Part shown: positions 1 to 64,000 of the stretch, piece by piece
Layout: each line of letters begins with the position of its first letter
Numbering within the stretch: the first letter of the stretch is position 1
Assembly: GCF_041080625.1 (NCBI RefSeq)
Contig: NZ_CP163518.1
Coordinates: 3,906,001 to 3,970,000, forward strand
Source of the DNA: Streptomyces sp. CG1
GTDB lineage: Bacteria; Actinomycetota; Actinomycetes; Streptomycetales; Streptomycetaceae
Reading direction: 5' to 3'
DNA length: 64,000 nt
Position numbers and translations under genes: made by a program
Notes under the pieces: generated by a model
Databases searched by the model: none
Seen by the model: the letters and a program-made list of their open reading frames with translations, nothing else
Told to the model about the DNA's origin: nothing

Positions 1-103
1 ATTCCCCAGAGGGATTTGCATCCGGTCGGCGAATCGATTGATCGTATGGTGTTCCAAGCGCGAGAAAGTCAATATGCCGGACGAAAAGCAGCTGACCAGA
101 AAA

Positions 104-958
104 CTAGGACACCACGTCCTTGCGGGCGAATCCCCGGAAGGCCAGGGCGAAGAGCACGCATGCGTAGGTGAGGGAGATCGACGTCCCCTGGATCATGCCG
201 GACCACTCGGGGTGCGGCTGCACGATGTCGGCCCAGGCGAACTGCCAGTGCGCGGGCAGGAAGTCACGCCAGTGGCCGAGCGCGGTGACGGCGTCCAGGA
301 CATTGCCGACGATGGTCAGGCCGACCGCGCCGCCGACCGCGCCGAGCGGAGCGTCCGTCTTCGTCGACAGCCAGAACGCGAGCCCCGCGGTGACCAGTTG
401 GGACACGAAGATGTACGCCACGGTCACCGCGAGCCGCTGCACCGCCGTCCCGGTGTCGAGCGCGCCGCCGGTGGGGATCTGCAGCGGTCCCCAGCCGTAG
501 GCCGCCGTACCGACCGCGAGGGCGACCACCGGGAGCATGATCATCGCGACCAGGCTCAGTCCGAGCGCCACGACCAGCTTCGACCACAGCAGCCGGGCGC
601 GGGGCACGGGTGCCGCGAGCAGATAGCGCAGGGAGGACCAGCCGGCCTCCGAGGCGACCGTGTCCCCGCAGAACAGGGCGACCGGGATCACCAGCAGAAA
701 GCCGGCCGAGACGAACAGGTTCACCGCGGCGAAGTTGGCGCCGGACGCGGTGGCGGTGTTCATCAGGGTGATCTGGCCGTTGCGGGCGGCCGGGTCACCG
801 CCGATCGCGAAGGCGATCAACAGCACGAACGGCAGCAGGACGAGGACGGCGCCCATGATCAGCGTCCGCCGCCGCTTGAGCTGCCGGACCAGCTCGACCC
901 GCAGGGGCAGCGTGTGCCGCGTCTGATAGCCGGAGGCGACCTCGGTGAGCGTGCTCAT
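104..958 (-). CDS. ABC-2 type transporter permease
   Basis: A 284-residue integral membrane protein with about six hydrophobic segments, including one soon after a basic stretch (KRRRTLIMGAVLVLLPF). This is the usual layout of an ABC-2 permease half that exports drugs, peptides or lipids. The start is the ATG whose first four bases overlap the stop of the upstream hydrolase-ATPase gene (ATGA), so the two are translationally coupled. The partner supplies the ATPase, and together they should form one exporter in the cytoplasmic membrane. The substrate is unknown. The family assignment rests on hydrophobicity and neighbourhood, because ABC-2 permeases share few fixed motifs. Confidence 0.85.
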   Translation of the reverse strand: MSTLTEVASGYQTRHTLPLRVELVRQLKRRRTLIMGAVLVLLPFVLLIAFAIGGDPAARNGQITLMNTATASGANFAAVNLFVSAGFLLVIPVALFCGDTVASEAGWSSLRYLLAAPVPRARLLWSKLVVALGLSLVAMIMLPVVALAVGTAAYGWGPLQIPTGGALDTGTAVQRLAVTVAYIFVSQLVTAGLAFWLSTKTDAPLGAVGGAVGLTIVGNVLDAVTALGHWRDFLPAHWQFAWADIVQPHPEWSGMIQGTSISLTYACVLFALAFRGFARKDVVS

Positions 959-3636
959 GCGGAACCTCCTATCAGGGTGAGGAAGGCGTCTTCCAGGCGC
1001 CGGTGCGGGCCGACCGAGACGACGGGCACATCCAGCCGCACCAGCTCCACGACCAGCCGCTCGGCGGTGCCGCCGGCATCCAGCCGGACCAGCAGCCCGT
1101 CGTCGGTGCACACGGCGGAGGCGACGCCTGGCAGCGCGGCCACCTTCTCCGCGACCGGCTCCTCCACGGGTGTGGCGGTGCCGACGAGCAGGGTGTCGCC
1201 GGAGCCGATGATGTCCCGGACGGGGCCCGCCTGGACGAGCCGGCCACGGTCCATCACCACCAGATGCGTGCAGGACTGCTCGACCTCGGAGAGGAGATGG
1301 CTGGAGACGATCACCGTACGCCCGGCGGCTGCGTAGCGGATCATCACCTCGCGCATCTCGCGGATCTGGGGCGGGTCGAGGCCGTTGGTGGGTTCGTCGA
1401 GGATGAGCAGGTCGGGCAGGCCGAGCATGGCCTGGGCGATGGCGAGACGCTGGCGCATGCCCTGGGAGTAGGTGCGCACCGCTCGGGCGAGCGCGTCGCC
1501 GAGCCCGGCGATCTCCAGGGCCTCGTCCAGATGGGCGTCCTCCGGCGGACGGCCGGTGGCCCGCCAGTACAGCTCCAGGTTCCCCCGGCCGGACAGATGC
1601 GGCAGGAAGCCCGCGCCCTCCACGAAGGCGCCGACTCTCGACAGCACGGGTGCGCCGGGCCGGATGGCGTGGCCGAAGACGCGGATCTCGCCGTCGTCCG
1701 GGGTGATGAGGCCCATCAGCATGCGCAGGGTGGTGGTCTTGCCCGCGCCGTTGGGTCCGAGCAGGCCGAGCACCTGGCCCTTCTCGACGCGGAAGGACAG
1801 CTCGCGCACCGCGTACCGGTCGGCGGACTTCGCGTACCGCTTGCTCAAGTCCTTGATCTCCAGCGGGACTTCGGCCAGCTCCGGGTCCGGCGCGGGGGTG
1901 GCCGTGCGGCGGCGGGCGGTGAGCAGCAGGGCGAGCGCGATCGCCGCACCGGCCGCCGGCAGCCACCACACCCAGGCGGGCAGGGGCGCCGCGGCCGTGG
2001 TGACGGCGGGCGCCGTCGGGACGCTCAGGTCTCCCTTCAGGGAGACGGTGTAGGTGGCCGGGGCGGCCGGCGAGGCATAGCCGAGGTCGGTGGAGGCGAG
2101 GACCAGGCGGAGCCGGTGGCCCTTCTGCACCTCGTGGTCGATCGCCGGGAGGGTGACCGTAACGTCCTTGCCGGCCTTGGCACCGGTCACCCGGAACGGG
2201 GCGACGAGCTGGCTCGGCAGCACCTGCTGGGTGCCGTCGGGGCCGACGTCGTAGACCTTGCCGAACAGGACGGCGTCGTCGGTGGTCGAGGTGATGCGGA
2301 CGGTGGCGGTCGGGGTGCCGGTGATCTGCAGGTCGCGGCGGAGCGGCGCGGAGTCGAATCTGGCGTACTGGCCGGGGAAGTCGAGGGAGACGCCGAGGCC
2401 GAGCGCGGACAGCTGGGTCAGGCCGCCGGTACCGCCGAGGCCGGGCAGCGCGGAGACGCCGGGCGGGCTGGCGCCGGCCGGGTTGGTGACGTGCTGGGTG
2501 CCACCGGTCAGGGCGACGGCGCGCGGGTGGTCGCGCAGGCCGGGGTAGGAGGTGGCGCTCGCGCCGCGCAGCTGGGCCGTGCCGTCGCCCGAGTTGACGC
2601 CGCCGGTGCGGGTGATCCGGAAGGCGGGGCCGGTGCCCGCGTTCTTGTCGCCCTTCAGATAGTGGTCGAACCACGCGCGCACGCGTGCCTGGCCCCGGCC
2701 GCTCTCCATGTCGCCGCCGTCATGGCCGCCCGCGATCCAGTCGACGTCCACAGGGGCGCCGTTCGCCCGGATCGCCCGTTCGGCCGCGTCGGACTGGGCG
2801 AGGGTGAACAGGGAGTCCGTCTGGCCCTGCAGCAGCAGGGTGGGCACCTTGATGCGGGAGCCGACGGCGGACGGCGAGCGCTCCTGAAGAAGCTTGCGGG
2901 CGGCCGCGTCCGGGGTGCCGGACTCGGCGACCCTGTCGTACATCCGGCACAGTGCGGGCTCGAAGCGGGCGCAGCCGCCGCCGGTGTTGAAGAAGATGCC
3001 GGTCCACAGCTTCTTGAACACGCCGTTCGGGAACAGGGCGTCCGCAAGGTTCCAGTAGGTGATGGCCGGGGCGATGGCGTCGACCCGGTGGTCGTACCCG
3101 GCGGCGAGCAGGGAGATCGCGCCGCCGTAGGAACCGCCGGCCAGGCCCACGCGCGGGTCGCCCGGTTTGTCGAGCCGGACCTCGGGGCGCCCCGCCAGCC
3201 AGTCGATGAGCCGGGAGACATCGGCGACCTCGGCCTTCGGGTCGTTGAGTCCGATCTTGCCGGTGGACGTGCCGAAGCCGCGCGCGGACCAGGTCAGGAC
3301 CGCGTACCCGTCCCGGGCGAGGTCCTCGGCCTGGCCGCGCACGTCGTCCTTGCTGCCGCCGAAGCCGTGCGCCAGCAGGACGGCCGGGTGGCGGCTGGCG
3401 CCGGCCGGGGTGAAGAACGAGGTGTCCAGGCGCACGCCGTCGACCGCCATGACCTGGTCGCTCACCCGGACCGTGGGTGTGTCCGCGGAGGCGACAGCCG
3501 CGGTCCATGTCCCGGCGCCGACGAGCACCACGGCGGCGGCCGCGGCGGCGGCCAGCCTGCGCGGCTCCTTGAGCAGCCCCCGCACCGAGGGCAAGCGCTT
3601 CCTCAAACGCCCCCGGAGGGGCGGGCGAAGATCCAT
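955..3636 (-). CDS. Secreted alpha/beta hydrolase (S15/CocE-like) fused to ABC transporter ATPase
   Basis: An 893-residue fusion. Residues about 30-50 form a signal anchor. Next comes an alpha/beta hydrolase of the X-Pro dipeptidyl peptidase/CocE type: HGFGG oxyanion region, nucleophile serine in GGSYGG, acid in QGQTDS, histidine in AGGHDGG, then the beta-rich C-terminal domain usual in this family. A second hydrophobic segment lies at about 555-578 (WVWWLPAAGAAIALALLL), followed by RRR and a full ABC ATPase with Walker A LLGPNGAGKTTT, signature YSQGMRQRL and Walker B LLILDEP. The predicted topology puts the hydrolase outside and the ATPase inside. It overlaps the permease gene by 4 bp. Whether the hydrolase is a peptidase or an esterase cannot be told from the sequence. 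Confidence 0.88.
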   Translation of the reverse strand: MDLRPPLRGRLRKRLPSVRGLLKEPRRLAAAAAAAVVLVGAGTWTAAVASADTPTVRVSDQVMAVDGVRLDTSFFTPAGASRHPAVLLAHGFGGSKDDVRGQAEDLARDGYAVLTWSARGFGTSTGKIGLNDPKAEVADVSRLIDWLAGRPEVRLDKPGDPRVGLAGGSYGGAISLLAAGYDHRVDAIAPAITYWNLADALFPNGVFKKLWTGIFFNTGGGCARFEPALCRMYDRVAESGTPDAAARKLLQERSPSAVGSRIKVPTLLLQGQTDSLFTLAQSDAAERAIRANGAPVDVDWIAGGHDGGDMESGRGQARVRAWFDHYLKGDKNAGTGPAFRITRTGGVNSGDGTAQLRGASATSYPGLRDHPRAVALTGGTQHVTNPAGASPPGVSALPGLGGTGGLTQLSALGLGVSLDFPGQYARFDSAPLRRDLQITGTPTATVRITSTTDDAVLFGKVYDVGPDGTQQVLPSQLVAPFRVTGAKAGKDVTVTLPAIDHEVQKGHRLRLVLASTDLGYASPAAPATYTVSLKGDLSVPTAPAVTTAAAPLPAWVWWLPAAGAAIALALLLTARRRTATPAPDPELAEVPLEIKDLSKRYAKSADRYAVRELSFRVEKGQVLGLLGPNGAGKTTTLRMLMGLITPDDGEIRVFGHAIRPGAPVLSRVGAFVEGAGFLPHLSGRGNLELYWRATGRPPEDAHLDEALEIAGLGDALARAVRTYSQGMRQRLAIAQAMLGLPDLLILDEPTNGLDPPQIREMREVMIRYAAAGRTVIVSSHLLSEVEQSCTHLVVMDRGRLVQAGPVRDIIGSGDTLLVGTATPVEEPVAEKVAALPGVASAVCTDDGLLVRLDAGGTAERLVVELVRLDVPVVSVGPHRRLEDAFLTLIGGSA

Positions 3637-3977
3637 GCCTCAACGGTACGGGCCAGCACCGACAACCGATGGCGCCGCTGGGCTGAACGCCCGCCCCTCC
3701 TACAGGAGTACGGGGTCTGCCCGGCGTACACCCACCGTGGTACGCAGACGCATGGACATGCGCGGGGCCACCACCGTCGCCGAAGCCGTCGCCGTCGGTC
3801 TTGCGCCTTCGGTCCAGCGCCGTTGGGGTACATCAGCGTTGCGGGGTGCGGGCCGTCGGCGTGGATGGCTTCGGACGACGGCGTCCTTGCCGCCTATTGC
3901 AGTGCGGGCGGCAAGGACGACGGGACGTGCGCGGTGGTGCCGTGGGACTTCACCCGAGGGCGAGCCCCGACCCCGGC
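3637..3977. other. Intergenic stretch without a convincing gene
   Basis: These 340 bases lie between the upstream end of the hydrolase-ATPase gene and the 3' end of the amino-acid permease. The open frames across it have no recognisable domain, no ribosome-binding site and poor codon bias. It presumably carries the promoter of the hydrolase-ATPase/permease operon and any terminator of the permease gene. I could not pick a specific promoter or hairpin. Confidence 0.5.
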
Positions 3978-5393
3978 TTACGCCTCCGCCGGCTCGGCGG
4001 TCCGGACGTCCTCCGGGAGGGACACCAGCCAGCGGGTCGCGCGGCGCGGGCGGAGGTAGAAGGCCCAGTAGAGGGTGGCGACGGCGGTGATGCCGCCGGT
4101 CCACAGCAGGTACGAGGGGTCCTGCTCGACCAGGATGTAGAGAAGGACGGCGACCAGCAGGATCGGCATCGCCGGCCACAGCGGCATCCGCCACGCCTGC
4201 TTGCCGCCGTGCGCGCCGCGCCGGCCGAGCAGCGAGGCGATCGCCACCAGGAGGTACAGGCCGGTGACCGCGACGCCGGTGACACCGTAGAGGGTGTCGA
4301 GGTTGACGAAGCAGAGGAACGCGCCCGGAACGCCGACGACGAGGGTGGCGACCCAAGGGGAGCCGAACCGGCCGAGCTTGGCGAGGGCGTTGTTGACCGG
4401 GGAGGGCCAGGCCTTGTCGCGGGCGGAGGCGAACAGGACGCGGGAGTTCTGGATGACCATGACGATGCCCGCGTTGATGATCGCGAGGGCGACGCACAGG
4501 CTGACGAAGGTGCCGACGGCCGAGTTGCTCCAGGCGATGACCATGCTGGAGATGTCGCCTCCGGTCAGGGCCTTCAGGTCACCGGCGCCCAGGGTGATCG
4601 CCACGACCGGCACCAGGATGACGACGCTGGAGATGGCGAGCGTCGCGAGGACGGTACGGGCGACGTTGCGGCGCGGGTTCTCCAGTTCCTCGGAGAGGTA
4701 GACGGCGGTGGAGAAGCCCTGGGTGACGAAGAGGGCGATGGCGAGCCCGGAGACAACCATCATGGCCGTGACGGCGCCCACGTGCGCGTGCTCGCCGGCG
4801 ACCTGCAGGGAGCCGAGGCTGCCCATACCGCGGTGCGCGTGGCTGAAGCCGAGGAGGGCGACGACTCCGGCGGCGATGACCTCCAGGACCAGGAAGATAC
4901 CCGTGATCCAGGCGTTGGCGCGCAGGTCCAGCAGGCCGGCGAGGGTGGCCGCGAGCATCACGCCGGCGCCGGTGAAGGACGGGTCGAGGTGGATGACCGG
5001 GGCGAGGTAGTCGGCGGTGCCCATCGCGATGACCGGAGGGACGATCATCACGACGAGCAGCGACATCACGAAGGCCAGCCAGCCGGCGAGCCGCCCGGCC
5101 AGGGTGGAGACCATGGCGTACTCGCCGCCCGCGCTGGGGATGAGGGTGCCCAGCTCCGAGTAGCAGAACGCCACGGGTATACAGAGCAGCGCGCCGATGG
5201 CGATACAGAGCGCGGTCGCCGTGCCCAGGCTGGAGAACAGGTCGGGCACGATCACGAACAGCGTGGAGGCGGGCGTGACGCACGAGAGCGTGAGCAAGGT
5301 ACCGCCGACGACGCCGATGGACCGCTTGAGTTTCTGAGGGCTGTCAGAAGCGGTTGTGACGGCTGGGTCGACAGAGCGGAGCGTGTCGGTCAT
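3978..5393 (-). CDS. APC-family amino acid permease
   Basis: A 471-residue polytopic membrane protein with about 12 hydrophobic segments. The N-terminal region has the APC-superfamily look (GVVGGTLLTLSCVTPASTLF, then SAGGEYAMVSTLAGRLAGWL in the next helices). It should import amino acids or polyamines by proton or sodium symport. I chose the ATG that starts MTDTLRSVDPAV because the reading frame upstream of it is low-complexity and lacks a membrane segment. The gene stands alone, downstream of a region with an inverted repeat and behind the terminator of the iol operon. The substrate cannot be inferred. Confidence 0.87.
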   Translation of the reverse strand: MTDTLRSVDPAVTTASDSPQKLKRSIGVVGGTLLTLSCVTPASTLFVIVPDLFSSLGTATALCIAIGALLCIPVAFCYSELGTLIPSAGGEYAMVSTLAGRLAGWLAFVMSLLVVMIVPPVIAMGTADYLAPVIHLDPSFTGAGVMLAATLAGLLDLRANAWITGIFLVLEVIAAGVVALLGFSHAHRGMGSLGSLQVAGEHAHVGAVTAMMVVSGLAIALFVTQGFSTAVYLSEELENPRRNVARTVLATLAISSVVILVPVVAITLGAGDLKALTGGDISSMVIAWSNSAVGTFVSLCVALAIINAGIVMVIQNSRVLFASARDKAWPSPVNNALAKLGRFGSPWVATLVVGVPGAFLCFVNLDTLYGVTGVAVTGLYLLVAIASLLGRRGAHGGKQAWRMPLWPAMPILLVAVLLYILVEQDPSYLLWTGGITAVATLYWAFYLRPRRATRWLVSLPEDVRTAEPAEA

Positions 5394-5570
5394 ACGGCGG
5401 TTCCGATCGACTCGTGCGAGTGAGGGTGGGTTCGGGAGCGCTATCGCCTCCGGCGGATCGTGGTGCGTATGTCTCGTCCGCTCCCGGCGGTGCATAGAGA
5501 ACCCCGACGAAAACCGCCGCGTCAATGGGTGTTCACCTACGAAATCCGCAGCAAAAAAGCGATCAACAAC

Positions 5571-5625
5571 CGATTCTCGTATCAACGAACCAGATACACG
5601 GGCTCTTGCGGCCGTACGAGAATCG
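5571..5625. promoter_or_regulatory. Inverted repeat in the permease leader
   Basis: CGATTCTCGT (5571-5580) and ACGAGAATCG (5616-5625) form a perfect 10-bp inverted repeat with a 35-base spacer, in a locally A/T-rich 240-bp gap upstream of the APC permease. It could be two operator half sites or a stem in the permease leader RNA. No regulator gene is adjacent. Confidence 0.35.
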
Positions 5626-5637
5626 CAGTGCTCCCCC

Positions 5638-5676
5638 ACAAAAAAACAGGGCCGTCCGCATAGCGGACGACCCTGT
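5638..5676 (-). terminator. Rho-independent terminator of the iol operon
   Basis: Arms 5646-5659 and 5663-5676 (ACAGGGCCGTCCGC / GCGGACGACCCTGT, one mismatch) leave a 3-base loop. The lower-coordinate side carries a run of seven A on the plus strand, which reads as a U-tract for minus-strand RNA. It sits about 17 bases beyond the stop codon of iolA, where the operon should end. Confidence 0.85.
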
Positions 5677-5693
5677 CGGGCCCTGCCGGTCGC

Positions 5694-7196
<1,503 letters not shown>

Positions 7197-7212
7197 GCCC
7201 AGAGACTCCTTA

Positions 7213-9090
7213 TTACAGATGGCGGCGTCGGGTCGAGACGTGCCGTTCGTACAGCTCACGTGCCTTGACCGCGGACGCTCGGGTCGCGGTCTCGGCCACA
7301 GGAACATCCCACCAGGCCTGCGCCGGGGGCGCGCCCGACACAGTGTCGGACGTTTCGGTCTCCACGTAGACACATGTGGCAGTGTCGGCGGCGCGCGCCT
7401 CGGCGAGCGCCGCGCGCAGCTCCCGTACGGTCTTCGCGCGCAGTACCCGCATACCCAGGCTGGCCGCGTTGGCGGCGAGATCGACGGGCAGCGGGGCGCC
7501 CGTGAACGTCCCGTCCTCGGCCTGGAAGCGGTACGCGGTGCCGAACCGCTCGCCGCCGACCGACTCCGAGAGCCCGCCGATGGACGCGTACCCGTGGTTC
7601 TGCACCAGCAGGATCTTGATCGCGACGCCCTCCTGTACGGCGGTCACGATCTCCGTCGGCATCATCAGATACGTGCCGTCGCCGACCAGCGCCCACACGT
7701 TCCGCTCCGGCGCGGCGAGCTTCACACCGAGCGCGGCCGGGATCTCGTAGCCCATGCAGGAGTAGCCGTACTCCAGGTGGTACTGGTCGTACGACCGCGC
7801 CCGCCACAGCTTGTGCAGATCACCCGGGAGCGAGCCGGCCGCGTTGATGATGATGTCGGACTCGTCCACCAGGGCGTCCAGGGCGCCGATGATCTGCGGC
7901 TGGGTCGGCCGTACGTCGATCTCCTCGGCCTCGAAGCAGGCGTCGACGCGCTGCTCCCAGCGCTCCTTGTCCTCGGTGTACTCGGTGACGTACGGCTCCG
8001 GCGCCCGGTGGCTGTGCATCACCAGCGCCTCGGTCAGCTCGCCCAGGCCGCTGCGGGCGTCGGCGACCAGCGGGAGTCCGGACAGCTTGTGGCCGTCGAA
8101 GGGCGCGATGTTGAGGTTCAGGAATCGGACGCCCGGATGCGCGAAAAGAGTGCCGGAGGCGGTGGTGAAGTCGGTGTAGCGGGTGCCGACACCGATCACC
8201 AGGTCCGCGGTGCGGGCCAGTTCGTCGGCGGTCGCGGTGCCGGTGTGGCCGACACCGCCGACGTCCTGCGGATGGTCGTACCGCAGGGAGCCCTTGCCGG
8301 CCTGGGTGGAGGCGACCGGGATGCGGGTGGCCTCGGCGAACTCGGCGAGGGCCGCTTCGGCGCGGCTGTGGTGGACGCCGCCGCCCGCGATGACCAGGGG
8401 CCGGCGCGCGCCCCGGATCGCCCGGACCGCCTCGGCCAGCTCGACGGGGTCCGCGCCCGGCCGTCGTACCGTCCACACGCGCTCGGCGAAGAACTCCTCC
8501 GGCCAGTCGTAGGCTTCCGCCTGCACGTCCTGCGGCAGGGCGAGCGTGACCGCGCCGGTCTCGACCGGGTCGGTGAGGACCCGCATGGCCTGCAGCGCCG
8601 ACGGGATCAGGGCCTCGGGCCGGGTGACGCGGTCGAAGTACCTCGACACCGGGCGCAGGCTGTCGTTGACCGACACATCACCCGCGTACGGCACCTCCAG
8701 CTGCTGCAGCACCGGGTCGGCGGGGCGGGTCGCGAAGACGTCGCCGGGCAGCAGCAGGACCGGGAGGTGGTTGATGGTCGCGAGGGCCGCGCCGGTGACG
8801 AGGTTGGTGGCGCCGGGGCCGATCGACGTCGTCACCGCGTGCGTGGACAGCCGGTTCGCCTGACGGGCGTACCCCACCGCCGCATGCACCATCGACTGCT
8901 CGTTGCGGCCCTGGTGATACGGCATCACATCGGCGTACTCGATCAGCGCCTGGCCGAGCCCCGCGACATTGCCGTGGCCGAAGATGCCCCAGGTGGCGCC
9001 GATCAGCCGCTGCCGCTCGCCGTCGCGTTCGGTGTACTGGGCGGCGAGGAAACGGACGAGCGCCTGGGCGACGGTCAGCCGGATCGTCAT
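7213..9090 (-). CDS. iolD: 3D-(3,5/4)-trihydroxycyclohexane-1,2-dione acylhydrolase (decyclizing)
   Basis: A 625-residue thiamine-diphosphate enzyme. IolD hydrolytically opens the six-membered ring of trihydroxycyclohexane-dione to give 5-deoxy-glucuronate. The N-terminal Pyr domain begins MTIRLTVAQALVRFL. The central domain follows, and the C-terminal PP domain has the ThDP/Mg motif GDGTYLMMPTEI with NHGYASIGGL about 25 residues later. SIGPGATNLVTGAA and FGHGNVAGLGQAL are typical of IolD. The ATG start overlaps the iolB stop by 4 bp. Confidence 0.95.
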   Translation of the reverse strand: MTIRLTVAQALVRFLAAQYTERDGERQRLIGATWGIFGHGNVAGLGQALIEYADVMPYHQGRNEQSMVHAAVGYARQANRLSTHAVTTSIGPGATNLVTGAALATINHLPVLLLPGDVFATRPADPVLQQLEVPYAGDVSVNDSLRPVSRYFDRVTRPEALIPSALQAMRVLTDPVETGAVTLALPQDVQAEAYDWPEEFFAERVWTVRRPGADPVELAEAVRAIRGARRPLVIAGGGVHHSRAEAALAEFAEATRIPVASTQAGKGSLRYDHPQDVGGVGHTGTATADELARTADLVIGVGTRYTDFTTASGTLFAHPGVRFLNLNIAPFDGHKLSGLPLVADARSGLGELTEALVMHSHRAPEPYVTEYTEDKERWEQRVDACFEAEEIDVRPTQPQIIGALDALVDESDIIINAAGSLPGDLHKLWRARSYDQYHLEYGYSCMGYEIPAALGVKLAAPERNVWALVGDGTYLMMPTEIVTAVQEGVAIKILLVQNHGYASIGGLSESVGGERFGTAYRFQAEDGTFTGAPLPVDLAANAASLGMRVLRAKTVRELRAALAEARAADTATCVYVETETSDTVSGAPPAQAWWDVPVAETATRASAVKARELYERHVSTRRRHL

Positions 9091-9926
9091 CGGTACCCCT
9101 CTGTGGTCTCGGTGTGGTCCGGGTGGAAGCAGATCCGCCACTCCCGGGTCTCGCCCGGGCCGGCCATCACGTTCAGGTAGTACATGTCATGCCCGGGCTG
9201 GGCGATCGACGGGCCGTGCCAGCCGTCGGGGACGAGGACGGCGTCACCGGAACGGATCTCGGCCAGCATGTCCGAGCCACCCTCTCGCGAGGGGAACACA
9301 CGCTGATAGCCGAGACCGCTCGGGCCGTCGATCTCGAAGTAGTAGATCTCCTCCAGCTCGGACTCCTCGCCCGGCCGGTGCTCGTCGTGCTTGTGCGGCG
9401 GGTACGACGACCAGTTGCCGCCGGGGGTGATCACCTCGACGGCGATCAGCTTGTCGCAGTCGAAGGAGTCGGCGGAGGCGAAGTTGCGCACCTGACGAGC
9501 GCAGGTTCCGCTGCCGCGCTCCTCGACGGGGACCTCCGGCGCGGGGCCGTAGCGGGCGGGGAGTCGTCGCTCGCACTTCGCTCCTGCCAGGGCGAAGCGG
9601 CCTCCCGCGCCGGAGGCGATCTGGACCCGGGCGTCCCGGGGCACGTACGCGAAGTCGGAGACGCCCGCGAACACGCTGCCCCGGCCCAGGAGTTGGAACT
9701 CGGCCTTCTCAGTTGATGCGGTCTCAATTTGTACGGTACATCCGCCTTGCAGCGGAAGCACGACCCACTCGCTGTCGCCGGTGGTGAACGTATGGCTGCC
9801 GCCGGGCGCCAACTCGACGACACGCAGGCTGCTGTGTGTCCAGCCGGCCAACTTGGGGTCGATGTCGACGGCGTACTGGGCGTTCGCGGTGGTGCCCTTG
9901 GGCAGATGCAGATCGGTGCTGGTCAT
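9087..9926 (-). CDS. iolB: 5-deoxy-glucuronate isomerase
   Basis: A 279-residue bicupin enzyme that isomerises 5-deoxy-D-glucuronate to 2-deoxy-5-keto-gluconate. The metal-binding cupin segment YPPHKHDEH is visible in the second half, followed by LEEIYYFEIDGPSGLGYQRV and a late conserved stretch with VLVPDGWHGPS. The length matches the family. It lies between iolD (4-bp overlap) and the aldolase gene (7 bases apart). Confidence 0.95.
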   Translation of the reverse strand: MTSTDLHLPKGTTANAQYAVDIDPKLAGWTHSSLRVVELAPGGSHTFTTGDSEWVVLPLQGGCTVQIETASTEKAEFQLLGRGSVFAGVSDFAYVPRDARVQIASGAGGRFALAGAKCERRLPARYGPAPEVPVEERGSGTCARQVRNFASADSFDCDKLIAVEVITPGGNWSSYPPHKHDEHRPGEESELEEIYYFEIDGPSGLGYQRVFPSREGGSDMLAEIRSGDAVLVPDGWHGPSIAQPGHDMYYLNVMAGPGETREWRICFHPDHTETTEGYR

Positions 9927-9933
9927 GCGGCCC

Positions 9934-10881
9934 TCACAGCAGTCCTACGGCGGTGTCCACGGCGGCGGCCACATCGCCGTCCGCCGGGTACAGCAGCGAG
10001 CGGCCGACCACCAGGCCGCGCACGGTGGGCAGTTGGAGCGCGCCGCGCCACTTCTCGTACGCGGCGACCTGGTCCTCGGGCGAGTCCCCGATGTCGCCGC
10101 CGAGCAGCACGGCCGGCAGGGTCGAGGTCTCCATGACCCGGGCCATGTCGTCGGGGTTCTCGGTGACGGGCACCTTCAGCCAGGTGTAGGCGGAGGAGCC
10201 GCCGAGGCCGGAGGCGATGGCGATGGACCGGGTGACCGCCTCGGCCGACAGGTCGTTCTTGACCTTCCCCTCAGGGCTGCGGCGGCTGATGAACGGCTCC
10301 ACGAACACCGGCAGCCGGCGCGCGGCCATGTCGTCGATGGCGCGGGCGGTGGACTCCAGGGTGGTCAGTGAGCCCGGATCGTCGTAGTCGATGCGCAGCA
10401 GCAGCTTGCCCGCGTCGAACCCGAGCCGCTGGAGGTCCTCGGGCCGGTGGCCGGTGAAACGGTCGTCCAGCTCGAAACTGGCGCCCTGCAGCCCGCCCCG
10501 GTTCATGGACCCCATGACGACCTTGTGGTCGAGGGCGCCGAGCAGCAGCAGGTCGTCCAGGATGTCGGCGGTGGCGAGGACCCCGTCGACACCGGGCCGG
10601 GACAGCGCCAGACACAGCCGTTCCAGCAGGTCGGCGCGGTTGGCCATGGCGAGCTTGCGGTCACCGACGCCGAGCGCGCCGCGGGCCGGGTGGTCGGCGG
10701 CGACGATCATCAGCCGGCCGTTGTCGTTCAGCAGCGGGCGGCGGGCCCGGCGGACGGCGGCCTCGGCGATCGCCTCGGGGTGATGGGTGCGGATGCGGAC
10801 GAGCTCGGCGACGTCGACACGGGGGCTGCGTCCGGCGTCCCCGCCCTCGGTGTGGGTGCCCGTGACCCGGCCGGCCCTCAC
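9934..10881 (-). CDS. DeoC/DhnA-type class I aldolase, probable 2-deoxy-5-keto-gluconate-6-phosphate aldolase
   Basis: A 315-residue TIM-barrel protein of the group annotated as Cgl0159-family or deoxyribose-phosphate-aldolase-like. It begins with a GTG overlapping the iolC stop (GTGA), so it is coupled to iolC. MIVAADHPARG is an early barrel strand, YTWLKVPV carries the lysine expected to form the Schiff base, and a glycine-rich phosphate site follows (AVLLGGDIGDSPE, then VRGLVVGRSLLYP). The operon has kinase IolC and dehydrogenase IolA but no other aldolase. This protein therefore most likely does the IolJ step, splitting the kinase product into malonate semialdehyde and dihydroxyacetone phosphate. 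That role is inferred from context. Confidence 0.82.
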   Translation of the reverse strand: MRAGRVTGTHTEGGDAGRSPRVDVAELVRIRTHHPEAIAEAAVRRARRPLLNDNGRLMIVAADHPARGALGVGDRKLAMANRADLLERLCLALSRPGVDGVLATADILDDLLLLGALDHKVVMGSMNRGGLQGASFELDDRFTGHRPEDLQRLGFDAGKLLLRIDYDDPGSLTTLESTARAIDDMAARRLPVFVEPFISRRSPEGKVKNDLSAEAVTRSIAIASGLGGSSAYTWLKVPVTENPDDMARVMETSTLPAVLLGGDIGDSPEDQVAAYEKWRGALQLPTVRGLVVGRSLLYPADGDVAAAVDTAVGLL

Positions 10882-11852
10882 AGCACCGCTCCCGCGTCGA
10901 GCGCGGCGGCCACCTCGTCCGGGGTGGGCATCGCCGAGGAGCACTCCAGACGGGAGGCGACGATGGCGCCGGCCGCGTTGGCATGCCGCATGATCGTCTC
11001 CAGGTCCCAGCCCTCGAGGAGGCCGTTGCAGAGGGAGCCGCCGAAGGCGTCTCCGGCACCGAGACCGTTGAGGACGGTGACGGGAAGGGGCGGGACCTCG
11101 GCGGAGTCGCCGTTGCGGCTGACCGCGAGGACGCCCTTGGGTCCCTGCTTGACGACGGCGATCTCCACGCCGGCCTGGAGGAGCGCCCGGGCGGCCGCGT
11201 GGGGCTCCCGCACACCGGTCGCGACCTCCACCTCGTCCAGGTTGCCGACGGCGACGGTCGTGTGCTTCAGCGCCTCGGCGTAGAAGGGGCGAGCGGCGGC
11301 CGGCCCGCGGTGGGAGCCGCTGGTGTCACTGCTCCAGAACATGGGGCGCCAGTCGAGGTCGAAGACCGTCGCGCCCGCCTTCGCCCGGTGGGCGAGGGCC
11401 GCGAGGGTGGCCGTACGGCTGGGCTCCTCGCTCAGGCCGGTGCCGGTGACCCAGAAGATACGGGCCTCACGGATGGCGTCGAGGTCCAGGTCGTGGGCGT
11501 CGATCTCCAGGTCGGGTGCCTTGGGCTGCCGGTAGAAGTAGAGCGGGAAGTCGTCCGGCGGGAAGACCTCGCAGAAGGTGACCGGGGTCGGGAGCCCGGG
11601 GACCGGGGTGACCCAGCGGTCGTCGACGCCGAAGCCGCGCAGTGCCTCGTGCAGATAGGTGCCGAACGGGTCGTCGCCCGTCCGGGTGATCACGGCGGTG
11701 TGCCGGCCGAGCCGGGCCGCGGCGACCGCGACGTTCGTCGCCGACCCGCCGAGGAACTTGCCGAAGGACGACACCTGGGCGAGCGGGACACCTGTTTGCA
11801 GCGGGTACAGGTCCACTCCGATCCGCCCCATGGTGATCAGGTCGTAGGCCAT
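10878..11852 (-). CDS. iolC: 5-dehydro-2-deoxygluconokinase (PfkB family)
   Basis: A 324-residue PfkB-type sugar kinase that phosphorylates 2-deoxy-5-keto-gluconate. The N-terminal PfkB motif reads GKFLGGSATNVAVAAARLG and the C-terminal motif NGLGAGDAFGGSLCNGLLEG holds the catalytic aspartate. It is the first gene of the operon. The start is the ATG of MAYDLITMGRIGVD, preceded by a GAAGGGAA ribosome site. Longer upstream reading is unlikely, because it would run through the promoter. The PfkB fold alone would allow other substrates, but the iolB/D/A neighbours make IolC the best reading. Confidence 0.93.
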   Translation of the reverse strand: MAYDLITMGRIGVDLYPLQTGVPLAQVSSFGKFLGGSATNVAVAAARLGRHTAVITRTGDDPFGTYLHEALRGFGVDDRWVTPVPGLPTPVTFCEVFPPDDFPLYFYRQPKAPDLEIDAHDLDLDAIREARIFWVTGTGLSEEPSRTATLAALAHRAKAGATVFDLDWRPMFWSSDTSGSHRGPAAARPFYAEALKHTTVAVGNLDEVEVATGVREPHAAARALLQAGVEIAVVKQGPKGVLAVSRNGDSAEVPPLPVTVLNGLGAGDAFGGSLCNGLLEGWDLETIMRHANAAGAIVASRLECSSAMPTPDEVAAALDAGAVL

Positions 11853-11882
11853 CGGCTTCCCTTCGTCACGGCTCTCCCCGGT

Positions 11883-11929
11883 TTTGTAGTCCTGTACGCC
11901 GAGCCCTGTCAATGTTTTGTCCAGACATT
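11883..11929 (-). promoter_or_regulatory. iol operon promoter with overlapping operator-like repeat
   Basis: On the minus strand a perfect -35 box TTGACA (11912-11907) is followed after 18 bases by TACAAA (11888-11883), about 30 bases before the iolC start. Over and just upstream of the -35 lies AATGT (11911-11915) ... ACATT (11925-11929), with a nested TGTC..GACA. This is the position expected for a repressor operator. No iol regulator gene is adjacent. Confidence 0.55.
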
Positions 11930-12086
11930 CGGACCAGTGGCGTGATCCTCGGCGGACGGGAAGGAGCGCCCATGGGGGTGCCGGGGCTTGCGGGTGCGCG
12001 GGTACGGGTCGTCCGCGGCTTCTCGCGCCCACGTGACGGAGCCGCGTAGCGACAGGGCCTAGGGGGTTGCCCGCGTCGCTCGTACC

Positions 12087-13088
12087 ATGGGCGCCGTGTC
12101 GGACCCATTGCCCTGGGAGACCGTGCCTGCCCGGCCTCATCCGGCATTACGGCCGGGAGTGATCAGTTATCGCGGGATACGGGTGGCCCTCGACAGGCCG
12201 CGCCGTCGGCTGGAGACGCCGATCGGTGCTGCCACGCTGCTGCTGGGCTTCGAGCAGCCGGTGCGCATTTCCCGGGCCGGGCGTCCCCCGGTGAGCCTGG
12301 TGTCCGTCGTCAACGGGCTGACCACCCTGCCCGCTCTCGGCGAACACGGGGGCCGGCTCTCCGGCATCGAGGTGCTGCTCGAGCCGTGGGCCGCGTTCAC
12401 GCTGTTCGTCACGCCGCAGTACGAACTGGCCAACCGCTCGCTGGATCCGGACGAGTTGGCCGACTCGGCGGGCGCAGGGCTCGGCGAACTCGCCGCCGCA
12501 CTCGCCGCGTTGACCGGCTGGCCGGAACGGTTCGCGCTGCTCGACCGGGTGCTGCTGGAGCGGCTGCGCGCGGGCGTGCCCGTGTCCGAGCGGGTGGTGC
12601 ACGCCTGGTCGCTGCTGGGGCGCAGCGCCGGCCGGGTGCCGGTGCCCCGGCTGGCCGAGGAAGTGGGCTGGAGCGTACGGCACTTGGAGAACCGCTTCCG
12701 GGAACAGATCGGCCTCCCGCCGAAGGCGGCGGCCCGGGTACTGCGGCTGCAACGGGCGCGGCGCCTGCTGGCCGCGGGACACGGGCAGGCGGAGACCGCG
12801 GCGATGTGCGGGTACTACGACCAGGCTCACTTCAGCGGCGAGTTCAAGACCATGACCGGCTGCACGCCAAGGGAGTTCCTGGCGGCCCGGCGGCTGCCGG
12901 CCGCGAGCGCCGCGGCCGACCGGCTGGCGGGCGAGCCGACGAGCCTGCTTCTCGCCTCCGGCCGCGGTGCGCTTTTTTCCAAGACCCACAGAGGCGCCAC
13001 CGGGCACGCTGATCGCCCGGCCATCGGAGTCCCGAGGCGGATGGGGGCGTCCGGCGGCCCGGGGGAGCCGGCTCGGGAGGCGCCCTGA
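12087..13088 (+). CDS. AraC-family transcriptional regulator
   Basis: A 333-residue regulator, divergent from iolC. The N-terminal 170 residues are an uncharacterised sensing domain. The C-terminal half is an AraC double helix-turn-helix: VPRLAEEVGWSVRHLENRFR, then LAAGHGQAETAAMCGYYDQA and HFSGEFKTMTGCTPREFL, which matches the family's last-helix signature. About 70 residues follow the usual end of the domain. The start could be this ATG or the GTG nine bases on. It might control the divergent iol operon, but this domain layout is common in Streptomyces regulators of unrelated function. Confidence 0.85.
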   Translation: MGAVSDPLPWETVPARPHPALRPGVISYRGIRVALDRPRRRLETPIGAATLLLGFEQPVRISRAGRPPVSLVSVVNGLTTLPALGEHGGRLSGIEVLLEPWAAFTLFVTPQYELANRSLDPDELADSAGAGLGELAAALAALTGWPERFALLDRVLLERLRAGVPVSERVVHAWSLLGRSAGRVPVPRLAEEVGWSVRHLENRFREQIGLPPKAAARVLRLQRARRLLAAGHGQAETAAMCGYYDQAHFSGEFKTMTGCTPREFLAARRLPAASAAADRLAGEPTSLLLASGRGALFSKTHRGATGHADRPAIGVPRRMGASGGPGEPAREAP

Positions 13089-13136
13089 CCGGGCCGGTCC
13101 CCCGGGGAGGCGGTCGTCGGAGATGCGGGGGAAGCA

Positions 13137-13172
13137 GGCGGGCCGGGTCCGACGCAGCAGACCCGGCCCGCC
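13137..13172 (+). terminator. Perfect GC-rich hairpin after the AraC gene
   Basis: GGCGGGCCGGGTC (13137-13149) pairs perfectly with GACCCGGCCCGCC (13160-13172) around a 10-base loop, about 50 bases after the AraC stop. There is no U-tract, as in many Streptomyces terminators. The rest of the gap up to 13477 holds only the repeats listed next. Confidence 0.6.
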
Positions 13173-13280
13173 CTGGCCCATCGTCTCGGCTTGGTGGCTT
13201 GGTGACTTGATGCAGTCGCCCCGGGATCGGTTCGGGCGCAACGCGCCGTACCGGCACCCCGGCGTGCGCCTTTGTGGTGG

Positions 13281-13310
13281 CTGTGTCACAAACACCCTCT
13301 CTGTGTCACA
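13281..13310. repeat. Two direct repeats CTGTGTCACA with 20-bp period
   Basis: CTGTGTCACA occurs at 13281-13290 and again at 13301-13310, spaced exactly two helical turns, with a related GTGCGTCACA some 30 bases further on. They lie about 170 bp upstream of the small DNA-binding protein gene. Direct repeats on one helix face suggest a regulator that binds head to tail. Confidence 0.45.
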
Positions 13311-13477
13311 TGTGTCCCGAGTACGCGGGTTGTGCGTCACACCGTGCCGACAGGCGCTGCCCTCCGGTCACTGTGCGTCGTTCACCGGATACAGGCTTGT
13401 GATCGCCAGCGCAGCGCCCGGCTCCCCCGACGGCCACCCCCGGCCGCCGCTGTGGCGCGCGCAGGGAGGTACCACTC

Positions 13478-13678
13478 ATGACCGACCAAAGGCTCTGGTC
13501 GTACAAGGAGATCGCGGCGCACATCAGAGTGCAGCCGGACACCGTACGGTCCTATCGCAAACACGGGCTGCTGCCTGAGCCCGACCACGTGGAGGGCGGC
13601 AAGCCCTACTGGTACGCCGACACCGTCCGCGCCTGGGTCGCCTCCCGGCCGGGCAACCGCGGCCGCCACCTGGACTGA
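13478..13678 (+). CDS. Small MerR-like helix-turn-helix protein (BldC-like)
   Basis: A 66-residue protein that is almost entirely one winged helix-turn-helix of the MerR/excisionase type: LWSYKEIAAHIRVQPDTVRS forms the helices and YRKHGLLPEPDHVEGGKPYW the wing. It has no effector domain. BldC of Streptomyces has the same size and organisation, but I do not claim orthology. Start ATG with a GGGAGG ribosome site. It may bind the direct repeats upstream of its own gene. Confidence 0.8.
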   Translation: MTDQRLWSYKEIAAHIRVQPDTVRSYRKHGLLPEPDHVEGGKPYWYADTVRAWVASRPGNRGRHLD

Positions 13679-13750
13679 CCCCGGCCGGTCCCCCCACCGC
13701 CGGAGGAAAATCCCCTGTGCCCCACCGTTCGCGTGGGGCACAGTCGCTCC

Positions 13751-14220
13751 ATGAGCTTCTCCGCCAAACCCGCGCTGACCGGCCGGAAGACCGTACTGCG
13801 GCCCTTCACCGAGGCCAACGCCGATGTCGACGCCGATGTCGCGGAGGAGATCATCGGCGACCCCGAGGTCCTCGCTTCACCGGCGAGGTCCTGGGCGAGG
13901 TCGTGCTGTACGAGTACGACCCGGCCACCCGAAGCTGCACCTTCCGCACCCTCGTCGGCCCCCGGGGCCTCGGCCGTGGTGTCGGCACCGAGGCGGCCGG
14001 GTTGATCGTCGGCTACGGCTTCGAGCAACTCGCCCTGTGCCGTATCCAGTTGGAGGTGTACGGCGACAACCACCGGGCCCGGCACGTGTACGAGAAGGTC
14101 GGGTTCCAGGTGGAAGGGGTACGCAGGGAGGCGCTGCCCAGGGACGGTGGCTGGGTCGACGAGGTACTGCTGGCCGTTCTCGACCGCGAATGGGCCGCCC
14201 TCAGCTCCACGGCTCGATGA
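13751..14220 (+). pseudogene. GNAT acetyltransferase, frameshifted and internally deleted
   Basis: The first 42 codons (MSFSAKPALTGRKTVLRPFT ... DPEVL) are a standard RimJ/RimL-type GNAT start. One base is missing after GAGGTCCT, so the continuation RFTG is read in another frame. There the sequence passes directly to EVLGEVVLYEY, skipping roughly 40 residues found in intact relatives. The acetyl-CoA-binding part (GPRGLGRGVGTEAAGLI) and the C-terminus (ARHVYEKVGFQVEGVRREAL) are intact in the second frame. GAGGTCCT occurs on both sides of the join, which suggests deletion by slippage. The 3' end overlaps the convergent dehydrogenase gene by 20 bp. Confidence 0.75.
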
Positions 14221-15247
14221 CCGTGACGCCGCCCGCCCCTCCTGCCGTACTCATCGCCGCGAGGGCCGCCGGTGCCGCGTCCAGCGTGATCGTGGACGTC
14301 ACCAGCAGCTCGGGACGCAGGACGCCGGAACGGACCAGGCGCAGCATGCCGGGGTAGGCATGGGCGGCCATGCCGTGGCTGCCTAGGAGTTCCAGCTCCA
14401 GGGCGATGGCGCGGGCCAGCGGAACCGGCGTGGTGCCGTCCGGTGAGGGCAGCAGGCCCACCTGGACGTGCCGGCCGCGGCGGCGCAGGCCGTTCACGGA
14501 GGCCGCGCAGGTGGCGGGCGAGCCGAGCGCGTCGAGGGAGAGGTGGGCGCCGCCGTCGGTCAGCTCGCGGACGGCGGCGGCCGGGTCGGCCACTCCGGTC
14601 GCGTCGACGCACTCTGCGGCGCCGAATTTCCATGCCAGGTCGAGGGCTTGGGGTGACACGTCGACGGCGATCACTCGGGCCCCGGCCGCCGCCGCGATCA
14701 TCACCGCCGACAGCCCGACCCCGCCGCAGCCGTGCACCGCGACCCACTCCCCCGCCGCCACCCGGCCCTGCTGCACCACCGCACGGAAGGCGGTGGCGAA
14801 ACGGCAGCCTAGGGCGGCGGCGGTGGCGTACCCCATGTCGTCCGGGATCGCGACCAGGTTGACGTCGGCGTGGTCGAGCGCCACGTACTCGGCGAAGGAG
14901 CCCCAGTGGTGAAAGCCCGGCTGGGTCTGGCGTTCGCACACCTGCTGGTCGCCCGCCGCACAGGCCGGGCAGGTCCCGCAGGCGCAGACGAACGGCACGG
15001 TGACCCGGTCGCCGGGCCGCCAACCGGTCACCCGGGATCCGACCGCCTCGACGACACCCGCCAGTTCGTGCCCCGGCACATGCGGCAGCGTGATGTCGGG
15101 GTCGTGGCCCATCCAGCCGTGCCAGTCGCTGCGGCAGAGGCCGGTGGCCTCCACCCGGACGATCACGCCGTGCTCCACAGGTTCCGGGTCGGGAACGTCC
15201 CGCACCTCGGCCGGCTTCCCGAACTGCTCGAACACCACGGCTCTCAT
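14201..15247 (-). CDS. Zinc-dependent alcohol dehydrogenase family protein
   Basis: A 348-residue medium-chain dehydrogenase. The catalytic zinc ligands appear in [10 protein letters not shown] (Cys) and in [16 protein letters not shown] (His-Glu). The structural zinc cysteines are in [19 protein letters not shown]. The nucleotide-binding loop [10 protein letters not shown] is followed about 20 residues later by VDVSP, an acidic residue that favours NAD(H). All zinc ligands are present, so it should be active, but the substrate is unknown. It lies 30 bases after the MMPL exporter gene on the same strand and may be co-transcribed with it. Confidence 0.9.
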
Positions 15248-15277
15248 GGGCTCACCCTGCCACGGCGACCGGCGACC

Positions 15278-17485
15278 TCACACCCCTGCCGGTTCCTTCT
15301 CCTCCACCGGTGCCACCGGCTCGCCCTCGCTGAGTCCGAACCGCTCGTGAACGCGCCGCAGCCACGCCGGCGCCCACCAAGTCGCCCTCCCCGTCAGCCG
15401 CATGATCGCCGGCACCAGGAGGCTGCGGACCACCATCGCGTCCATCAGCACCGCGAGCGCGATGCCCAGGCCGAGCATCTTCGTGTTGGTCACCCGTGAG
15501 GTGCCGATGGCGACCATCACCACCGCGAGGATGACCGCAGCCGCGGTGATCAGCCCGCCGGTGCGCTGCAGTCCGTGCCGCACCGCCGACTCATGGTCGC
15601 CCGTGCGGTCGTACTCCTCCTTGATGCGGGAGAGCAGGAACACGCCGTAGTCCATGGAGAGCCCGAAAGCCACGCAGAACATCAGCACGGGCAGGGTGGT
15701 CTCGATCGAGCCGGGGCTGGTGAAGCCGAGCGGGCCGGACAGATGGCCGTCCTGGAAGACCCAGACCACGGCGCCGAACATCGCGGTCAGGCTGAGCGCG
15801 TTGAGCACCACGGCCTGGATCGGTATCAGCACGCTGCCTGTCAGCAGGAAGACCAGAAGCAGGGTGACGACTGCGATGAACACGGCCGCCCAGGGCAGTC
15901 GCTCGGCTATCGCGTGCTTGGTGTCGACCAGGACGGCCGCCGTACCGGTCACCTTCGCATCGAAGGGCGGATGGAGGGCTCGTATGTCCCCCACCAGGCG
16001 CTGGGCCGCGTAGTCCACGGCCTCTCCCCTGGGCTGCACCGTGAAGTAGGCGGCGTCACCCTTGACCAGCGGGCCGTCGACGCGGACCACCTCGGGCAGG
16101 GCGGCCACCTGCTGCTTGTAGGCGGTGTACTGCGCGGCGGTCGCCCTGCCCTCGGCGAGGACCTCCAGACCGCCGCCGGGGCTGCCCGGGAAGCCCTCGC
16201 GGATCTGGTCCTGCACCACGTGGGACTCGGCGGTCGAGGGCAGCTGGCGGTCGTCGGCGGTGCCGAACTTCACGCCCAGGAAGGGCAGTCCGAGGACCAC
16301 CAGCAGGACGGTGGTGCCGAGGGCGAAGAGCGGGGCGCGGCGCATCACCAGGCGGGCGGTCCGCGCCCAGGCCGCTCCCTCGGCGGGCCTCGGCTCACGG
16401 CCCCGGCGGAACAGGCGGCGCAGGTCGAGGGCGTTGACCCGGTGGCCGAGCAGGATCAGGGCGGCCGGGAGCAGGATCAGGGCGGCGGCCGCGGCGAGCA
16501 GGACCACGGCGATGCCGGCGTAGGCGAAGGAGCGCAGGAAGTACTGCGGGAAGACCATCATGGCGGCCAGGGAGACCGCCACCGTGAGGGCGGAGAAGAG
16601 CACCGTGCGCCCTGCCGTACGCAGGGTCGCTCCGACGGCCGCCAACGGGTCGGCGCCCGTGGACAGTTCCTCGCGGTAGCGGCGGACGATGAACAGGGCG
16701 TAGTCGATGGCCAGGCCGAGACCGAGGGCCGTGGTGAGGTTGAGGGCGAAGACGGAGACGTCGGTGAAGGCCGTCAGCCCGCGCAGCACGGCGTTGGTGC
16801 CGAGGATGGCGACGATGCCGATGCCGAGCGGCAGCAGGGCGGCGACCGCGCTGCCGAAGACCATCACCAGCAGCACGAGCGTGATCGGCAGGGCGATCAT
16901 CTCGGCGCGGGTCAGGTCCTCCTTGATGATGGTCTGCATGTCGTGCCGCACGGCGACGATTCCGCCGACCTTCACCCGGACCGGGCCGTGCGTGCCCCGG
17001 TAGTGGGGTGCTATGCGGTCCAGGGTCTTGCTCATCGCGTTGTCGTCGCCGGTGATGCGGGCGGCGATCAGCGCCTCGTGGCCGTCCCTGGCGCGCAGGG
17101 CCGGAGACTTGCTCTGCCAATAGGAGCCGACGCCGGTCACGCCCTTCTCCCCCGCCAGCCGGCCGGCCAGGTCGCGGGCCTGGGCGGCGACCGCCGGATC
17201 GTCGACCGAGGCGCGGCCCGAGCCGACCAGGAGCAGCAGGTTCGGCTGGGAGGCAGGGAACTCGCGCTCCAGGGCCTTGGCGGCATACGTCGACTCCGCA
17301 GCCGGGTCCTCCCAGCCGCCGCTGCCGAGACGGTCCGCGACACCGCTGCCCGCCAGCACGGCCAGCGCGGTGAGCACCAGGGCCACCAGCAGCGACAGGC
17401 GGGGGCGGGCGGTGACGAATCGGGTCCAGCCGCGGGGCCGGGGCGGCGCGCCCCCTGCGCGCGGCGACTTGTTGACTTCGGTCAT
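15278..17485 (-). CDS. MMPL-family RND transporter
   Basis: A 735-residue membrane protein with the MMPL layout: a first TM helix (RLSLLVALVLTALAVLAGSG), a large extracytoplasmic loop, a five-helix bundle, then the same again after the second loop at about 385-530. The first half has LGLGLAIDYALFIVRRYREE and the second half VAFGLSMDYGVFLLSRIKEE, the paired proton-relay segments (D-Y in TM4 and TM10) that mark the family. Such proteins export lipids, siderophores or drugs using the proton gradient. A TetR repressor gene is divergent and a double operator lies between them. Confidence 0.92.
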   Translation of the reverse strand: MTEVNKSPRAGGAPPRPRGWTRFVTARPRLSLLVALVLTALAVLAGSGVADRLGSGGWEDPAAESTYAAKALEREFPASQPNLLLLVGSGRASVDDPAVAAQARDLAGRLAGEKGVTGVGSYWQSKSPALRARDGHEALIAARITGDDNAMSKTLDRIAPHYRGTHGPVRVKVGGIVAVRHDMQTIIKEDLTRAEMIALPITLVLLVMVFGSAVAALLPLGIGIVAILGTNAVLRGLTAFTDVSVFALNLTTALGLGLAIDYALFIVRRYREELSTGADPLAAVGATLRTAGRTVLFSALTVAVSLAAMMVFPQYFLRSFAYAGIAVVLLAAAAALILLPAALILLGHRVNALDLRRLFRRGREPRPAEGAAWARTARLVMRRAPLFALGTTVLLVVLGLPFLGVKFGTADDRQLPSTAESHVVQDQIREGFPGSPGGGLEVLAEGRATAAQYTAYKQQVAALPEVVRVDGPLVKGDAAYFTVQPRGEAVDYAAQRLVGDIRALHPPFDAKVTGTAAVLVDTKHAIAERLPWAAVFIAVVTLLLVFLLTGSVLIPIQAVVLNALSLTAMFGAVVWVFQDGHLSGPLGFTSPGSIETTLPVLMFCVAFGLSMDYGVFLLSRIKEEYDRTGDHESAVRHGLQRTGGLITAAAVILAVVMVAIGTSRVTNTKMLGLGIALAVLMDAMVVRSLLVPAIMRLTGRATWWAPAWLRRVHERFGLSEGEPVAPVEEKEPAGV

Positions 17486-17524
17486 GGTGCGGTGTCCCCT
17501 TCACCGTGGAAACCGTAAACTGGC

Positions 17525-17570
17525 AAACACGAGTTGTCGCTCGTGTTTTCAGAATGCGAGCGACCGCTCG
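17525..17570. promoter_or_regulatory. TetR operator pair between the MMPL and TetR genes
   Basis: AAACACGAG (17525-17533) and CTCGTGTTT (17540-17548) form a perfect 9-bp inverted repeat around six bases. A second related palindrome CGAGCG-AC-CGCTCG (17557-17570), with the same CGAG/CTCG core and a trailing TGTTTG, lies 9 bases on. Both fall in the 120-bp gap between the divergent MMPL and TetR genes, a typical self-regulating TetR arrangement. Confidence 0.8.
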
Positions 17571-17607
17571 TGTTTGTCAATCCCGTTCGGAGATCTGGGG
17601 ACAACTC

Positions 17608-18264
17608 GTGCCCGACAACGCGCAGACACAGGCGCAGACACAGAAGGAGCAGCCGCGCCGCCGACAGGCCCGCGGGGAGCGCCGTATCGCCCAGCTGCTC
17701 GAAGCGGCCGCCCGGGTCTTCTGCACCACCGGCTACACCGCCGCCAGCACCAACGCCATCGCCCGCGAGGCCGGCGTCTCACCGGGGACGCTCTACCAGT
17801 TCTTCCCGAACAAGGAGGCGATCGCGATCGAGCTGGGCGACCGGCTCGTCCACGAGATGCGGGAGACCTACGGCGAGGCGCTGGCCCCCGTGGACCCCGC
17901 CACCCCGCTGGAGGAGGCCATCGGTTCCGCCATCGACCGGTTCATGACCTTCAACACCGAACACCCGGTGTTCTTCGCGCTGATGCACGGCCCCGACATC
18001 CCGGGCCGAATGGCCGAGACGCACGACCAGCTGCACGCCACACTGGTCGGCCGGATCGAGGGCCTGCTCGCCTCCCTCATGCCCGCCGCCACCCCGGCCG
18101 ACGTCACCCGCACGGCGCATGTCTGCCTCGGCATCTACAAGGCCGGCCTGGAGCTGGTCCTCGCCCACGAGGGCGCCGAGCGGGCGGCCTACGTCCAGGA
18201 GATCAAGGACGTCCTGATCCGCTATCTGGACCCGCTGATGCGCGACCGGCCCGGCCACGGGTGA
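17608..18264 (+). CDS. TetR-family repressor of the MMPL exporter
   Basis: A 218-residue TetR regulator. The DNA-binding domain is at residues about 25-70: RRIAQLLEAAARVFCTTGYT, then ASTNAIAREAGVSPGTLYQF and FPNKEAI, a clear TetR signature. The ligand domain follows (FMTFNTEHPVFFALMHGPDI in its middle). I chose the GTG (VPDNAQTQ), because starting further upstream would translate through the operators. It should repress the divergent MMPL gene, and probably itself, until a ligand binds. The ligand is unknown. Confidence 0.9.
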   Translation: MPDNAQTQAQTQKEQPRRRQARGERRIAQLLEAAARVFCTTGYTAASTNAIAREAGVSPGTLYQFFPNKEAIAIELGDRLVHEMRETYGEALAPVDPATPLEEAIGSAIDRFMTFNTEHPVFFALMHGPDIPGRMAETHDQLHATLVGRIEGLLASLMPAATPADVTRTAHVCLGIYKAGLELVLAHEGAERAAYVQEIKDVLIRYLDPLMRDRPGHG

Positions 18265-18351
18265 CCCCGGGCCCCCGCCCCGGACTGCGACGCCCGGCGC
18301 ATCTGCCTACAGTGCGGATAAATCGCCCAGCAGCCGTCCGAGGGGACCGAC

Positions 18352-19302
18352 GTGAGCCACTCCCCGCCTCCCGGCACGCCCAAGGCCCGCATACCCGGCC
18401 CCCAGCAGCCGCCACCGCCATACCCCCGCATCGGGGCGGGCCTGTGGCGGCGCTGTCTGGGCGGCGGGCTCGCCCTGTGGTCGCTGACCGCGTGGGTCAC
18501 GTACGAGACGCGGAACACTACGCTGCTGCCGACGCTGATCCTGCTCGGCAGCTTTCTCGCACCGGTCGCCTTCGTGCTGTGGGCGTACGAGCGGCACGGC
18601 CGTGACCTGGGCGTCAGCGCGATCCTCGGCTGCTTCCTGACCGGTGGGGCCCTCGGCGTACTCGGCGCCTCGCTGATGGAGTCGTACCTGCTGCACCCCG
18701 CGCCCGGGATGTTCGCCGGCGTCGGCCTGATCGAGGAGGCGGCCAAGCTCGCGGCGCTGGTGTTCGCGCTGCGCCGGCAGCCGTACCTGCGCGGGCTGCG
18801 TGCCGGACTGGTGCTCGGGGCGGCCGTCGGCTTCGGTTTCGCGGCCCTGGAGAGCGCCGGGTACGCCTTCGACGCGGCCGCCTCCGCCCAGGGCATCGAT
18901 CTGCGCACCCTGCTGGAGACGGAGATCCTGCGCGGGGTGCTCGCCCCCTTGGGGCACGGCCTGTGGACGGCGATCGCCGGTGGCGTCCTGCTGTCCCGGC
19001 GCCGCCTGAACGGGGACTTCCGCCTCGCCGCGCCGGTGCTCGGCACCTACCTGGGCGTGTCCCTGCTGCACGCCCTGTGGGACTCCACGCACGGCCTCGC
19101 GATCTGGATGGTCGCCCGGCTGACCGGCGCCGGCCTGCAGGGACGGCTGTTCGCCCAGGGGTACCTCGTCCGGCCGAGCGTCGAGCAGGAACACCTGTTC
19201 ACGTTGTTCTCGGTCGGTGGGCTGGCCCTGGTCGCCCTGGCGGGGGTCGGCTGGGCTCGGTCGCTGGCACACCGGACCCCCTCTTGGAGAGGTACCCCCT
19301 AG
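18352..19302 (+). CDS. PrsW-family intramembrane metalloprotease
   Basis: A 316-residue polytopic membrane protein (about eight helices) with a proline-rich cytoplasmic N-terminus. The family's motifs are present: EEAAK in GVGLIEEAAKLAALV, a histidine in LGHGLWTAIAGGVLLS and another in LLHALWDSTHG, giving the Glu-Glu-His-His metal-site pattern. PrsW in Bacillus cleaves an anti-sigma factor; the target here is unknown and no sigma or anti-sigma gene is adjacent. GTG start after an AGGGGA site. Its last codons and stop codon lie inside the CsoR-type operator of the next operon. Confidence 0.87.
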   Translation: MSHSPPPGTPKARIPGPQQPPPPYPRIGAGLWRRCLGGGLALWSLTAWVTYETRNTTLLPTLILLGSFLAPVAFVLWAYERHGRDLGVSAILGCFLTGGALGVLGASLMESYLLHPAPGMFAGVGLIEEAAKLAALVFALRRQPYLRGLRAGLVLGAAVGFGFAALESAGYAFDAAASAQGIDLRTLLETEILRGVLAPLGHGLWTAIAGGVLLSRRRLNGDFRLAAPVLGTYLGVSLLHALWDSTHGLAIWMVARLTGAGLQGRLFAQGYLVRPSVEQEHLFTLFSVGGLALVALAGVGWARSLAHRTPSWRGTP

Positions 19303-19307
19303 GGGTA
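19293..19307. promoter_or_regulatory. CsoR-type copper operator
   Basis: TACCCC-CTA-GGGGTA is a 15-bp palindrome of the form bound by the copper repressor CsoR in actinobacteria. It is followed by TATAGTG, a likely -10, and lies 70 bases before copZ. The stop codon TAG of the preceding protease gene is formed by bases inside the palindrome. No csoR gene is in the window. Confidence 0.82.
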
Positions 19308-19376
19308 TAGTGTTCGGAGTGTGGGGTTCCCTCGCGGGCCCCACCGGCCCCACACGCCTCGACGAGGAGTAACGAC

Positions 19377-19616
19377 ATGACCGCCCACACCGACACCCCT
19401 GGCTCCGTCACCACCGTCTACAAGGTGACCGGCATGAGCTGTGGCCACTGCGAAGGCGCCGTCTCCGGCGAGATCTCCGAGATCCCCGGCGTCAGCTCGG
19501 TGAAGGCCGTCGCGTCGACGGGCGAGGTGACCGTGGTCTCCGAGGCCCCGCTGGACGACGAGGCCGTGCGCGCCGCCGTGGACGAAGCCGGCTTCGAACT
19601 GGCCGGCAGGGCCTGA
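19377..19616 (+). CDS. copZ: Copper chaperone, heavy-metal-associated domain protein
   Basis: A 79-residue single-domain HMA protein. The Cu(I) site is GMSCGHCEGAV (CxxC at about residues 22-25), followed by the rest of the beta-alpha-beta fold (GVSSVKAVASTGEVTVVSEA, then EAGFELAG). It should bind Cu(I) in the cytoplasm and hand it to the ATPase encoded next. A GAGGAG ribosome site is 8 bases upstream. It is the first gene behind the CsoR-type operator, so copper should induce it. Confidence 0.93.
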   Translation: MTAHTDTPGSVTTVYKVTGMSCGHCEGAVSGEISEIPGVSSVKAVASTGEVTVVSEAPLDDEAVRAAVDEAGFELAGRA

Positions 19617-19678
19617 GCAGCGGGACCCGTACGCAAGGCCCGAGCAGCGAGGGCTCGTACGAGAAACCTTTCCCCGAT

Positions 19679-19719
19679 CGGGCCGTACCGACCAGCTGAT
19701 ACTGGATCCGTACGGCCCG
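19679..19719. other. Long stem-loop between copZ and copA
   Basis: CGGGCCGTAC (19679-19688) and GTACGGCCCG (19710-19719) form a perfect 10-bp stem whose loop contains a smaller CCAG/CTGG stem. It lies in the 125-bp gap between copZ and copA and ends 22 bases before the copA start. It could act as an attenuator that lowers copA relative to copZ, or as a processing signal. There is no U-tract. Confidence 0.5.
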
Positions 19720-19741
19720 GTCCGATGTCTGGAGTCCGGAC

Positions 19742-22027
19742 ATGACCAGTACCACCGCAGAGACCGGGACGGCGACCCCGATAGGCGACGCCTCCGAGGC
19801 CGGCACCTCCGAGGTCGAGCTGCTCATCGGCGGCATGACCTGCGCCTCCTGCGCCGCCCGGGTGGAGAAGAAGCTCAACCGCATGGAGGGCGTCAGCGCC
19901 ACCGTCAACTACGCCACCGAGAAGGCGAAGATCGCCTTCGGGGAGGGCGTCGGAGTGGCCGACCTCATCGCCACCGTGGAGAAGACGGGATACACCGCCG
20001 AGGAGCCCGCGCCGCCGCAGCCGGAGCCGGAGCCGGATCCCGAAGCGGCCCCGGAAGCCCCCGAGCGGGATCCCGAACTCGGCGCCCTGCGCCACCGGCT
20101 GCTCGTCTCCGCGCTGCTCGCCGCACCCGTGGTCCTGCTCGCGATGATCCCGGCGCTGCAGTTCGACAACTGGCAGTGGCTGTCGCTGACGCTCGCCGCA
20201 CCCGCCGTCGTCTGGGGCGGTGCGCCCTTCCACCGGGCCGCCTGGACCAACGCCCGCCACGGCGCCGCCACCATGGACACCCTGGTCTCGGTCGGCACGC
20301 TGGCCGCGTTCGGCTGGTCGCTGTGGGCCCTGTTCTTCGGTGACGCGGGCATGACCGGCATGCACGACGAGTTCCGCTTCACCGTCTCGCGCATGGACGG
20401 CGCCTCCACCATCTATCTGGAGGTCGCCGCCGGAGTCGTCGCCCTGATCCTGCTCGGCCGCTATCTGGAGGCCCGCTCCAAGCGGCGCGCGGGCGCGGCC
20501 CTGAAGGCGCTGATGCAGCTGGGTGCCAAGGACGTCGCCGTACTGCGCGAGGGCCGTGAGGTGCGCGTCCCCGTCGGCTCCCTGGCCGTCGGCGACCGGT
20601 TCGTCGCACGGCCCGGCGAGAAGATCGCCACCGACGGCACGGTGCTCGAGGGCGTCTCCGCGGTGGACGCGTCCATGCTGACCGGCGAGTCGGTGCCGGT
20701 GGACGTCGGTCCGGGCGACCGGGTCACCGGCGCCACGGTCAACGCGGGCGGCCGGCTGGTCGTCGAGGCCACCCGGGTAGGCGCCGACACCCAGCTCGCC
20801 CGGATGGCGCGGCTCGTGGAGGACGCGCAGAACGGCAAGGCCGAGGTGCAGCGGCTCGCGGACCGGATCTCCGCGGTCTTCGTGCCCGTGGTCATCCTCA
20901 TCGCCGTCGCCACCTTCGGCGTCTGGCTGGGCTTCACCGGTGACACGGTCGCCGCGTTCACGGCCGCGGTCGCCGTCCTGATCATCGCCTGCCCCTGCGC
21001 GCTCGGCCTGGCGACGCCGACCGCGCTGATGGTCGGCACCGGGCGCGGCGCCCAGCTCGGCATCCTCATCAAGGGCCCCGAGGTACTGGAGTCCACGCGC
21101 CGCGTCGACACGGTCGTCCTCGACAAGACCGGCACCGTCACCACCGGCCGGATGACCCTCCAGGCGGTGTACGCCGCCGAGGGCGAGGACGAGAAGGAGC
21201 TGCTCCGGCTCGCCGGCGCCCTGGAACACGCCTCCGAACACCCGGTCGCCCGCGCGATCGCCGCCGGCGCCGAGGAACGCACCGGAGCACTCCCCGCGGT
21301 CGAGCGCTTCGAGAACGTCCCCGGGCGCGGCGTACGCGGTCGTGTGGACGGCCGTGAGGTGGCCGTGGGGCGCCTCTACGACGTGCTGCCACAGGACTTG
21401 GCCCGGGCGGCCCGCGAGGCCGAGCAGGAGGGCCGTACGGCCGTCGTGGCCAGCTGGGACGGGCGGGCTCGCGGGATCCTCGCCGTCGCCGACGCGATCA
21501 AGGAGACCAGCGCCGAGGCGGTGGCTGGACTGAGCGCACTGGGCCTGCGGCCGGTACTGCTCACCGGGGACAACCGCACCGTCGCCGAGGCGGTCGCGCG
21601 CACGGTCGGCATCGGCTCCGGGGACGTGTTCGCCGAGGTGCTCCCCGAGGACAAGGTGGACGTCGTACGACGACTGCAGCGCGAGGGGCGGACCGTGGCC
21701 ATGGTCGGCGACGGCGTCAACGACGCGGCCGCGCTCGCCACCGCCGACCTGGGCCTCGCCATGGGCACCGGCACGGACGCGGCGATCGAGGCGGGCGACC
21801 TGACCCTGGTCCGCGGTGACCTGCGAGTCGCGGCCGACGCCATCCGGCTCTCCCGGCGCACGCTGGCCACCATCAAGGGCAACCTGGTGTGGGCCTTCGG
21901 CTACAACGTGGCCGCGCTGCCACTGGCCGCGGCCGGGCTGCTCAACCCGATGATCGCCGGGGCGGCCATGGCCTTCTCCTCGGTGTTTGTGGTGACCAAC
22001 AGCCTGCGGCTGCGCCGTTTCCGCTGA
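19742..22027 (+). CDS. copA: Copper-exporting P1B-type ATPase
   Basis: A 761-residue heavy-metal P-type ATPase. One N-terminal metal domain carries [15 protein letters not shown], followed by an acidic/proline linker (about residues 85-105). The membrane metal site CPC is in [14 protein letters not shown], the phosphorylated aspartate in [11 protein letters not shown], the P1B-specific HP in [13 protein letters not shown], and the hinge in [15 protein letters not shown] with the last-helix pair [14 protein letters not shown] points to Cu(I) export. It should work with the chaperone just upstream. A GGAG site precedes the ATG. Confidence 0.95.
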
Positions 22028-22086
22028 AGTCCCGCAGGGTTACCGGCGGTTCGCGCAAGCCGAAGTAAGAGACCCTCTAGAGTCCG

Positions 22087-22123
22087 GCGCGAGCCTCACA
22101 TAAGCTCTTCACAAGGCTCGCGC
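22087..22123 (+). terminator. Hairpin terminator after copA
   Basis: GCGCGAGCCT (22087-22096) pairs perfectly with AGGCTCGCGC (22114-22123) around 17 bases, 60 bases past the copA stop, and is followed by a weak pyrimidine run. A second hairpin GCCCCG/CGGGGC (22141-22161), followed by TCTTGC, may be a backup. I see no gene in the remaining gap up to the 6C RNA at 22466. Confidence 0.65.
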
Positions 22124-22465
22124 ATCTTCCTTACGCTTGGGCCCCGATCGTCGACCGGGGCTCTTGCGCACCTAACGGACATATGCAAGAGACGCAGATC
22201 ACAGTGATGCGAACGTAACCATCGAAGGGGTTCGAAGGTCTAAGTTGGCGATGTCGGTTCGGCGTCTTGGGGGGCGTCAGCCGGCATCTGGGGATGTCTT
22301 GGGGGACTTCCTCAGAGATGCGTTGCCGGGGCACGCACACCGGGAAGCTTTGAGCGGCCCTCCCAGCGTGCGTTGTCCCGGCAGATCGCACCGCGTCACT
22401 GGAGCAGGACGAGTTTTGCTCATTCTGCTCACCGACAGCGATTCAGGCGCTGTGCTCTCCGAGCG

Positions 22466-22558
22466 CCCGGCCGGATCCCGTGGGGGGAATCCGCACCGGG
22501 ACATGGGAAGGCGCCCTGGTCGTCGGCCCGTGGGGGGACCGGCGCACCAGGGCGCCTT
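22466..22558 (-). ncRNA. Probable 6C RNA
   Basis: Read on the minus strand, two consecutive hairpins share the identical loop TCCCCCCACGGG. The first spans 22558-22508, with a 13-bp outer stem AAGGCGCCCTGGT (plus-strand arm) and an inner CGCCGG/CCGACG stem. The second spans 22500-22466, with CGGAT/ATCCG next to the loop and CCCGG/CCGGG outside. Two hairpins each with six C in the loop and a length near 95 nt are the defining features of the actinobacterial 6C RNA family. On the plus strand the first hairpin followed by TTCTTCTTTT would instead resemble a terminator; I prefer 6C because of the paired identical loops. Confidence 0.7.
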
Positions 22559-22564
22559 CTTCTT

Positions 22565-22621
22565 TTCGCTTGTCCGCACTGATTTCGCTTGCCGGCACTG
22601 ATTTCGCCGGTCAGCACCGAT
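22565..22621. repeat. Three tandem 19-bp repeats
   Basis: TTCGCTTGTCCGCACTGAT (22565-22583), TTCGCTTGCCGGCACTGAT (22584-22602) and TTCGCCGGTCAGCACCGAT (22603-22621) are adjacent imperfect copies. They lie directly upstream of the proposed 6C RNA on its own strand, where its promoter or regulatory sites would be. Confidence 0.6.
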
Positions 22622-22665
22622 TCAGGACCCGCCGCCCAGACAGGCCCTGTCACTCAGTGCGCCGT

Positions 22666-22696
22666 TCAGCGCTCCTCGACCGGCACGAAGTCACGC
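22666..22696 (-). repeat. Duplicated 3' end of citrate synthase gene
   Basis: Thirty-one bases, identical except for one position, repeat the last codons and stop codon of the citrate synthase gene at 22871-22901. On the minus strand both encode RDFVPVEER and stop. The copy sits about 205 bp downstream of the true stop, with unrelated GC-rich sequence between, so it is the tail left by an old partial duplication or deletion. It is not a gene. Confidence 0.8.
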
Positions 22697-22848
22697 TCGA
22701 CGACGCCCGCGGCCGCGCCGACCCGGGGGACACCCCCCGGACCCCCGGCCGGCCCGAGAGACATCGCCGACCCAAGCCCGAACCGCCGACCGAGACCGTC
22801 AACGACGAGGAACAGCGACCCCAGGACGGGTGAACCGGCACCTCTCAC

Positions 22849-22870
22849 CGACAGGTGTCAGCGACAGGTG

Positions 22871-22874
<4 letters not shown>
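22849..22874. repeat. Tandem 13-bp duplication at the citrate synthase stop codon
   Basis: CGACAGGTGTCAG occurs twice in direct succession (22849-22861 and 22862-22874). The second copy contains the stop codon of the citrate synthase gene. Each unit holds a GACA..TGTC palindrome. Simple slippage is the likely origin. Confidence 0.7.
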
Positions 22875-24160
<1,286 letters not shown>

Positions 24161-24265
24161 GTCTTCCCTCACCGACGTAGTGCCTCATCTTCGAGGTGCC
24201 CTGACTGTCTCTACCATCCCCCATTTGGCTCAGGAGAGTGCACTCGGGGTCGACCATTGGGCCCA

Positions 24266-24288
24266 TTGGCGGCACTCAGTGCCGCCAA
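24266..24288. promoter_or_regulatory. Perfect 23-bp palindrome upstream of citrate synthase
   Basis: TTGGCGGCACT-C-AGTGCCGCCAA has 11-bp perfect arms around one base, about 105 bases upstream of the citrate synthase start and within the 240-bp gap to recD2. The odd-length symmetric form and the position suggest an operator, with a possible alternative role as a short-loop hairpin. The preceding CCATTGGGCCCATTGG is another short repeat. Confidence 0.5.
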
Positions 24289-24400
24289 CTTGCCCATCCT
24301 GCCCCCTCTGAAGGGCATCTGGAAGTGCTCTGTGACCTTCACGACTCATTTGATCGATCATTTTTTGTGATGCAGGTCGCTGCGCCTGCCCAGCGACAGG

Positions 24401-26662
24401 TCAGGAGCCGCGCAGCCGGAAGTCCAGTGCCGTGCAACGCCGTCCCGCGGACACCGTGCGCACCGCCTGTCCGATCGCCTTGCGTGAACCGACGAGGACG
24501 ACCAGTCGTTTCGCCCGTGTCACCGCCGTGTACAGCAGGTTCCGCTGCAACATCATCCACGCGCCAGTGGTGACAGGGATCACGACGGCGGGATATTCAC
24601 TCCCCTGCGAACGGTGAATCGTCACCGCGTACGCATGGGCCAGTTCGTCCAGTTCGTCGAATTCGTACGGAACCTCCTCGTCCTCGTCCGTCAGCACCGT
24701 CATGCGCTGGTCGACCGGATCGAGCGACGTGACGACGCCGACGGTGCCGTTGAAGACACCGTTCTTCCCTTTCTCGTAATTGTTGCGAATCTGGGTGACC
24801 TTGTCGCCGACCCGGAAGACCCGACCGCCGAACCGCTTCTCGGGCAGGTCGGGACGGCCGGGGGTGATGGCCTGCTGGAGCAGCCCATTGAGGGTGCCCG
24901 CCCCGGCCGGCCCCCGGTGCATCGGCGCGAGCACCTGCACATCCCGCCGCGGATCCAGCCCGAACTTGGCCGGAATCCGACGGGCCGCCACGTCCACGGT
25001 GAGCCGCCCGGCCTCCTCCGTGTCGTCCTCCACGAAGAGGAAGAAGTCCTTCAGCCCGTCGGTGAGCGGATGCTGCCCCGCGTTGATCCGGTGCGCGTTG
25101 GTGACGACGCCGGACTGCTGGGCCTGCCGGAACACCCGGGTGAGCCGGACGGCGGGGACGGGGCTCCCGTCGGCGAGCAGATCGCGAAGGACTTCGCCGG
25201 CACCCACGCTGGGCAACTGGTCGACGTCCCCGACGAAGAGGAGATGGGCCCCCGGCGGCACGGCCTTGACGAGCTTGTTGGCGAGCAGCAGATCCAGCAT
25301 GGAGGCTTCGTCCACTACGACGAGATCGGCATCGAGCGGCCGATCCCGGTCATAGGCGGCGTCCCCACCGGGCTTCAGCTCCAGCAGCCGGTGGACGGTG
25401 GAGGCTTCTGCCCCGGTCAGCTCGGCGAGGCGCTTGGCCGCTCGCCCGGTCGGCGCGGCAAGCAGCACTTTGGCCCGCCTGGCACGGGCCAGCTCCACGA
25501 TCGACCGCACGGTGAAGGACTTGCCGCAGCCGGGCCCACCGGTGAGCACGGCGACCTTCTGGGTGAGCGCGAGGCGTACGGCGGCCTCCTGCTCGGGCGC
25601 GAGTTCGGCCCCGGTACGCGTCTTCAGCCAGCCGAGGGCCTTGTCCCAGTCGACGTCCTGGAAGCCCGGCATACGGTCCTGATCCGTGCGGAGCAGGCGG
25701 AGGAGCTGGGAGGAGAGGGCGATTTCGGCCCGGTGGAAGGGGACGAGGTAGACGGCCGTGACAGGCTCGGACTGGTTCCCGTCCGGCCCGGGCACCTTCT
25801 CCCGTACGACGCCCGGGTCCTCGCCGTCCTCTCCTGGCTGGGCCAGCTCGGCGAGGCACTCGATGACAAGCCCGGTGTCGACGGCGAGCAGCTTCACGGC
25901 ATCGGAGATCAGCCGCTCCTCCGGCAGGAAACAGTGCCCTTGGTCGGCGGACTGGGACAGCGCGTACTGCAGACCGGCCTTGACCCGCTCCGGACTGTCG
26001 TGCGGAATCCCGACGGACTGGGCGATCTTGTCGGCGGTGAGGAACCCGATGCCCCAGACGTCGGCGGCGAGCCGATAGGGATGGTTCTTGACGACGGAGA
26101 TCGAAGCGTCCCCGTACTTCTTGTAGATCCGCACGGCGATGGACGTCGACACCTCGACGGTCTGGAGGAAGAGCATGACCTCCTTGATCGCCTTCTGCTC
26201 CTCCCAGGCGTCGGCGATCTTCTTGGTCCGCTTGGGGCCGAGGCCTGGGACCTCGATGAGCCGCTTGGGCTCCTCCTCGATGATGCGGAGGGTGTCGGTG
26301 CCGAAGTGCTGCGTGATGCGATCGGCGAAGACGGGTCCGATCCCCTTGACCAGCCCGGACCCCAGGTATCGCCGGATGCCCTGGACGGTGGCGGGCAGGA
26401 CGGTCGTGTAGTTCTCGACGTGGAACTGCTTGCCGTACTGGGGGTGCGAGCCCCAACGGCCCTCCATCCGCAGCGACTCCCCGGCCTGGGCACCGAGCAG
26501 CGCACCGACGACCGTGAGGAGATCGCCGGCGCCTCTTCCGGTGTCGACCCGGGCGACCGTGTACCCGTTCTCCTCGTTGGCGTACGTGATCCGCTCCAGC
26601 ACGCCTTCAAGCACGGCCATCCGCCGCTCACCACTCGTGGGGGTCCCCGCCTGTTGAGCCAT
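24401..26662 (-). CDS. recD2: RecD2-type ATP-dependent 5'-3' DNA helicase
   Basis: A 753-residue SF1B helicase of the RecD2 group, which acts in DNA repair without RecBC. The order of parts is an N-terminal OB-like region (EGVLERITYANEENGYTVAR), a helix-hairpin-helix block (GSGLVKGIGPVFADRI; VPGLGPKRTKKIADAW), Walker A GGPGCGKSFTVRS, Walker B VVVDEASMLDLL, a motif III-like segment HLLFVGDVDQLPSVGAGEVL, and late motifs AYAVTIHRSQGSEYPAVV and YTAVTRAKRLVVL. The length matches RecD2 rather than the shorter RecD of RecBCD. It may instead begin at the ATG of MAVLEGVLER, 14 codons in. It is a lone gene. Confidence 0.93.
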   Translation of the reverse strand: MAQQAGTPTSGERRMAVLEGVLERITYANEENGYTVARVDTGRGAGDLLTVVGALLGAQAGESLRMEGRWGSHPQYGKQFHVENYTTVLPATVQGIRRYLGSGLVKGIGPVFADRITQHFGTDTLRIIEEEPKRLIEVPGLGPKRTKKIADAWEEQKAIKEVMLFLQTVEVSTSIAVRIYKKYGDASISVVKNHPYRLAADVWGIGFLTADKIAQSVGIPHDSPERVKAGLQYALSQSADQGHCFLPEERLISDAVKLLAVDTGLVIECLAELAQPGEDGEDPGVVREKVPGPDGNQSEPVTAVYLVPFHRAEIALSSQLLRLLRTDQDRMPGFQDVDWDKALGWLKTRTGAELAPEQEAAVRLALTQKVAVLTGGPGCGKSFTVRSIVELARARRAKVLLAAPTGRAAKRLAELTGAEASTVHRLLELKPGGDAAYDRDRPLDADLVVVDEASMLDLLLANKLVKAVPPGAHLLFVGDVDQLPSVGAGEVLRDLLADGSPVPAVRLTRVFRQAQQSGVVTNAHRINAGQHPLTDGLKDFFLFVEDDTEEAGRLTVDVAARRIPAKFGLDPRRDVQVLAPMHRGPAGAGTLNGLLQQAITPGRPDLPEKRFGGRVFRVGDKVTQIRNNYEKGKNGVFNGTVGVVTSLDPVDQRMTVLTDEDEEVPYEFDELDELAHAYAVTIHRSQGSEYPAVVIPVTTGAWMMLQRNLLYTAVTRAKRLVVLVGSRKAIGQAVRTVSAGRRCTALDFRLRGS

Positions 26663-26999
26663 GATCCGACGGTACCGGTGAGGTGTGACAGCGGGGGGGC
26701 GTCACGCTGCGCCCGGTCCTCCGGACCGACGGCGACGATCAGACGAGGTTCTCGGAGCGGTACGCAGGGAGCAGGTGAACAGTGAGGTCAGTCGCCCCTC
26801 GGAGCCTTTCAAAGTTGATCGGTCAAGTCCGGACCGCGTCCGCCCTCGGCTTCCGGCTCACCGACCCCGTAACCCTCGGCCCTGCCGAAATACGTCCAGT
26901 ACTTTATGCGCGTGAGGCAGCTTCTGCCCATGCATCTTCGTCGTGCTGCTATGAGCCGTCACCACGTTGTCATGCAGGAAACTTCCGGCGCACCCTGAA
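26663..26999. other. Non-coding or decayed stretch
   Basis: About 340 bases between the recD2 start and the broken T7SS-associated gene. Codon bias is poor in all frames, base composition is lower in GC than the neighbours, and no domain is recognisable. It must hold the recD2 promoter. The part nearest the T7SS genes may be the eroded remainder of a third gene. Confidence 0.45.
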
Positions 27000-27299
27000 T
27001 CAAGATGATTCGCTCCAGGATCTGCCACTCCACTGGGAGCGCCGCGAGCATCGTCGGCGAGCGCAGCCGACTCGTCCTTGAGTACGGTGAGCTGCCCTTC
27101 TCGCGTCAAGTGCGAAACGTCCAGGGCCGGACGGCGGTAATGCCGCATTTGGTCCGCACTCTGCCCATGCCAGTCGGGCTGAGGGTCCAACGGAGCGCGT
27201 ACCGAAGTCGTTCGCGTACGTCTCCAGATGCGACGCCGTCTTCTCCGTCACCGTCAAAACATGATCAATACCCTGCGGATGCAGATCCCAGCCCGTCAC
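27000..27299 (-). pseudogene. Broken third gene of the WXG100-like cluster
   Basis: A GTG with a GGGGG site 35 bases after the second WXG100-like gene starts VTGWDLHPQGIDHVLTVTEK, then ASHLETYANDFG. This is the kind of start seen in the small helical protein that often follows such pairs in Streptomyces. After about 35 codons the frame turns into low-complexity sequence without helical character, and neither other frame restores a clean continuation. I read it as the head of a truncated or frameshifted gene whose remainder has decayed. Homology beyond residue 35 is not visible. Confidence 0.4.
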
Positions 27300-27333
27300 A
27301 CCAACCCCCGTGATCCCGCCAACCGGCTGGCGT

Positions 27334-27666
27334 TCAGCCGATGTTGTCCACCGCGGACTTCGCCCTCGCCAGCGTCGAATGCGCCGTCGAGTCGTTCTTC
27401 TCCATCGTCGTCTTCAGCAGATGAATGATGTTCCGCACCTCCTGCGACGCATGGTTCCAACGGCGCTCCTTACCGTGGTACTCATCCGCCACACCATCCG
27501 CCGTGAAGTCCGCCATCGCCTTCTTCACCTGCTTGTCCCGCGCCGCGATCACCGTCTCCAACTGAGCGATCACCCCCGCGAGATTCCCCTGCACATCCGC
27601 CGACGCCGACGTGTCGTACGAACGACGATCCGCACCCGCACCCGCACCCGCACCCGCACCCGCCAT
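27334..27666 (-). CDS. WXG100-like type VII secretion substrate (second of a pair)
   Basis: A 110-residue, mostly helical acidic/basic protein of the ESX/WXG100 size class. The turn between the two helices carries YHG (DEYHGKERRWNHASQEVRNI) in place of the tryptophan motif. The N-terminus is [13 protein letters not shown], encoded by five perfect copies of a hexanucleotide. The protein is likely secreted with its partner as a heterodimer, but no ESX secretion gene (EccC, EccB, MycP) is in the window. The start is this ATG or the GTG just before it, with GGGGAG 6-9 bases upstream. It lies 60 bases after the first gene. Confidence 0.7.
   Translation of the reverse strand: MAGAGAGAGAGADRRSYDTSASADVQGNLAGVIAQLETVIAARDKQVKKAMADFTADGVADEYHGKERRWNHASQEVRNIIHLLKTTMEKNDSTAHSTLARAKSAVDNIG
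27631..27660. repeat. Five perfect hexanucleotide repeats at the start of a WXG100-like gene
   Basis: CGCACC is repeated five times without error (plus strand). It encodes the alternating Ala-Gly N-terminus of the second WXG100-like protein. Whole-unit slippage would add or remove Ala-Gly pairs without changing the frame. Confidence 0.8.
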
Positions 27667-27726
27667 CACACACCACTCCCCGAAACCGAAAAGGACCCGA
27701 AATACCCGACCAGCACAGGAAAACGC

Positions 27727-28059
27727 TCAGCGACCCGAGAACCGTGCCGCATCGAAGTTCGCCGAACCCATCTGCTGCTTGGCGTTGTCACCCTGCTCCT
27801 GGTCACCCGTACTGAACGCACTGTCCATCCCCGACTGACCACCCAGAATCGCCCCCAACGACCCGTTCAGCTCCTTCGCGATCCCGTCCGCCCGCGCCTT
27901 GAACTGATCGAACGCCGCACGACCCGCACCGTTGAACTTCCCCTCCAACGGCTCCGCCGCCTGCACCAACTGCCGGACCAACGTCCCCAGATCCTGACTC
28001 GACCCACGCGAATCACGCATCAACGTCGACAGCGTCTGCGCACCCATGTCGAACTTCAT
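27727..28059 (-). CDS. WXG100-like type VII secretion substrate (first of a pair)
   Basis: A 110-residue helical protein (MKFDMGAQTLSTLMRDSRGS start). The hairpin turn reads LEGKFNGAGRAAFDQFKARA, so the WxG motif has become FNG but the spacing to the following Ala and Phe is that of WXG100 proteins. The C-terminal 30 residues are polar and flexible. It leads a minus-strand set with the second WXG100-like gene and a broken third gene. Secretion by an ESX system elsewhere in the genome is inferred from the family. Confidence 0.75.
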   Translation of the reverse strand: MKFDMGAQTLSTLMRDSRGSSQDLGTLVRQLVQAAEPLEGKFNGAGRAAFDQFKARADGIAKELNGSLGAILGGQSGMDSAFSTGDQEQGDNAKQQMGSANFDAARFSGR

Positions 28060-28222
28060 GTGGCCTCCCCCGGTACGGGCCGATAAGAAACGTTTCCGCC
28101 CTTGCCATGCTCACAGCTGGCGATCACACCTGCAACCGCCTTACGTCACAGCCCCGCCACAGAGTCCCCGGCGGAACAGGCACCCTGACGGGCCGGTACA
28201 CGGCCTACGGCTCGTTACGGTG

Positions 28223-28402
28223 TCACGCCTCGCTCTTCAGAGCTTCGAGGAAGGTGGTGAAGGTGGGAGTGGGGAAGGTGAGGGTGGCTCGCGTGGGGGC
28301 CTTGGAGTCGCGGACGGCTGTGTGAGCGGGGGTCGGGGCAATCTCTACGCAGTTGTTGCCGTCGCCCTCCCCGGAGTAGGACGACTTTCGCCAGTTGTCC
28401 AT
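28223..28402 (-). CDS. DUF397-domain protein (59 residues)
   Basis: A 59-residue protein beginning MDNWRKSSYSGEGDGNNCVE and continuing IAPTPAHTAVRDSKAPTRAT. WRKSSYSG, NNCVE and VRDSK are the hallmarks of DUF397, a family almost confined to actinomycetes and nearly always next to an XRE-DUF5753 regulator. It starts 6 bases after that regulator, with GAGG just before the ATG, so the two are co-transcribed. In WhiJ-type systems the DUF397 protein is thought to bind or antagonise the partner regulator; its exact role here is unknown. Confidence 0.9.
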   Translation of the reverse strand: MDNWRKSSYSGEGDGNNCVEIAPTPAHTAVRDSKAPTRATLTFPTPTFTTFLEALKSEA

Positions 28403-28408
28403 GGGGCC

Positions 28409-29248
28409 TCACAGCTCTTTCAGCAGCCGGTTGATGAAGTCGCGCGACCGGTCCGGTTCGAGTGATACGGCCTCTACCTTACGGAAGCGCGTTCGATAGG
28501 TGCTGAGCTGGGCTTCGGAATCGAGGAAGACCGAGCCATGCGGTGCATCACGCGAGACGGTGTCCAGCTTGGATACAGGACCGCCTACGTAAGTCATCGT
28601 GCTCGACGCTCTAGCGAAGCCGTCCAGGTCGAACGGGATGACACGCAGGGTGATGCGATCCGTTCCCGAAAGCTCCAGGAGCCGGGTGAGTTGATCCCGC
28701 GCTGCAGCACGGTCGCCGACCCTGATACGCAGAGCGGCTTCGTGGATGACGATCTCGTGAGAGAAGGTGACTTTGGTCTGACGTGTCATCCGATGGCGGA
28801 CACGCAACTCAAGCTCATCGCAAGTCAGTTCGGGCAGGCGAGAGGAGAAGACCGCGCGAGCGTAGTCCTCCGTCTGGAGCAGGCCGGGTACGTACAGGAT
28901 GGCCACGTCCTTCTGGAACGCGGCATGATGATCGAGTTCCGACAGGTCCATGAATGAGGTGGGCAAGCGGCCCCGGTATTCCTCCCACCAGCCACGAGTC
29001 CGATCGGCGGCCATCGCGACCAGGGCGTCGATGAACTCTTTGTCCGTACAGGCGTAGTGGGATGCGAGACGGCGCAGCCGTTGCTCGCTCACTCCTGCCA
29101 GTCCGGACTCGATGTGGGTGATCTGGGCGGGACTCACACCGAGCAAGGACGCCGCTTGGCGGGAGGTGAGCCCTGCCGCTTCACGCAACCTGCGCAGCTC
29201 GGTCGCCAGGCGCAGCTGACGCGCGGTTGGTTCACGCCTCAATGTCAT
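28409..29248 (-). CDS. XRE-family regulator with DUF5753 domain (WhiJ-like)
   Basis: A 279-residue DNA-binding protein. Residues about 11-70 are an XRE helix-turn-helix (ELRRLREAAGLTSRQAASLL, then GVSPAQITHIESG). The rest is DUF5753, recognisable by ILYVPGLLQTEDYARAVF, RVRHRMTRQ and the late VGGPVSKLDTVSRDAPHGSV. Streptomyces have dozens of such proteins, and the best-studied member, WhiJ, affects development. It is followed by its DUF397 partner and faces an HATPase gene across a 200-bp A/T-rich gap. Confidence 0.92.
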   Translation of the reverse strand: MTLRREPTARQLRLATELRRLREAAGLTSRQAASLLGVSPAQITHIESGLAGVSEQRLRRLASHYACTDKEFIDALVAMAADRTRGWWEEYRGRLPTSFMDLSELDHHAAFQKDVAILYVPGLLQTEDYARAVFSSRLPELTCDELELRVRHRMTRQTKVTFSHEIVIHEAALRIRVGDRAAARDQLTRLLELSGTDRITLRVIPFDLDGFARASSTMTYVGGPVSKLDTVSRDAPHGSVFLDSEAQLSTYRTRFRKVEAVSLEPDRSRDFINRLLKEL

Positions 29249-29447
29249 CCCCTCGATTCAACGCACCCTTGGGCGCGACTCGTTCGGGGTCAGATTACGT
29301 GACCCACTCGCCCTGTCTCTAGATTTAGATCTACCGTCAGTTACGCAACGCATACGCTGCGGAAGTGCACCGCACTGTCCTGCCATGGCCGCTGCGGCAA
29401 TGCCACCGCGCGCCAAATTCTCTTCTCTGCCGTGGAGTTGATGACGC
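29249..29447. promoter_or_regulatory. Divergent promoter region of the WhiJ-like locus
   Basis: The 199-bp gap between the XRE regulator and the HATPase gene contains the A/T-rich partial palindrome TAGATTTAGATCTA near 29320-29335, unusual in this GC-rich sequence. It probably holds both promoters and the regulator's binding site. I cannot assign the boxes. Confidence 0.4.
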
Positions 29448-29858
29448 ATGCCCGAAATCGAAGCCTGGGACTACACGCTCTACATCCCCAACGACCTCAG
29501 AGCCGTCACGGTGTGCCGGCGCACGCTCCGTCTGATCCTCACCCTGCACGGGCTCATCGGGATCGTGGACACGGCGGAGCTACTGGCGGCTGAGCTGGTC
29601 TCCAATGCAGTACGGCATACGAAGGGGCCGGCGGCGCTCAGGGTCCGTCGTACCCCGGAGGGCACGGTGTGGATCGGGGCGTGGGACACCGACCCCGCCC
29701 CGCCGGACCCACCACGGCCCCTGGAGCAAGTCGCGGAGCTGGAGGACGGGCGGGGGCTGGGGCTGGTGAGGGCCTGTGCGGAGTACTGGGGGTGGCAGCC
29801 GACGGCCCGGTTCGGGGACCGGGGAAAGTACGTGTGGTGTGAGCTGGGGGCAGCGTAA
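29448..29858 (+). CDS. HATPase-domain regulatory protein (anti-sigma/SpoIIAB-like)
   Basis: A 136-residue protein with a single GHKL ATPase fold. The N-box is AAELVSNAVRHTKGP (with the Glu and Asn that bind Mg-ATP), the G1-type box is IGAWDTDPAPP and the G2-type region EDGRGLGLVRACAEYWG. Small proteins of this kind are serine kinases or ATP-binding partners; in Streptomyces they often accompany WhiJ/DUF397 pairs. The ATG follows GTGGAG. It overlaps the next gene by about 20 bases if that gene begins at the GTG I chose. Confidence 0.87.
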   Translation: MPEIEAWDYTLYIPNDLRAVTVCRRTLRLILTLHGLIGIVDTAELLAAELVSNAVRHTKGPAALRVRRTPEGTVWIGAWDTDPAPPDPPRPLEQVAELEDGRGLGLVRACAEYWGWQPTARFGDRGKYVWCELGAA

Positions 29859-30780
29859 TGGTGGGCTCTCGTCGCATGAGGCGCTGCACCGGATCTTCCA
29901 GAAGGATCCGACACTGCTGACGAAGGCGTTACAAAAGGTCCTGCACGTGCCCTTTCCCGAACCCAGGGAGATCGCCGCACTGAACGTGGACCTCACCGAG
30001 ATCGAACCGGTCGAGCGCCGGGTGGACACCCTGCTGCGGGCGGAGACGGACGAGGGCACGTACCTGCTGGTCGTGGAGTCGCAGGGGAAGGCGGACGAGC
30101 GGAAACGGGGCAGCTGGCCGTACTACCTGAGCTACCTGTACGAGAAGTACCGCTGCGAGCCAGTGCTCATCGTCATCACCCAGAGCAGTGCTACGGCCAA
30201 GTGGGCGTCGCGCCCGATCCGGTTCGGCTTCCCCGGCTGGGACTCGCTCACGGTGCGTCCGCTGGTGCTGGGCCCCGACAACGTGCCGGTGATCTCGGAC
30301 GAGCGGCAGGCCGAACGGGACGTACCTCTTGCGGTCCTCTCGGCCATGACACACGGCCGCGGCGCCCAGGCTCCGGCCATACTGGAATCCCTGGCCGCCG
30401 CTCTGCGGACCATCGACCCCGACAGTGCCGCAGTCTTCGTGCAGTTTGTCGACTCCTGCCTGGCCGACCCCCAGGCGAAGCAGATGTGGAGGGACCTGAT
30501 GACCGCGATCCAGTACTTCTGGCGACACCCCCTCGCCGAGCAAGTGCGGCAGGAAGGTCACGATCAGGGACTGGAAGAAGGCCTGGAACAGGGCCTGGAG
30601 CAGGGCCGTGTCCAGGACCGTCAGGAGATGACCCTGCGCATCCTGGAATGGCGCGGCATCCCGGTGCCCGGCTCCGTCCGCGAGCGCGTCACCGCCTGCA
30701 CGGACCTGGACCAGCTGGAGGTCTGGGCACAGCGCGCCGTACACGCCACGGACGCAGGGGAGTTGTTCGGCACGGAGTAA
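29839..30780 (+). CDS. Rpn/PD-(D/E)XK nuclease-fold family protein
   Basis: A 313-residue protein of the Rpn/transposase-like PD-(D/E)XK group. The fold's active site is seen as Asp in RRVDTLLRAETDEG and Glu-x-Gln in LLVVESQGKAD, with PYYLSYLYEKYRCEPVLIVI in the next helix-strand. The C-terminal third holds the charged repeat QGLEEGLEQGLEQGR common to the family. Rpn proteins nick DNA and promote recombination. The start is uncertain: I chose a GTG 20 bases before the HATPase stop, as the next in-frame candidates would cut into the domain. The overlap implies co-translation with the HATPase gene. Confidence 0.75.
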   Translation: MSWGQRNGGLSSHEALHRIFQKDPTLLTKALQKVLHVPFPEPREIAALNVDLTEIEPVERRVDTLLRAETDEGTYLLVVESQGKADERKRGSWPYYLSYLYEKYRCEPVLIVITQSSATAKWASRPIRFGFPGWDSLTVRPLVLGPDNVPVISDERQAERDVPLAVLSAMTHGRGAQAPAILESLAAALRTIDPDSAAVFVQFVDSCLADPQAKQMWRDLMTAIQYFWRHPLAEQVRQEGHDQGLEEGLEQGLEQGRVQDRQEMTLRILEWRGIPVPGSVRERVTACTDLDQLEVWAQRAVHATDAGELFGTE

Positions 30781-30882
30781 GCAGGTGGCCGTGGGCCGCT
30801 CGCTTCTCGGGCGGTCACGAGACCGCCTCCTTCCTGAAGTGGACGACGAAGGAGACGAAGGAGACGCTGTAGTGGATTCCTT

Positions 30883-31616
30883 GTGGATTCCGTCGTGGAC
30901 GACTCCGTGACCGGGGGCGTGCCGATCGCTGGAGCCACCGTCCTGGTGACCGGCGCCAACCGTGGGCTGGGGCGGGTGATGGCGCGGATGCTGGTGGAGC
31001 GTGGTGCCCGGCGCGTCTACGGCGGGGCCCGCGACCCGCGCTCGGTCGTGGAGCCCGGCGTCGTTCCGGTCCACCTCGACGTCACCGATCCCGGCCAGGT
31101 GGCCGCTGCTGCCGAGACCTGCTCCGACGTGACCCTGCTCGTGAACAACGCCGGAGTACTGGCCAACAGCCCCTTGCTCGCCGCACCCGGCACGGACGCC
31201 GCCCGCGCGGAGATGGAGGTCAACTACTTCGGCACCCTCGCCATGTGCCGTGCCTTCGCGCCGCTGCTCGTCGCCCACGCCCCTGGCGCCCTCGTCAACG
31301 TGCTGTCGATCGGCAGCTGGTTCACCAACCCGGCGATGGGCTCGTACAGCGCCTCCAAGGCCGCCGCCTGGGCCATGACCAACGGGATCCGGGGGAGCTG
31401 AGCGGCACCGGCGTGCTTGTCGTCGGCGTGCACTGCGGGTACATCGACACGGACATGGCCGCCCATGTCACCAGCCCCAAGAACACCCCGGAGTCGATCG
31501 CCGCGCAGGCCTTCGACGCCGTCGCGGCGGGCCGTACGGAAGTCCTCGCCGACGAGCGCACCCGGCGGGCCAAGGCGGAGCTGAGCCGGCCCGGACCCGG
31601 CGCCGACCCCGCCTAG
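30883..31616 (+). pseudogene. Short-chain dehydrogenase/reductase, frameshifted
   Basis: An SDR gene with the NAD(P) motif TVLVTGANRGLGRVMARML, the NNAG motif LLVNNAGVLANS and the active-site SYSASKAAAW (Tyr-x-x-x-Lys). Right after NGIRG the frame ends at an early TGA. The missing half (ELSGTGVLVVGVHCGYIDTD and on to AKAELSRPG) continues in another frame to 31616. One extra G in the GGGGG run at about 31390 would restore a 244-residue protein. It is either a genuine pseudogene or a homopolymer miscall. The catalytic core is present in the first part. Confidence 0.75.
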
Positions 31617-31715
31617 ACCCCGGCGGCGAACCCGCCCAGACCCCGGCGCCGGCCCTTCCCGGCCTCCGGTCACGATTGGGTTTCGGTCAACCTTCAACCT
31701 CTTGCACGCCAGCCG

Positions 31716-31764
31716 TGTAATCGATTCCAATCCTTCCTACGGCATGGGCGTGGAATCGATTACA
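31716..31764. promoter_or_regulatory. Two LacI-type operators before the ribose operon
   Basis: TGTAATCGATTCCA (31716-31729) and its inverted copy TGGAATCGATTACA (31751-31764) are each near-palindromic around a central CG, and their centres are 35 bp apart. The mirror symmetry extends to GCCGTG.../...CACGGC. They end about 40 bases before the LacI-type regulator gene, so the regulator should control itself and the whole operon. Confidence 0.8.
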
Positions 31765-31806
31765 CGGCTGGCCGACGAGCAGTCTCACAAGGAGGTGAGC
31801 CCCTCG

Positions 31807-32823
31807 ATGGCGAGTATCAAGGACGTCGCCGCCTCGGCCGGGGTGTCCGTCGCCACGGTCTCGCGGGTCCTGAACGCGCATCCGTCGGTCAGCGCCGACG
31901 CACGGGCGCGTGTGCTGGCCGCCGTCGAGGAGCTGGGGTATCGGCCCAACGCCGTCGCCCGGTCGCTGCGAACCGATCAGACCCACACCCTCGGGCTCGT
32001 CATCAGCGACGTGCTGAACCCCTACTTCACCGAGCTGGCCCGCTCCGTCGAGGAAGAGGCCCGGGCGCTCGGGTACAGCGTGATCATCGGGAACGCCGAC
32101 GAACGGCCCGAGCTGCAGGATCACCATGTGCGGAATCTGCTCGACCGGCGGATCGACGGGCTGCTCGTCTCCCCCACCGACGGGGGCTCGCCGCTCATGC
32201 TCGACGCCGCTCGGGCGGGGACGCCCATGGTGTTCGTGGACCGGTGGATCCCGGGCGTGGACGTGCCCGTCGTACGGGCCGACGGACGGGCGGCCGTACG
32301 GGATCTGGTGGCCCATCTGTACGCGCTCGGGCATCGGCGGCTCGCCATCATCGCCGGGCCCGCCGCGACCACGACCGGCAGTGAGCGCGTCGAGGCCTTC
32401 CGGGCCGCGCTCGCCGAGTACGGGCTTCCACTCCCCGACGCCTACACAGGCCAGGGCGACTTCCAGGCGGAGAGCGGGCGGCGGGTGACCGAGGGGTTTC
32501 TGGATCTGGCCCGGCCGCCGGAGGTCGTCTTCGCCGCCGACAACCTCATGGCACTCGGCGCACTCGACGCCGTACGCGCGCGTGGGCTGCGGGTTCCGGA
32601 CGACATCGCGCTGGCCGCGTTCGACGACATCCCCTGGTTCGTGCACACCGATCCGCCCGTGACCGCGATCGCTCAGCCGACCGGTGAGCTGGGGCGGGCC
32701 GCCGTACGGGCGCTCGTCGACCGCATCGAGGGGCGGGCGGCCGCGTCCGTCACCCTCTCCGCCCGGCTCGTCGTGCGCCGCTCGTGCGGCGAGCATCCCC
32801 CGAAGAACAGGAGCACGTCGTGA
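31807..32823 (+). CDS. rbsR: LacI-family repressor of the ribose operon
   Basis: A 338-residue LacI regulator. The helix-turn-helix and hinge are MASIKDVAASAGVSVATVSR and VLNAHPSVSADARARVLAAV. The periplasmic-binding-like ligand domain begins TLGLVISDVLNPYFTELAR, and VVFAADNLMALGALDAVRARG lies in its second lobe. Start is the ATG after AAGGAGG; reading further upstream would cross the operators. It is the first gene of the operon, and its stop overlaps the start of the ATPase gene. Ribose is inferred as the signal from the downstream genes. Confidence 0.88.
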   Translation: MASIKDVAASAGVSVATVSRVLNAHPSVSADARARVLAAVEELGYRPNAVARSLRTDQTHTLGLVISDVLNPYFTELARSVEEEARALGYSVIIGNADERPELQDHHVRNLLDRRIDGLLVSPTDGGSPLMLDAARAGTPMVFVDRWIPGVDVPVVRADGRAAVRDLVAHLYALGHRRLAIIAGPAATTTGSERVEAFRAALAEYGLPLPDAYTGQGDFQAESGRRVTEGFLDLARPPEVVFAADNLMALGALDAVRARGLRVPDDIALAAFDDIPWFVHTDPPVTAIAQPTGELGRAAVRALVDRIEGRAAASVTLSARLVVRRSCGEHPPKNRSTS

Positions 32824-34352
32824 GCAACCCGGACGAGTTGCTGCGCATCGAGGGCATACGGAAGACCTTCCCCGGCGTGGTCGCGCTCGACGGCGTCGAC
32901 TTCGATCTGCGCCGGGGTGAGGTCCATGTGCTGCTGGGTGAGAACGGCGCCGGCAAGAGCACGCTGATCAAGATGCTCTCCGGTGCCTATACGCCCGATG
33001 CCGGGCGGATCTGGGCAGGCGGCCGCGAAGTGCGTATTCATGGCGCCCAGGACGCCGAGCGGCTCGGGATCGCCACCATCTACCAGGAGTTCAATCTCGT
33101 TCCGGATCTGACCGTCGCCGAGAACATCTTCCTGGGGCGGCAGCCCCGGCGCTTCGGGTTGATCGACCGGAAGCGGATGGAGGCCGAGGCCGAGGTTCTG
33201 CTCGAGCGTGTCGGCGTTCATGTCTCGCCACGCGCGCGTGTGCGTGAACTCGGCATCGCGCGGCTGCAGATGGTCGAGATCGCCAAGGCGCTCAGTCTGG
33301 ACGCGCGCGTGCTCATCATGGACGAGCCGACCGCCGTGCTCACCTCGGAGGAGGTCGAGAAGCTCTTCGGTATCGCGCGCCAACTGCGCGCGGACGGGGT
33401 CGGGATCGTCTTCATCACCCATCACCTCGAAGAGATCGCCGCTCTGGGGGATCGCGTCACCGTCATCCGGGACGGGCGCAGTGTCGGGCAGGTACCTGCC
33501 TCCACGTCCGAGGACGAACTCGTACGGCTCATGGTCGGGCGGTCCATCGAGCAGCAGTATCCGCGGCAACGGGCCGGCCGTGGCGCGGCCCTGCTGTCCG
33601 TCGAGGGGCTCACCCGGGACGGGGTGTTCCATGACGTGAGCTTCGAGGTGCACGCCGGGGAGGTCGTCGGGATCGCCGGGCTGGTGGGCGCGGGGCGTAC
33701 CGAGGTCGTACGGGCCGTGTTCGGGGCCGATCCGTACGACGGCGGGGTCGTCGCCGTCTCCGGAACGCGTCTCAGGCGGCATGACGTGAACGCCGCCATG
33801 GCGGCCGGGATCGGGCTCGTACCCGAGGACCGCAAGGGGCAGGGGCTGGTGCTCGACGCCTCCGTCGAGGAGAACCTGGGGCTCGTGACGATGCGGGCCG
33901 CCACGCGGGGCGGGCTCGTCGACCGCAAGGGTCAACGGGTCGCCGCCGAGCGGGTCGCCGGGCAGCTGGGCGTGCGGATGGCCGGGCTGGGGCAGCAGGT
34001 GCGGACCCTGTCCGGAGGCAATCAGCAGAAGGTCGTCATCGGCAAGTGGCTGCTGGCCGACACCAAGGTGCTGATCCTCGACGAGCCGACGCGCGGGATC
34101 GACGTCGGCGCGAAGGTCGAGATCTATCAGTTGATCAACGAGCTGACCGCCGCCGGGGCCGCCGTGCTGATGATCTCCAGTGATCTGCCGGAGGTGCTCG
34201 GCATGAGCGACCGTGTGCTGGTCATGGCCCAGGGCCGGATCGCCGGCGAGCTGCAGGCGGCCGACGCCACGCAGGACGCCGTCATGGCGCTCGCCGTTTC
34301 CACCCCCACCGCCGAGAAGAACACCGCGAAGGAGGCCTCCCGTGGCCACTGA
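32820..34352 (+). CDS. rbsA: Sugar ABC transporter ATP-binding protein, two-cassette RbsA type
   Basis: A 510-residue protein with two ABC cassettes. The first has Walker A LLGENGAGKSTLIKMLSG, a short signature region (ARLQMVEIAKALSLDARVL) and Walker B LIMDEPTAVL. The second starts with the degenerate nucleotide loop GIAGLVGAGRTEVVRAVFG and ends with LSGGNQQKVVIGKWLLAD and LILDEPTRGIDVG. This is the normal RbsA/MglA pattern. GTG start overlapping the repressor stop, with AGGAG 8 bases upstream. It powers uptake through the fused permease-binding protein encoded next. Confidence 0.95.
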   Translation: MSNPDELLRIEGIRKTFPGVVALDGVDFDLRRGEVHVLLGENGAGKSTLIKMLSGAYTPDAGRIWAGGREVRIHGAQDAERLGIATIYQEFNLVPDLTVAENIFLGRQPRRFGLIDRKRMEAEAEVLLERVGVHVSPRARVRELGIARLQMVEIAKALSLDARVLIMDEPTAVLTSEEVEKLFGIARQLRADGVGIVFITHHLEEIAALGDRVTVIRDGRSVGQVPASTSEDELVRLMVGRSIEQQYPRQRAGRGAALLSVEGLTRDGVFHDVSFEVHAGEVVGIAGLVGAGRTEVVRAVFGADPYDGGVVAVSGTRLRRHDVNAAMAAGIGLVPEDRKGQGLVLDASVEENLGLVTMRAATRGGLVDRKGQRVAAERVAGQLGVRMAGLGQQVRTLSGGNQQKVVIGKWLLADTKVLILDEPTRGIDVGAKVEIYQLINELTAAGAAVLMISSDLPEVLGMSDRVLVMAQGRIAGELQAADATQDAVMALAVSTPTAEKNTAKEASRGH

Positions 34353-36294
34353 CACGCTCAAGAGCACGACGCGCGCGAGCGGCGCCCCGGGCGGGCTGCG
34401 CCGGCTGCTCCTCGACAACGGCGCGCTCACCGCGCTGATCGTTCTGGTCATCGCCCTGTCGGCGCTGTCCGGGGACTTTCTGACGACCGACAACCTGCTC
34501 AACATCGGTGTTCAGGCGGCCGTTACGGCCATCCTCGCCTTCGGTGTGACCTTTGTGATCGTCTCGGCCGGTATCGATCTGTCGGTCGGGTCGGTGGCCG
34601 CGCTGTCGGCGACCGTGCTGGCCTGGAGCGCCACGCAGCACGGGGTGCCGGTGGCGGTCGCGGTTCTGCTGGGGCTCGGCACGGGCGTCGTGGCGGGGCT
34701 GGTGAACGGTTTCCTCATCGCCTACGGCAAGTTGCCGCCGTTCATCGCGACGCTGGCGATGCTGTCCGTGGGGCGCGGTCTGGCCCTGGTGATGTCCCAG
34801 GGCTCCCCCATCGCCTTCCCCGACTCGGTCTCGCACCTCGGTGACACGCTCGGCGGCTGGCTGCCGGTGCCTGTGCTGGTGATGGTCGTGATGGGGCTCG
34901 TCGCCGCCCTTGTGCTGGGACGGACGTACATCGGGCGCTCCATGTACGCCATCGGCGGCAACGAGGAGGCCGCGCGGCTGTCCGGGCTGCGCGTGCAGAG
35001 GCAGAAGCTCGCGATCTACGCGCTGTCCGGGGTGTTCGCGGCCGTCGCCGGCGTCGTGCTGGCCTCCCGGCTGTCCTCGGCGCAGCCGCAGGCCGCCGAC
35101 GGCTATGAGCTGGACGCGATCGCGGCGGTCGTCATCGGCGGGGCCTCCCTCGCAGGCGGCACCGGCAAGGCGTCCGGCACGCTGATCGGCGCGCTGATCC
35201 TGGCGGTGCTCAGGAACGGCCTCAACCTGTTGAGCATCTCGGCCTTCTGGCAGCAGGTCGTGATCGGTGTCGTCATCGCGCTGGCGGTGCTGCTGGACAC
35301 CGTGCGCCGCAAGGCGGGAGCGACTCCGGTGGCGACCGGCCCCGGGGGCGGTGGCAAGGGCAAGCAGGCGGCCACATACGCTCTCGCCGCCGTGGTGACC
35401 GTGGCGATCGTCGGCGCGACCTCCTTCCTGCACGGCGGTTCGTCGTCCTCCACGACCCCGAGGATGGGCCTGTCGCTGTCCACCCTCAACAACCCGTTCT
35501 TCGTGCAGATCCGGGCCGGTGCCCAGACCGAGGCGAAGCGGCTGGGCGTGGACCTCACCGTCACGGACGCCCAGAACGACGCCTCGCAGCAGGCCAACCA
35601 GCTGCAGAACTTCACGAGTTCGAGCCTGGGCGCGATCATCGTGAACCCGGTGGACTCGGACGCGGCGAGCAACTCGGTGCAGGCTGCCGACAAGGCGAAG
35701 ATCCCGGTGATCGCCGTCGACCGGGGCGTCAACAAGGCCGACGTGGACACCCTGGTGGCGTCCGACAACGTGGCGGGCGGTGAGCTGGCCGCGAAGACGA
35801 TCGCCGAGAAGCTCGGCGGCAGGGGCAGGATCGTGATCCTGCAGGGCCAGGCGGGTACGTCGGCGGCCCGGGAGCGGGCGCAGGGCTTCACGAACGGTCT
35901 CAAGGCCTACCCGGGAATCCAGGTGCTGGCCCAGCAGCCCGCCGACTTCGACCGCACCAAGGGCCTCGACGTGATGTCCAACCTGCTCCAGACTCACCCG
36001 GACGTCCAGGGTGTCATCGCCGCGAACGACGAGATGGCGCTCGGCGCCGTCAAGGCGCTCGGCTCCAAGGCCGGCAAGTCCGTACAGGTGGTCGGTTTCG
36101 ACGGCACCCCGGACGGGCTGACGGCGGTGAAGAACGGCACGCTGTACGCGTCGGTCGCCCAGCAGCCGACACAGTTGGGGAGGATTGCCGTGGACAACGC
36201 GCTGCGGGCGGTCCAGGGCAGGAAAGTGGAGCCGACGGTGAAGGTACCGGTGAAGGTGGTCACCAAGGACAATGTGGCCGGTTTCGGCGGCTGA
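34342..36294 (+). CDS. rbsC-rbsB: Fused ribose permease and substrate-binding protein (RbsC-RbsB)
   Basis: A 650-residue fusion. Residues about 1-330 are a BPD_transp_2 permease (FGVTFVIVSAGIDLSVGSVA; YAIGGNEEAARLSGLRV; ELDAIAAVVIGGASLAGGTG, all RbsC hallmarks). A glycine/lysine linker leads to one extra TM helix (TYALAAVVTVAIVGATSFLH). From about 375 on there is a type-1 sugar-binding protein (MGLSLSTLNNPFFVQIRAGA; IVNPVDSDAASNSVQAADKA; VIAANDEMALGAVKALG). The extra helix would place the binding protein outside, tethered to its own permease. GTG start overlapping rbsA by 11 bases, with AAGGAGG. Separate RbsC and RbsB proteins are the rule in most bacteria. Confidence 0.92.
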   Translation: MATDTLKSTTRASGAPGGLRRLLLDNGALTALIVLVIALSALSGDFLTTDNLLNIGVQAAVTAILAFGVTFVIVSAGIDLSVGSVAALSATVLAWSATQHGVPVAVAVLLGLGTGVVAGLVNGFLIAYGKLPPFIATLAMLSVGRGLALVMSQGSPIAFPDSVSHLGDTLGGWLPVPVLVMVVMGLVAALVLGRTYIGRSMYAIGGNEEAARLSGLRVQRQKLAIYALSGVFAAVAGVVLASRLSSAQPQAADGYELDAIAAVVIGGASLAGGTGKASGTLIGALILAVLRNGLNLLSISAFWQQVVIGVVIALAVLLDTVRRKAGATPVATGPGGGGKGKQAATYALAAVVTVAIVGATSFLHGGSSSSTTPRMGLSLSTLNNPFFVQIRAGAQTEAKRLGVDLTVTDAQNDASQQANQLQNFTSSSLGAIIVNPVDSDAASNSVQAADKAKIPVIAVDRGVNKADVDTLVASDNVAGGELAAKTIAEKLGGRGRIVILQGQAGTSAARERAQGFTNGLKAYPGIQVLAQQPADFDRTKGLDVMSNLLQTHPDVQGVIAANDEMALGAVKALGSKAGKSVQVVGFDGTPDGLTAVKNGTLYASVAQQPTQLGRIAVDNALRAVQGRKVEPTVKVPVKVVTKDNVAGFGG

Positions 36295-36364
36295 CACCGG
36301 TGGCCGGCAACGCACAGCTGTCCATGGGCGGGTCATCTCTCAGGGGAGCAAGGGGAGTCAACTG

Positions 36365-37267
36365 ATGTACGACTACGACCTGTTGGTCGTGGGGTCGGCC
36401 AACGCCGACCTGGTGATCGATGTCGAGCGGCGGCCGGCCGCCGGTGAGACGGTGCTCGGCGGCGACCTGGCCGTCCACCCGGGCGGCAAGGGCGCCAACC
36501 AGGCGGTCGCCGCGTCCCGGCTCGGCGCGGGTACGGCCCTGCTGGCCCGGGTCGGCGACGACGGCCACGGCCGGCTGTTGCTGGACTCCCTGCGCGCGGC
36601 CGGCGTCGACACGGTCGGCGTGCTGGTGGGCGGGGCGCCGACCGGGGTGGCGCTGATCACGGTGGACCCCGAAGGGGACAACAGCATCGTGGTGTCGCCC
36701 GGTGCCAACGCCCGGCTCACCCCGGCGGACGTCGGGGCGGCGGTGAGCCTGTTCCTCGCCTCCCGGGTGGTGTCGGCGCAGCTGGAGATCCCGCTGGAGA
36801 CGGTCGTGGAGGTCGTGCGGAACCTGTCCCCGGACGGCCGCTTCGTGCTGAACCCGTCCCCGCCGCGCCCCCTGCCCACGGAGGTGCTGGCGGCCTGCGA
36901 TCCGCTGATCGTCAACGAGCACGAGGCGCGGGTGATCCTCGGCGAGTCCTGTGTGAGCGAGGACCCGGCGGACTGGGCGCGGCTGCTGCTGGCCAAGGGC
37001 CCGCGCTCGGTGGTGGTGACGCTGGGCGCGGAGGGGGCGCTGGTGGCCGACTCCCGTGGTGTCCTTTCTGTGCCGTCAGTGAAGGTGGACGCGGTGGACA
37101 CCACCGGCGCGGGCGACGCGTTCACGGCCGCGCTGGCCTGGCAGCTGGGGTCGGGCGCGGATCTGCCGGAGGCGGCGGCCTATGCGGCCCGGGTGGGCGC
37201 GGCGGCGGTGACGAGGCGGGGCGCGCAGGAGTCGTATCCGACGGCGGAAGAGGTCGACTCCCTGTGA
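36365..37267 (+). CDS. rbsK: Ribokinase
   Basis: A 300-residue PfkB kinase that phosphorylates ribose to ribose 5-phosphate after uptake. The N-terminal signature is LAVHPGGKGANQAVAASRLG. The ATP-site region is VVVTLGAEGALVAD and the C-terminal signature DTTGAGDAFTAALAWQL holds the catalytic Asp. The ATG follows AAGGGGAG, 70 bases after the transporter gene. The stop overlaps the rbsD start. Confidence 0.94.
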   Translation: MYDYDLLVVGSANADLVIDVERRPAAGETVLGGDLAVHPGGKGANQAVAASRLGAGTALLARVGDDGHGRLLLDSLRAAGVDTVGVLVGGAPTGVALITVDPEGDNSIVVSPGANARLTPADVGAAVSLFLASRVVSAQLEIPLETVVEVVRNLSPDGRFVLNPSPPRPLPTEVLAACDPLIVNEHEARVILGESCVSEDPADWARLLLAKGPRSVVVTLGAEGALVADSRGVLSVPSVKVDAVDTTGAGDAFTAALAWQLGSGADLPEAAAYAARVGAAAVTRRGAQESYPTAEEVDSL

Positions 37268-37644
37268 AGAAGGCAGGGATCCTCAACCGCCATCTCGCGG
37301 GCGCCCTGGCCGAGTTGGGGCACGGTGACGGCGTGCTGGTGTGCGACGCCGGGATGCCGGTCCCGGCCGGGCCGCGCGTGGTGGACCTGGCGTTCCGCGC
37401 CGGCGTCCCGTCCTTCGCCGAGGTCCTGGACGGCCTGCTGGCCGAACTGGTGGTGGAGGGGGCTACGGCGGCGGAGGAAATGGGCGGCGCCAACAGGGTC
37501 CTGCTGGAAGGCCGCTTCCCCAGGCTGTCCCTGGTACCGCACGAGCGCCTGAAGGAACTCTCGGCGGACGCCCGGCTGGTGGTCCGCACCGGGGAGGCAC
37601 GGCCGTACGCGAATGTGCTGTTGCAGTGCGGGGTGTTCTTCTAG
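37264..37644 (+). CDS. rbsD: D-ribose pyranase
   Basis: A 126-residue protein of the RbsD/FucU fold that interconverts pyranose and furanose forms of ribose so that ribokinase can use it. MKKAGILNRHLAGALAELGH carries the conserved early histidine, and DGVLVCDAGMPVP the active-site Asp. The C-terminus has LVVRTGEARPYANVLLQCGV, typical of the family. GTG start overlapping the rbsK stop by 4 bp. It is the last gene of the operon. Confidence 0.94.
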   Translation: MKKAGILNRHLAGALAELGHGDGVLVCDAGMPVPAGPRVVDLAFRAGVPSFAEVLDGLLAELVVEGATAAEEMGGANRVLLEGRFPRLSLVPHERLKELSADARLVVRTGEARPYANVLLQCGVFF

Positions 37645-37734
37645 CGCGGACGGGGACAGCGATGCCGTAACCGGCCGGGGAGTGGGGGCGGCGGTGGCGG
37701 CCGTGGCGGCGCTGTTGTGTGAATTCGCTGTTGG

Positions 37735-38568
37735 TCATAGGAAAGCGCTGTGGAAACGCACCGCCGTCTCCGCCAGCACCTCCCGCCCGTCCCGGGCCCA
37801 CAGCTCCTCGTTGAAGAGTTCGACCTCGATCGGGCCCGTGTAGCCGGCCGCCTCCACGTGGCCCCGCCACTCGCGCATGTCGATCGCGCCGTCTCCGATC
37901 TGGCCCCGGCCGTTGAGGACACCCTCGGGCAACGGGGTGATCCAGTCGGCGAGCTGGAAGGTGTGGATACGGCCGCTCGCCCCCGCCCGCGCGATCTGTG
38001 CCGGAGCCTGGTCGTCCCACCAGATGTGGTACGTGTCCACGGTCACCCCGACCTGGTGCGCCGGGAAGCATTCGGCCAGGTCCAGGGCCTGAGCCAGGGT
38101 CGAGACCACGCAGCGGTCGGACGCGTACATGGGGTGCAGGGGCTCGATGGCAAGGCGGACGCCGTGGTTCTCGGCGTACGGTGCCAGTTCGGCGAGGGCG
38201 TCGGCGATGCGTTCGCGGGCGGCCCGCAGGTCCTTGCTGCCGGGCGGGAGGCCGCCCGAGACCAGGACCAGGGTGTCCGTGCCGAGCGTCGCCGCCTCCT
38301 CGATCGCACGCCGGTTGTCCGCCAGCGCCGCCGCGCGCGCCTGCGGGTCGATCGCCGTGAAGAAGCCGCCCCGGCACAGCGTCGTCACCGTCAGGCCCGA
38401 GGCGCGGATCAGTTTCGCCGTCTCCGTCAGGCCGTACTCCCGCACCGGTTCCCGCCACAGGCCCACCTGACCGATGCCCAACTGACCGCAGGCGCCCACC
38501 AGTTCCGGAAGCGCCAGCTGCTTCACCGTCATCTGGTTGATGCTGAAACGCGAGAGATCGGCCGTCAT
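37735..38568 (-). CDS. Sugar phosphate isomerase/epimerase (TIM barrel)
   Basis: A 277-residue xylose-isomerase-like TIM barrel (AP endonuclease family 2 fold). Metal-site carboxylates and histidines are placed as in the family: LAIEPLHPMYASDRC (Glu, His), HQVGVTVDTYHIWWDD (Asp, His), RIHTFQLADWI (His) and YTGPIEVELFNEELW (Glu). It is the third gene of a minus-strand operon behind an oxidoreductase and a DUF993 protein, with a 4-bp ATGA overlap. It probably isomerises a keto-sugar or inositol derivative; the substrate is unknown. Confidence 0.87.
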   Translation of the reverse strand: MTADLSRFSINQMTVKQLALPELVGACGQLGIGQVGLWREPVREYGLTETAKLIRASGLTVTTLCRGGFFTAIDPQARAAALADNRRAIEEAATLGTDTLVLVSGGLPPGSKDLRAARERIADALAELAPYAENHGVRLAIEPLHPMYASDRCVVSTLAQALDLAECFPAHQVGVTVDTYHIWWDDQAPAQIARAGASGRIHTFQLADWITPLPEGVLNGRGQIGDGAIDMREWRGHVEAAGYTGPIEVELFNEELWARDGREVLAETAVRFHSAFL

Positions 38569-39716
38569 GAGGTCACCCCGTACAGCGACAGCAGCGTCTT
38601 CATCCGCTCCTCCGCGAGCTTCGGGTCCGGGAAAAGGCCCAGGCCGTCGGCGAGTTCGTAGGCGCGGGCCAGGTGCGGCAGGGAGCGGGCCGACTGGAGG
38701 CCGCCGACCATCGCGAAGTGCGTCTGGTGGCCCGCGAGCCAGGCCAGGAAGACCACGCCGGTCTTGTAGAAGCGGGTCGGGGTCCGGAAGAGGTGGCGGG
38801 ACAGTTCCACGGTTGGGTCCAGCAGGCCCCGGAAGCCGGCCGTGTCCCCCGTGTCCAGCACCCGTACCGCCTGAGCCGCCAGCGGGCCCAGCGGGTCGAA
38901 GATGCCGAGCAGGGCGTGGCTGAAGCCCTGGTCGTCGCCCGCGATCAGCTCGGGGTAGTGGAAGTCGTCGCCGGTGTAGCAGCGGACCCCTCGGGGCAGT
39001 CTGCGGCGCAGGCCGATCTCGCGCTGGGCATCGAGCAGGGACACCTTGACGCCGTCGACCTTGTCCGGGTGCGCGGCGATGACCTCCAGGAACACCTGCG
39101 TCGCCGCGTCCAGGTCCGCCGCGCCCCAGTAGCCCTCCAGCGCCGGGTCGAACATCGGGCCCAGCCAGTGCAGGATCACCGGCTCGGCGGACTGCCGCAG
39201 CAGGTGGCCGTAGATCTCCAGGTAGTCCTCGGGGCCGGAGGCGACAGCGGCCAGCGCGCGCGACGCCATCAGGATCGCCTGGGCGCCCGCCTCCTCGGCC
39301 ACGGCCAGCTGCTCTTCATAGGCCGCGCGGATCTCCGCCAGGGAACCGCCCGTGAGCTGGTCGGTGCCGACCCCGCAGGCGATCCGGCCGCCGACCGACC
39401 GTGCCTCTGCCGCGCTACGGCGGATCAGCTCGGCCGCGCCCGCCCAGTCCAGGCCCATGCCGCGCTGGGCGGTGTCCATCGCCTCGGCGACGCCGAGTCC
39501 GTGGGACCACAGGTGGCGGCGGAAGGCGAGGGTGGCGTCCCAGTCGACGGCGGCGGGTGAGTCGGGGGACACATCGGCGTACGGGTCGGCCACGACGTGG
39601 GCCGCCGAGAAGACCGTACGGGAGGTGAAGGGGGCGCCGGGAGCAACGGTGAGCGGCTCGGTGCGGGGCTCGTACGTCCGCAAGCCGCCGTCCGCAGAGG
39701 GGAGTCGGATGGTCAC
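38565..39716 (-). CDS. DUF993-family protein, dihydrodipicolinate-synthase-like aldolase fold
   Basis: A 383-residue protein related to DUF993, a family resembling class I aldolases of the DapA type. Recognisable pieces are AAHVVADPYADVSPDSPAAV, IACGVGTDQL, EEAGAQAILMASRAL, VDGVKVSLLDAQREI with a candidate Schiff-base lysine, and CYTGDDFHYPELIAGD. GTG start in a GTGA overlap with the upstream oxidoreductase, and a 4-bp overlap with the isomerase downstream. In context it may cleave or dehydrate a sugar acid made by the oxidoreductase. That is inference; I know of no assigned reaction. Confidence 0.8.
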   Translation of the reverse strand: MTIRLPSADGGLRTYEPRTEPLTVAPGAPFTSRTVFSAAHVVADPYADVSPDSPAAVDWDATLAFRRHLWSHGLGVAEAMDTAQRGMGLDWAGAAELIRRSAAEARSVGGRIACGVGTDQLTGGSLAEIRAAYEEQLAVAEEAGAQAILMASRALAAVASGPEDYLEIYGHLLRQSAEPVILHWLGPMFDPALEGYWGAADLDAATQVFLEVIAAHPDKVDGVKVSLLDAQREIGLRRRLPRGVRCYTGDDFHYPELIAGDDQGFSHALLGIFDPLGPLAAQAVRVLDTGDTAGFRGLLDPTVELSRHLFRTPTRFYKTGVVFLAWLAGHQTHFAMVGGLQSARSLPHLARAYELADGLGLFPDPKLAEERMKTLLSLYGVTS

Positions 39717-40864
39717 AGCGCGATCTCCGGAACCTCGATCCGGCGGCCCTCGGCCGAGGACCTCAGGCCCAGCTCGGCGAGTTGGACTCCGCGGGCACCG
39801 GCCAGCAGGTCCCAGTGGTACGGGGCGTCGGCGTAGACGTGCTTGAGGAACAGCTCCCACTGGGCCTTGAAGCCGTTGTCGAAGTCCCCGTTGTCCGGCA
39901 CTTCCTGCCACTGGTCGCGGAAGACCTCCGTCGCGGGGATGTCCGGGTTCCAGACCGGCTTGGGGGTCGCACTCCGGTGCTGGGCACGGCACTTGCGCAG
40001 GCCCGCGACCGCCGAGCCCTCGGTGCCGTCGACCTGGAACTCGACCAGTTCGTCGCGGTTGACCCGGACCGCCCAGGACGAGTTGATCTGGGCGACGGCG
40101 CCGCTCTCCAGCTCGAAGATGCCGTAGGCCGCGTCGTCCGCCGTCGCGTCGTAGGGCTTGCCCTGTTCGTCCCAGCGCTGCGGGATGTGGGTGGCGGCGA
40201 GGGCCTGGACGGACTTCACGCGGCCGAACAGCTCGTGCAGGACGTACTCCCAGTGCGGGAACATGTCGACGACGATGCCGCCGCCGTCCTCGGCGCGGTA
40301 GTTCCAGGAGGGGCGCTGGGCCGGCTGCCAGTCGCCCTCGAACACCCAGTAGCCGAACTCGCCCCGGACGGAGAGGATGCGGCCGAAGAAGCCGCCGTCG
40401 ATGAGGCGCTTCAGCTTCAGCAGGCCCGGCAGGAAGATCTTGTCCTGGACCACGCCGTGCTTGATGCCCTTCTCCTGGGCGAGACGGGCGAGTTCGAGGG
40501 CACCGGCCAGTCCCGTCGCCGTCGGTTTCTCGGTGTAGACGTGCTTTCCGGCGGCGATCGCCTTCTTGACCGACTCCTCGCGGGCGGAGGTCACCTGGGA
40601 GTCGAAGTAGATGTCGACGGCCGGGTCGGCGAGGACGGCGTCCACGTCGGTGGAGACGTGATCGAGGCCGTGCCGGTCGGCGATCTCCCTGAGCGCGTGC
40701 TCGCGGCGGCCCAACAGGACCGGCTCCGGCCACAGCACGGTGCCGTCGCCGAGGTCGAGCCCGCCCGCTTCCCGCAGGGCGAGGATCGACCGGACGAGGT
40801 GCTGGCGGTAGCCCATGCGCCCGGTCACGCCGTTCATGGCGATACGCACCGTCTTGCGTGTCAC
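39713..40864 (-). CDS. Gfo/Idh/MocA-family oxidoreductase
   Basis: A 383-residue NAD(P)-dependent sugar or inositol dehydrogenase. The Rossmann start is VRIAMNGVTGRMGYRQHLVR, the family motif is AIAAGKHVYTEKPTATG (EKP catalytic lysine), and DKIFLPGLLKLKRLIDGGFF and GGGIVVDMFPHWEYVL come from the second domain, the latter with the conserved Asp and His. The start is GTG after GAAGGGG. It leads a three-gene coupled operon with DUF993 and a TIM-barrel isomerase. The divergent LacI regulator suggests induction by its substrate. Confidence 0.9.
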   Translation of the reverse strand: MTRKTVRIAMNGVTGRMGYRQHLVRSILALREAGGLDLGDGTVLWPEPVLLGRREHALREIADRHGLDHVSTDVDAVLADPAVDIYFDSQVTSAREESVKKAIAAGKHVYTEKPTATGLAGALELARLAQEKGIKHGVVQDKIFLPGLLKLKRLIDGGFFGRILSVRGEFGYWVFEGDWQPAQRPSWNYRAEDGGGIVVDMFPHWEYVLHELFGRVKSVQALAATHIPQRWDEQGKPYDATADDAAYGIFELESGAVAQINSSWAVRVNRDELVEFQVDGTEGSAVAGLRKCRAQHRSATPKPVWNPDIPATEVFRDQWQEVPDNGDFDNGFKAQWELFLKHVYADAPYHWDLLAGARGVQLAELGLRSSAEGRRIEVPEIAL

Positions 40865-40934
40865 GTCAGTCCCCTTCGGGGGCGCCGCGCGCCCCGGTCG
40901 GTACGGCAAGCGAGTAAGCGAGTAAGCGGAGCGC

Positions 40935-40948
40935 AGCAAGCGCTTTCT
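40935..40948. promoter_or_regulatory. LacI-type operator between the oxidoreductase operon and its repressor
   Basis: AGCAAGCGCTTTCT is a 14-bp LacI-type palindrome centred on CG (one mismatch from AGAAAGCGCTTTCT), 71 bases upstream of the oxidoreductase start. Just beside it GCGAGTAA is repeated twice in tandem. It lies in the 267-bp divergent gap and is a likely target of the LacI protein encoded next. Confidence 0.65.
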
Positions 40949-41131
40949 ATCGTGAGAAGCTAACCTCTGGACACTGGTCTGTACAAGACCGTGTCCCCTT
41001 CGAGTTGTTCGAGGGGGCGAACACCCCGGGTCCATGGCTTTAAGGTCTGGTCGACAGTTTCTCGGAACCAGTGGGCTGGCCTGGCTGTCTACGAGGGCGT
41101 ACGACACGATGCGCGACCGGAGGACGACGAC

Positions 41132-42184
41132 ATGACGGTGACCCTGGCGGATGTGGCGGCCCGCGCCCAGGTCTCACCCGCGACGGTGTCGCGCGTGCTG
41201 AACGGCAACTACCCGGTGGCCGCCTCGACGCGCGAGCGGGTGCTGCGAGCGGTGGACGAGCTGGACTACGTCCTCAACGGCCCCGCGAGCGCCCTCGCGG
41301 CGGCCACGTCAGACCTGGTCGGGATTCTCGTCAACGACATCGCCGACCCGTTCTTCGGGATCATGGCGAGCGCGATCCAGGCCGAGATCTGCGGTCCGGG
41401 CGGCCGGGCGGGCGGCGAACGGCTGGCGGTCGTGTGCAACACGGGCGGCTCGCCGGAGCGGGAACTGACGTATCTGACGCTGCTCCAGCGGCAGCGGGCG
41501 GCGGCCGTGGTGCTGACCGGCGGGGCCGTGGAGGACGCGCCGCACGCGGCGGCGGTCGCGGCGAAGCTGCGCAAGCTGGCGGAGGCCGGCACCCGGGTGG
41601 TGCTGTGCGGGCGGCCGCCAGCGCCCGGCACCGACGCGGTCGCCCTGACCTTCGACAACCGGGGCGGGGCGCGCCGGCTCACCGAGCATCTGCTCGGCCT
41701 CGGCCATCGGCGTCTCGGCTACATCGCGGGCCCCGAGGAGCGTACGACGACCCGGCACCGGCTGGAGGGCCACCGGGCCGCGCTGGCGGCGGCGGGCGTC
41801 GAGGAGGACCCCCGCTGGACGGTGCACGGGCGGTACGACCGGCAGTCCGGGTACGAGGCCACGCTGGAGTTGTTGCGCCGTGACCCCTCGCTGACGGCGG
41901 TCGTCGCCGCGAACGACTCCGTGGCGCTGGGGGCGTGCGCGGCGCTGCGGGAGTCGGGGCTGCGGATTCCGGAGGACGTCTCGGTGGCCGGGTTCGACGA
42001 CCTGCCGTTCAGCGTGGACGCGGTGCCTTCGCTCACGACGGTGCGGTTGCCGCTGGCGGAGGCGGGAGCGCGGGCCGGGCGCATCGCCATGGGGCGGGAG
42101 GAGGCGCCGCCCGGGGGTGTCGCCGCCGTTCGGGGGGAGTTGATGGTGCGGGGGTCCACCGGGGTGCCGTCAGCGGGGAAGTGA
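41132..42184 (+). CDS. LacI-family transcriptional regulator
   Basis: A 350-residue LacI repressor. The DNA-binding part is VTLADVAARAQVSPATVSRV followed by LNGNYPVAASTRERVL. The ligand domain includes DLVGILVNDIADPFFGIMAS, RLGYIAGPEERTTTRHRLEG and LTAVVAANDSVALGACAAL. Start is the ATG after GGAGGACGAC. It is divergent from the oxidoreductase/DUF993/isomerase operon and most likely controls it. Its last 15 bases overlap the 3' end of the convergent monooxygenase gene. Confidence 0.9.
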   Translation: MTVTLADVAARAQVSPATVSRVLNGNYPVAASTRERVLRAVDELDYVLNGPASALAAATSDLVGILVNDIADPFFGIMASAIQAEICGPGGRAGGERLAVVCNTGGSPERELTYLTLLQRQRAAAVVLTGGAVEDAPHAAAVAAKLRKLAEAGTRVVLCGRPPAPGTDAVALTFDNRGGARRLTEHLLGLGHRRLGYIAGPEERTTTRHRLEGHRAALAAAGVEEDPRWTVHGRYDRQSGYEATLELLRRDPSLTAVVAANDSVALGACAALRESGLRIPEDVSVAGFDDLPFSVDAVPSLTTVRLPLAEAGARAGRIAMGREEAPPGGVAAVRGELMVRGSTGVPSAGK

Positions 42185-43402
42185 CCGGCCCAGCAGCGGC
42201 AGCGCCGCCTCGCCCCTGCGCCGGTCGTGGTACCAGCGCTTGCCCGTGTCGTAGGCCCGCCGTGCGCTGCGGACGGCGGCGAGCTGGGTGGCGAGGTGGA
42301 CCTGGTATTTCCAGGCCCGCTGGTGGCCGGTGCGCACCGCCATGGCGTAGGCGAAGGAGACCGGGTCGCGGTCCAGGTACTCGTCGAGCTGCTCGAACCA
42401 GGCCATGCTGGAGCGCGCTCCGGCCTGTGTGGAGTGCAGTTCGGCGCGGCGGTGCTGGTCGTACTCGCGCAGCGCCGTCCGCAGGTCCGGGTACTGGGAG
42501 AGGGCGTGCGCCAGCACGATCGCGTCGATGATCGCGAGCCGGGTGCCGGAGCCCAGTGTGAAGTGGGTGGTGTGGGCGGCGTCGCCGGCCAGGACGACAT
42601 TGCCGTCGACCCAGGTCCGGTTGCTGATGTGCCCGAACCGCTGCCACTTCGCCGGCTCGCCGCGTGATCTGCTGATCAGGGAGTGGCCGTCGAGGGCGCG
42701 GTGGAAGATCTTCTCCAGCAGGGGTACGGCGTCCTCGGCCTCGAGCGTGTCGAGCCCCAGGCCCTGCCAGGTCTGCGGTGAGCACTCCACGATGCAGGTG
42801 CTGATCCGTCCCTTGATCGACGGGTAGGCGTGGAACCAGATCCAGCCCGCGGGGGTTTCCTCGAAGTCGAAGACGAAGCTGCCGAACTGCCGGTCCGTGC
42901 CGAGCCAGATGTAGGGGTTGCGGCCGGTCTCCACGCGGGTGCCGAAGTGCTCGACGCGGCTCTGCCGGATCCGGCTGCCCGCGCCGTCGGCGGCCACGAT
43001 CAGGTCGGCCTCCGGCAGGTCGGTGGGGTCGTCGAGCTTCTGGCCGTGCCGGACGTCGACGCCGAGTGCCCGCGCGCGCCCGCTCAGGACCTCCAGCAGG
43101 GCGGCGCGGCCCATGCTGTAGCCGTAGCCGCCGAAGTACCCGGTGCCGTCGTGCCGGCTGCCGTGCAGGCGGATCTCCTGGTCCTGCCAGAGCACGGAAC
43201 CGGCGCTCACCGCCCGTGCGCTCTCGGGGTCGTTGCGGTGCAGGATGTCCAGCAGATCGTTCCAGTACACGACGCCCCAGCCGTACGTCGCCTCCGGCGG
43301 GTCCCGCTCGATCACGGTGATCTCGTGCCCGGCGTCCCGCAGTTTCGCGGCGATCGAGAAGTACAGCCCGGCCGGGCCTCCACCCACGCAGACGATCCTC
43401 AT
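42170..43402 (-). CDS. FAD-dependent monooxygenase (aromatic hydroxylase-like)
   Basis: A 410-residue class A flavin monooxygenase. FAD motifs are MRIVCVGGGPAGLYFSIAAK (GxGxxG), LIVAADGAGSRIR (DG motif) and VVLAGDAAHTTHFTLGSGTR (GD motif). The GYGYSMGRAALLEVL stretch and the absence of a thioredoxin-like tail resemble the hydroxylase type that acts on salicylyl-CoA or related aromatic CoA esters. NAD(P)H and O2 would be the co-substrates. Which aromatic it uses is not decidable here. The neighbours do not form an aromatic pathway. Confidence 0.85.
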   Translation of the reverse strand: MRIVCVGGGPAGLYFSIAAKLRDAGHEITVIERDPPEATYGWGVVYWNDLLDILHRNDPESARAVSAGSVLWQDQEIRLHGSRHDGTGYFGGYGYSMGRAALLEVLSGRARALGVDVRHGQKLDDPTDLPEADLIVAADGAGSRIRQSRVEHFGTRVETGRNPYIWLGTDRQFGSFVFDFEETPAGWIWFHAYPSIKGRISTCIVECSPQTWQGLGLDTLEAEDAVPLLEKIFHRALDGHSLISRSRGEPAKWQRFGHISNRTWVDGNVVLAGDAAHTTHFTLGSGTRLAIIDAIVLAHALSQYPDLRTALREYDQHRRAELHSTQAGARSSMAWFEQLDEYLDRDPVSFAYAMAVRTGHQRAWKYQVHLATQLAAVRSARRAYDTGKRWYHDRRRGEAALPLLGRSLPR

Positions 43403-43430
43403 CCGGTCACCGCCTCACGGTCTGGTCATA

Positions 43431-43468
43431 TGGATCCGGGTGCCCTTGGGGTCGGGCACCCGGATCCA
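43431..43468 (-). terminator. Perfect hairpin terminator
   Basis: TGGATCCGGGTGCCC (43431-43445) and GGGCACCCGGATCCA (43454-43468) are perfect 15-bp arms around an 8-base loop. The hairpin lies 40 bases after the stop of the Gly/Trp-rich protein gene and 29 bases before the monooxygenase start on the same strand, so it should separate the two transcripts. Confidence 0.8.
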
Positions 43469-43508
43469 CCCTTTGTTCTCAGAGGGCGTCGATCACGTCT
43501 GCTGGCAT

Positions 43509-43829
43509 TCAGTCGCAACCCCAGCCGCCGTCGCCCCAGCCCCAGCCGCCGTGGTCGCCCCAGCCCCAGCCGCCGTGGTCGCCCCAGCCGCCGCCGTGGT
43601 CTCCCCAACCCCAGCCGCCGTGGTCGCCCCAGCCGCCGCCCCAGCCGCCTTCGTCGCCCCAGCCGCCGTCTCCCCAACCACCGCCGTCGGTGTGCGCGGA
43701 GGCAGTGACGTGAGCCGGAGCAGCGGTGGTAGCGGCGTGAGCAGCTCCGGCACCGGCCGCGATGGCCAGGATCGGTGCCGAGCAGACCGCAATGGCCACT
43801 CTCTTGATACGGGTCGTGTGCGCGCGCAT
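43509..43829 (-). CDS. Secreted Gly/Trp-rich repeat protein
   Basis: A 106-residue protein with a clear Sec signal (MRAHTTRIKRVAIAVCSAPI then LAIAAGAGAAHAA, cleavage expected after AHA). The mature part after a short Ala/Thr-rich stretch is almost only Gly, Trp, Asp and His in repeats such as GGWGWGDHGG, ending in GGWGCD. It has no known domain. The composition suggests a surface or matrix protein, or a metal-binding one through the many Asp and His. A strong GAGGGG ribosome site precedes the ATG. It is monocistronic. Confidence 0.82.
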   Translation of the reverse strand: MRAHTTRIKRVAIAVCSAPILAIAAGAGAAHAATTAAPAHVTASAHTDGGGWGDGGWGDEGGWGGGWGDHGGWGWGDHGGGWGDHGGWGWGDHGGWGWGDGGWGCD

Positions 43830-44172
43830 GATGTGCCCCTCTCCGAGGGTGTGATTGATTTTCCGGCGGCCTCGACGGGCCGTCCGCCTGCGCTCCAGAG
43901 CCTGCGCGTAGCTCTGTGCGTCGCCCCCGCCGCCCGCGATACGTTCGGCGGGGGCGATCGTCACTTCCGTTGAAAATCGGACATATGTGACGTTTGATTT
44001 CAAATTTACGATGCGATCGTGAGGATGTCAAAAGCAGGGCCCGGCAGAGAAAGAAAGAAGCAGCAAAGGAAGTTGGGGCGCCGAAGGGGGTCGGCCCGTG
44101 GACGCGGGCGGTCGGCGGGCCTAGTCTCGGAGAGGCGATATCTCTGACTGAGTCAAGCATCCGGGGGCGATC
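43830..44172. promoter_or_regulatory. Divergent control region with two palindromes
   Basis: The 343-bp gap between the Gly/Trp-rich gene and the MarR-GNAT gene holds TTTGATTTCAAA (43993-44004) in an A/T-rich patch, and TGACTGAGTCA (44145-44155), a perfect 11-bp palindrome 18 bases before the MarR-GNAT start. The latter is well placed for MarR autoregulation. I see no gene here. Confidence 0.45.
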
Positions 44173-45102
44173 ATGACCGTCCAGGACGTCCGCGCCTTCA
44201 ACCGCTTCTACACCGGCCTCATCGGCGCCCTCGACTACGGCCGCCGTCTCTACGCCCCGTACACCCTCACCGAATCCCGCGTGCTGTACGAACTCGCCCG
44301 GGTACCGCACCTGGACGCGGTCGAGCTGCGCACCCGGCTCGACCTGGACGCCGGGTATCTGAGCCGCATCCTGAACAAATTCGAGGACGCCGGGCTGATC
44401 GAGCGCGGTCCCTCGCAGAGCGATCCGCGTCGGCGGCGGGTGCGGCTGACCGAGCGGGGCCGGGAGGCCGCCGGACTGCTGGACGAGCGGGCCCGGGACA
44501 CGGTCGGGGCCCTGCTCGACACCGTGGCCCCGGCCGACCGGCCACGGCTGGCGGAGGCCATGCGGACCATCCAGGACCTCCTCGGCGAGCGGCGCACCAG
44601 GTCCCACGAGGTCGTCCTGCGCGAGCCCGGCCCCGGCGACCTCGGCTGGATCGTGCAGCGCAACGCCGCGCTGTATGCGGCCGAGTACGGCTGGAACGCC
44701 GACTACGAGGGGCTGGTCGCCCGGATCGTCGCCGACTTCGCGGAGGACCACGACCCGCACCTGGAGCGGGTGTGGATCGCCGAGCAGGCAGGCCGGCCGG
44801 TGGGCTGTGTGATGTGTGTGCGGGACGACGCGCCCGGGGCCGCCCGGCTGCGGCTGCTGCTCGTCGAGCCCGAGGCACGCGGGCACGGCCTCGGCGACCG
44901 GCTGGTGCGGGCGGTGATCGACTTCGCGCGCGGGGTCGGCTACCGCGAGCTGGTGCTGTGGACCAACGACGTGCTGAGCGGCGCCCGCCGCATCTACCAG
45001 CGGCACGGCTTCGTGCTCGTCGCCGAGCAGCCGCACCGCTCCTTCGGCAAGGATCTCGTGGGGCAGGACTGGCGGCTGGATCTGCATGGATCGGGCGAGT
45101 GA
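44173..45102 (+). CDS. MarR regulator fused to GNAT acetyltransferase
   Basis: A 309-residue two-domain protein. Residues about 1-145 are a MarR winged helix domain (LTESRVLYELARVPHLDAVE; LDAGYLSRILNKFEDAGLIE; the wing SQSDPRRRRVRLTERG). From about 150 on there is a GNAT fold, with RLRLLLVEPEARGHGLGDRL as the acetyl-CoA motif A and ARRIYQRHGFVLVAEQPH as motif B. Such fusions are a known actinobacterial architecture of unclear function. A ligand-controlled acetyltransferase or a drug-modifying regulator are both possible. Confidence 0.9.
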   Translation: MTVQDVRAFNRFYTGLIGALDYGRRLYAPYTLTESRVLYELARVPHLDAVELRTRLDLDAGYLSRILNKFEDAGLIERGPSQSDPRRRRVRLTERGREAAGLLDERARDTVGALLDTVAPADRPRLAEAMRTIQDLLGERRTRSHEVVLREPGPGDLGWIVQRNAALYAAEYGWNADYEGLVARIVADFAEDHDPHLERVWIAEQAGRPVGCVMCVRDDAPGAARLRLLLVEPEARGHGLGDRLVRAVIDFARGVGYRELVLWTNDVLSGARRIYQRHGFVLVAEQPHRSFGKDLVGQDWRLDLHGSGE

Positions 45103-45144
45103 CAAGCAGGGCGATCGACGGGCAGGGCGAGTAGGGTCCGGGCC

Positions 45145-45945
45145 ATGAAGCTGGCGTTCTCCACCCTCGGTGTCCCCGGCCTGCCCGTCCCGGAGGTCCT
45201 GGCACTCGCGACCGCGCACGGCTACCACGGCGTCGAACTGCGCGCCCACCCGGAGGAGCCGGTACACCCCGGCCTCTCCCCCGCCGAACGCGCCGAGACC
45301 GCGGCCCTGTTCAAGGAAGCCGGGGTCGAGGTGCTGGGCGTCGCCGGGTACGCGCGCGTCGCCGCGCCCGGGGCGGATGACCCCGTACTGACGGAGATCC
45401 GGGATCTCCTTCAGCTCGCCCACGACCTCGGCGCCCCCTTCATCCGGGTCTTCCCCGGCGCCGACCCGGACCGTCCCCGCGAGGAGTCCGACGCCATTGC
45501 CGCCCGGCGGCTCGGCACCGCCGCGGAGGACGCTGCCGCGCTGGGGGTCCGGATCCTGCTGGAGACGCACGACTCGCACCGCACCGGTGCCGCCGCGATC
45601 CGGGTCCTCGGTCCGGTCGGGCACCGGCAGGTGGGTGCGCTGTGGGATGTGATGCACACCTGGCTGGGCGGGGAGCAGCCGTCCGATACCTATGCGGCTC
45701 TCGCCCCTCACCTGGGATATGTGCAGGTCAAGGACATCGCCTCGGCCGACGACACGGTGCCGCTGCCGCTGGGCTCGGGGGTGCTTCCGCTCACCGAGTG
45801 CGTGGATGTGCTCTGCCGGCGGGGTTGGGACGGGTGGTTGTGCTGGGAGTACGAGAAGCGCTGGCACGAGTCGGCCGCGCCGCTTCCGGGGCTTCTCGGT
45901 GCCGGGCGGGATCATTTGCTGCGGCTTTTGGACGAAGCGGCCTAG
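45145..45945 (+). CDS. Sugar phosphate isomerase/epimerase (TIM barrel)
   Basis: A 266-residue xylose-isomerase-like barrel. Strands and metal residues are visible in LATAHGYHGVELRAHPEEPV, LGVRILLETHDSHRTGAAAI (Glu, His), VGALWDVMHTWLGGEQPS (Asp, His), YVQVKDIASADD (Lys, Asp) and GWDGWLCWEYEKRWHES (Glu, His). It lies 42 bases downstream of the MarR-GNAT gene and may share its transcript. Inositol-pathway enzymes IolE and IolH have this fold and are missing from the iol operon, but nothing specific ties this protein to that role. Confidence 0.85.
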   Translation: MKLAFSTLGVPGLPVPEVLALATAHGYHGVELRAHPEEPVHPGLSPAERAETAALFKEAGVEVLGVAGYARVAAPGADDPVLTEIRDLLQLAHDLGAPFIRVFPGADPDRPREESDAIAARRLGTAAEDAAALGVRILLETHDSHRTGAAAIRVLGPVGHRQVGALWDVMHTWLGGEQPSDTYAALAPHLGYVQVKDIASADDTVPLPLGSGVLPLTECVDVLCRRGWDGWLCWEYEKRWHESAAPLPGLLGAGRDHLLRLLDEAA

Positions 45946-46004
45946 TTCGGCTACGAGCTCGGGGGCTAGTCGTCATCGCCGGGTGCGGGCGACATGTGGC
46001 CGGT

Positions 46005-46097
46005 CGCTCCCCCAAGTTCTCGGCTTCGCTCGAACCCTGGGGGACCCCCATCGCGGCGGAGCCGCATATCGATACAGCCCCGCGCCCCCAGGGAGTT
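46005..46097. repeat. Streptomyces-type intergenic palindromic repeat
   Basis: A compact block of nested inverted repeats: TCCCCCA (46008-46014) with TGGGGGA (46038-46044) and inner GTTC/GAAC, then GCGGC-GGA-GCCGC (46053-46065) followed by ATATCGATACAGCCCCGCGC. The combination looks like the short repetitive palindrome scattered between genes in many Streptomyces genomes. It sits between two convergent genes and may act as a bidirectional terminator. Confidence 0.65.
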
Positions 46098-46165
46098 GCA
46101 GCCGCCGCCCGCCCGAAGCGCGCCGTAGCCGCGGGCAGCTAAACCTGCCCTCGGTCGGCTCCGGC

Positions 46166-46768
46166 TCAGGGTGCCTGACCGGGGCGGGGCGTCAGTGGGG
46201 TGGTGTTGCTCAGGCACCAGTCCAGGACCGCCGGCCAAGAGCCGTAACCCGCGTCGAGGTCCAGGTGGGCGGCGGTCGGGAGGATGTCGGCGGGGATGCC
46301 CAGAGGCTCGGCGTAGACCCGCTCCGCGCCCTCGGGGCAGTAGGGGTCGTCGGCGCCGGCGACCAGCCGCGTGGGGGTGGGCAAGGGCGGATCCAGGGCC
46401 GGGGGGACAAAGGCCGAGATCTCCGGGATACCGGCGACGGTGGCCGGGGACGGCGGAGCGACCAGCAGCACTCGGTCCGCGTACCGCAGCTGCTTCAGGC
46501 CGCGGCAAGCGGCATGCAGCCACAGCACCGCGGACAGGCTGTGGGCGACCACGACCCGCTCCGTCGAGCCTGATCCGTTCAACTCCTCCAGGTGACCGGC
46601 GAGTTCGGTGAGCCAGACCTCCAGCTCCGGGGCGTCCGGGTCGGGCAGCTGGGGATAGGTGACCCGGTGGCCCCGTTCGGTGAGCCGGGTGGCGAGCCAG
46701 TGCTGCCAGTGGCCCTCGGGGCGGTGGTTCTGCCAGCCGTGGAGGATGAGGTACGAGTGCGTGGTCAT
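46166..46768 (-). CDS. RBBP9/YdeN-family alpha/beta hydrolase
   Basis: A 200-residue small serine hydrolase. The N-terminal LILHGWQNHRPEGHWQHWLA is typical of the RBBP9/YdeN group. The nucleophile lies in VVVAHSLSAVLWLHA (AHSLG-like elbow), the acid in RLVAGADDPYCPEG and the histidine in ILPTAAHLDLDAGYGSWP. Its substrate is unknown. The ATG of MTTHSYLIL was chosen over a longer reading that would enter the neighbouring promoter. It is divergent from a LysR gene 77 bases away, which is its likely regulator. Confidence 0.88.
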   Translation of the reverse strand: MTTHSYLILHGWQNHRPEGHWQHWLATRLTERGHRVTYPQLPDPDAPELEVWLTELAGHLEELNGSGSTERVVVAHSLSAVLWLHAACRGLKQLRYADRVLLVAPPSPATVAGIPEISAFVPPALDPPLPTPTRLVAGADDPYCPEGAERVYAEPLGIPADILPTAAHLDLDAGYGSWPAVLDWCLSNTTPLTPRPGQAP

Positions 46769-46845
46769 GGGTGCGATGCTGGCCGAGCTCACTGCTGCGG
46801 TCCAGTTAATGTTTCCGCGTGGAACAGGTAAGCGGAACCTTCACC

Positions 46846-47760
46846 ATGGACGTGCGGCGGCTGACCGTGCTGCGCGAGCTGGAGCGTAGGGGCAGCCTGG
46901 CCCGTACCGCCGAGGCCCTGCATCTGACCCCGTCAGCCGTGTCCCAGCAGATCGCGGCGCTGGCCCGGGAGTTCGGAGCGCCGCTGACCGAGCGCGAGGG
47001 GCGGGGCGTACGGCTGACCGGTCAGGCCCGGATCCTGCTCGGCCACGCCGAGGCCATCGCCGCCCAGCTGGAGCGCGCACGGGCCGACCTGGCGGCGTAC
47101 GGAGCGGGCGGGCGCGGGCAGGTCACGATCGGCTGCTTCGGCAGCGGCATCCTCGGACTGGTGCCGCCCGCCCTGCGTGCGCTGGCCGCACGGCTTCCGC
47201 ACGTCCGGGTGGACGTGGTGGAGGCCGAGCCCCCGGATGTGTTCACGGCGCTCGACGCGGGCCGGCTGGACGTGGTGGTGGCCGTCGACTTCGCTGCGGC
47301 CCCGCCACACACCGACCGCCGCTACTGCCGTACCGATCTGCTGACGGACGTCCTCGACGTGGCGGTCCCGGAGGACCATCCGCTGGCCGCCCGTGACCGC
47401 GTCCCGCTGCGCGAACTGGCTACCGCTCCATGGATCGTGGGCGCGGCCGAGAGCTGCTGCGGCGCGGTGGCCCGCGCGGTGTGCGCGGCGGCGGGCTTCA
47501 CCCCGGACATCCGCCACCCGGTGAACGACTGGGGCGCCCTGATCGCTCTGGTGGAGGCGGGTGCCGGGGTGGCGCTGGTGCCGCGCCTGGTCCGGCCGCT
47601 GTACGCCCGGCGAAGCCTCGCCGTCCGGCCGGTGGCGGGCGAGCCGCCGTCCCGCAACGTGTTCGCCGCGGTTCGGGCGGGGGCGGAGGGGGATCCGGTA
47701 CTGGGGGCGGTGCGTGAGCAACTCCGTACATCCGCCGCCGAGTTGGCGGAGACCGGCTGA
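46846..47760 (+). CDS. LysR-family transcriptional regulator
   Basis: A 304-residue LysR regulator. The DNA-binding helix-turn-helix is RLTVLRELERRGSLARTAEA followed by LHLTPSAVSQQIAALAREFG. The effector domain starts with GQVTIGCFGSGILGLVP and contains GAGVALVPRLVRPLY near its end. I chose the ATG of MDVRRLTVL, since LysR proteins begin close to this segment; a GTG nine codons upstream is possible. It is divergent from the small hydrolase gene and probably controls it. The inducer is unknown. Confidence 0.87.
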   Translation: MDVRRLTVLRELERRGSLARTAEALHLTPSAVSQQIAALAREFGAPLTEREGRGVRLTGQARILLGHAEAIAAQLERARADLAAYGAGGRGQVTIGCFGSGILGLVPPALRALAARLPHVRVDVVEAEPPDVFTALDAGRLDVVVAVDFAAAPPHTDRRYCRTDLLTDVLDVAVPEDHPLAARDRVPLRELATAPWIVGAAESCCGAVARAVCAAAGFTPDIRHPVNDWGALIALVEAGAGVALVPRLVRPLYARRSLAVRPVAGEPPSRNVFAAVRAGAEGDPVLGAVREQLRTSAAELAETG

Positions 47761-47864
47761 CCAGTTTCCGACACTGCGGACAACTCCCTCTGGTGTGACG
47801 CATGTTGCTCCGATAGCTTCCGGCGCACATGTGTCTCACAACAGTCACACAGGGGAGAGTGCGC

Positions 47865-49283
47865 ATGCGCAAGGCGCTCAGATGGCTGCTGACGCTCGTG
47901 GTGCTCATAGGCACGCTGAGCGGCACAGCGGCAGGAGCGGCCACCGCCGCCCGGTCCGAGCCCACCGACATCAAGGACCGGTTGCTCGCCATACCGGGCA
48001 TGAGCCTGATCCAGGAGGAGCCATACCCTGGCTACCGCTACTTCGTCCTGAACTACACCCAGCCGGTCGACCACCGCCACCCGGACCGCGGCACCTTCCA
48101 GCAGCGGATCACCGTGCTGCACAAGGACACCAGCCGTCCGACGGTCTTCTACACCAGCGGCTACAACGTCTCCACGAACCCGTCCCGCAGCGAGCCCACC
48201 CGGATCGTGGACGGCAACCAGGTCTCCCTGGAGTACCGCTTCTTCACGCCGTCCCGCCCCGACCCCGCCGACTGGTCCAAGCTCGACATCTGGCAGGCGG
48301 CGAGCGACCAGCACCGCGTGTTCGAGGCGCTCAAGCCGGTCTACGGCGGCCACTGGATCGCCACCGGCGGCTCCAAGGGCGGTATGACGGCGACGTACTA
48401 CGAGCGCTTCTACCCGCGTGACATGGACGGCGTGGTCGCCTACGTCGCCCCCAACGACGTCGTCAACGACGAGGACTCGGCCTACGACCGCTTCTTCACC
48501 AGGGTCGGCACCAAGGAGTGCCGGGACCGGCTGGACGCCGTCCAGCGGGAGGCACTGGTGCGCCGGGAGCCGCTGGAGAAGCGGTACGCGCAGTACGCCG
48601 CCGACAAGGGGTACACCTTCGGCACCATCGGCGGGCTGGACAAGGCGTATGAAGCGGTCGTCCTCGACTATGTGTGGGGCTTCTGGCAGTACAGCCTGCT
48701 GAAGGACTGCGACACCGTACCGGCGGACGCGGCGACCGCGAGCGACGACGCGATCTGGACGTCGGTCGACACCATCTCCGGTTTCTCCGCCTACACCGAC
48801 CAGGGGCTCGCACCGTTCACGCCGTACTACTACCAGGCCGGCACCCAGCTGGGCTCGCCGACCATCCACTTCCCGTACATCGAGCGGAAGTTGATCCGGT
48901 ACCGCTACCAGCCGCCGCGCAACTTCGTGCCCCGGTCCATCCCGATGCACTTCGAGCCGTACGCGATGCGGGACGTGGACACCTGGGTACGGCATCACGC
49001 CACGCACATGCTCTTCGTGTACGGCCAGAACGACCCCTGGGGCTCGGAGCGGTTCCGGCTGGGCGCGGGCGCCCGTGACTCCTACGTCTTCACCGCGCCC
49101 GGCATGAACCACGGCGCGAACGTGGCGGGCCTGGTGCCGGGTCAGAACTCCTTCGCCACGGGGCGCATCCTGCAGTGGGCGGGAGTCTCCGCGGCCGACG
49201 CAGCCCGGGGCAAGCCCCTGGCCCGCTTCGACACCCAGTTGGACGGGCAGAATCCCGCGCGCGAGCCTGCGCTCAGGCCGTAG
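47865..49283 (+). CDS. Secreted S37-family tripeptidyl aminopeptidase
   Basis: A 472-residue extracellular protease resembling family S37, whose members include the PS-10 and prolyl tripeptidyl aminopeptidases of Streptomyces. A Sec signal is present (MRKALRWLLTLVVLIGTLSG, cleavage near GAATAAR). The catalytic serine lies in WIATGGSKGGMTATYY, the likely acid in MLFVYGQNDPWGSERF and the histidine in APGMNHGANVAGL. FFTPSRPDPADWSKLDIWQA is a family-typical stretch. The start is the ATG after AGGGGAGAG. It should remove tripeptides from protein ends outside the cell. Confidence 0.9.
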   Translation: MRKALRWLLTLVVLIGTLSGTAAGAATAARSEPTDIKDRLLAIPGMSLIQEEPYPGYRYFVLNYTQPVDHRHPDRGTFQQRITVLHKDTSRPTVFYTSGYNVSTNPSRSEPTRIVDGNQVSLEYRFFTPSRPDPADWSKLDIWQAASDQHRVFEALKPVYGGHWIATGGSKGGMTATYYERFYPRDMDGVVAYVAPNDVVNDEDSAYDRFFTRVGTKECRDRLDAVQREALVRREPLEKRYAQYAADKGYTFGTIGGLDKAYEAVVLDYVWGFWQYSLLKDCDTVPADAATASDDAIWTSVDTISGFSAYTDQGLAPFTPYYYQAGTQLGSPTIHFPYIERKLIRYRYQPPRNFVPRSIPMHFEPYAMRDVDTWVRHHATHMLFVYGQNDPWGSERFRLGAGARDSYVFTAPGMNHGANVAGLVPGQNSFATGRILQWAGVSAADAARGKPLARFDTQLDGQNPAREPALRP

Positions 49284-49287
49284 AAAC

Positions 49288-49878
49288 TCATACCCGGCTT
49301 GCGCAGCCCACCGGATCGCTCCCGCCCAGCTGGACGTACAGCGTCGTCGACGCGGGGCAGTCGTCGCGTGTCGGCGCCGCCTTGGTGATGCGGTACTGGG
49401 GCCGGTGGGTGCCCGAGCCGTCGCACGGGGTCTCGCGGACCTGGCCTTCGCCGGAGGTGTAGACGCAGTCGCCCGGGATCGTGCGCGGGCCGCCCCCGCC
49501 ACCGGGGTCGCCGGGGTGCGGGGGCTCCAGGTTGCGCATACAGGCGTAGCCCGGGGAGATCGCGGTCTGGGCGCTGATGTGCAGCACGAAGTCGGTCGTC
49601 GCCGGGCACAGGGGGCCGTCGGTGGCCGCGCCGTCGTAGCGGGCGACGACCCTGGCCGCCGCCCGCTCGCTGGTGCAGGGCACCTCGGTGAAGCTGGTCG
49701 TGCCGAAGGAACTGCACTCGCCGACCGCGAGGAACTCGGCGCCGTAGCCGCCGGTCGTGGCCGGGGTGGGGCGGGCGTCGCCGACGGGGGCGCCCGCCGG
49801 GCCCCGGCAGCCGGTCAGCAGAGCGGCCGGCAGCAGGCACGCGAGGCACACGGCTCCGACGGCACCTTTCCCACGCAT
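49288..49878 (-). CDS. Putative lipoprotein of unknown function
   Basis: A 196-residue protein with a lipoprotein signal (MRGKGAVGAVCLACLLPAAL followed by lipobox LTGC, modified Cys at about residue 24). The mature part has paired cysteines spaced through it (GECSSFGTTSFTEVPC; CPATTDF; DCVYTSGEGQVRETPCD) and a Gly/Pro-rich linker in the middle. It looks like two copies of a small domain that resembles membrane-anchored septum-type extracellular modules of actinomycetes. I do not recognise a family with certainty. It converges on the protease gene with only 4 bases between stops. Confidence 0.75.
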   Translation of the reverse strand: MRGKGAVGAVCLACLLPAALLTGCRGPAGAPVGDARPTPATTGGYGAEFLAVGECSSFGTTSFTEVPCTSERAAARVVARYDGAATDGPLCPATTDFVLHISAQTAISPGYACMRNLEPPHPGDPGGGGGPRTIPGDCVYTSGEGQVRETPCDGSGTHRPQYRITKAAPTRDDCPASTTLYVQLGGSDPVGCASRV

Positions 49879-49990
49879 CGCCACCCCCCTGACACCCCGC
49901 TCCAGCGTGGCCCTTGGCGGCGCGGCCACGCCAGCCATTCGGGAGGGTTTCCGCCTGTTGGGGGTAGTACGCCGGGTGTGTGGCGTACGG

Positions 49991-51802
49991 CTAGTACGTC
50001 AGCCCGTGCCCGATGGGGTACAGCACCTGTGCGGGGTCGTCGGCCCGCTGCACCGGCACCGGCAGCCTGCCGCGCGGTGCCACGCGTCCGGCGATCACCC
50101 GGGCGGCGGCCCGCACTTCGACGTCCGTCCAGCCGTAGGACGCCAAGCAGCCCTTGACGGAGGGGTATTGGGCCACGTCGTAGGGATTGCGGAGGGCGAG
50201 GGCCGCCAGGGGCCTGCCCGTGGCCTGCAGTTGTGACACCAGCGTCCGCTGTGCGTTGCCGGCCGTCACGTTGTACGTCGCCACGACCACCGCGTCCGCG
50301 CCCTGTGCGGCCGTGACCGCCTGCGCGATGGTCTCGGCGGAGGGCGCGGTGCCCGTGGACAGGGTGGTGGCGGTGAAGCCCAGCTCGGTGAGGGCGGCGG
50401 CCAGCACGCCGGTGGGCGGGCCGGTGGTGCCGGTGGGGGAATCCGGGTCGGCGCCGACCACCAGGATCCGGCGCTCGGTGCGGGGGTCGAAGGGGAGGGC
50501 GTGGTCCTCGTTGACCAGCAGGGTCGTGGTGCGCTCGGCGATCCGGTCGGCGGCGGCCAGGTGCGCCTTGGTGCCCACGGTGCGCTCGATGCCGGCCCGG
50601 CTGGTGTACGGCTGGTCGAAGAGTCCGAGCCGGGCCTTGAGGCGCAGGATGCGCAGGATCGATTCGTCGAGGCGGGACTCGGTCAGCTCACCGTCCTGTA
50701 CGGCCTTCAGTACGGCGTGCCAGGCCACGACGATCGAGGGCGGGTTGAGCAGCTGGTCGACCCCGGCCTTCAGCGCGAGCACCGGCACCCGGTCGTCGCC
50801 GTACTTCGTGCGGACGCCCTGCATGCCGAGGGAGTCGGTGATGACGACGCCGTCGTAGCCGAGTTCGCCGCGGAGGATGCCGGTGAGGATGGGGTGGGAG
50901 AGGGTGGCCGGGTCGCCGGAGTCGTCCAGGGCCGGGAACTGGATGTGCGCGGTCATGATCGAGTCGATGTCCGCGGCGATCGCCGCCCGGAAGGGGACGG
51001 CGTCCAGCTTCTCCCACAGGTCCCGGCTGTGGGTGATGACCGGGAAGCCGGTGTGGCTGTCGACGGCGGTGTCGCCGTGGCCCGGGAAGTGCTTGGCGGT
51101 CGCCGCGACCCGGGACGCCTGATAGCCCCGCACCTCGGCGGCCACCAGTGCGCCGACCGCGTCCGGGTCGGCACCGAACGACCGTACGCCGATGATGGGG
51201 TTGGCCGGGTTCACGTTGACGTCGGCGTCCGGGGAGTAGTCCTGGTTGATGCCCATCGCGCGCAGTTCGGCGCCGGAGATCCGGCCGAGGGTACGCGCGT
51301 CGGAGCGGGAGCCGGCGGCACCGACGGCCATGGCGCCGGGGAAGAGGGTGGCGGGCTTGCCGACCCGGCAGACCGCGCCGTGCTCCTGGTCGGTGGAGAT
51401 GAGCACCGGCAGGCCGCGCGGCTGGTCCAGGGAGGCTTTCTGGATGCCGTCGGAGAGGTCCGCGATCTGGTGCGGGTCACGGGTGTTGTGGGCCCAGGTG
51501 AAGTAGATGATGCCGCCGACGCGGTACTTCGCGATCAGCTCGGCGGCCGTGCGGACGCCGATCTCCTTGAGGTTGGCGTCGATGTCGGCCTGGTCGGGGG
51601 CGGTGGCGGAGTGGCCGTAGACCCGCATCACGAAGAGCTGGCCGACCTTCTCCTCCAGCGTCATGCCGGAGATCAGGGCGCGCAGCCGGCGGGGGTCGGG
51701 AGGTGCGGCGGCGTGGGCGGTGGCCGGTACGGTCAGCGCGGCGGTGAGGCCCGCGGTGGCGGTGAGGACGGCACGTCTGGACGGTCTGCCGGTGTCGGAC
51801 AC
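49991..51802 (-). CDS. Family 3 glycoside hydrolase, NagZ-like beta-N-acetylglucosaminidase, Tat-exported
   Basis: A 603-residue secreted glycosidase. The N-terminus has a twin-arginine signal (RPSRRAVLTATAGLTAALTV, cleavage near AHAA). The catalytic domain contains TAKHFPGHGDTAVDSHTGFP, the NagZ-type motif with the Asp-His acid/base pair, and the nucleophile Asp in GVVITDSLGMQGV. A GH3 C-terminal domain follows (RRILVVGADPDSPTG; TYNVTAGNAQRTL). It should release N-acetylglucosamine from peptidoglycan or chitin fragments outside the cell. GTG start with GGAAGGAG upstream. An inverted repeat lies 32 bases before it. Confidence 0.92.
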   Translation of the reverse strand: MSDTGRPSRRAVLTATAGLTAALTVPATAHAAAPPDPRRLRALISGMTLEEKVGQLFVMRVYGHSATAPDQADIDANLKEIGVRTAAELIAKYRVGGIIYFTWAHNTRDPHQIADLSDGIQKASLDQPRGLPVLISTDQEHGAVCRVGKPATLFPGAMAVGAAGSRSDARTLGRISGAELRAMGINQDYSPDADVNVNPANPIIGVRSFGADPDAVGALVAAEVRGYQASRVAATAKHFPGHGDTAVDSHTGFPVITHSRDLWEKLDAVPFRAAIAADIDSIMTAHIQFPALDDSGDPATLSHPILTGILRGELGYDGVVITDSLGMQGVRTKYGDDRVPVLALKAGVDQLLNPPSIVVAWHAVLKAVQDGELTESRLDESILRILRLKARLGLFDQPYTSRAGIERTVGTKAHLAAADRIAERTTTLLVNEDHALPFDPRTERRILVVGADPDSPTGTTGPPTGVLAAALTELGFTATTLSTGTAPSAETIAQAVTAAQGADAVVVATYNVTAGNAQRTLVSQLQATGRPLAALALRNPYDVAQYPSVKGCLASYGWTDVEVRAAARVIAGRVAPRGRLPVPVQRADDPAQVLYPIGHGLTY

Positions 51803-51833
51803 TTGCGCTCCTTCCAGAGGAGAACCGCTGAAG

Positions 51834-51870
51834 GAAACTTCCAAGGGGTCACCAATATCCGGGAAGTTTC
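51834..51870. promoter_or_regulatory. Inverted repeat upstream of the GH3 glycosidase
   Basis: GAAACTTCC (51834-51842) and GGAAGTTTC (51862-51870) are perfect 9-bp arms 19 bases apart, just upstream of the GH3 gene. Arms of this GAAACTTCC type resemble sites of RpiR/ROK-class sugar regulators, but no regulator is adjacent. The remaining sequence up to 52100 shows no gene. Confidence 0.45.
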
Positions 51871-52100
51871 TTTCCGTCAAGGGACAGCACAGTAACCGGA
51901 AGAGGAGCCGCCATCGGCGCATTGAGGGGGGCGCGCCGATGGCGACGGGCTGTCGGCCGGATGCGGCGGAGAGGGTGAGTCGGCGCTCGCTGCCAGGCGT
52001 GCAGGCCGACACCGCACCACGGAGACTCGTCCGGCAACCCGGCCATTGGACGGGCGAGGGACCGGGCCGGTTCCCGCCGCCCCGGTGTCCCCGTTCATCC

Positions 52101-52258
52101 GCAGCCGAGATCCCCGGCTCCAAGTCCCTCACCGCACGCGCGCTGTTGCTCGCAGCCACCGCCGGCGGCGCCGCGATCGCGCCGTTCGCCTCCGGCTGCG
52201 TCCGCAAGACTTCCCGGAGTTCCACGAGGTGTTCGCGCGGCTGCCGGAAGCGGGCTGA
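52101..52258 (+). pseudogene. Remnant of aroA (EPSP synthase): N-terminus joined to C-terminus
   Basis: AEIPGSKSLTARALLLAATA is the phosphoenolpyruvate-binding start of EPSP synthase, with the PGSKS loop. Within a few codons it runs into SGCVRKT and then, after loss of one base, FPEFHEVFARLPEAG and a stop. This matches the C-terminal end of EPSP synthases (CxxKTFPxF...). About 380 residues between the two ends are missing. The full-length enzyme of about 430 residues must be encoded elsewhere, so this is a scar of a lost second copy. Confidence 0.75.
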
Positions 52259-52281
52259 CCGGGCGGGCCGTCAGCGGGCCA

Positions 52282-52674
52282 TCAGCACAGTATCCAGCCC
52301 GAGCTGACCGACCCCGAGCCCACCGAACCTCTGATCCACACGCAGCGGTGGCCGGCGTGGACGGTGATCGGGCCCGCGTGGTACCTGTAGCTGCCCTGGT
52401 CGACGACCGGCCGGCCGCCGCGGGCCTGGACGCTGACGGACATCGTCTGGGTGGTGCCGGGATGGCGGGCCACGGTGATGGCGCAGACGTAGCCGTTGTT
52501 GTTGTAGATCTGGGTTTCCCCGGTACCGAACGGCAGGGTCCGCACCTGGCGGCCTGCGCAGCCGTCGGCCGCGGCCGCCTGGGCGGCGCCGGATGTCATC
52601 AGGCCGAGCGTCCCGGCCGCGGCCAGCACGGCCGCACCCAGCGCCAGACGCCGACGTATTGCACCACTGTCCAT
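52282..52674 (-). CDS. Small secreted protein of unknown function
   Basis: A 130-residue protein with a Sec signal (RRRLALGAAVLAAAGTLGLM, cleavage after AQA/AAA). The mature domain of about 95 residues is rich in beta-type residues and has Cys near the start (DGCAGRQVRTLPF), in the middle (NGYVCAITVARH) and at the end (HRCVWIRGSVG ... GWILC), probably two disulfides. Proteins of this sort are common in Streptomyces secretomes. I cannot name a family. The ATG follows GGGGGAGGA. It is downstream of, and on the same strand as, the ABC exporter gene, 87 bases away. Confidence 0.75.
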   Translation of the reverse strand: MDSGAIRRRLALGAAVLAAAGTLGLMTSGAAQAAAADGCAGRQVRTLPFGTGETQIYNNNGYVCAITVARHPGTTQTMSVSVQARGGRPVVDQGSYRYHAGPITVHAGHRCVWIRGSVGSGSVSSGWILC

Positions 52675-52761
52675 TGTCGTCCTCCCCCAGCCATGATCCT
52701 GTCCCCCGATTTCCGTACTGCTGTACGGACGCACGACGTATGTCGGATGGTTGCACGGCCG

Positions 52762-55700
52762 TCAGCGGGACGCGGTGACCGGCTCCTCCGGTTCGGCGCG
52801 GCCGACGAAGGTGCGCCACAGTTCGGCGTACCGGCCGTCGCGGGCCAGGAGTTCGTCGTGGGTACCGTCCTCCGCGACCCGGCCGTGGTCCACCACGACC
52901 ACCCGGTCCGCGCGGGCCGCCGTGGTGAGGCGATGGGCGACCACCAGCGTCGTACGACGGCCCGCCAGGCGGTCGGTGGCCTGGTTGACCTGCGCCTCCG
53001 TGGCCAGATCCAGGGCGGCCGTGGCCTCGTCCAGCAGGAGTATGTCCGGGTCGACCAGCTCGGCGCGGGCCAGGGCGATCAGCTGGCGCTGGCCGGCCGA
53101 CAGGTTCCGGCCGCGCTCGGCGACCTCATGCAGATAGCCGCCGTCGAGGGTGGCGATCATCTCGTGTGCGCCCACCGCCCGCGCCGCCGCCTCCACCTCG
53201 GCGTCGGTGGCGTCGGGACGGCCGTAGGCGATGGCGTCCCGGACCGTGCCCGGGAAGAGGTACGCCTCCTGCGGGACGACGCCGAGGCGGTGCCGGTACG
53301 AGGTCAGGTCCAGGGCGCGCAGATCCGTGCCGTCGACCGTGACCCGGCCGCCGGTGGGGTCGTAGAACCGGGCCACCAGCTTGACGAGCGTGGACTTGCC
53401 GGCGCCCGTCTCGCCGACGAAGGCCACCGTCTGCCCGGCGGGGATCGTCAGGTCGATGCCGGTGAGCGCCTCTTCGTCGGCCCCGTACGCGAAGCGCACG
53501 TCCTCGAAGGCGATGTCGCCACGCAGGGACAGCACCTCCAGCGGCTCGTCCGCGGACTTCGTGGAGGTCGGCTCGCGCAGCAGCTCCTGGATGCGGCCCA
53601 GCGAGACCGTCGCCTGCTGGTAGCCGTCGAAGACCTGGGACAGCTGCTGGACCGGGGCGAAGAACAGGTCGATATAGAGGAGGTAGGCGACCAGGGCGCC
53701 CGTGGTCAGGGTCGCCGCCTCCACCCGGTGCGCGCCCGCGATCAGCACGGAGGCCGCCGCGACGGACGACAGGAGCTGTACGAACGGGAAGTAGACGGAT
53801 ATCAGCCACTGGCCGCGGATACGGGCGTGCCGGTAGCTGTCGCTGCGCTCGGCGAACCGCCGTCCGCCGTCCCGCTCGCGCCGGAAAGCCTGCACGATCC
53901 GCAGCCCGGCGACCGACTCCTGCAGGTCCGCGTTGACCGCCGACACGCGTTCGCGGGCGAGTTCGTACGCCTTCACGCTCGCCCGGCGGAAGAAGAAGGT
54001 CGCGACGATCAGCGGGGGCAGCGTCGCGAAGACGACGAGGGCGAGCTGGATGTCGATCACCAGCAGGGCGACCATGATGCCGAAGAAGGTGACGACCGAG
54101 ACGAACGCGGTGACCAGCCCGGTCTGCAGGAACGTGGACAGCGCGTCCACGTCGGTCGTCATCCGGGTCATGATCCGGCCGGTCAGCTCGCGCTCGTAGT
54201 AGTCGAGCCCGAGCCGCTGGAGCTGGGCGAAGATCTTCAGACGGAGGGAGTAGAGCACCCTTTCGCCCGTTCGGCCGGTCATCCGGGTCTCGCCGATCTG
54301 TGCCATCCACTGGACGAGGACGGTCAGCAGACCGAGCAGCGAGGCCGCCCACACGGCGCCGAGGGCCATCTTCGTGACGCCCGCGTCGATGCCGTGCCGG
54401 ATCAGCACCGGCAGCAGCAGGCCCGCGCCCGCGTCCACGGCGACCAGCAGCAGGCTGAGCAGGAGGGGCGGGCCGAAGCCGCGCAGCAGGCGGCGCAGTC
54501 CGTAGGAGTCCTCGCGCCCGACCGCTCGGGCCTCGTCTATGTCCGGGGTGTCGGTGGCCGGGGGCAGCGCCGCCACCTGGGCGAGCAGCTCCGGGGTGGC
54601 CGGGGTGCCGGAGAGCGCCTGGTCCTTCGGCGCCCGGTCGCCCGTCCACAGCCTCGGGGTCACTCCCCGCTCGGCGTCGAACTCGGCGTCCAGCTCCTCG
54701 CGGACGGAGTTGTCCTCCTGCGGCACGGCGGGCTCGACACGGCCCGGGGAGACCCCGCCCAGCTCGTCCGGGTCGGTCAGCAGCCGCCGGTAGAGCGCCG
54801 AGCGCTGCTGGAGTTCCTCGTGGGTGCCGAGGTCCGCGAGCCGGCCGCCGTCGAGGACGGCGATGCGGTCGGCGAGGTTGAGGGTGGAGCGGCGGTGCGC
54901 GATGAGCAGGGTCGTACGGCCCTCCATCACCTGCTTCAGCGCCTCGTGTATCTCGTGCTCGACCTGGGCGTCCACGGCCGAGGTGGCGTCGTCCAGGACG
55001 AGGAGTCGCGGGTCGGTGAGCAGGGCGCGGGCGAGCGCGACGCGCTGGCGCTGGCCGCCGGAGAGGGTCAGGCCCTGCTCGCCGACCTTGGTGTCGTACC
55101 CCTCGGGGAGTTCCCTGATGAAACGGTCCGCCTGGGCGGCGCGGGCGGCGGCCTCGATCTCCTCCCGGGTGGCGTCCGGGCGGCCGTAGGCGATGTTGGA
55201 GCGGACGGTGTCCGAGAAGAGGAAGGAGTCCTCGGGGACGAGCCCGATCGCGGCCCTCAGGCTGTCCAGGGTCAGCTCGCGCACGTCGTGGCCGCCGATC
55301 AGGACGGCGCCGTGGGTGACGTCGTAGAAGCGCGGGAGCAGCAGGGAGAGGGTGGACTTGCCGGATCCGGAGGAGCCGACGACGGCGAGGGTCTCGCCTG
55401 GGCGTATCTCGAAGGTCAGTCCGTCGAGCACCTTGGATCCGCCGTCGTAGCCGAAGGACACGTCGTCGAACTCGACGGTCGCGGGCGCGTCGGCGGGGAG
55501 GGTCTTGGTGCCTTCGTGGAGCGTCGGCTCGGTGTCGATCAGCTCCAGGACGCGCTCGGTGCCGGCCCGGGCCTGCTGGCCGACCGTGAGGACCATCGCG
55601 AGCATGCGGACCGGGCCGACCAGCTGGGCGAGATAGCTGGAGAAGGCGACGAAGGTGCCGAGCGTGATGTTCCCGCGCACGGCCAGCCAGCCGCCGAGCG

Positions 55701-56481
55701 CCAGCATGGCGACCTGGCCGAGGGCCGGGACGGCCTGCAGGGCGGGGGTGTATGTGCTGTTCAGCCGTATCGTGCGCAGGCGTCCCGCGAAGAGCTTGCG
55801 GCCGACCTCCCGCAGCTTGCCGGTCTCCTGCTCCTCCTGCCCGAAGCCCTTCACCACGCGTACGCCGCTGACGGCGCCGTCGACCACGCCCGCGACGGCG
55901 GCGGCCTGCGCCTGGGCGTACCAGGTGGCGGGGTGCAGCTTGCTGCGGCTGCGCTTGGCTATCCAGGCGAGCGCGGGGGCGACGGCGAGGGCGACCAGGG
56001 TCAGCGGCAGCGACAGCCACGCCATGATCACCAGGGACATCAGGAAGAGCAGGACGTTCCCGATGGTCATCGGGAGCATGAAGAGCAGGCCCTGGATCAG
56101 CTGGAGGTCACTGGTGGCCCGGCCGACGACCTGCCCCGTGGACAGCTCGTCCTGGCGGCGGCCGTCGAGGCGGGTGATCGTGCCGTACATCTCGGTCCGC
56201 AGGTCGTGCTGGACGTCGAGGGCGAGGCGGCCGCCGTAGTAGCGGCGGATGTAGGTGAGGACGTAGACGAGGAGGGCCGCACCGATCAGGGTGCCGGCCC
56301 AGGGGGCCATGGAGCGGGTGTGGTGCCCGATCACGTCGTCGATGATCACCTTGGTGATCAGCGGTACGACCGCCATGACGGCCATGCCGGCGAGGGAGGA
56401 GCCGAGGGCGAGGATCACGTCCTTGGGGTAGCGCCAGGCGTACCCCGCCAGTCTCCGTGCCCATCCCCGTTGCGCTGCCAC
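52762..56481 (-). CDS. Fused double ABC exporter (TMD-NBD-TMD-NBD)
   Basis: A 1239-residue ABC exporter made of two complete half-transporters. Half one: six TM helices then Walker A VVGSSGSGKSTLSLLL, signature LSGGQRQRVALARAL, Walker B LLVLDDATSAVD. Half two, after a charged linker (about residues 590-670): six TM helices, Walker A FVGETGAGKSTLVKLV, signature LSAGQRQLIALARAEL, Walker B ILLLDEATAALD. In half one the Walker B is followed by Asp, in half two by Glu, so one ATP site may be degenerate, as in heterodimeric exporters. GTG start after GGGAGG; an in-frame ATG 21 codons upstream has no such site. The substrate is unknown, probably a drug or lipid. Confidence 0.93.
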   Translation of the reverse strand: MAAQRGWARRLAGYAWRYPKDVILALGSSLAGMAVMAVVPLITKVIIDDVIGHHTRSMAPWAGTLIGAALLVYVLTYIRRYYGGRLALDVQHDLRTEMYGTITRLDGRRQDELSTGQVVGRATSDLQLIQGLLFMLPMTIGNVLLFLMSLVIMAWLSLPLTLVALAVAPALAWIAKRSRSKLHPATWYAQAQAAAVAGVVDGAVSGVRVVKGFGQEEQETGKLREVGRKLFAGRLRTIRLNSTYTPALQAVPALGQVAMLALGGWLAVRGNITLGTFVAFSSYLAQLVGPVRMLAMVLTVGQQARAGTERVLELIDTEPTLHEGTKTLPADAPATVEFDDVSFGYDGGSKVLDGLTFEIRPGETLAVVGSSGSGKSTLSLLLPRFYDVTHGAVLIGGHDVRELTLDSLRAAIGLVPEDSFLFSDTVRSNIAYGRPDATREEIEAAARAAQADRFIRELPEGYDTKVGEQGLTLSGGQRQRVALARALLTDPRLLVLDDATSAVDAQVEHEIHEALKQVMEGRTTLLIAHRRSTLNLADRIAVLDGGRLADLGTHEELQQRSALYRRLLTDPDELGGVSPGRVEPAVPQEDNSVREELDAEFDAERGVTPRLWTGDRAPKDQALSGTPATPELLAQVAALPPATDTPDIDEARAVGREDSYGLRRLLRGFGPPLLLSLLLVAVDAGAGLLLPVLIRHGIDAGVTKMALGAVWAASLLGLLTVLVQWMAQIGETRMTGRTGERVLYSLRLKIFAQLQRLGLDYYERELTGRIMTRMTTDVDALSTFLQTGLVTAFVSVVTFFGIMVALLVIDIQLALVVFATLPPLIVATFFFRRASVKAYELARERVSAVNADLQESVAGLRIVQAFRRERDGGRRFAERSDSYRHARIRGQWLISVYFPFVQLLSSVAAASVLIAGAHRVEAATLTTGALVAYLLYIDLFFAPVQQLSQVFDGYQQATVSLGRIQELLREPTSTKSADEPLEVLSLRGDIAFEDVRFAYGADEEALTGIDLTIPAGQTVAFVGETGAGKSTLVKLVARFYDPTGGRVTVDGTDLRALDLTSYRHRLGVVPQEAYLFPGTVRDAIAYGRPDATDAEVEAAARAVGAHEMIATLDGGYLHEVAERGRNLSAGQRQLIALARAELVDPDILLLDEATAALDLATEAQVNQATDRLAGRRTTLVVAHRLTTAARADRVVVVDHGRVAEDGTHDELLARDGRYAELWRTFVGRAEPEEPVTASR

Positions 56482-56660
56482 GCCCGTGCCTCCCTGTTGA
56501 GCTGCTCTGCCGGAAGCACCAACGCCGACGATCGCGGATTTCATCCCGCCGCAACAAAACGCTCCGCTGCGTTCGGCCCGTGTGTCGCGCCTGCGGGCCC
56601 GGCGGCGGTCGGGGTCAGAGTGGTGACCGCCGCCACACCCCGTGAAGCGACAGCCCCGCG

Positions 56661-57593
56661 TCAGCTTCCCGGCGGCACCGGGACGAGGGCCTCGCTCGGC
56701 TTGTTCGTCGGGACGTAGACCGTGGTGGTCGGCGTGGTCGGCACCAGGTCCTTGTGGACGGCCTTGGCGACGTTCTGGATGGTGGTGACGCCGTAGTCCA
56801 TGGTGCTGTTGTCCTGCGAGAGCACCGACATCATGTAGTCGTGGCCGGCGCCGTCGAAGGTGCCGAGGCTGTGCACCCGCCAGCCGTGCGTCGAGCGCTG
56901 CAGCCAGCCGTTCTTGACGTGCACGGAAACGGTGGACGGCGCGCCGGCCGGGGTGCCCCAGCGCTGCGCCGGAACGACCTGTCCCATCAACTTCAGAACG
57001 TAGGCGCGGGAGTTGTCGCTCAGCACGCTGTTCTTGGCGGTGACGAGCCGGAGCAGTTTCTGCTCGTCGGTGACGTTCTCCTGGGTCAGGCCCCAGTAGC
57101 CGTTCGCGCCCGGCACGGTCCTCGTCATGCCGGCGGCGGCCAGGAAGCCGTTGATCTTCGTCAGGCCGAGCTGCTTCCACAGCTTGGTCGTCGCGTCGTT
57201 GTCCGACTTGGTGATCATGGCCTTGGCGAGCGAGGCCTCGGTGTCCGTCAGATAGCGGCTGTGCTTCTTCGCATCCCACAGCAGCGTCGCGAGCACGGTG
57301 ACCTTGACGGTGCTCGCCGAGTCGTAGGGGCTGGTGGCGCGCAGGGTGCAGGTGGTGCCGGTAATGCGGTCGTACAGGCCGAGGGCGACGGTGCCGTTGC
57401 GGCCGGCGAGGGCGGCCGTGATGTCCTTCTGCAGCTGGGCGGCGAGGCCCGCCGTGGCGGACGTACAGCTGACGGTGGGCGTGGCCGCGGCGGCCGGGGT
57501 GGCGGCGGCCACGGCGGTGACGGCCGGTATGAGCAGCGTGGCGCCGAGGGCGGCGGCGACCGCTCCGGTACGCCTTGATGTCCGGGAATTCAT
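56661..57593 (-). CDS. Secreted class A beta-lactamase-fold serine hydrolase
   Basis: A 310-residue protein with a Sec signal (TGAVAAALGATLLIPAVTAV, cleavage near AAA). The beta-lactamase/PBP motifs are present: SxxK in DSASTVK (Ser about 94), SDN in ITKSDNDATT, and KNG in VSVHVKNGWLQ in place of KTG. I do not see an obvious omega-loop ExxLN motif, so it may not be a real beta-lactamase; a DD-peptidase or another role is possible. The C-terminus is a Pro/Thr/Val-rich tail. The gene is divergent from the glycosyltransferase, with a 147-bp gap holding both promoters. Confidence 0.82.
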   Translation of the reverse strand: MNSRTSRRTGAVAAALGATLLIPAVTAVAAATPAAAATPTVSCTSATAGLAAQLQKDITAALAGRNGTVALGLYDRITGTTCTLRATSPYDSASTVKVTVLATLLWDAKKHSRYLTDTEASLAKAMITKSDNDATTKLWKQLGLTKINGFLAAAGMTRTVPGANGYWGLTQENVTDEQKLLRLVTAKNSVLSDNSRAYVLKLMGQVVPAQRWGTPAGAPSTVSVHVKNGWLQRSTHGWRVHSLGTFDGAGHDYMMSVLSQDNSTMDYGVTTIQNVAKAVHKDLVPTTPTTTVYVPTNKPSEALVPVPPGS

Positions 57594-57740
57594 GCCCCAG
57601 TTGACTCACGGAGGCGGCCGGAGGGTTGCACTCGGCTCTTACCAAGGACGATCCGAGACCTTACCCGGCTTTCAACGACCCACAGCTTCCGCCCAGGTGC
57701 ACCACAGCGCGTACCCATCGCCGGCCTGCACGGTGCACTG

Positions 57741-60008
57741 GTGACATCTGCCACCGATCCCCTCCCCCACGCCACGACGGCGACCCCGAGTCCGCCGTCC
57801 CCGACGCCGGCCGGCGAGCCGGAGCGCGCGCCCCGCTGGTCGCTCCCCGCGCTGCTCGCGATCCTGCTGCTGGCGGCGGTGCTCTACACCTGGAACCTCT
57901 CGGGCCAGAGCCTCAACAGCTTCTACAGCGCGGCCATCTACAGCGGCACACAGAACTGGAAGGCCTGGTTCTTCGGCTCGCTCGACGCCGGGAACTTCCT
58001 CACCGTCGACAAACCGCCGTTCGCCAACATGGTCATGAGCCTGTCGTGCCGGATCTTCGGCTTCGGCACCTGGCAGATGATGCTGCCCGAGGTCGCGGCC
58101 GGGCTCGGCTCGATCTGGATCCTGCACTCCTCCGTGAAGCGGACGTTCGGGCACGCGGCGGCGGCGGTGGCCGCACTGGTCCTGGCGCTGACCCCGATCA
58201 CGGTCGCGATCAACCGGGACAACAACCCGGACACGATCCTCGTCCTGCTGATGGTCGGCGGCGCGGCACTCGCGCTGCGCGCCACCCGCAACGGCACGCT
58301 GCTGCCGCTGCTCGGCTCGGCGGTGTGCTTCGGCCTCGCCTTCAACACCAAGATGCTGGCGGGCTACATCGCGCTGCCCGCCGTCTTCGCCGTCTATCTG
58401 CTCGCGGCACGGCCGAAGCTTGTGCGGCGGATCGTGAACCTGCTGATCGCCGGTGTGGTCCTGGCGGCCGCCAGCTTCTGGTGGGCCATCGCCGTGTCCC
58501 TGGTCCCCGCCTCCGAGCGGCCGTACATCGGCGGTTCGACGGACGGCACCGCCTGGAACCTGATCATGGGCTACAACGGCCTCGGCCGGATCTTCGGCGG
58601 CGAGGGCAACGGCGGCGGAGGCGGGGGCGGAGGCGGAGGCTTCTCCGGCTCGGCCGGCCTCGGCCGGATGTTCAACGCCATCCTCGGCGGCCAGATCTCC
58701 TGGCTGATCCCCTTCGCGGCCATCGCCCTCGTCTCCGGCCTGATCCTGTGCGGCCGCGCCCCGCGCACCGACCTCACCCGGGCCGCGCTCATGCTCTGGG
58801 GCGGCTGGACGGTCCTGCACTACGTCACCTTCGCGACCGCCGAGGGCACGATGCACCCGTACTACACCACCGCCCTCGCCCCGGGCATCGCGGCGCTGTG
58901 CGCAGGCGGCGGCGTCCTGCTGCTGCGCGCGTTCCGCGCCGACAAGCGCTGGGCGTGGGTACTGCCGGCCGGCCTCGCCGTCACGGCGGTCTGGGCCGTC
59001 GTCCTCCTCCGCCGGGCCTCCGGCTGGAACACCTGGCTGTGGCCCGCCGTCGGTGCGGTGATGGCGGCCGCGATCGTCGGCCTGTTCGTCTTCCGTTCCG
59101 GCAGCAGGGTACGGCTGTTCGCGGCCTCCGTGTCGGCGGCGGTCGTCGCCGCGATCGCGGGCCCGGCGGCGTACGCCTGGTCGGTGCCGTCCGGTTCGGG
59201 CGGCGGCATGAGCGGCGTGAACCCGACGGCCGGCCCCTCCACGGGCAACGGCTTCGGCGGCCCGGGCGGCGGCCGGGGCGGCTTCGGTGGTGGCCGGAGC
59301 GGTTTCCCGGGCGGCGGAGAGATGCCGGGCGGCGCTCAGCAGGGCGGCCGGAACGCCGAGGCGGGCGGCGGCTTCCCCGGTGGCGGGACGGCGCCCGGAG
59401 GCGCCTCGGGCGGTGCGTCCGGCGCACAGATGCCGGGCGGCGGACAGCAGGCCGGCGGCATCCCGGGCGGCGCGCAGAACGGTGAACTTCCCGGCGGCGA
59501 GGGCGCGTCGGGCGGTACGGCCCCGGGCGGCACCGGCAGCTCCGGACGCATGGGCGGCCTTATGGGAGCCGGCATGGGCGGTGGCATGGGTGGTGCGAAC
59601 AGCGAGCTGATCGCGTACGTGAAGAAGCACCAGGACGGCGCCACCTGGCTGCTCGCGGTCTCCAACTCGCAGAGCGCGGCCCAGATCGAGCTGATCGCCA
59701 GGGTGCCGGTCATCTCCATGTGGGGCTTCACCGGTACCGACCAGGCGATGACCGTCGCCAGGCTGAAGGAACTGGTGAAGAAGGGGGAGCTGCACTACGT
59801 GCAGATCGGCGGCGGTGGCATGGGCGGTGGCCCCGGCGGCGGCAACAGCCTCAGCACCGAGGTCTCGAACTGGGTGAAGAAGCACGGCACGGCGGTGAAG
59901 GAGAGCGCGTACAGCAAGACCGCAAGCTCTTCGAGCTCGAAGTCCTCCTCTTCCTCCTCCGCCAACCAGTCCACCCTCTACCGACTGGACCCGTCGGACG
60001 TGAGCTGA
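57741..60008 (+). CDS. GT39/ArnT-like membrane glycosyltransferase with Gly-rich insert and C-terminal domain
   Basis: A 755-residue protein. The first 480 residues are a GT-C glycosyltransferase with about 11 TM helices. The catalytic loop between the first two helices begins LSGQSLNSFYSAAIYSGTQN and continues DKPPFANMVMSL. NRDNNPDTILVLLMVGGAAL is typical of this bacterial family. A run of ten Gly lies in an extracytoplasmic loop near 290. Residues about 490-625 are a long Gly/Ala/Pro-rich spacer. A C-terminal soluble domain follows (ELIAYVKKHQDGATWLLAVS ... MWGFTGTDQAMTVARLKELV), then a Ser-rich tail. It should transfer a sugar from a polyprenyl phosphate outside the membrane. GTG start. 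Confidence 0.88.
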   Translation: MTSATDPLPHATTATPSPPSPTPAGEPERAPRWSLPALLAILLLAAVLYTWNLSGQSLNSFYSAAIYSGTQNWKAWFFGSLDAGNFLTVDKPPFANMVMSLSCRIFGFGTWQMMLPEVAAGLGSIWILHSSVKRTFGHAAAAVAALVLALTPITVAINRDNNPDTILVLLMVGGAALALRATRNGTLLPLLGSAVCFGLAFNTKMLAGYIALPAVFAVYLLAARPKLVRRIVNLLIAGVVLAAASFWWAIAVSLVPASERPYIGGSTDGTAWNLIMGYNGLGRIFGGEGNGGGGGGGGGGFSGSAGLGRMFNAILGGQISWLIPFAAIALVSGLILCGRAPRTDLTRAALMLWGGWTVLHYVTFATAEGTMHPYYTTALAPGIAALCAGGGVLLLRAFRADKRWAWVLPAGLAVTAVWAVVLLRRASGWNTWLWPAVGAVMAAAIVGLFVFRSGSRVRLFAASVSAAVVAAIAGPAAYAWSVPSGSGGGMSGVNPTAGPSTGNGFGGPGGGRGGFGGGRSGFPGGGEMPGGAQQGGRNAEAGGGFPGGGTAPGGASGGASGAQMPGGGQQAGGIPGGAQNGELPGGEGASGGTAPGGTGSSGRMGGLMGAGMGGGMGGANSELIAYVKKHQDGATWLLAVSNSQSAAQIELIARVPVISMWGFTGTDQAMTVARLKELVKKGELHYVQIGGGGMGGGPGGGNSLSTEVSNWVKKHGTAVKESAYSKTASSSSSKSSSSSSANQSTLYRLDPSDVS

Positions 60009-60039
60009 ACCCGCCTCGGCACCCTCGGCACCGATCGTC

Positions 60040-60074
60040 CGCCCTGGCGCAGGTTCCGCACCCGCGCCAGGGCG
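60040..60074. terminator. Bidirectional hairpin between convergent genes
   Basis: CGCCCTGGCGC (60040-60050) and GCGCCAGGGCG (60064-60074) form a perfect 11-bp stem with a 13-base loop. It lies midway between the stops of the convergent glycosyltransferase and TPP-enzyme genes, so it can terminate both. Confidence 0.75.
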
Positions 60075-60087
60075 GCGTCACGCGCCC

Positions 60088-61773
60088 CTAGCCGAGGTGT
60101 GTCGGCGCGAACATCCGCAGCACCGCCGGGAGTACGACCACCGACGGACCCGGCGCCGCCAGTGCCTTGGCCAGGTCTTCCTCCAGGGTCTCCGGAGTCG
60201 TACGGACCCCGGGCACGCCGAAGGACTCCGCCAGGGCCACGTAATCCGGGCGCGCCAGTTCCGTCGCCGTCGCCTGGCCGAAGGTGTCCGCCATGTACTC
60301 ACGGAGGATGCCATAGCCGCCGTCGTCGACGATCAGCCAGGTGACCGGCAGGTCGTACTGCTTTGCCGTCGCCAGCTCGGCGATCGAGTACAGGGCTCCG
60401 CCGTCGCCGGACACCGCCAGCACCGGGCGGGTGGGGTCGGCCGCCGCCGCGCCCAGCGCCGCCGGGAAGCCGTAGCCGAGGCCGCCGGCGCCCTGGGCGG
60501 AGTGCATGGTGTTGGCGCCCCGGGGATCGAAGGCCGACCAGGCCCAGTACGCCAGGATCGTCATGTCCCAGAAGGACGGGGCACCCACGGGGAGAGCCCG
60601 GCGGACCGAGGCCAACACGCCCTGTTCCAGGGTGAGTTCCTGAGCAGCGATACGGGCGGCCACCCTCTCCAGCAGCTCCCGCACCCGCTCCGGCGCCGAC
60701 GCGTCCGTGCGCTCCTCCACCGTCTCCAGCAGGGCCTGGAGCGCGAGGCGGGCGTCCGCGTGGATGCCGAGGGCCGGGTGGTTGGACTCCAGCTTGCCGA
60801 GGTCGGCCTCGATCTGGATCACCCTGCCGCGGGGCTTGAACGTGTGGTAATTGGAGGAGAGTTCACCGAGGCCCGAGCCGACGACCAGCAGGACGTCCGC
60901 GTCCTCCAGGAAGTCCGTCGTGTGGCGGTCCTCCAGCCAGGACTGGAGCGACAAGGGATGCTCCCAGGGGAAGGCGCCCTTGCCGCCGAAGGTCGTCACG
61001 ACCGGTGCCTGGAGCTTCTCGGCCAGCTGACGCAGCTTGCCCGAGGCGTCCGATCGTACGACCCCGCCGCCCGCGATGATCGCCGGGCGGACGGCACGGG
61101 ACAGCAAGTCGGCGGCCACCGCGGTCAGTTCGGGGCGCGGGACCAGCTCCACCGGGGTCGCGTCCACCGCCGTCACCACCGGCAGCGAGGTCTCGGCGAG
61201 CAGGACGTCCTGCGGGATCTCCACCCACACCGGGCCGTGCGGGGCCGTGAGGGCCGACTTCCAGGCCGCCGCGATCGCGGACGGGATCTGGGACTGCGCA
61301 CGGACGGTGTGAACCGACTTCACCACGCCCCGGAACGAGGCCGACTGGTCCGGGAGTTCATGCAGATAGCCGTGGCGGCCGCCGCCCAGGCCCGCCGTCG
61401 GGACCTGGCTGCTGATCGCCAGAACGGGGGCCGAGGCCGCCGCCGCCTCCTGGAGAGCCGCGAGGGACGTCAGCGCGCCCGGCCCCGTCGACAGCAGCAG
61501 CGGGGCCGCCTCGCCCGTGATCCGGCCGTACGCGTCCGCCGCGAAGCCCGCGTTGTTCTCCACCCGCAGGCCCACATAGCGCAGCGACGAGCGGCGCAGG
61601 GCGTCGAACATGCCGAGCGCGTGCTGGCCGGGCAGGCCGAAGACCGTCGTCGCGCCGAGCCCGGCCAGCGTTTCCACGACCAGGTCTCCGCCGTTGCGGC
61701 CGGGAGGGGGATTCAGCGCGGCCGCCGTCTGCCGATCGGTCGGGCGGAGTACCAGGTCGTGGTCGTGAGTCAC
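60088..61773 (-). CDS. Thiamine-pyrophosphate-dependent enzyme, acetolactate-synthase-like
   Basis: A 561-residue ThDP enzyme with the usual three domains. The catalytic Glu lies in [20 protein letters not shown], the central domain has [16 protein letters not shown], and the PP domain has [20 protein letters not shown] and then [16 protein letters not shown], where the Asn of the ThDP motif is replaced by Asp-Asp. It lacks a clear FAD-site signature of true acetolactate synthase and stands without a small subunit, so a role in valine synthesis is doubtful. GTG start in a GTGA overlap with the ureohydrolase gene; the two belong to one operon. Confidence 0.87.
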
Positions 61774-62750
61774 TTCGCTTCCGAGTCCTTCCGGGCCGCC
61801 GCGATCTGGCGGCTCATGATGGTGGTCAGTTCGTAGGCCGTGTGCGAGGCCGCGACCGAGGTGATCTCCGCGTGGTCGTACGCCGGGGCCACCTCGACCA
61901 CGTCCGCCGACACCAGGTTGCACGACGCCAGGCCGCGCAGGATCTCCAGCAGCTCCCGCGACGTCATGCCGCCCGCCTCCGGCGTGCCCGTGCCGGGCGC
62001 GTGGGCCGGGTCGAGGCAGTCGATGTCGATGGAGATGTACAGCGGGCGGTCGCCGATGCGCTGGCGCAGCTGGTCGGCCACCTCGTCGGCGCCCCGGCGG
62101 TAGATGTCCGCGGAGGTGACGATGCCGAAGCCCATCTTCTCGTCGTCGGTGAGGTCCTGCTTGCCGTACAGGGGGCCGCGCGTGCCCACGTGGGAGAGGG
62201 CCGAGGTGTCGAGGATGCCCTCCTCCACCGCGCGGCGGAACGGGGTGCCGTGCGTGTACTCGGCGCCGAAGTAGGTGTCCCAGGTGTCCAGGTGGGCGTC
62301 GAAGTGCAGCAGGGCGACCGGGCCGTGCTTCTTCGCCACGGAACGCAGGAGGGGCAGCGCGATGGTGTGGTCGCCGCCCAGGGTCATCAGGCGGGCGCCG
62401 GTGCCGAGCAGCTCGTCAGCCGCGGCCTCGATGGTCTCGACGGCCTCGTTGATGTTGAACGGGTTCACGGCGATGTCGCCACCGTCCGCGACCTGCGCGA
62501 GGGCGAACGGGGAGGCGTCCTGCGCGGGGTTGTACGGGCGCAGCAGCCGGGACGCCTCGCGGATGGCGTTGCCGCCGAAGCGGGCGCCCGGCCGGTACGA
62601 GACGCCGGAGTCGAACGGCACGCCCACGACGGCGACGTCGGCGGTGCCGACCTCGTCCAGGCGGGGCAGCCGGGCGAAGGTCGCGGGGCCGGCGTACCGC
62701 GGAATGCGGGAGGAGTCGACGGGACCGCGGGGCGTCTCGTTGCTGTTCAT
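61770..62750 (-). CDS. speB: Ureohydrolase, agmatinase family
   Basis: A 326-residue binuclear-manganese ureohydrolase. All metal ligands are present: His in [15 protein letters not shown], the Asp-His-Asp cluster in [14 protein letters not shown], and two Asp in [20 protein letters not shown]. The family splits agmatine to putrescine and urea, but relatives act on proclavaminate precursors, guanidinobutyrate or guanidine, and the sequence does not settle which. The start is the ATG of [10 protein letters not shown]. It is between a ThDP enzyme (4-bp overlap) and a sodium symporter (56 bases upstream). Confidence 0.87.
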
Positions 62751-62806
62751 TGTGAAATGCCTTCTTTCTTGCGCTTCGTCGCGCATGTACTGCTTTCCCT
62801 ACGACT

Positions 62807-64000
62807 CTACTGGTGAGCCGGGACCGGTTCGGACGCGAGTTCGGGGGTGCGGCCGGCGAGGCGTTCGCGCCAGGTGCCGAGAACGGTCTCGTCGGTGGGC
62901 CGGGTCGCCAGGGAGACGGCGACATAAGCGGCGAGAGAGGCGAGCAGGCCGTAGTAGACGGGCTCGTTGGCGAGGATGCCGTACCCGGCCATCAGGCCGA
63001 TCACGGCGAGGCCGCCGGCGAGCACCGAGGCCAGCGCGCCCTGGGCGGTGCCGCGCTTCCACAGCAGGCCGCCGAGGATCGGGACGAGCAGGCCGCCGAC
63101 GAGCAGGTTGTAGGCGACGGTCAGCGCTTCGACCACGTTGTTCAGGGCGATCGCCGTACCGATCACCGCGATGCCCATGATCAGGATGAAGGCGCGGTTG
63201 CCGCCGACCTCGTCATGGTCGTCGGACGGCTTCTTGGCGATGCCCCGCAGTCGCGACCAGATGTCGTTGTTGGCGACGGTGGCGCAGGCGATCAGCGCGC
63301 CGGAGGACGTCGACATGACGGCGGCGAGGGCTGCGGCCAGCACCAACCCGCGTACGCCGACGGGGAGTTCGGCCTTGACGATGGTGGCGAAGGCGTCGTC
63401 GGGGCTGCCCAGCCTGGGGTAGAGCACCTTGGCGGCCGTACCGATCACCGCGCCGGCGAGGGCGTAGGCAAGACAGTAGGTTCCGGCGACCGTGCCGCCC
63501 CATCTGGCGGTCCTGTCGCTGCGGGCGGTGAACACGCGCTGCCAGATGTCCTGGCCGATCAGCATGCCGAACGTGTAGATCAGGACGTAGGTGAAGATCG
63601 TCTCGCCGCCGATGCCCAGCGGGTCGAAGTACGAGGTAGGCAGCTTGGCCTTCATCGCACCGAAGCCACCGGCCTTGACGACCGCGATGGGCAGGAGCAG
63701 GAGCAGCACGCCGATCGTCTTCACCACGAACTGGACCATGTCGGTCAGGGTGATCGACCACATGCCGCCGAGGGTGGAGTAGGCGACGACGATCGAGCCG
63801 CCGAGGACGATCGCGAGGGTCCGGTTCATGTCGAAGAGGACGTCGAAGATCGTGGCGTAGGCGATGGTGGAGGTGACGGCGAGCATCAGGGTGTACGCCC
63901 ACATGACCACGCCGGAGATCACGCCCGCTTTGCCGCCGTAGCGCAGGTCCAGCATCTCGGAGACGGTGTAGACCTTCAGCCGGGCGATGCGGGCGGAGAA
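62807..64000 (-). CDS. Sodium:solute symporter (SSS family), 5' end outside the window
   Basis: The last 397 residues of a sodium:solute symporter; the reading frame is open to the window edge, so the start is missing. At least nine TM helices are seen. YTVSEMLDLRYGGKAGVISG corresponds to the region before TM4 (SSS proteins have an F-LP-RYG pattern here), and LAAALAAVMSTSSGALIACA is the conserved TM8 segment with the sodium-site serines and threonine. It is first in line with the ureohydrolase and ThDP genes and probably imports their substrate, such as a guanidino compound or polyamine; that is inferred from the operon. Confidence 0.88.
   Translation of the reverse strand, partial: FSARIARLKVYTVSEMLDLRYGGKAGVISGVVMWAYTLMLAVTSTIAYATIFDVLFDMNRTLAIVLGGSIVVAYSTLGGMWSITLTDMVQFVVKTIGVLLLLLPIAVVKAGGFGAMKAKLPTSYFDPLGIGGETIFTYVLIYTFGMLIGQDIWQRVFTARSDRTARWGGTVAGTYCLAYALAGAVIGTAAKVLYPRLGSPDDAFATIVKAELPVGVRGLVLAAALAAVMSTSSGALIACATVANNDIWSRLRGIAKKPSDDHDEVGGNRAFILIMGIAVIGTAIALNNVVEALTVAYNLLVGGLLVPILGGLLWKRGTAQGALASVLAGGLAVIGLMAGYGILANEPVYYGLLASLAAYVAVSLATRPTDETVLGTWRERLAGRTPELASEPVPAHQ

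Follow-up and report, generated by a model that had tools for sequence, protein, structure and literature searches.

A near-core Streptomyces gene pair in which a predicted extracellular serine hydrolase is fused to the ATPase of an ABC-2-type transporter

Hydrolases fused to components of ABC transporters have been described before. ZmaM (PMC9889268) joins a prodrug-activating peptidase, with an outward-facing serine hydrolase domain, to an ABC half-transporter, and a fusion of an ABC-2 permease with an M1 peptidase is described under TC 3.A.1.145 (PMC3924187). In view of these two cases, the statement in the initial annotation of the DNA studied here, that standard exporters carry no such domain, is too strong. 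ABC-2-type pumps not known to carry such a fusion include LanFEG and BcrAB. LanFEG lets its peptides go undegraded (PMC7038271), and BcrAB has a single permease (PMC4239024). The ZmaM-type peptidase–ABC fusions are the closest working analogue of the gene pair analyzed below. Literature and database searches found no characterized member of this transporter layout and, as the initial annotation had supposed, no assigned role for the pair.

The pair lies in a 64,000-nucleotide stretch of the Streptomyces sp. CG1 genome (NZ_CP163518.1, positions 3,906,001 to 3,970,000), referred to here as the window, and its features are collected in Table 1. The coordinates and strand agree with those first assigned, as does the 4 bp overlap (955–958) between the two genes, and Pfam and hydropathy together place the hydrolase, a single helix and the ABC ATPase on one chain. 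The ATG of the fused gene is aligned with start codons in most of 19 Streptomyces loci; considering the putative −10 box, the fused gene may possibly be transcribed as a leaderless message. Upstream, we found an operator-like palindrome, new here. Within Streptomyces it is for the most part a feature of the promoter of the fused gene, where 14 of the 24 sites in 61 genomes are located. In the window genome, the gene following the permease encodes a 109-aa secreted-looking protein. Apart from the permease, no neighbor within ∼6 kb of the loci is common to more than two families. A hydrolase-free sister pump, also newly observed, adjoins a LolA/RseB-like gene.

Table 1. Features of the gene pair in the window
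Feature	Coordinates	Strand	Residues	Basis or remark
Fused gene (893 aa)	955..3636	-		Hydrophobic N-terminus, S15/CocE-like hydrolase + PepX_C, membrane helix, ABC ATPase; ORF and Pfam
ABC-2 permease gene (284 aa)	104..958	-		Start codon overlaps fused-gene stop (ATGA)
Operator-like palindrome TACCACGGTGGGTGTA	3727..3742	-		Upstream of fused gene; comparative alignment
Possible -10 box TACCGT	3643..3648	-		6 nt before ATG; putative, from conserved TA..GT block in alignment
Hydrophobic segment, signal peptide or anchor	3493..3549	-	30-48	Hydropathy
Peptidase_S15/CocE-like alpha/beta hydrolase domain	2797..3441	-	66-280	Pfam, 83.5 bits
Catalytic Ser169 (predicted), in GGSYGG	3130..3132	-	169	Alignment; aligned to SYG of lipase PaL
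Cys222	2971..2973	-	222	Pairs with Cys230 (probable)
Cys230	2947..2949	-	230	Pairs with Cys222 (probable)
Catalytic Asp274 (predicted)	2815..2817	-	274	Alignment
Catalytic His305 (predicted)	2722..2724	-	305	Alignment
PepX_C domain	2047..2364	-	425-530	Pfam, 56.6 bits
Transmembrane helix, then RRR	1915..1971	-	556-574	Hydropathy and structure model
ABC ATPase domain (ABC_tran), Glu at Q-loop	1384..1806	-	611-751	Pfam, 104.3 bits

Sixty loci, including that of the window, were chosen for diversity among the homology matches. The fusion occupies one open frame at 59 of these, and at all 59 the next gene on the same strand is the permease, so that the ABC-2 partner is indeed constant; the sole exception (L087) is a stand-alone hydrolase. 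The same pair, again with a 4 bp overlap, is found on a Tsukamurella plasmid in a separately annotated RefSeq record (NZ_LR134452.1). Together, these results rule out chance or an assembly error as the source of the join, and the objection raised in advance by the initial annotation, that relatives might encode the domains as separate genes, falls away. In the tree, the fused hydrolase domains occupy one side of a branch (SH-aLRT 97–98), and a single ancient fusion would therefore fit. The pair is carried by 138 of 151 Streptomyces genomes, which makes it near-core at about nine in ten sampled species, and by many related bacteria. Some carrier genomes measure 1.3 Mb, and some of the carriers seem to be small-genome freshwater actinobacteria. 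The pairing appears to be ancient and to have been maintained intact.

Hydropathy identifies residues 30–48 and 556–574 as the sole membrane-crossing candidates in the fused protein. The structure model has a helix at 25–42, with low confidence in that region, and the ASA right after the first segment presumably could serve as a signal cleavage site by the usual rule. The second helix is present in 57 of 57 proteins, and Lys/Arg are richer on its ATPase side in every one. Cys222 and Cys230 occur together in 56/57 (L114 has neither), forming a probable extracellular disulfide that is also new here. The Lys/Arg excess and the conserved Cys pair support an arrangement with the hydrolase outside and the ATPase inside, as originally proposed.

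All Pfam matches exceed their gathering scores, including those of the ectodomain (PF02129, 83.5 vs 23; PF08530, 56.6 vs 22.5), and the hydrolase also passes the cut-off of TIGR00976 CocE_NonD (108.8 bits; cut-off 66.3). Of the 60 aligned rows, 58 contain Ser169, and the remaining two (L091 and L129) are interrupted frames; D274 and H305 are each present in 60/60. The Ser-Asp-His triad recognized in the initial annotation is unbroken wherever the frame is whole; this retention predicts catalysis and argues against a non-catalytic family. Over the full length of the ectodomain, the strongest structural likeness is to lipase PaL and cocaine esterase, and among solved structures it is a lipase and esterases that match best from end to end. 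Because of this, esters or acyl groups seem likelier substrates than X-Pro peptides. Peptide substrates are possible, since on the catalytic half the fit of S9 and acylaminoacyl peptidases is almost as good as that of other esterases.

Walker A, signature, Walker B and H-loop motifs are all found in the window ATPase, and Walker B is seen in 58 of the 59 fused ATPases (exception, L130). The permease matches ABC2_membrane_4 in Pfam (39.7 bits), so that the ATPase motifs and ABC-2 permease of an ABC-2 exporter are encoded together. PF12679 and PF12730 hit 29/29 permeases and TIGR03732 hits 6/29 (E 0.01). At each of the 59 loci there is one match to the permease, and no second permease gene was found in a search that a strongly diverged copy elsewhere may escape. 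The Q-loop residue, overlooked initially, is Glu (E673, in FVEGAGF) in 59/59 aligned fused ATPases; since E or D also occupies this position in 12 of 29 other aligned ABC ATPases of the same genome, the Glu is not specific for LanFEG. In NCBIfam, the ATPase best matches TIGR01188 drrA (170.8 bits; cut-off 312.45), followed by lantibiotic protection TIGR03740 (169.8; cut-off 309.75), and the only match of the permease is MutE/EpiE TIGR03732 (21.8; cut-off 145.2). On these scores the pair would belong neither to the DrrAB type nor, with one permease gene per locus and despite its Q-loop Glu, to LanFEG.

These observations partly support the mechanism offered in the initial annotation. The reading we tentatively prefer, at somewhat less than an even chance, is a two-gene ABC-2 exporter whose ATPase subunit spans the membrane and carries a lipase/esterase-type serine hydrolase on the cell exterior. 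By analogy with ABC-2 exporters generally, the pump would consist of two fused and two permease chains. The permease would draw an amphiphilic, ester- or acyl-bearing compound from the inner leaflet outward, and the tethered hydrolase would cut it on emergence, so that it could not re-enter the membrane. In Streptomyces, where the pair combines near-core occurrence and intact catalytic residues with a candidate operator of its own, this would look like envelope housekeeping under a dedicated regulator and not like a component of any single antibiotic cluster. A stricter version, in which the membrane-crossing ATP-binding subunit passes motor motion straight to the outside enzyme in a chemo-mechanical "extrude and cleave" pump of single actinobacterial origin, acting on lipid-like or ester cargo, is doubtful.

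The resemblance of both proteins to lantibiotic profiles suggests instead that a LanFEG/BcrAB-like pump might lift an amphiphilic antibiotic or peptide from the membrane for the fused hydrolase to destroy. The acidic Q-loop also recalls the E-loop reportedly named in a 2010 title by Okuda, and the dedicated palindrome is compatible with induction. Because LanFEG releases its peptides undegraded (PMC7038271), the hydrolase would add a step. We consider this reading unlikely: the profile scores are far below their cut-offs, there is a single permease gene and not two, acidic Q-loops are common in the same genome, and the nearest solved relatives of the whole ectodomain are esterases. Less likely again is that the cell exports a product of its own as an acylated or masked precursor, which the hydrolase then unmasks on exit, as in ZmaM-type prodrug activation. 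The precedent of an outward serine hydrolase fused to ABC parts (PMC9889268) and the retention of the domains as one chain are consistent with this, but within ∼6 kb no neighbor other than the permease is widely shared, and the 1.3-Mb size of some carrier genomes makes a specialized product less likely.

It is quite improbable that ATP-driven closure of the ATPases pulls the helix to open or lift an outer enzyme acting on envelope lipids or esters, with the permease serving mainly as an anchor or lipid extractor. A single-helix link between ATPase and ectodomain is unusual among ABC-2 ATPases and would suit such a lever, as would the invariable permease, but the linker is of low confidence in the single-chain structure model. 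Least probable of all is uptake or sensing, in which the pump would take in or detect what the hydrolase releases from an external compound. The outward-facing hydrolase would permit it, and small-genome freshwater actinobacteria, apparently among the carriers, are scavengers of nutrients. Against this, ABC-2 permeases with the same ATPase class are exporters where characterized, and neither binding-protein nor sensor-kinase genes are prominent among the recurring neighbors that were identified.

Compared with known systems, the ectodomain shares its two-domain fold over its whole length with lipase PaL (8YZN; judging by its name, presumably the Pseudomonas alcaligenes enzyme) and CocE, with Ser/Asp/His aligned to PaL. 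These are free enzymes without a transporter, at 20–24% identity in structural alignment. DrrAB-type drug exporters provide the best profile match for the ATPase, but to our knowledge DrrA has no ectodomain. With LanFEG and BcrAB the pair shares the ABC-2 layout and an acidic Q-loop, and also a small permease and a weak similarity to the profiles; LanFEG has two permeases, and we know of no fused hydrolase in either. The single permease of the window pair is a likeness to BcrAB (PMC4239024), whereas LanFEG differs in profile scores and in releasing its peptides intact (PMC7038271). The M1-peptidase fusion also joins a hydrolase to an ABC-2 exporter, but there it is a metallopeptidase on the permease (PMC3924187), whereas here a serine hydrolase is carried on the ATPase. 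ZmaM, EdeA and PamJ likewise place an extracytoplasmic serine hydrolase N-terminal to ABC parts in one chain (PMC9889268). In those proteins, however, a beta-lactamase-family (PF00144) peptidase is joined to a half-transporter, while here an S15/CocE alpha/beta hydrolase is joined to the ATPase only, with a separate ABC-2 permease. PF00144 is not among the nine Pfam families found and the ectodomain is Peptidase_S15/PepX_C, so the protein falls outside the ZmaM type by domain content. The known ZmaM-type members sit in biosynthetic gene clusters; at the loci studied here, no biosynthetic neighbor recurs widely within ∼6 kb. If export is coupled to hydrolysis, the pair would represent one-way export for sticky amphiphiles and a second solution, unrelated to the ZmaM-type fusions.

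The fused protein gives Pfam matches to Peptidase_S15 (residues 66-280), PepX_C (425-530) and ABC_tran (611-751), and its hydropathy is sufficient for a membrane crossing only at residues 30-48 and 556-574; the second protein of the pair is matched as an ABC-2 permease. The host genome measures 11.1 Mb, and the closest named proteins come from Streptomyces. These data confirm the initial annotation, which had described an S15-type hydrolase running through a single helix into an ABC ATPase within one polypeptide, with a permease gene overlapping it by 4 bp.

Features of the gene pair and its upstream DNA (window coordinates)
Feature	Position	Strand	Remark
Fused gene	3636-955	-	893-aa reading frame
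ABC-2 permease gene	958-104	-	284-aa frame; 4 bp shared with the stop end of the fused gene
Operator-like palindrome	3727-3742	-	TACCNCNNNNGNNGTA copy; 0.08 chance occurrences expected in the window

The domain order was followed across 60 loci from 59 genomes, the host's included, picked for diversity among matching genomes (29 of 41 matching in one search, and 85 of 296 at E 1e-50 in another, the latter including some stand-alone hydrolases). Hydrolase and ATPase share one open frame, followed by the permease on the same strand, at 59 of the 60 loci, the pairing being real and widespread; the exception, L087, is a stand-alone hydrolase. The estimated permease start lies from 55 bp before to 344 bp after the ATPase stop, and the exact 4-bp overlap is visible in 9 of the 59 loci, these being every locus whose alignment reaches residue 1. 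A further 20 loci from other classes of the phylum yielded 10 fusions, each with an adjoining permease; the ATPase was detected by script in eight and recognised in translation in L273 and L277. Another of these loci, L272, was missed by the script, yet its genome contains a full-length match, and L275 is truncated by a contig end. With a hydrolase-plus-linker query at E 1e-70, which counts matches rather than verified fusions, 138 of 151 Streptomyces genomes respond, the host's included, while a full-length profile matches 12 of 49 genomes in a sister class, 2 of them only partially. The streamlined genomes of about 1-2 Mb in family f23 (loci L083 and L084) keep the fusion in 15 of 81 cases, and isolate IMCC25003 contains a close relative of it. 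The same pair, with the 4-bp overlap, occurs on a 386 kb plasmid of Tsukamurella tyrosinosolvens (NZ_LR134452.1; L308:7953-11212).

Quick trees without bootstrap took in 57 fused hydrolase domains of the 60-locus set, 10 fused ones from other classes and 28 stand-alone ones, 95 in all. L091 and L129, whose hydrolase frames are interrupted by sequencing error or in broken genes, were omitted, as were 6 of 40 additional loci, among which are the 20 from other classes (L265, L272, L275, L278, L280 and L284). A branch with an SH-aLRT support of 97 separates all 67 fused domains from the rest, and the same split receives 98 under a mixture model with 91 rows, four long stand-alone rows having been removed; in neither tree does a stand-alone row lie inside the fused group. 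A single origin of the fusion would be the simplest reading. The union of an outside-facing lipase/esterase-like enzyme with an ABC-2 exporter's ATPase is both old and stable.

The catalytic triad noted in the initial annotation is intact wherever the frame is uninterrupted, with S169 present in 58 of 60 aligned rows (the other two being interrupted frames) and D274 and H305 in all 60. All 59 fused ATPases have the Walker A, signature and H-loop motifs, and 58 also have Walker B; the exception, L130, has unrelated letters at that site, owing either to an error in the sequence or to a damaged gene. Hydrolase and ATPase motifs are likewise present in all 10 other-class fusions. The Q-loop Gln is replaced by Glu in 59 of 59; since 12 of 29 other host ABC ATPases in an alignment also have E or D there, this acidic residue marks a wider group rather than the fusion. 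The helix preceding the ATPase is found in 57 of 57 proteins, richer in Lys/Arg on the ATPase side in all, and Cys222 and Cys230 occur together in 56, L114 lacking both, a joint loss as would be expected of a disulfide. Two Cys spaced by 8 residues recur in 10 of 10 other-class fusions. The charge bias and paired Cys support the predicted placement of the hydrolase outside the membrane.

Upstream of the fused gene, TACCNCNNNNGNNGTA is found in 15 of 19 Streptomyces copies and as a variant in L128, with nothing resembling it at L123, L127 or L130. A set of 61 Streptomyces genomes contains 24 copies of the strict form TACCRCGNNCGYGGTA, and one of the two scans gave 6 for the reversed control pattern; 14 of the 24 sites lie 65-121 bp upstream of the fused gene's first matched codon and 10 elsewhere. 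The strict form is absent from the host genome and from the fused gene in most of the 61, and thus the site varies. The palindrome appears in none of 38 non-Streptomyces fused loci (300 bp before the residue-40 codon; 57 bp for L095). Across the window and the upstream DNA of L111-L130, most aligned Streptomyces copies keep the palindrome together with a following GTAC.CC....GGAGG and, directly ahead of the ATG, a TA..GT box. The operator-like palindrome is largely specific to this promoter in Streptomyces, and the scarcity of sites elsewhere suggests a putative dedicated regulator.

Neighbours within ~6 kb were grouped with a home-made gene caller, which recovered the fused gene at 55 and the permease at 54 of the 60 loci. 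Among groups present at four or more loci, only these two genes are common to more than two families; two more cross a family line, namely an aldehyde dehydrogenase group, seen in 13 Streptomyces and at L072, and one that includes an AMP-binding enzyme, seen in 5 Streptomyces and at L071. Inositol-catabolism genes recur among Streptomyces and other gene sets in one second family, with no fixed biosynthetic cluster seen within this ~6 kb at the 60 loci. In the window, methylmalonate-semialdehyde dehydrogenase, iolD and apparent further inositol-catabolism genes (5694-11852) adjoin the pair, a synteny repeated among Streptomyces. Several Streptomyces also encode, close to the pair, small secreted proteins of rodlin-like appearance (L112:134-493, without a Pfam match, L114:1396-1788 and L118:13277-13693). 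Farther off, a script-called 1218-aa frame (52762-56418, minus strand), within a longer open frame with two ABC ATPase matches, is perhaps a fused double ABC exporter.

Several observations bear on the cargo. A search of the host genome gave a single permease paralogue (31%), which lies behind the best-scoring ATPase paralogue (45%); the gene preceding them encodes a protein with an RseB/LolA-like domain, for which MucB_RseB scores 27.5 bits against a cut-off of 22.3 while LolA stays under its own. This hydrolase-free sister pair (L161:5647-8894, at 6.26 Mb), beside a lipid-carrier-like protein, gives a hint of lipid-like cargo; a polyprenyl synthetase gene is nearby. The closest solved ATPase sequences include the phospholipid exporters ABCA3 and ABCA4, at a distance that makes this little informative. 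Hydrolase and permease pairwise distances correlate at 0.94 (57 loci; Mantel 0/1000), with a partial correlation of 0.76 once the ATPase is controlled for; between ATPase and permease, controlling for the hydrolase leaves 0.24. This fits a hydrolase and permease that may share one substrate; shared ancestry and slow ATPase change (mean difference 0.28, against 0.51 and 0.46 for the other parts) could be the source of part of the correlation.

The most economical mechanism is one in which the ABC-2 exporter would move an amphiphilic ester-like compound outward and the outside-facing lipase/esterase-like enzyme of the ATPase chain would cut it at the exit. By sequence, the fused protein can be assigned to the S15/CocE-NonD superfamily and the pair, by its parts, to the ABC-2 transporters. 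Membership of LanFEG and DrrAB was rejected, the ATPase scoring 169.8 bits to lantibiotic protection ATPases and 170.8 bits to DrrA, both far below cut-off; a minority of permeases weakly match lantibiotic immunity permeases (MutE 6 of 29, MutG 2 of 29), and 4 of 29 match GldF. Membership tests likewise rejected the ZmaM family, though in its proposed way of working the hydrolase-ATPase fusion resembles ZmaM-type fusions (PMC9889268).
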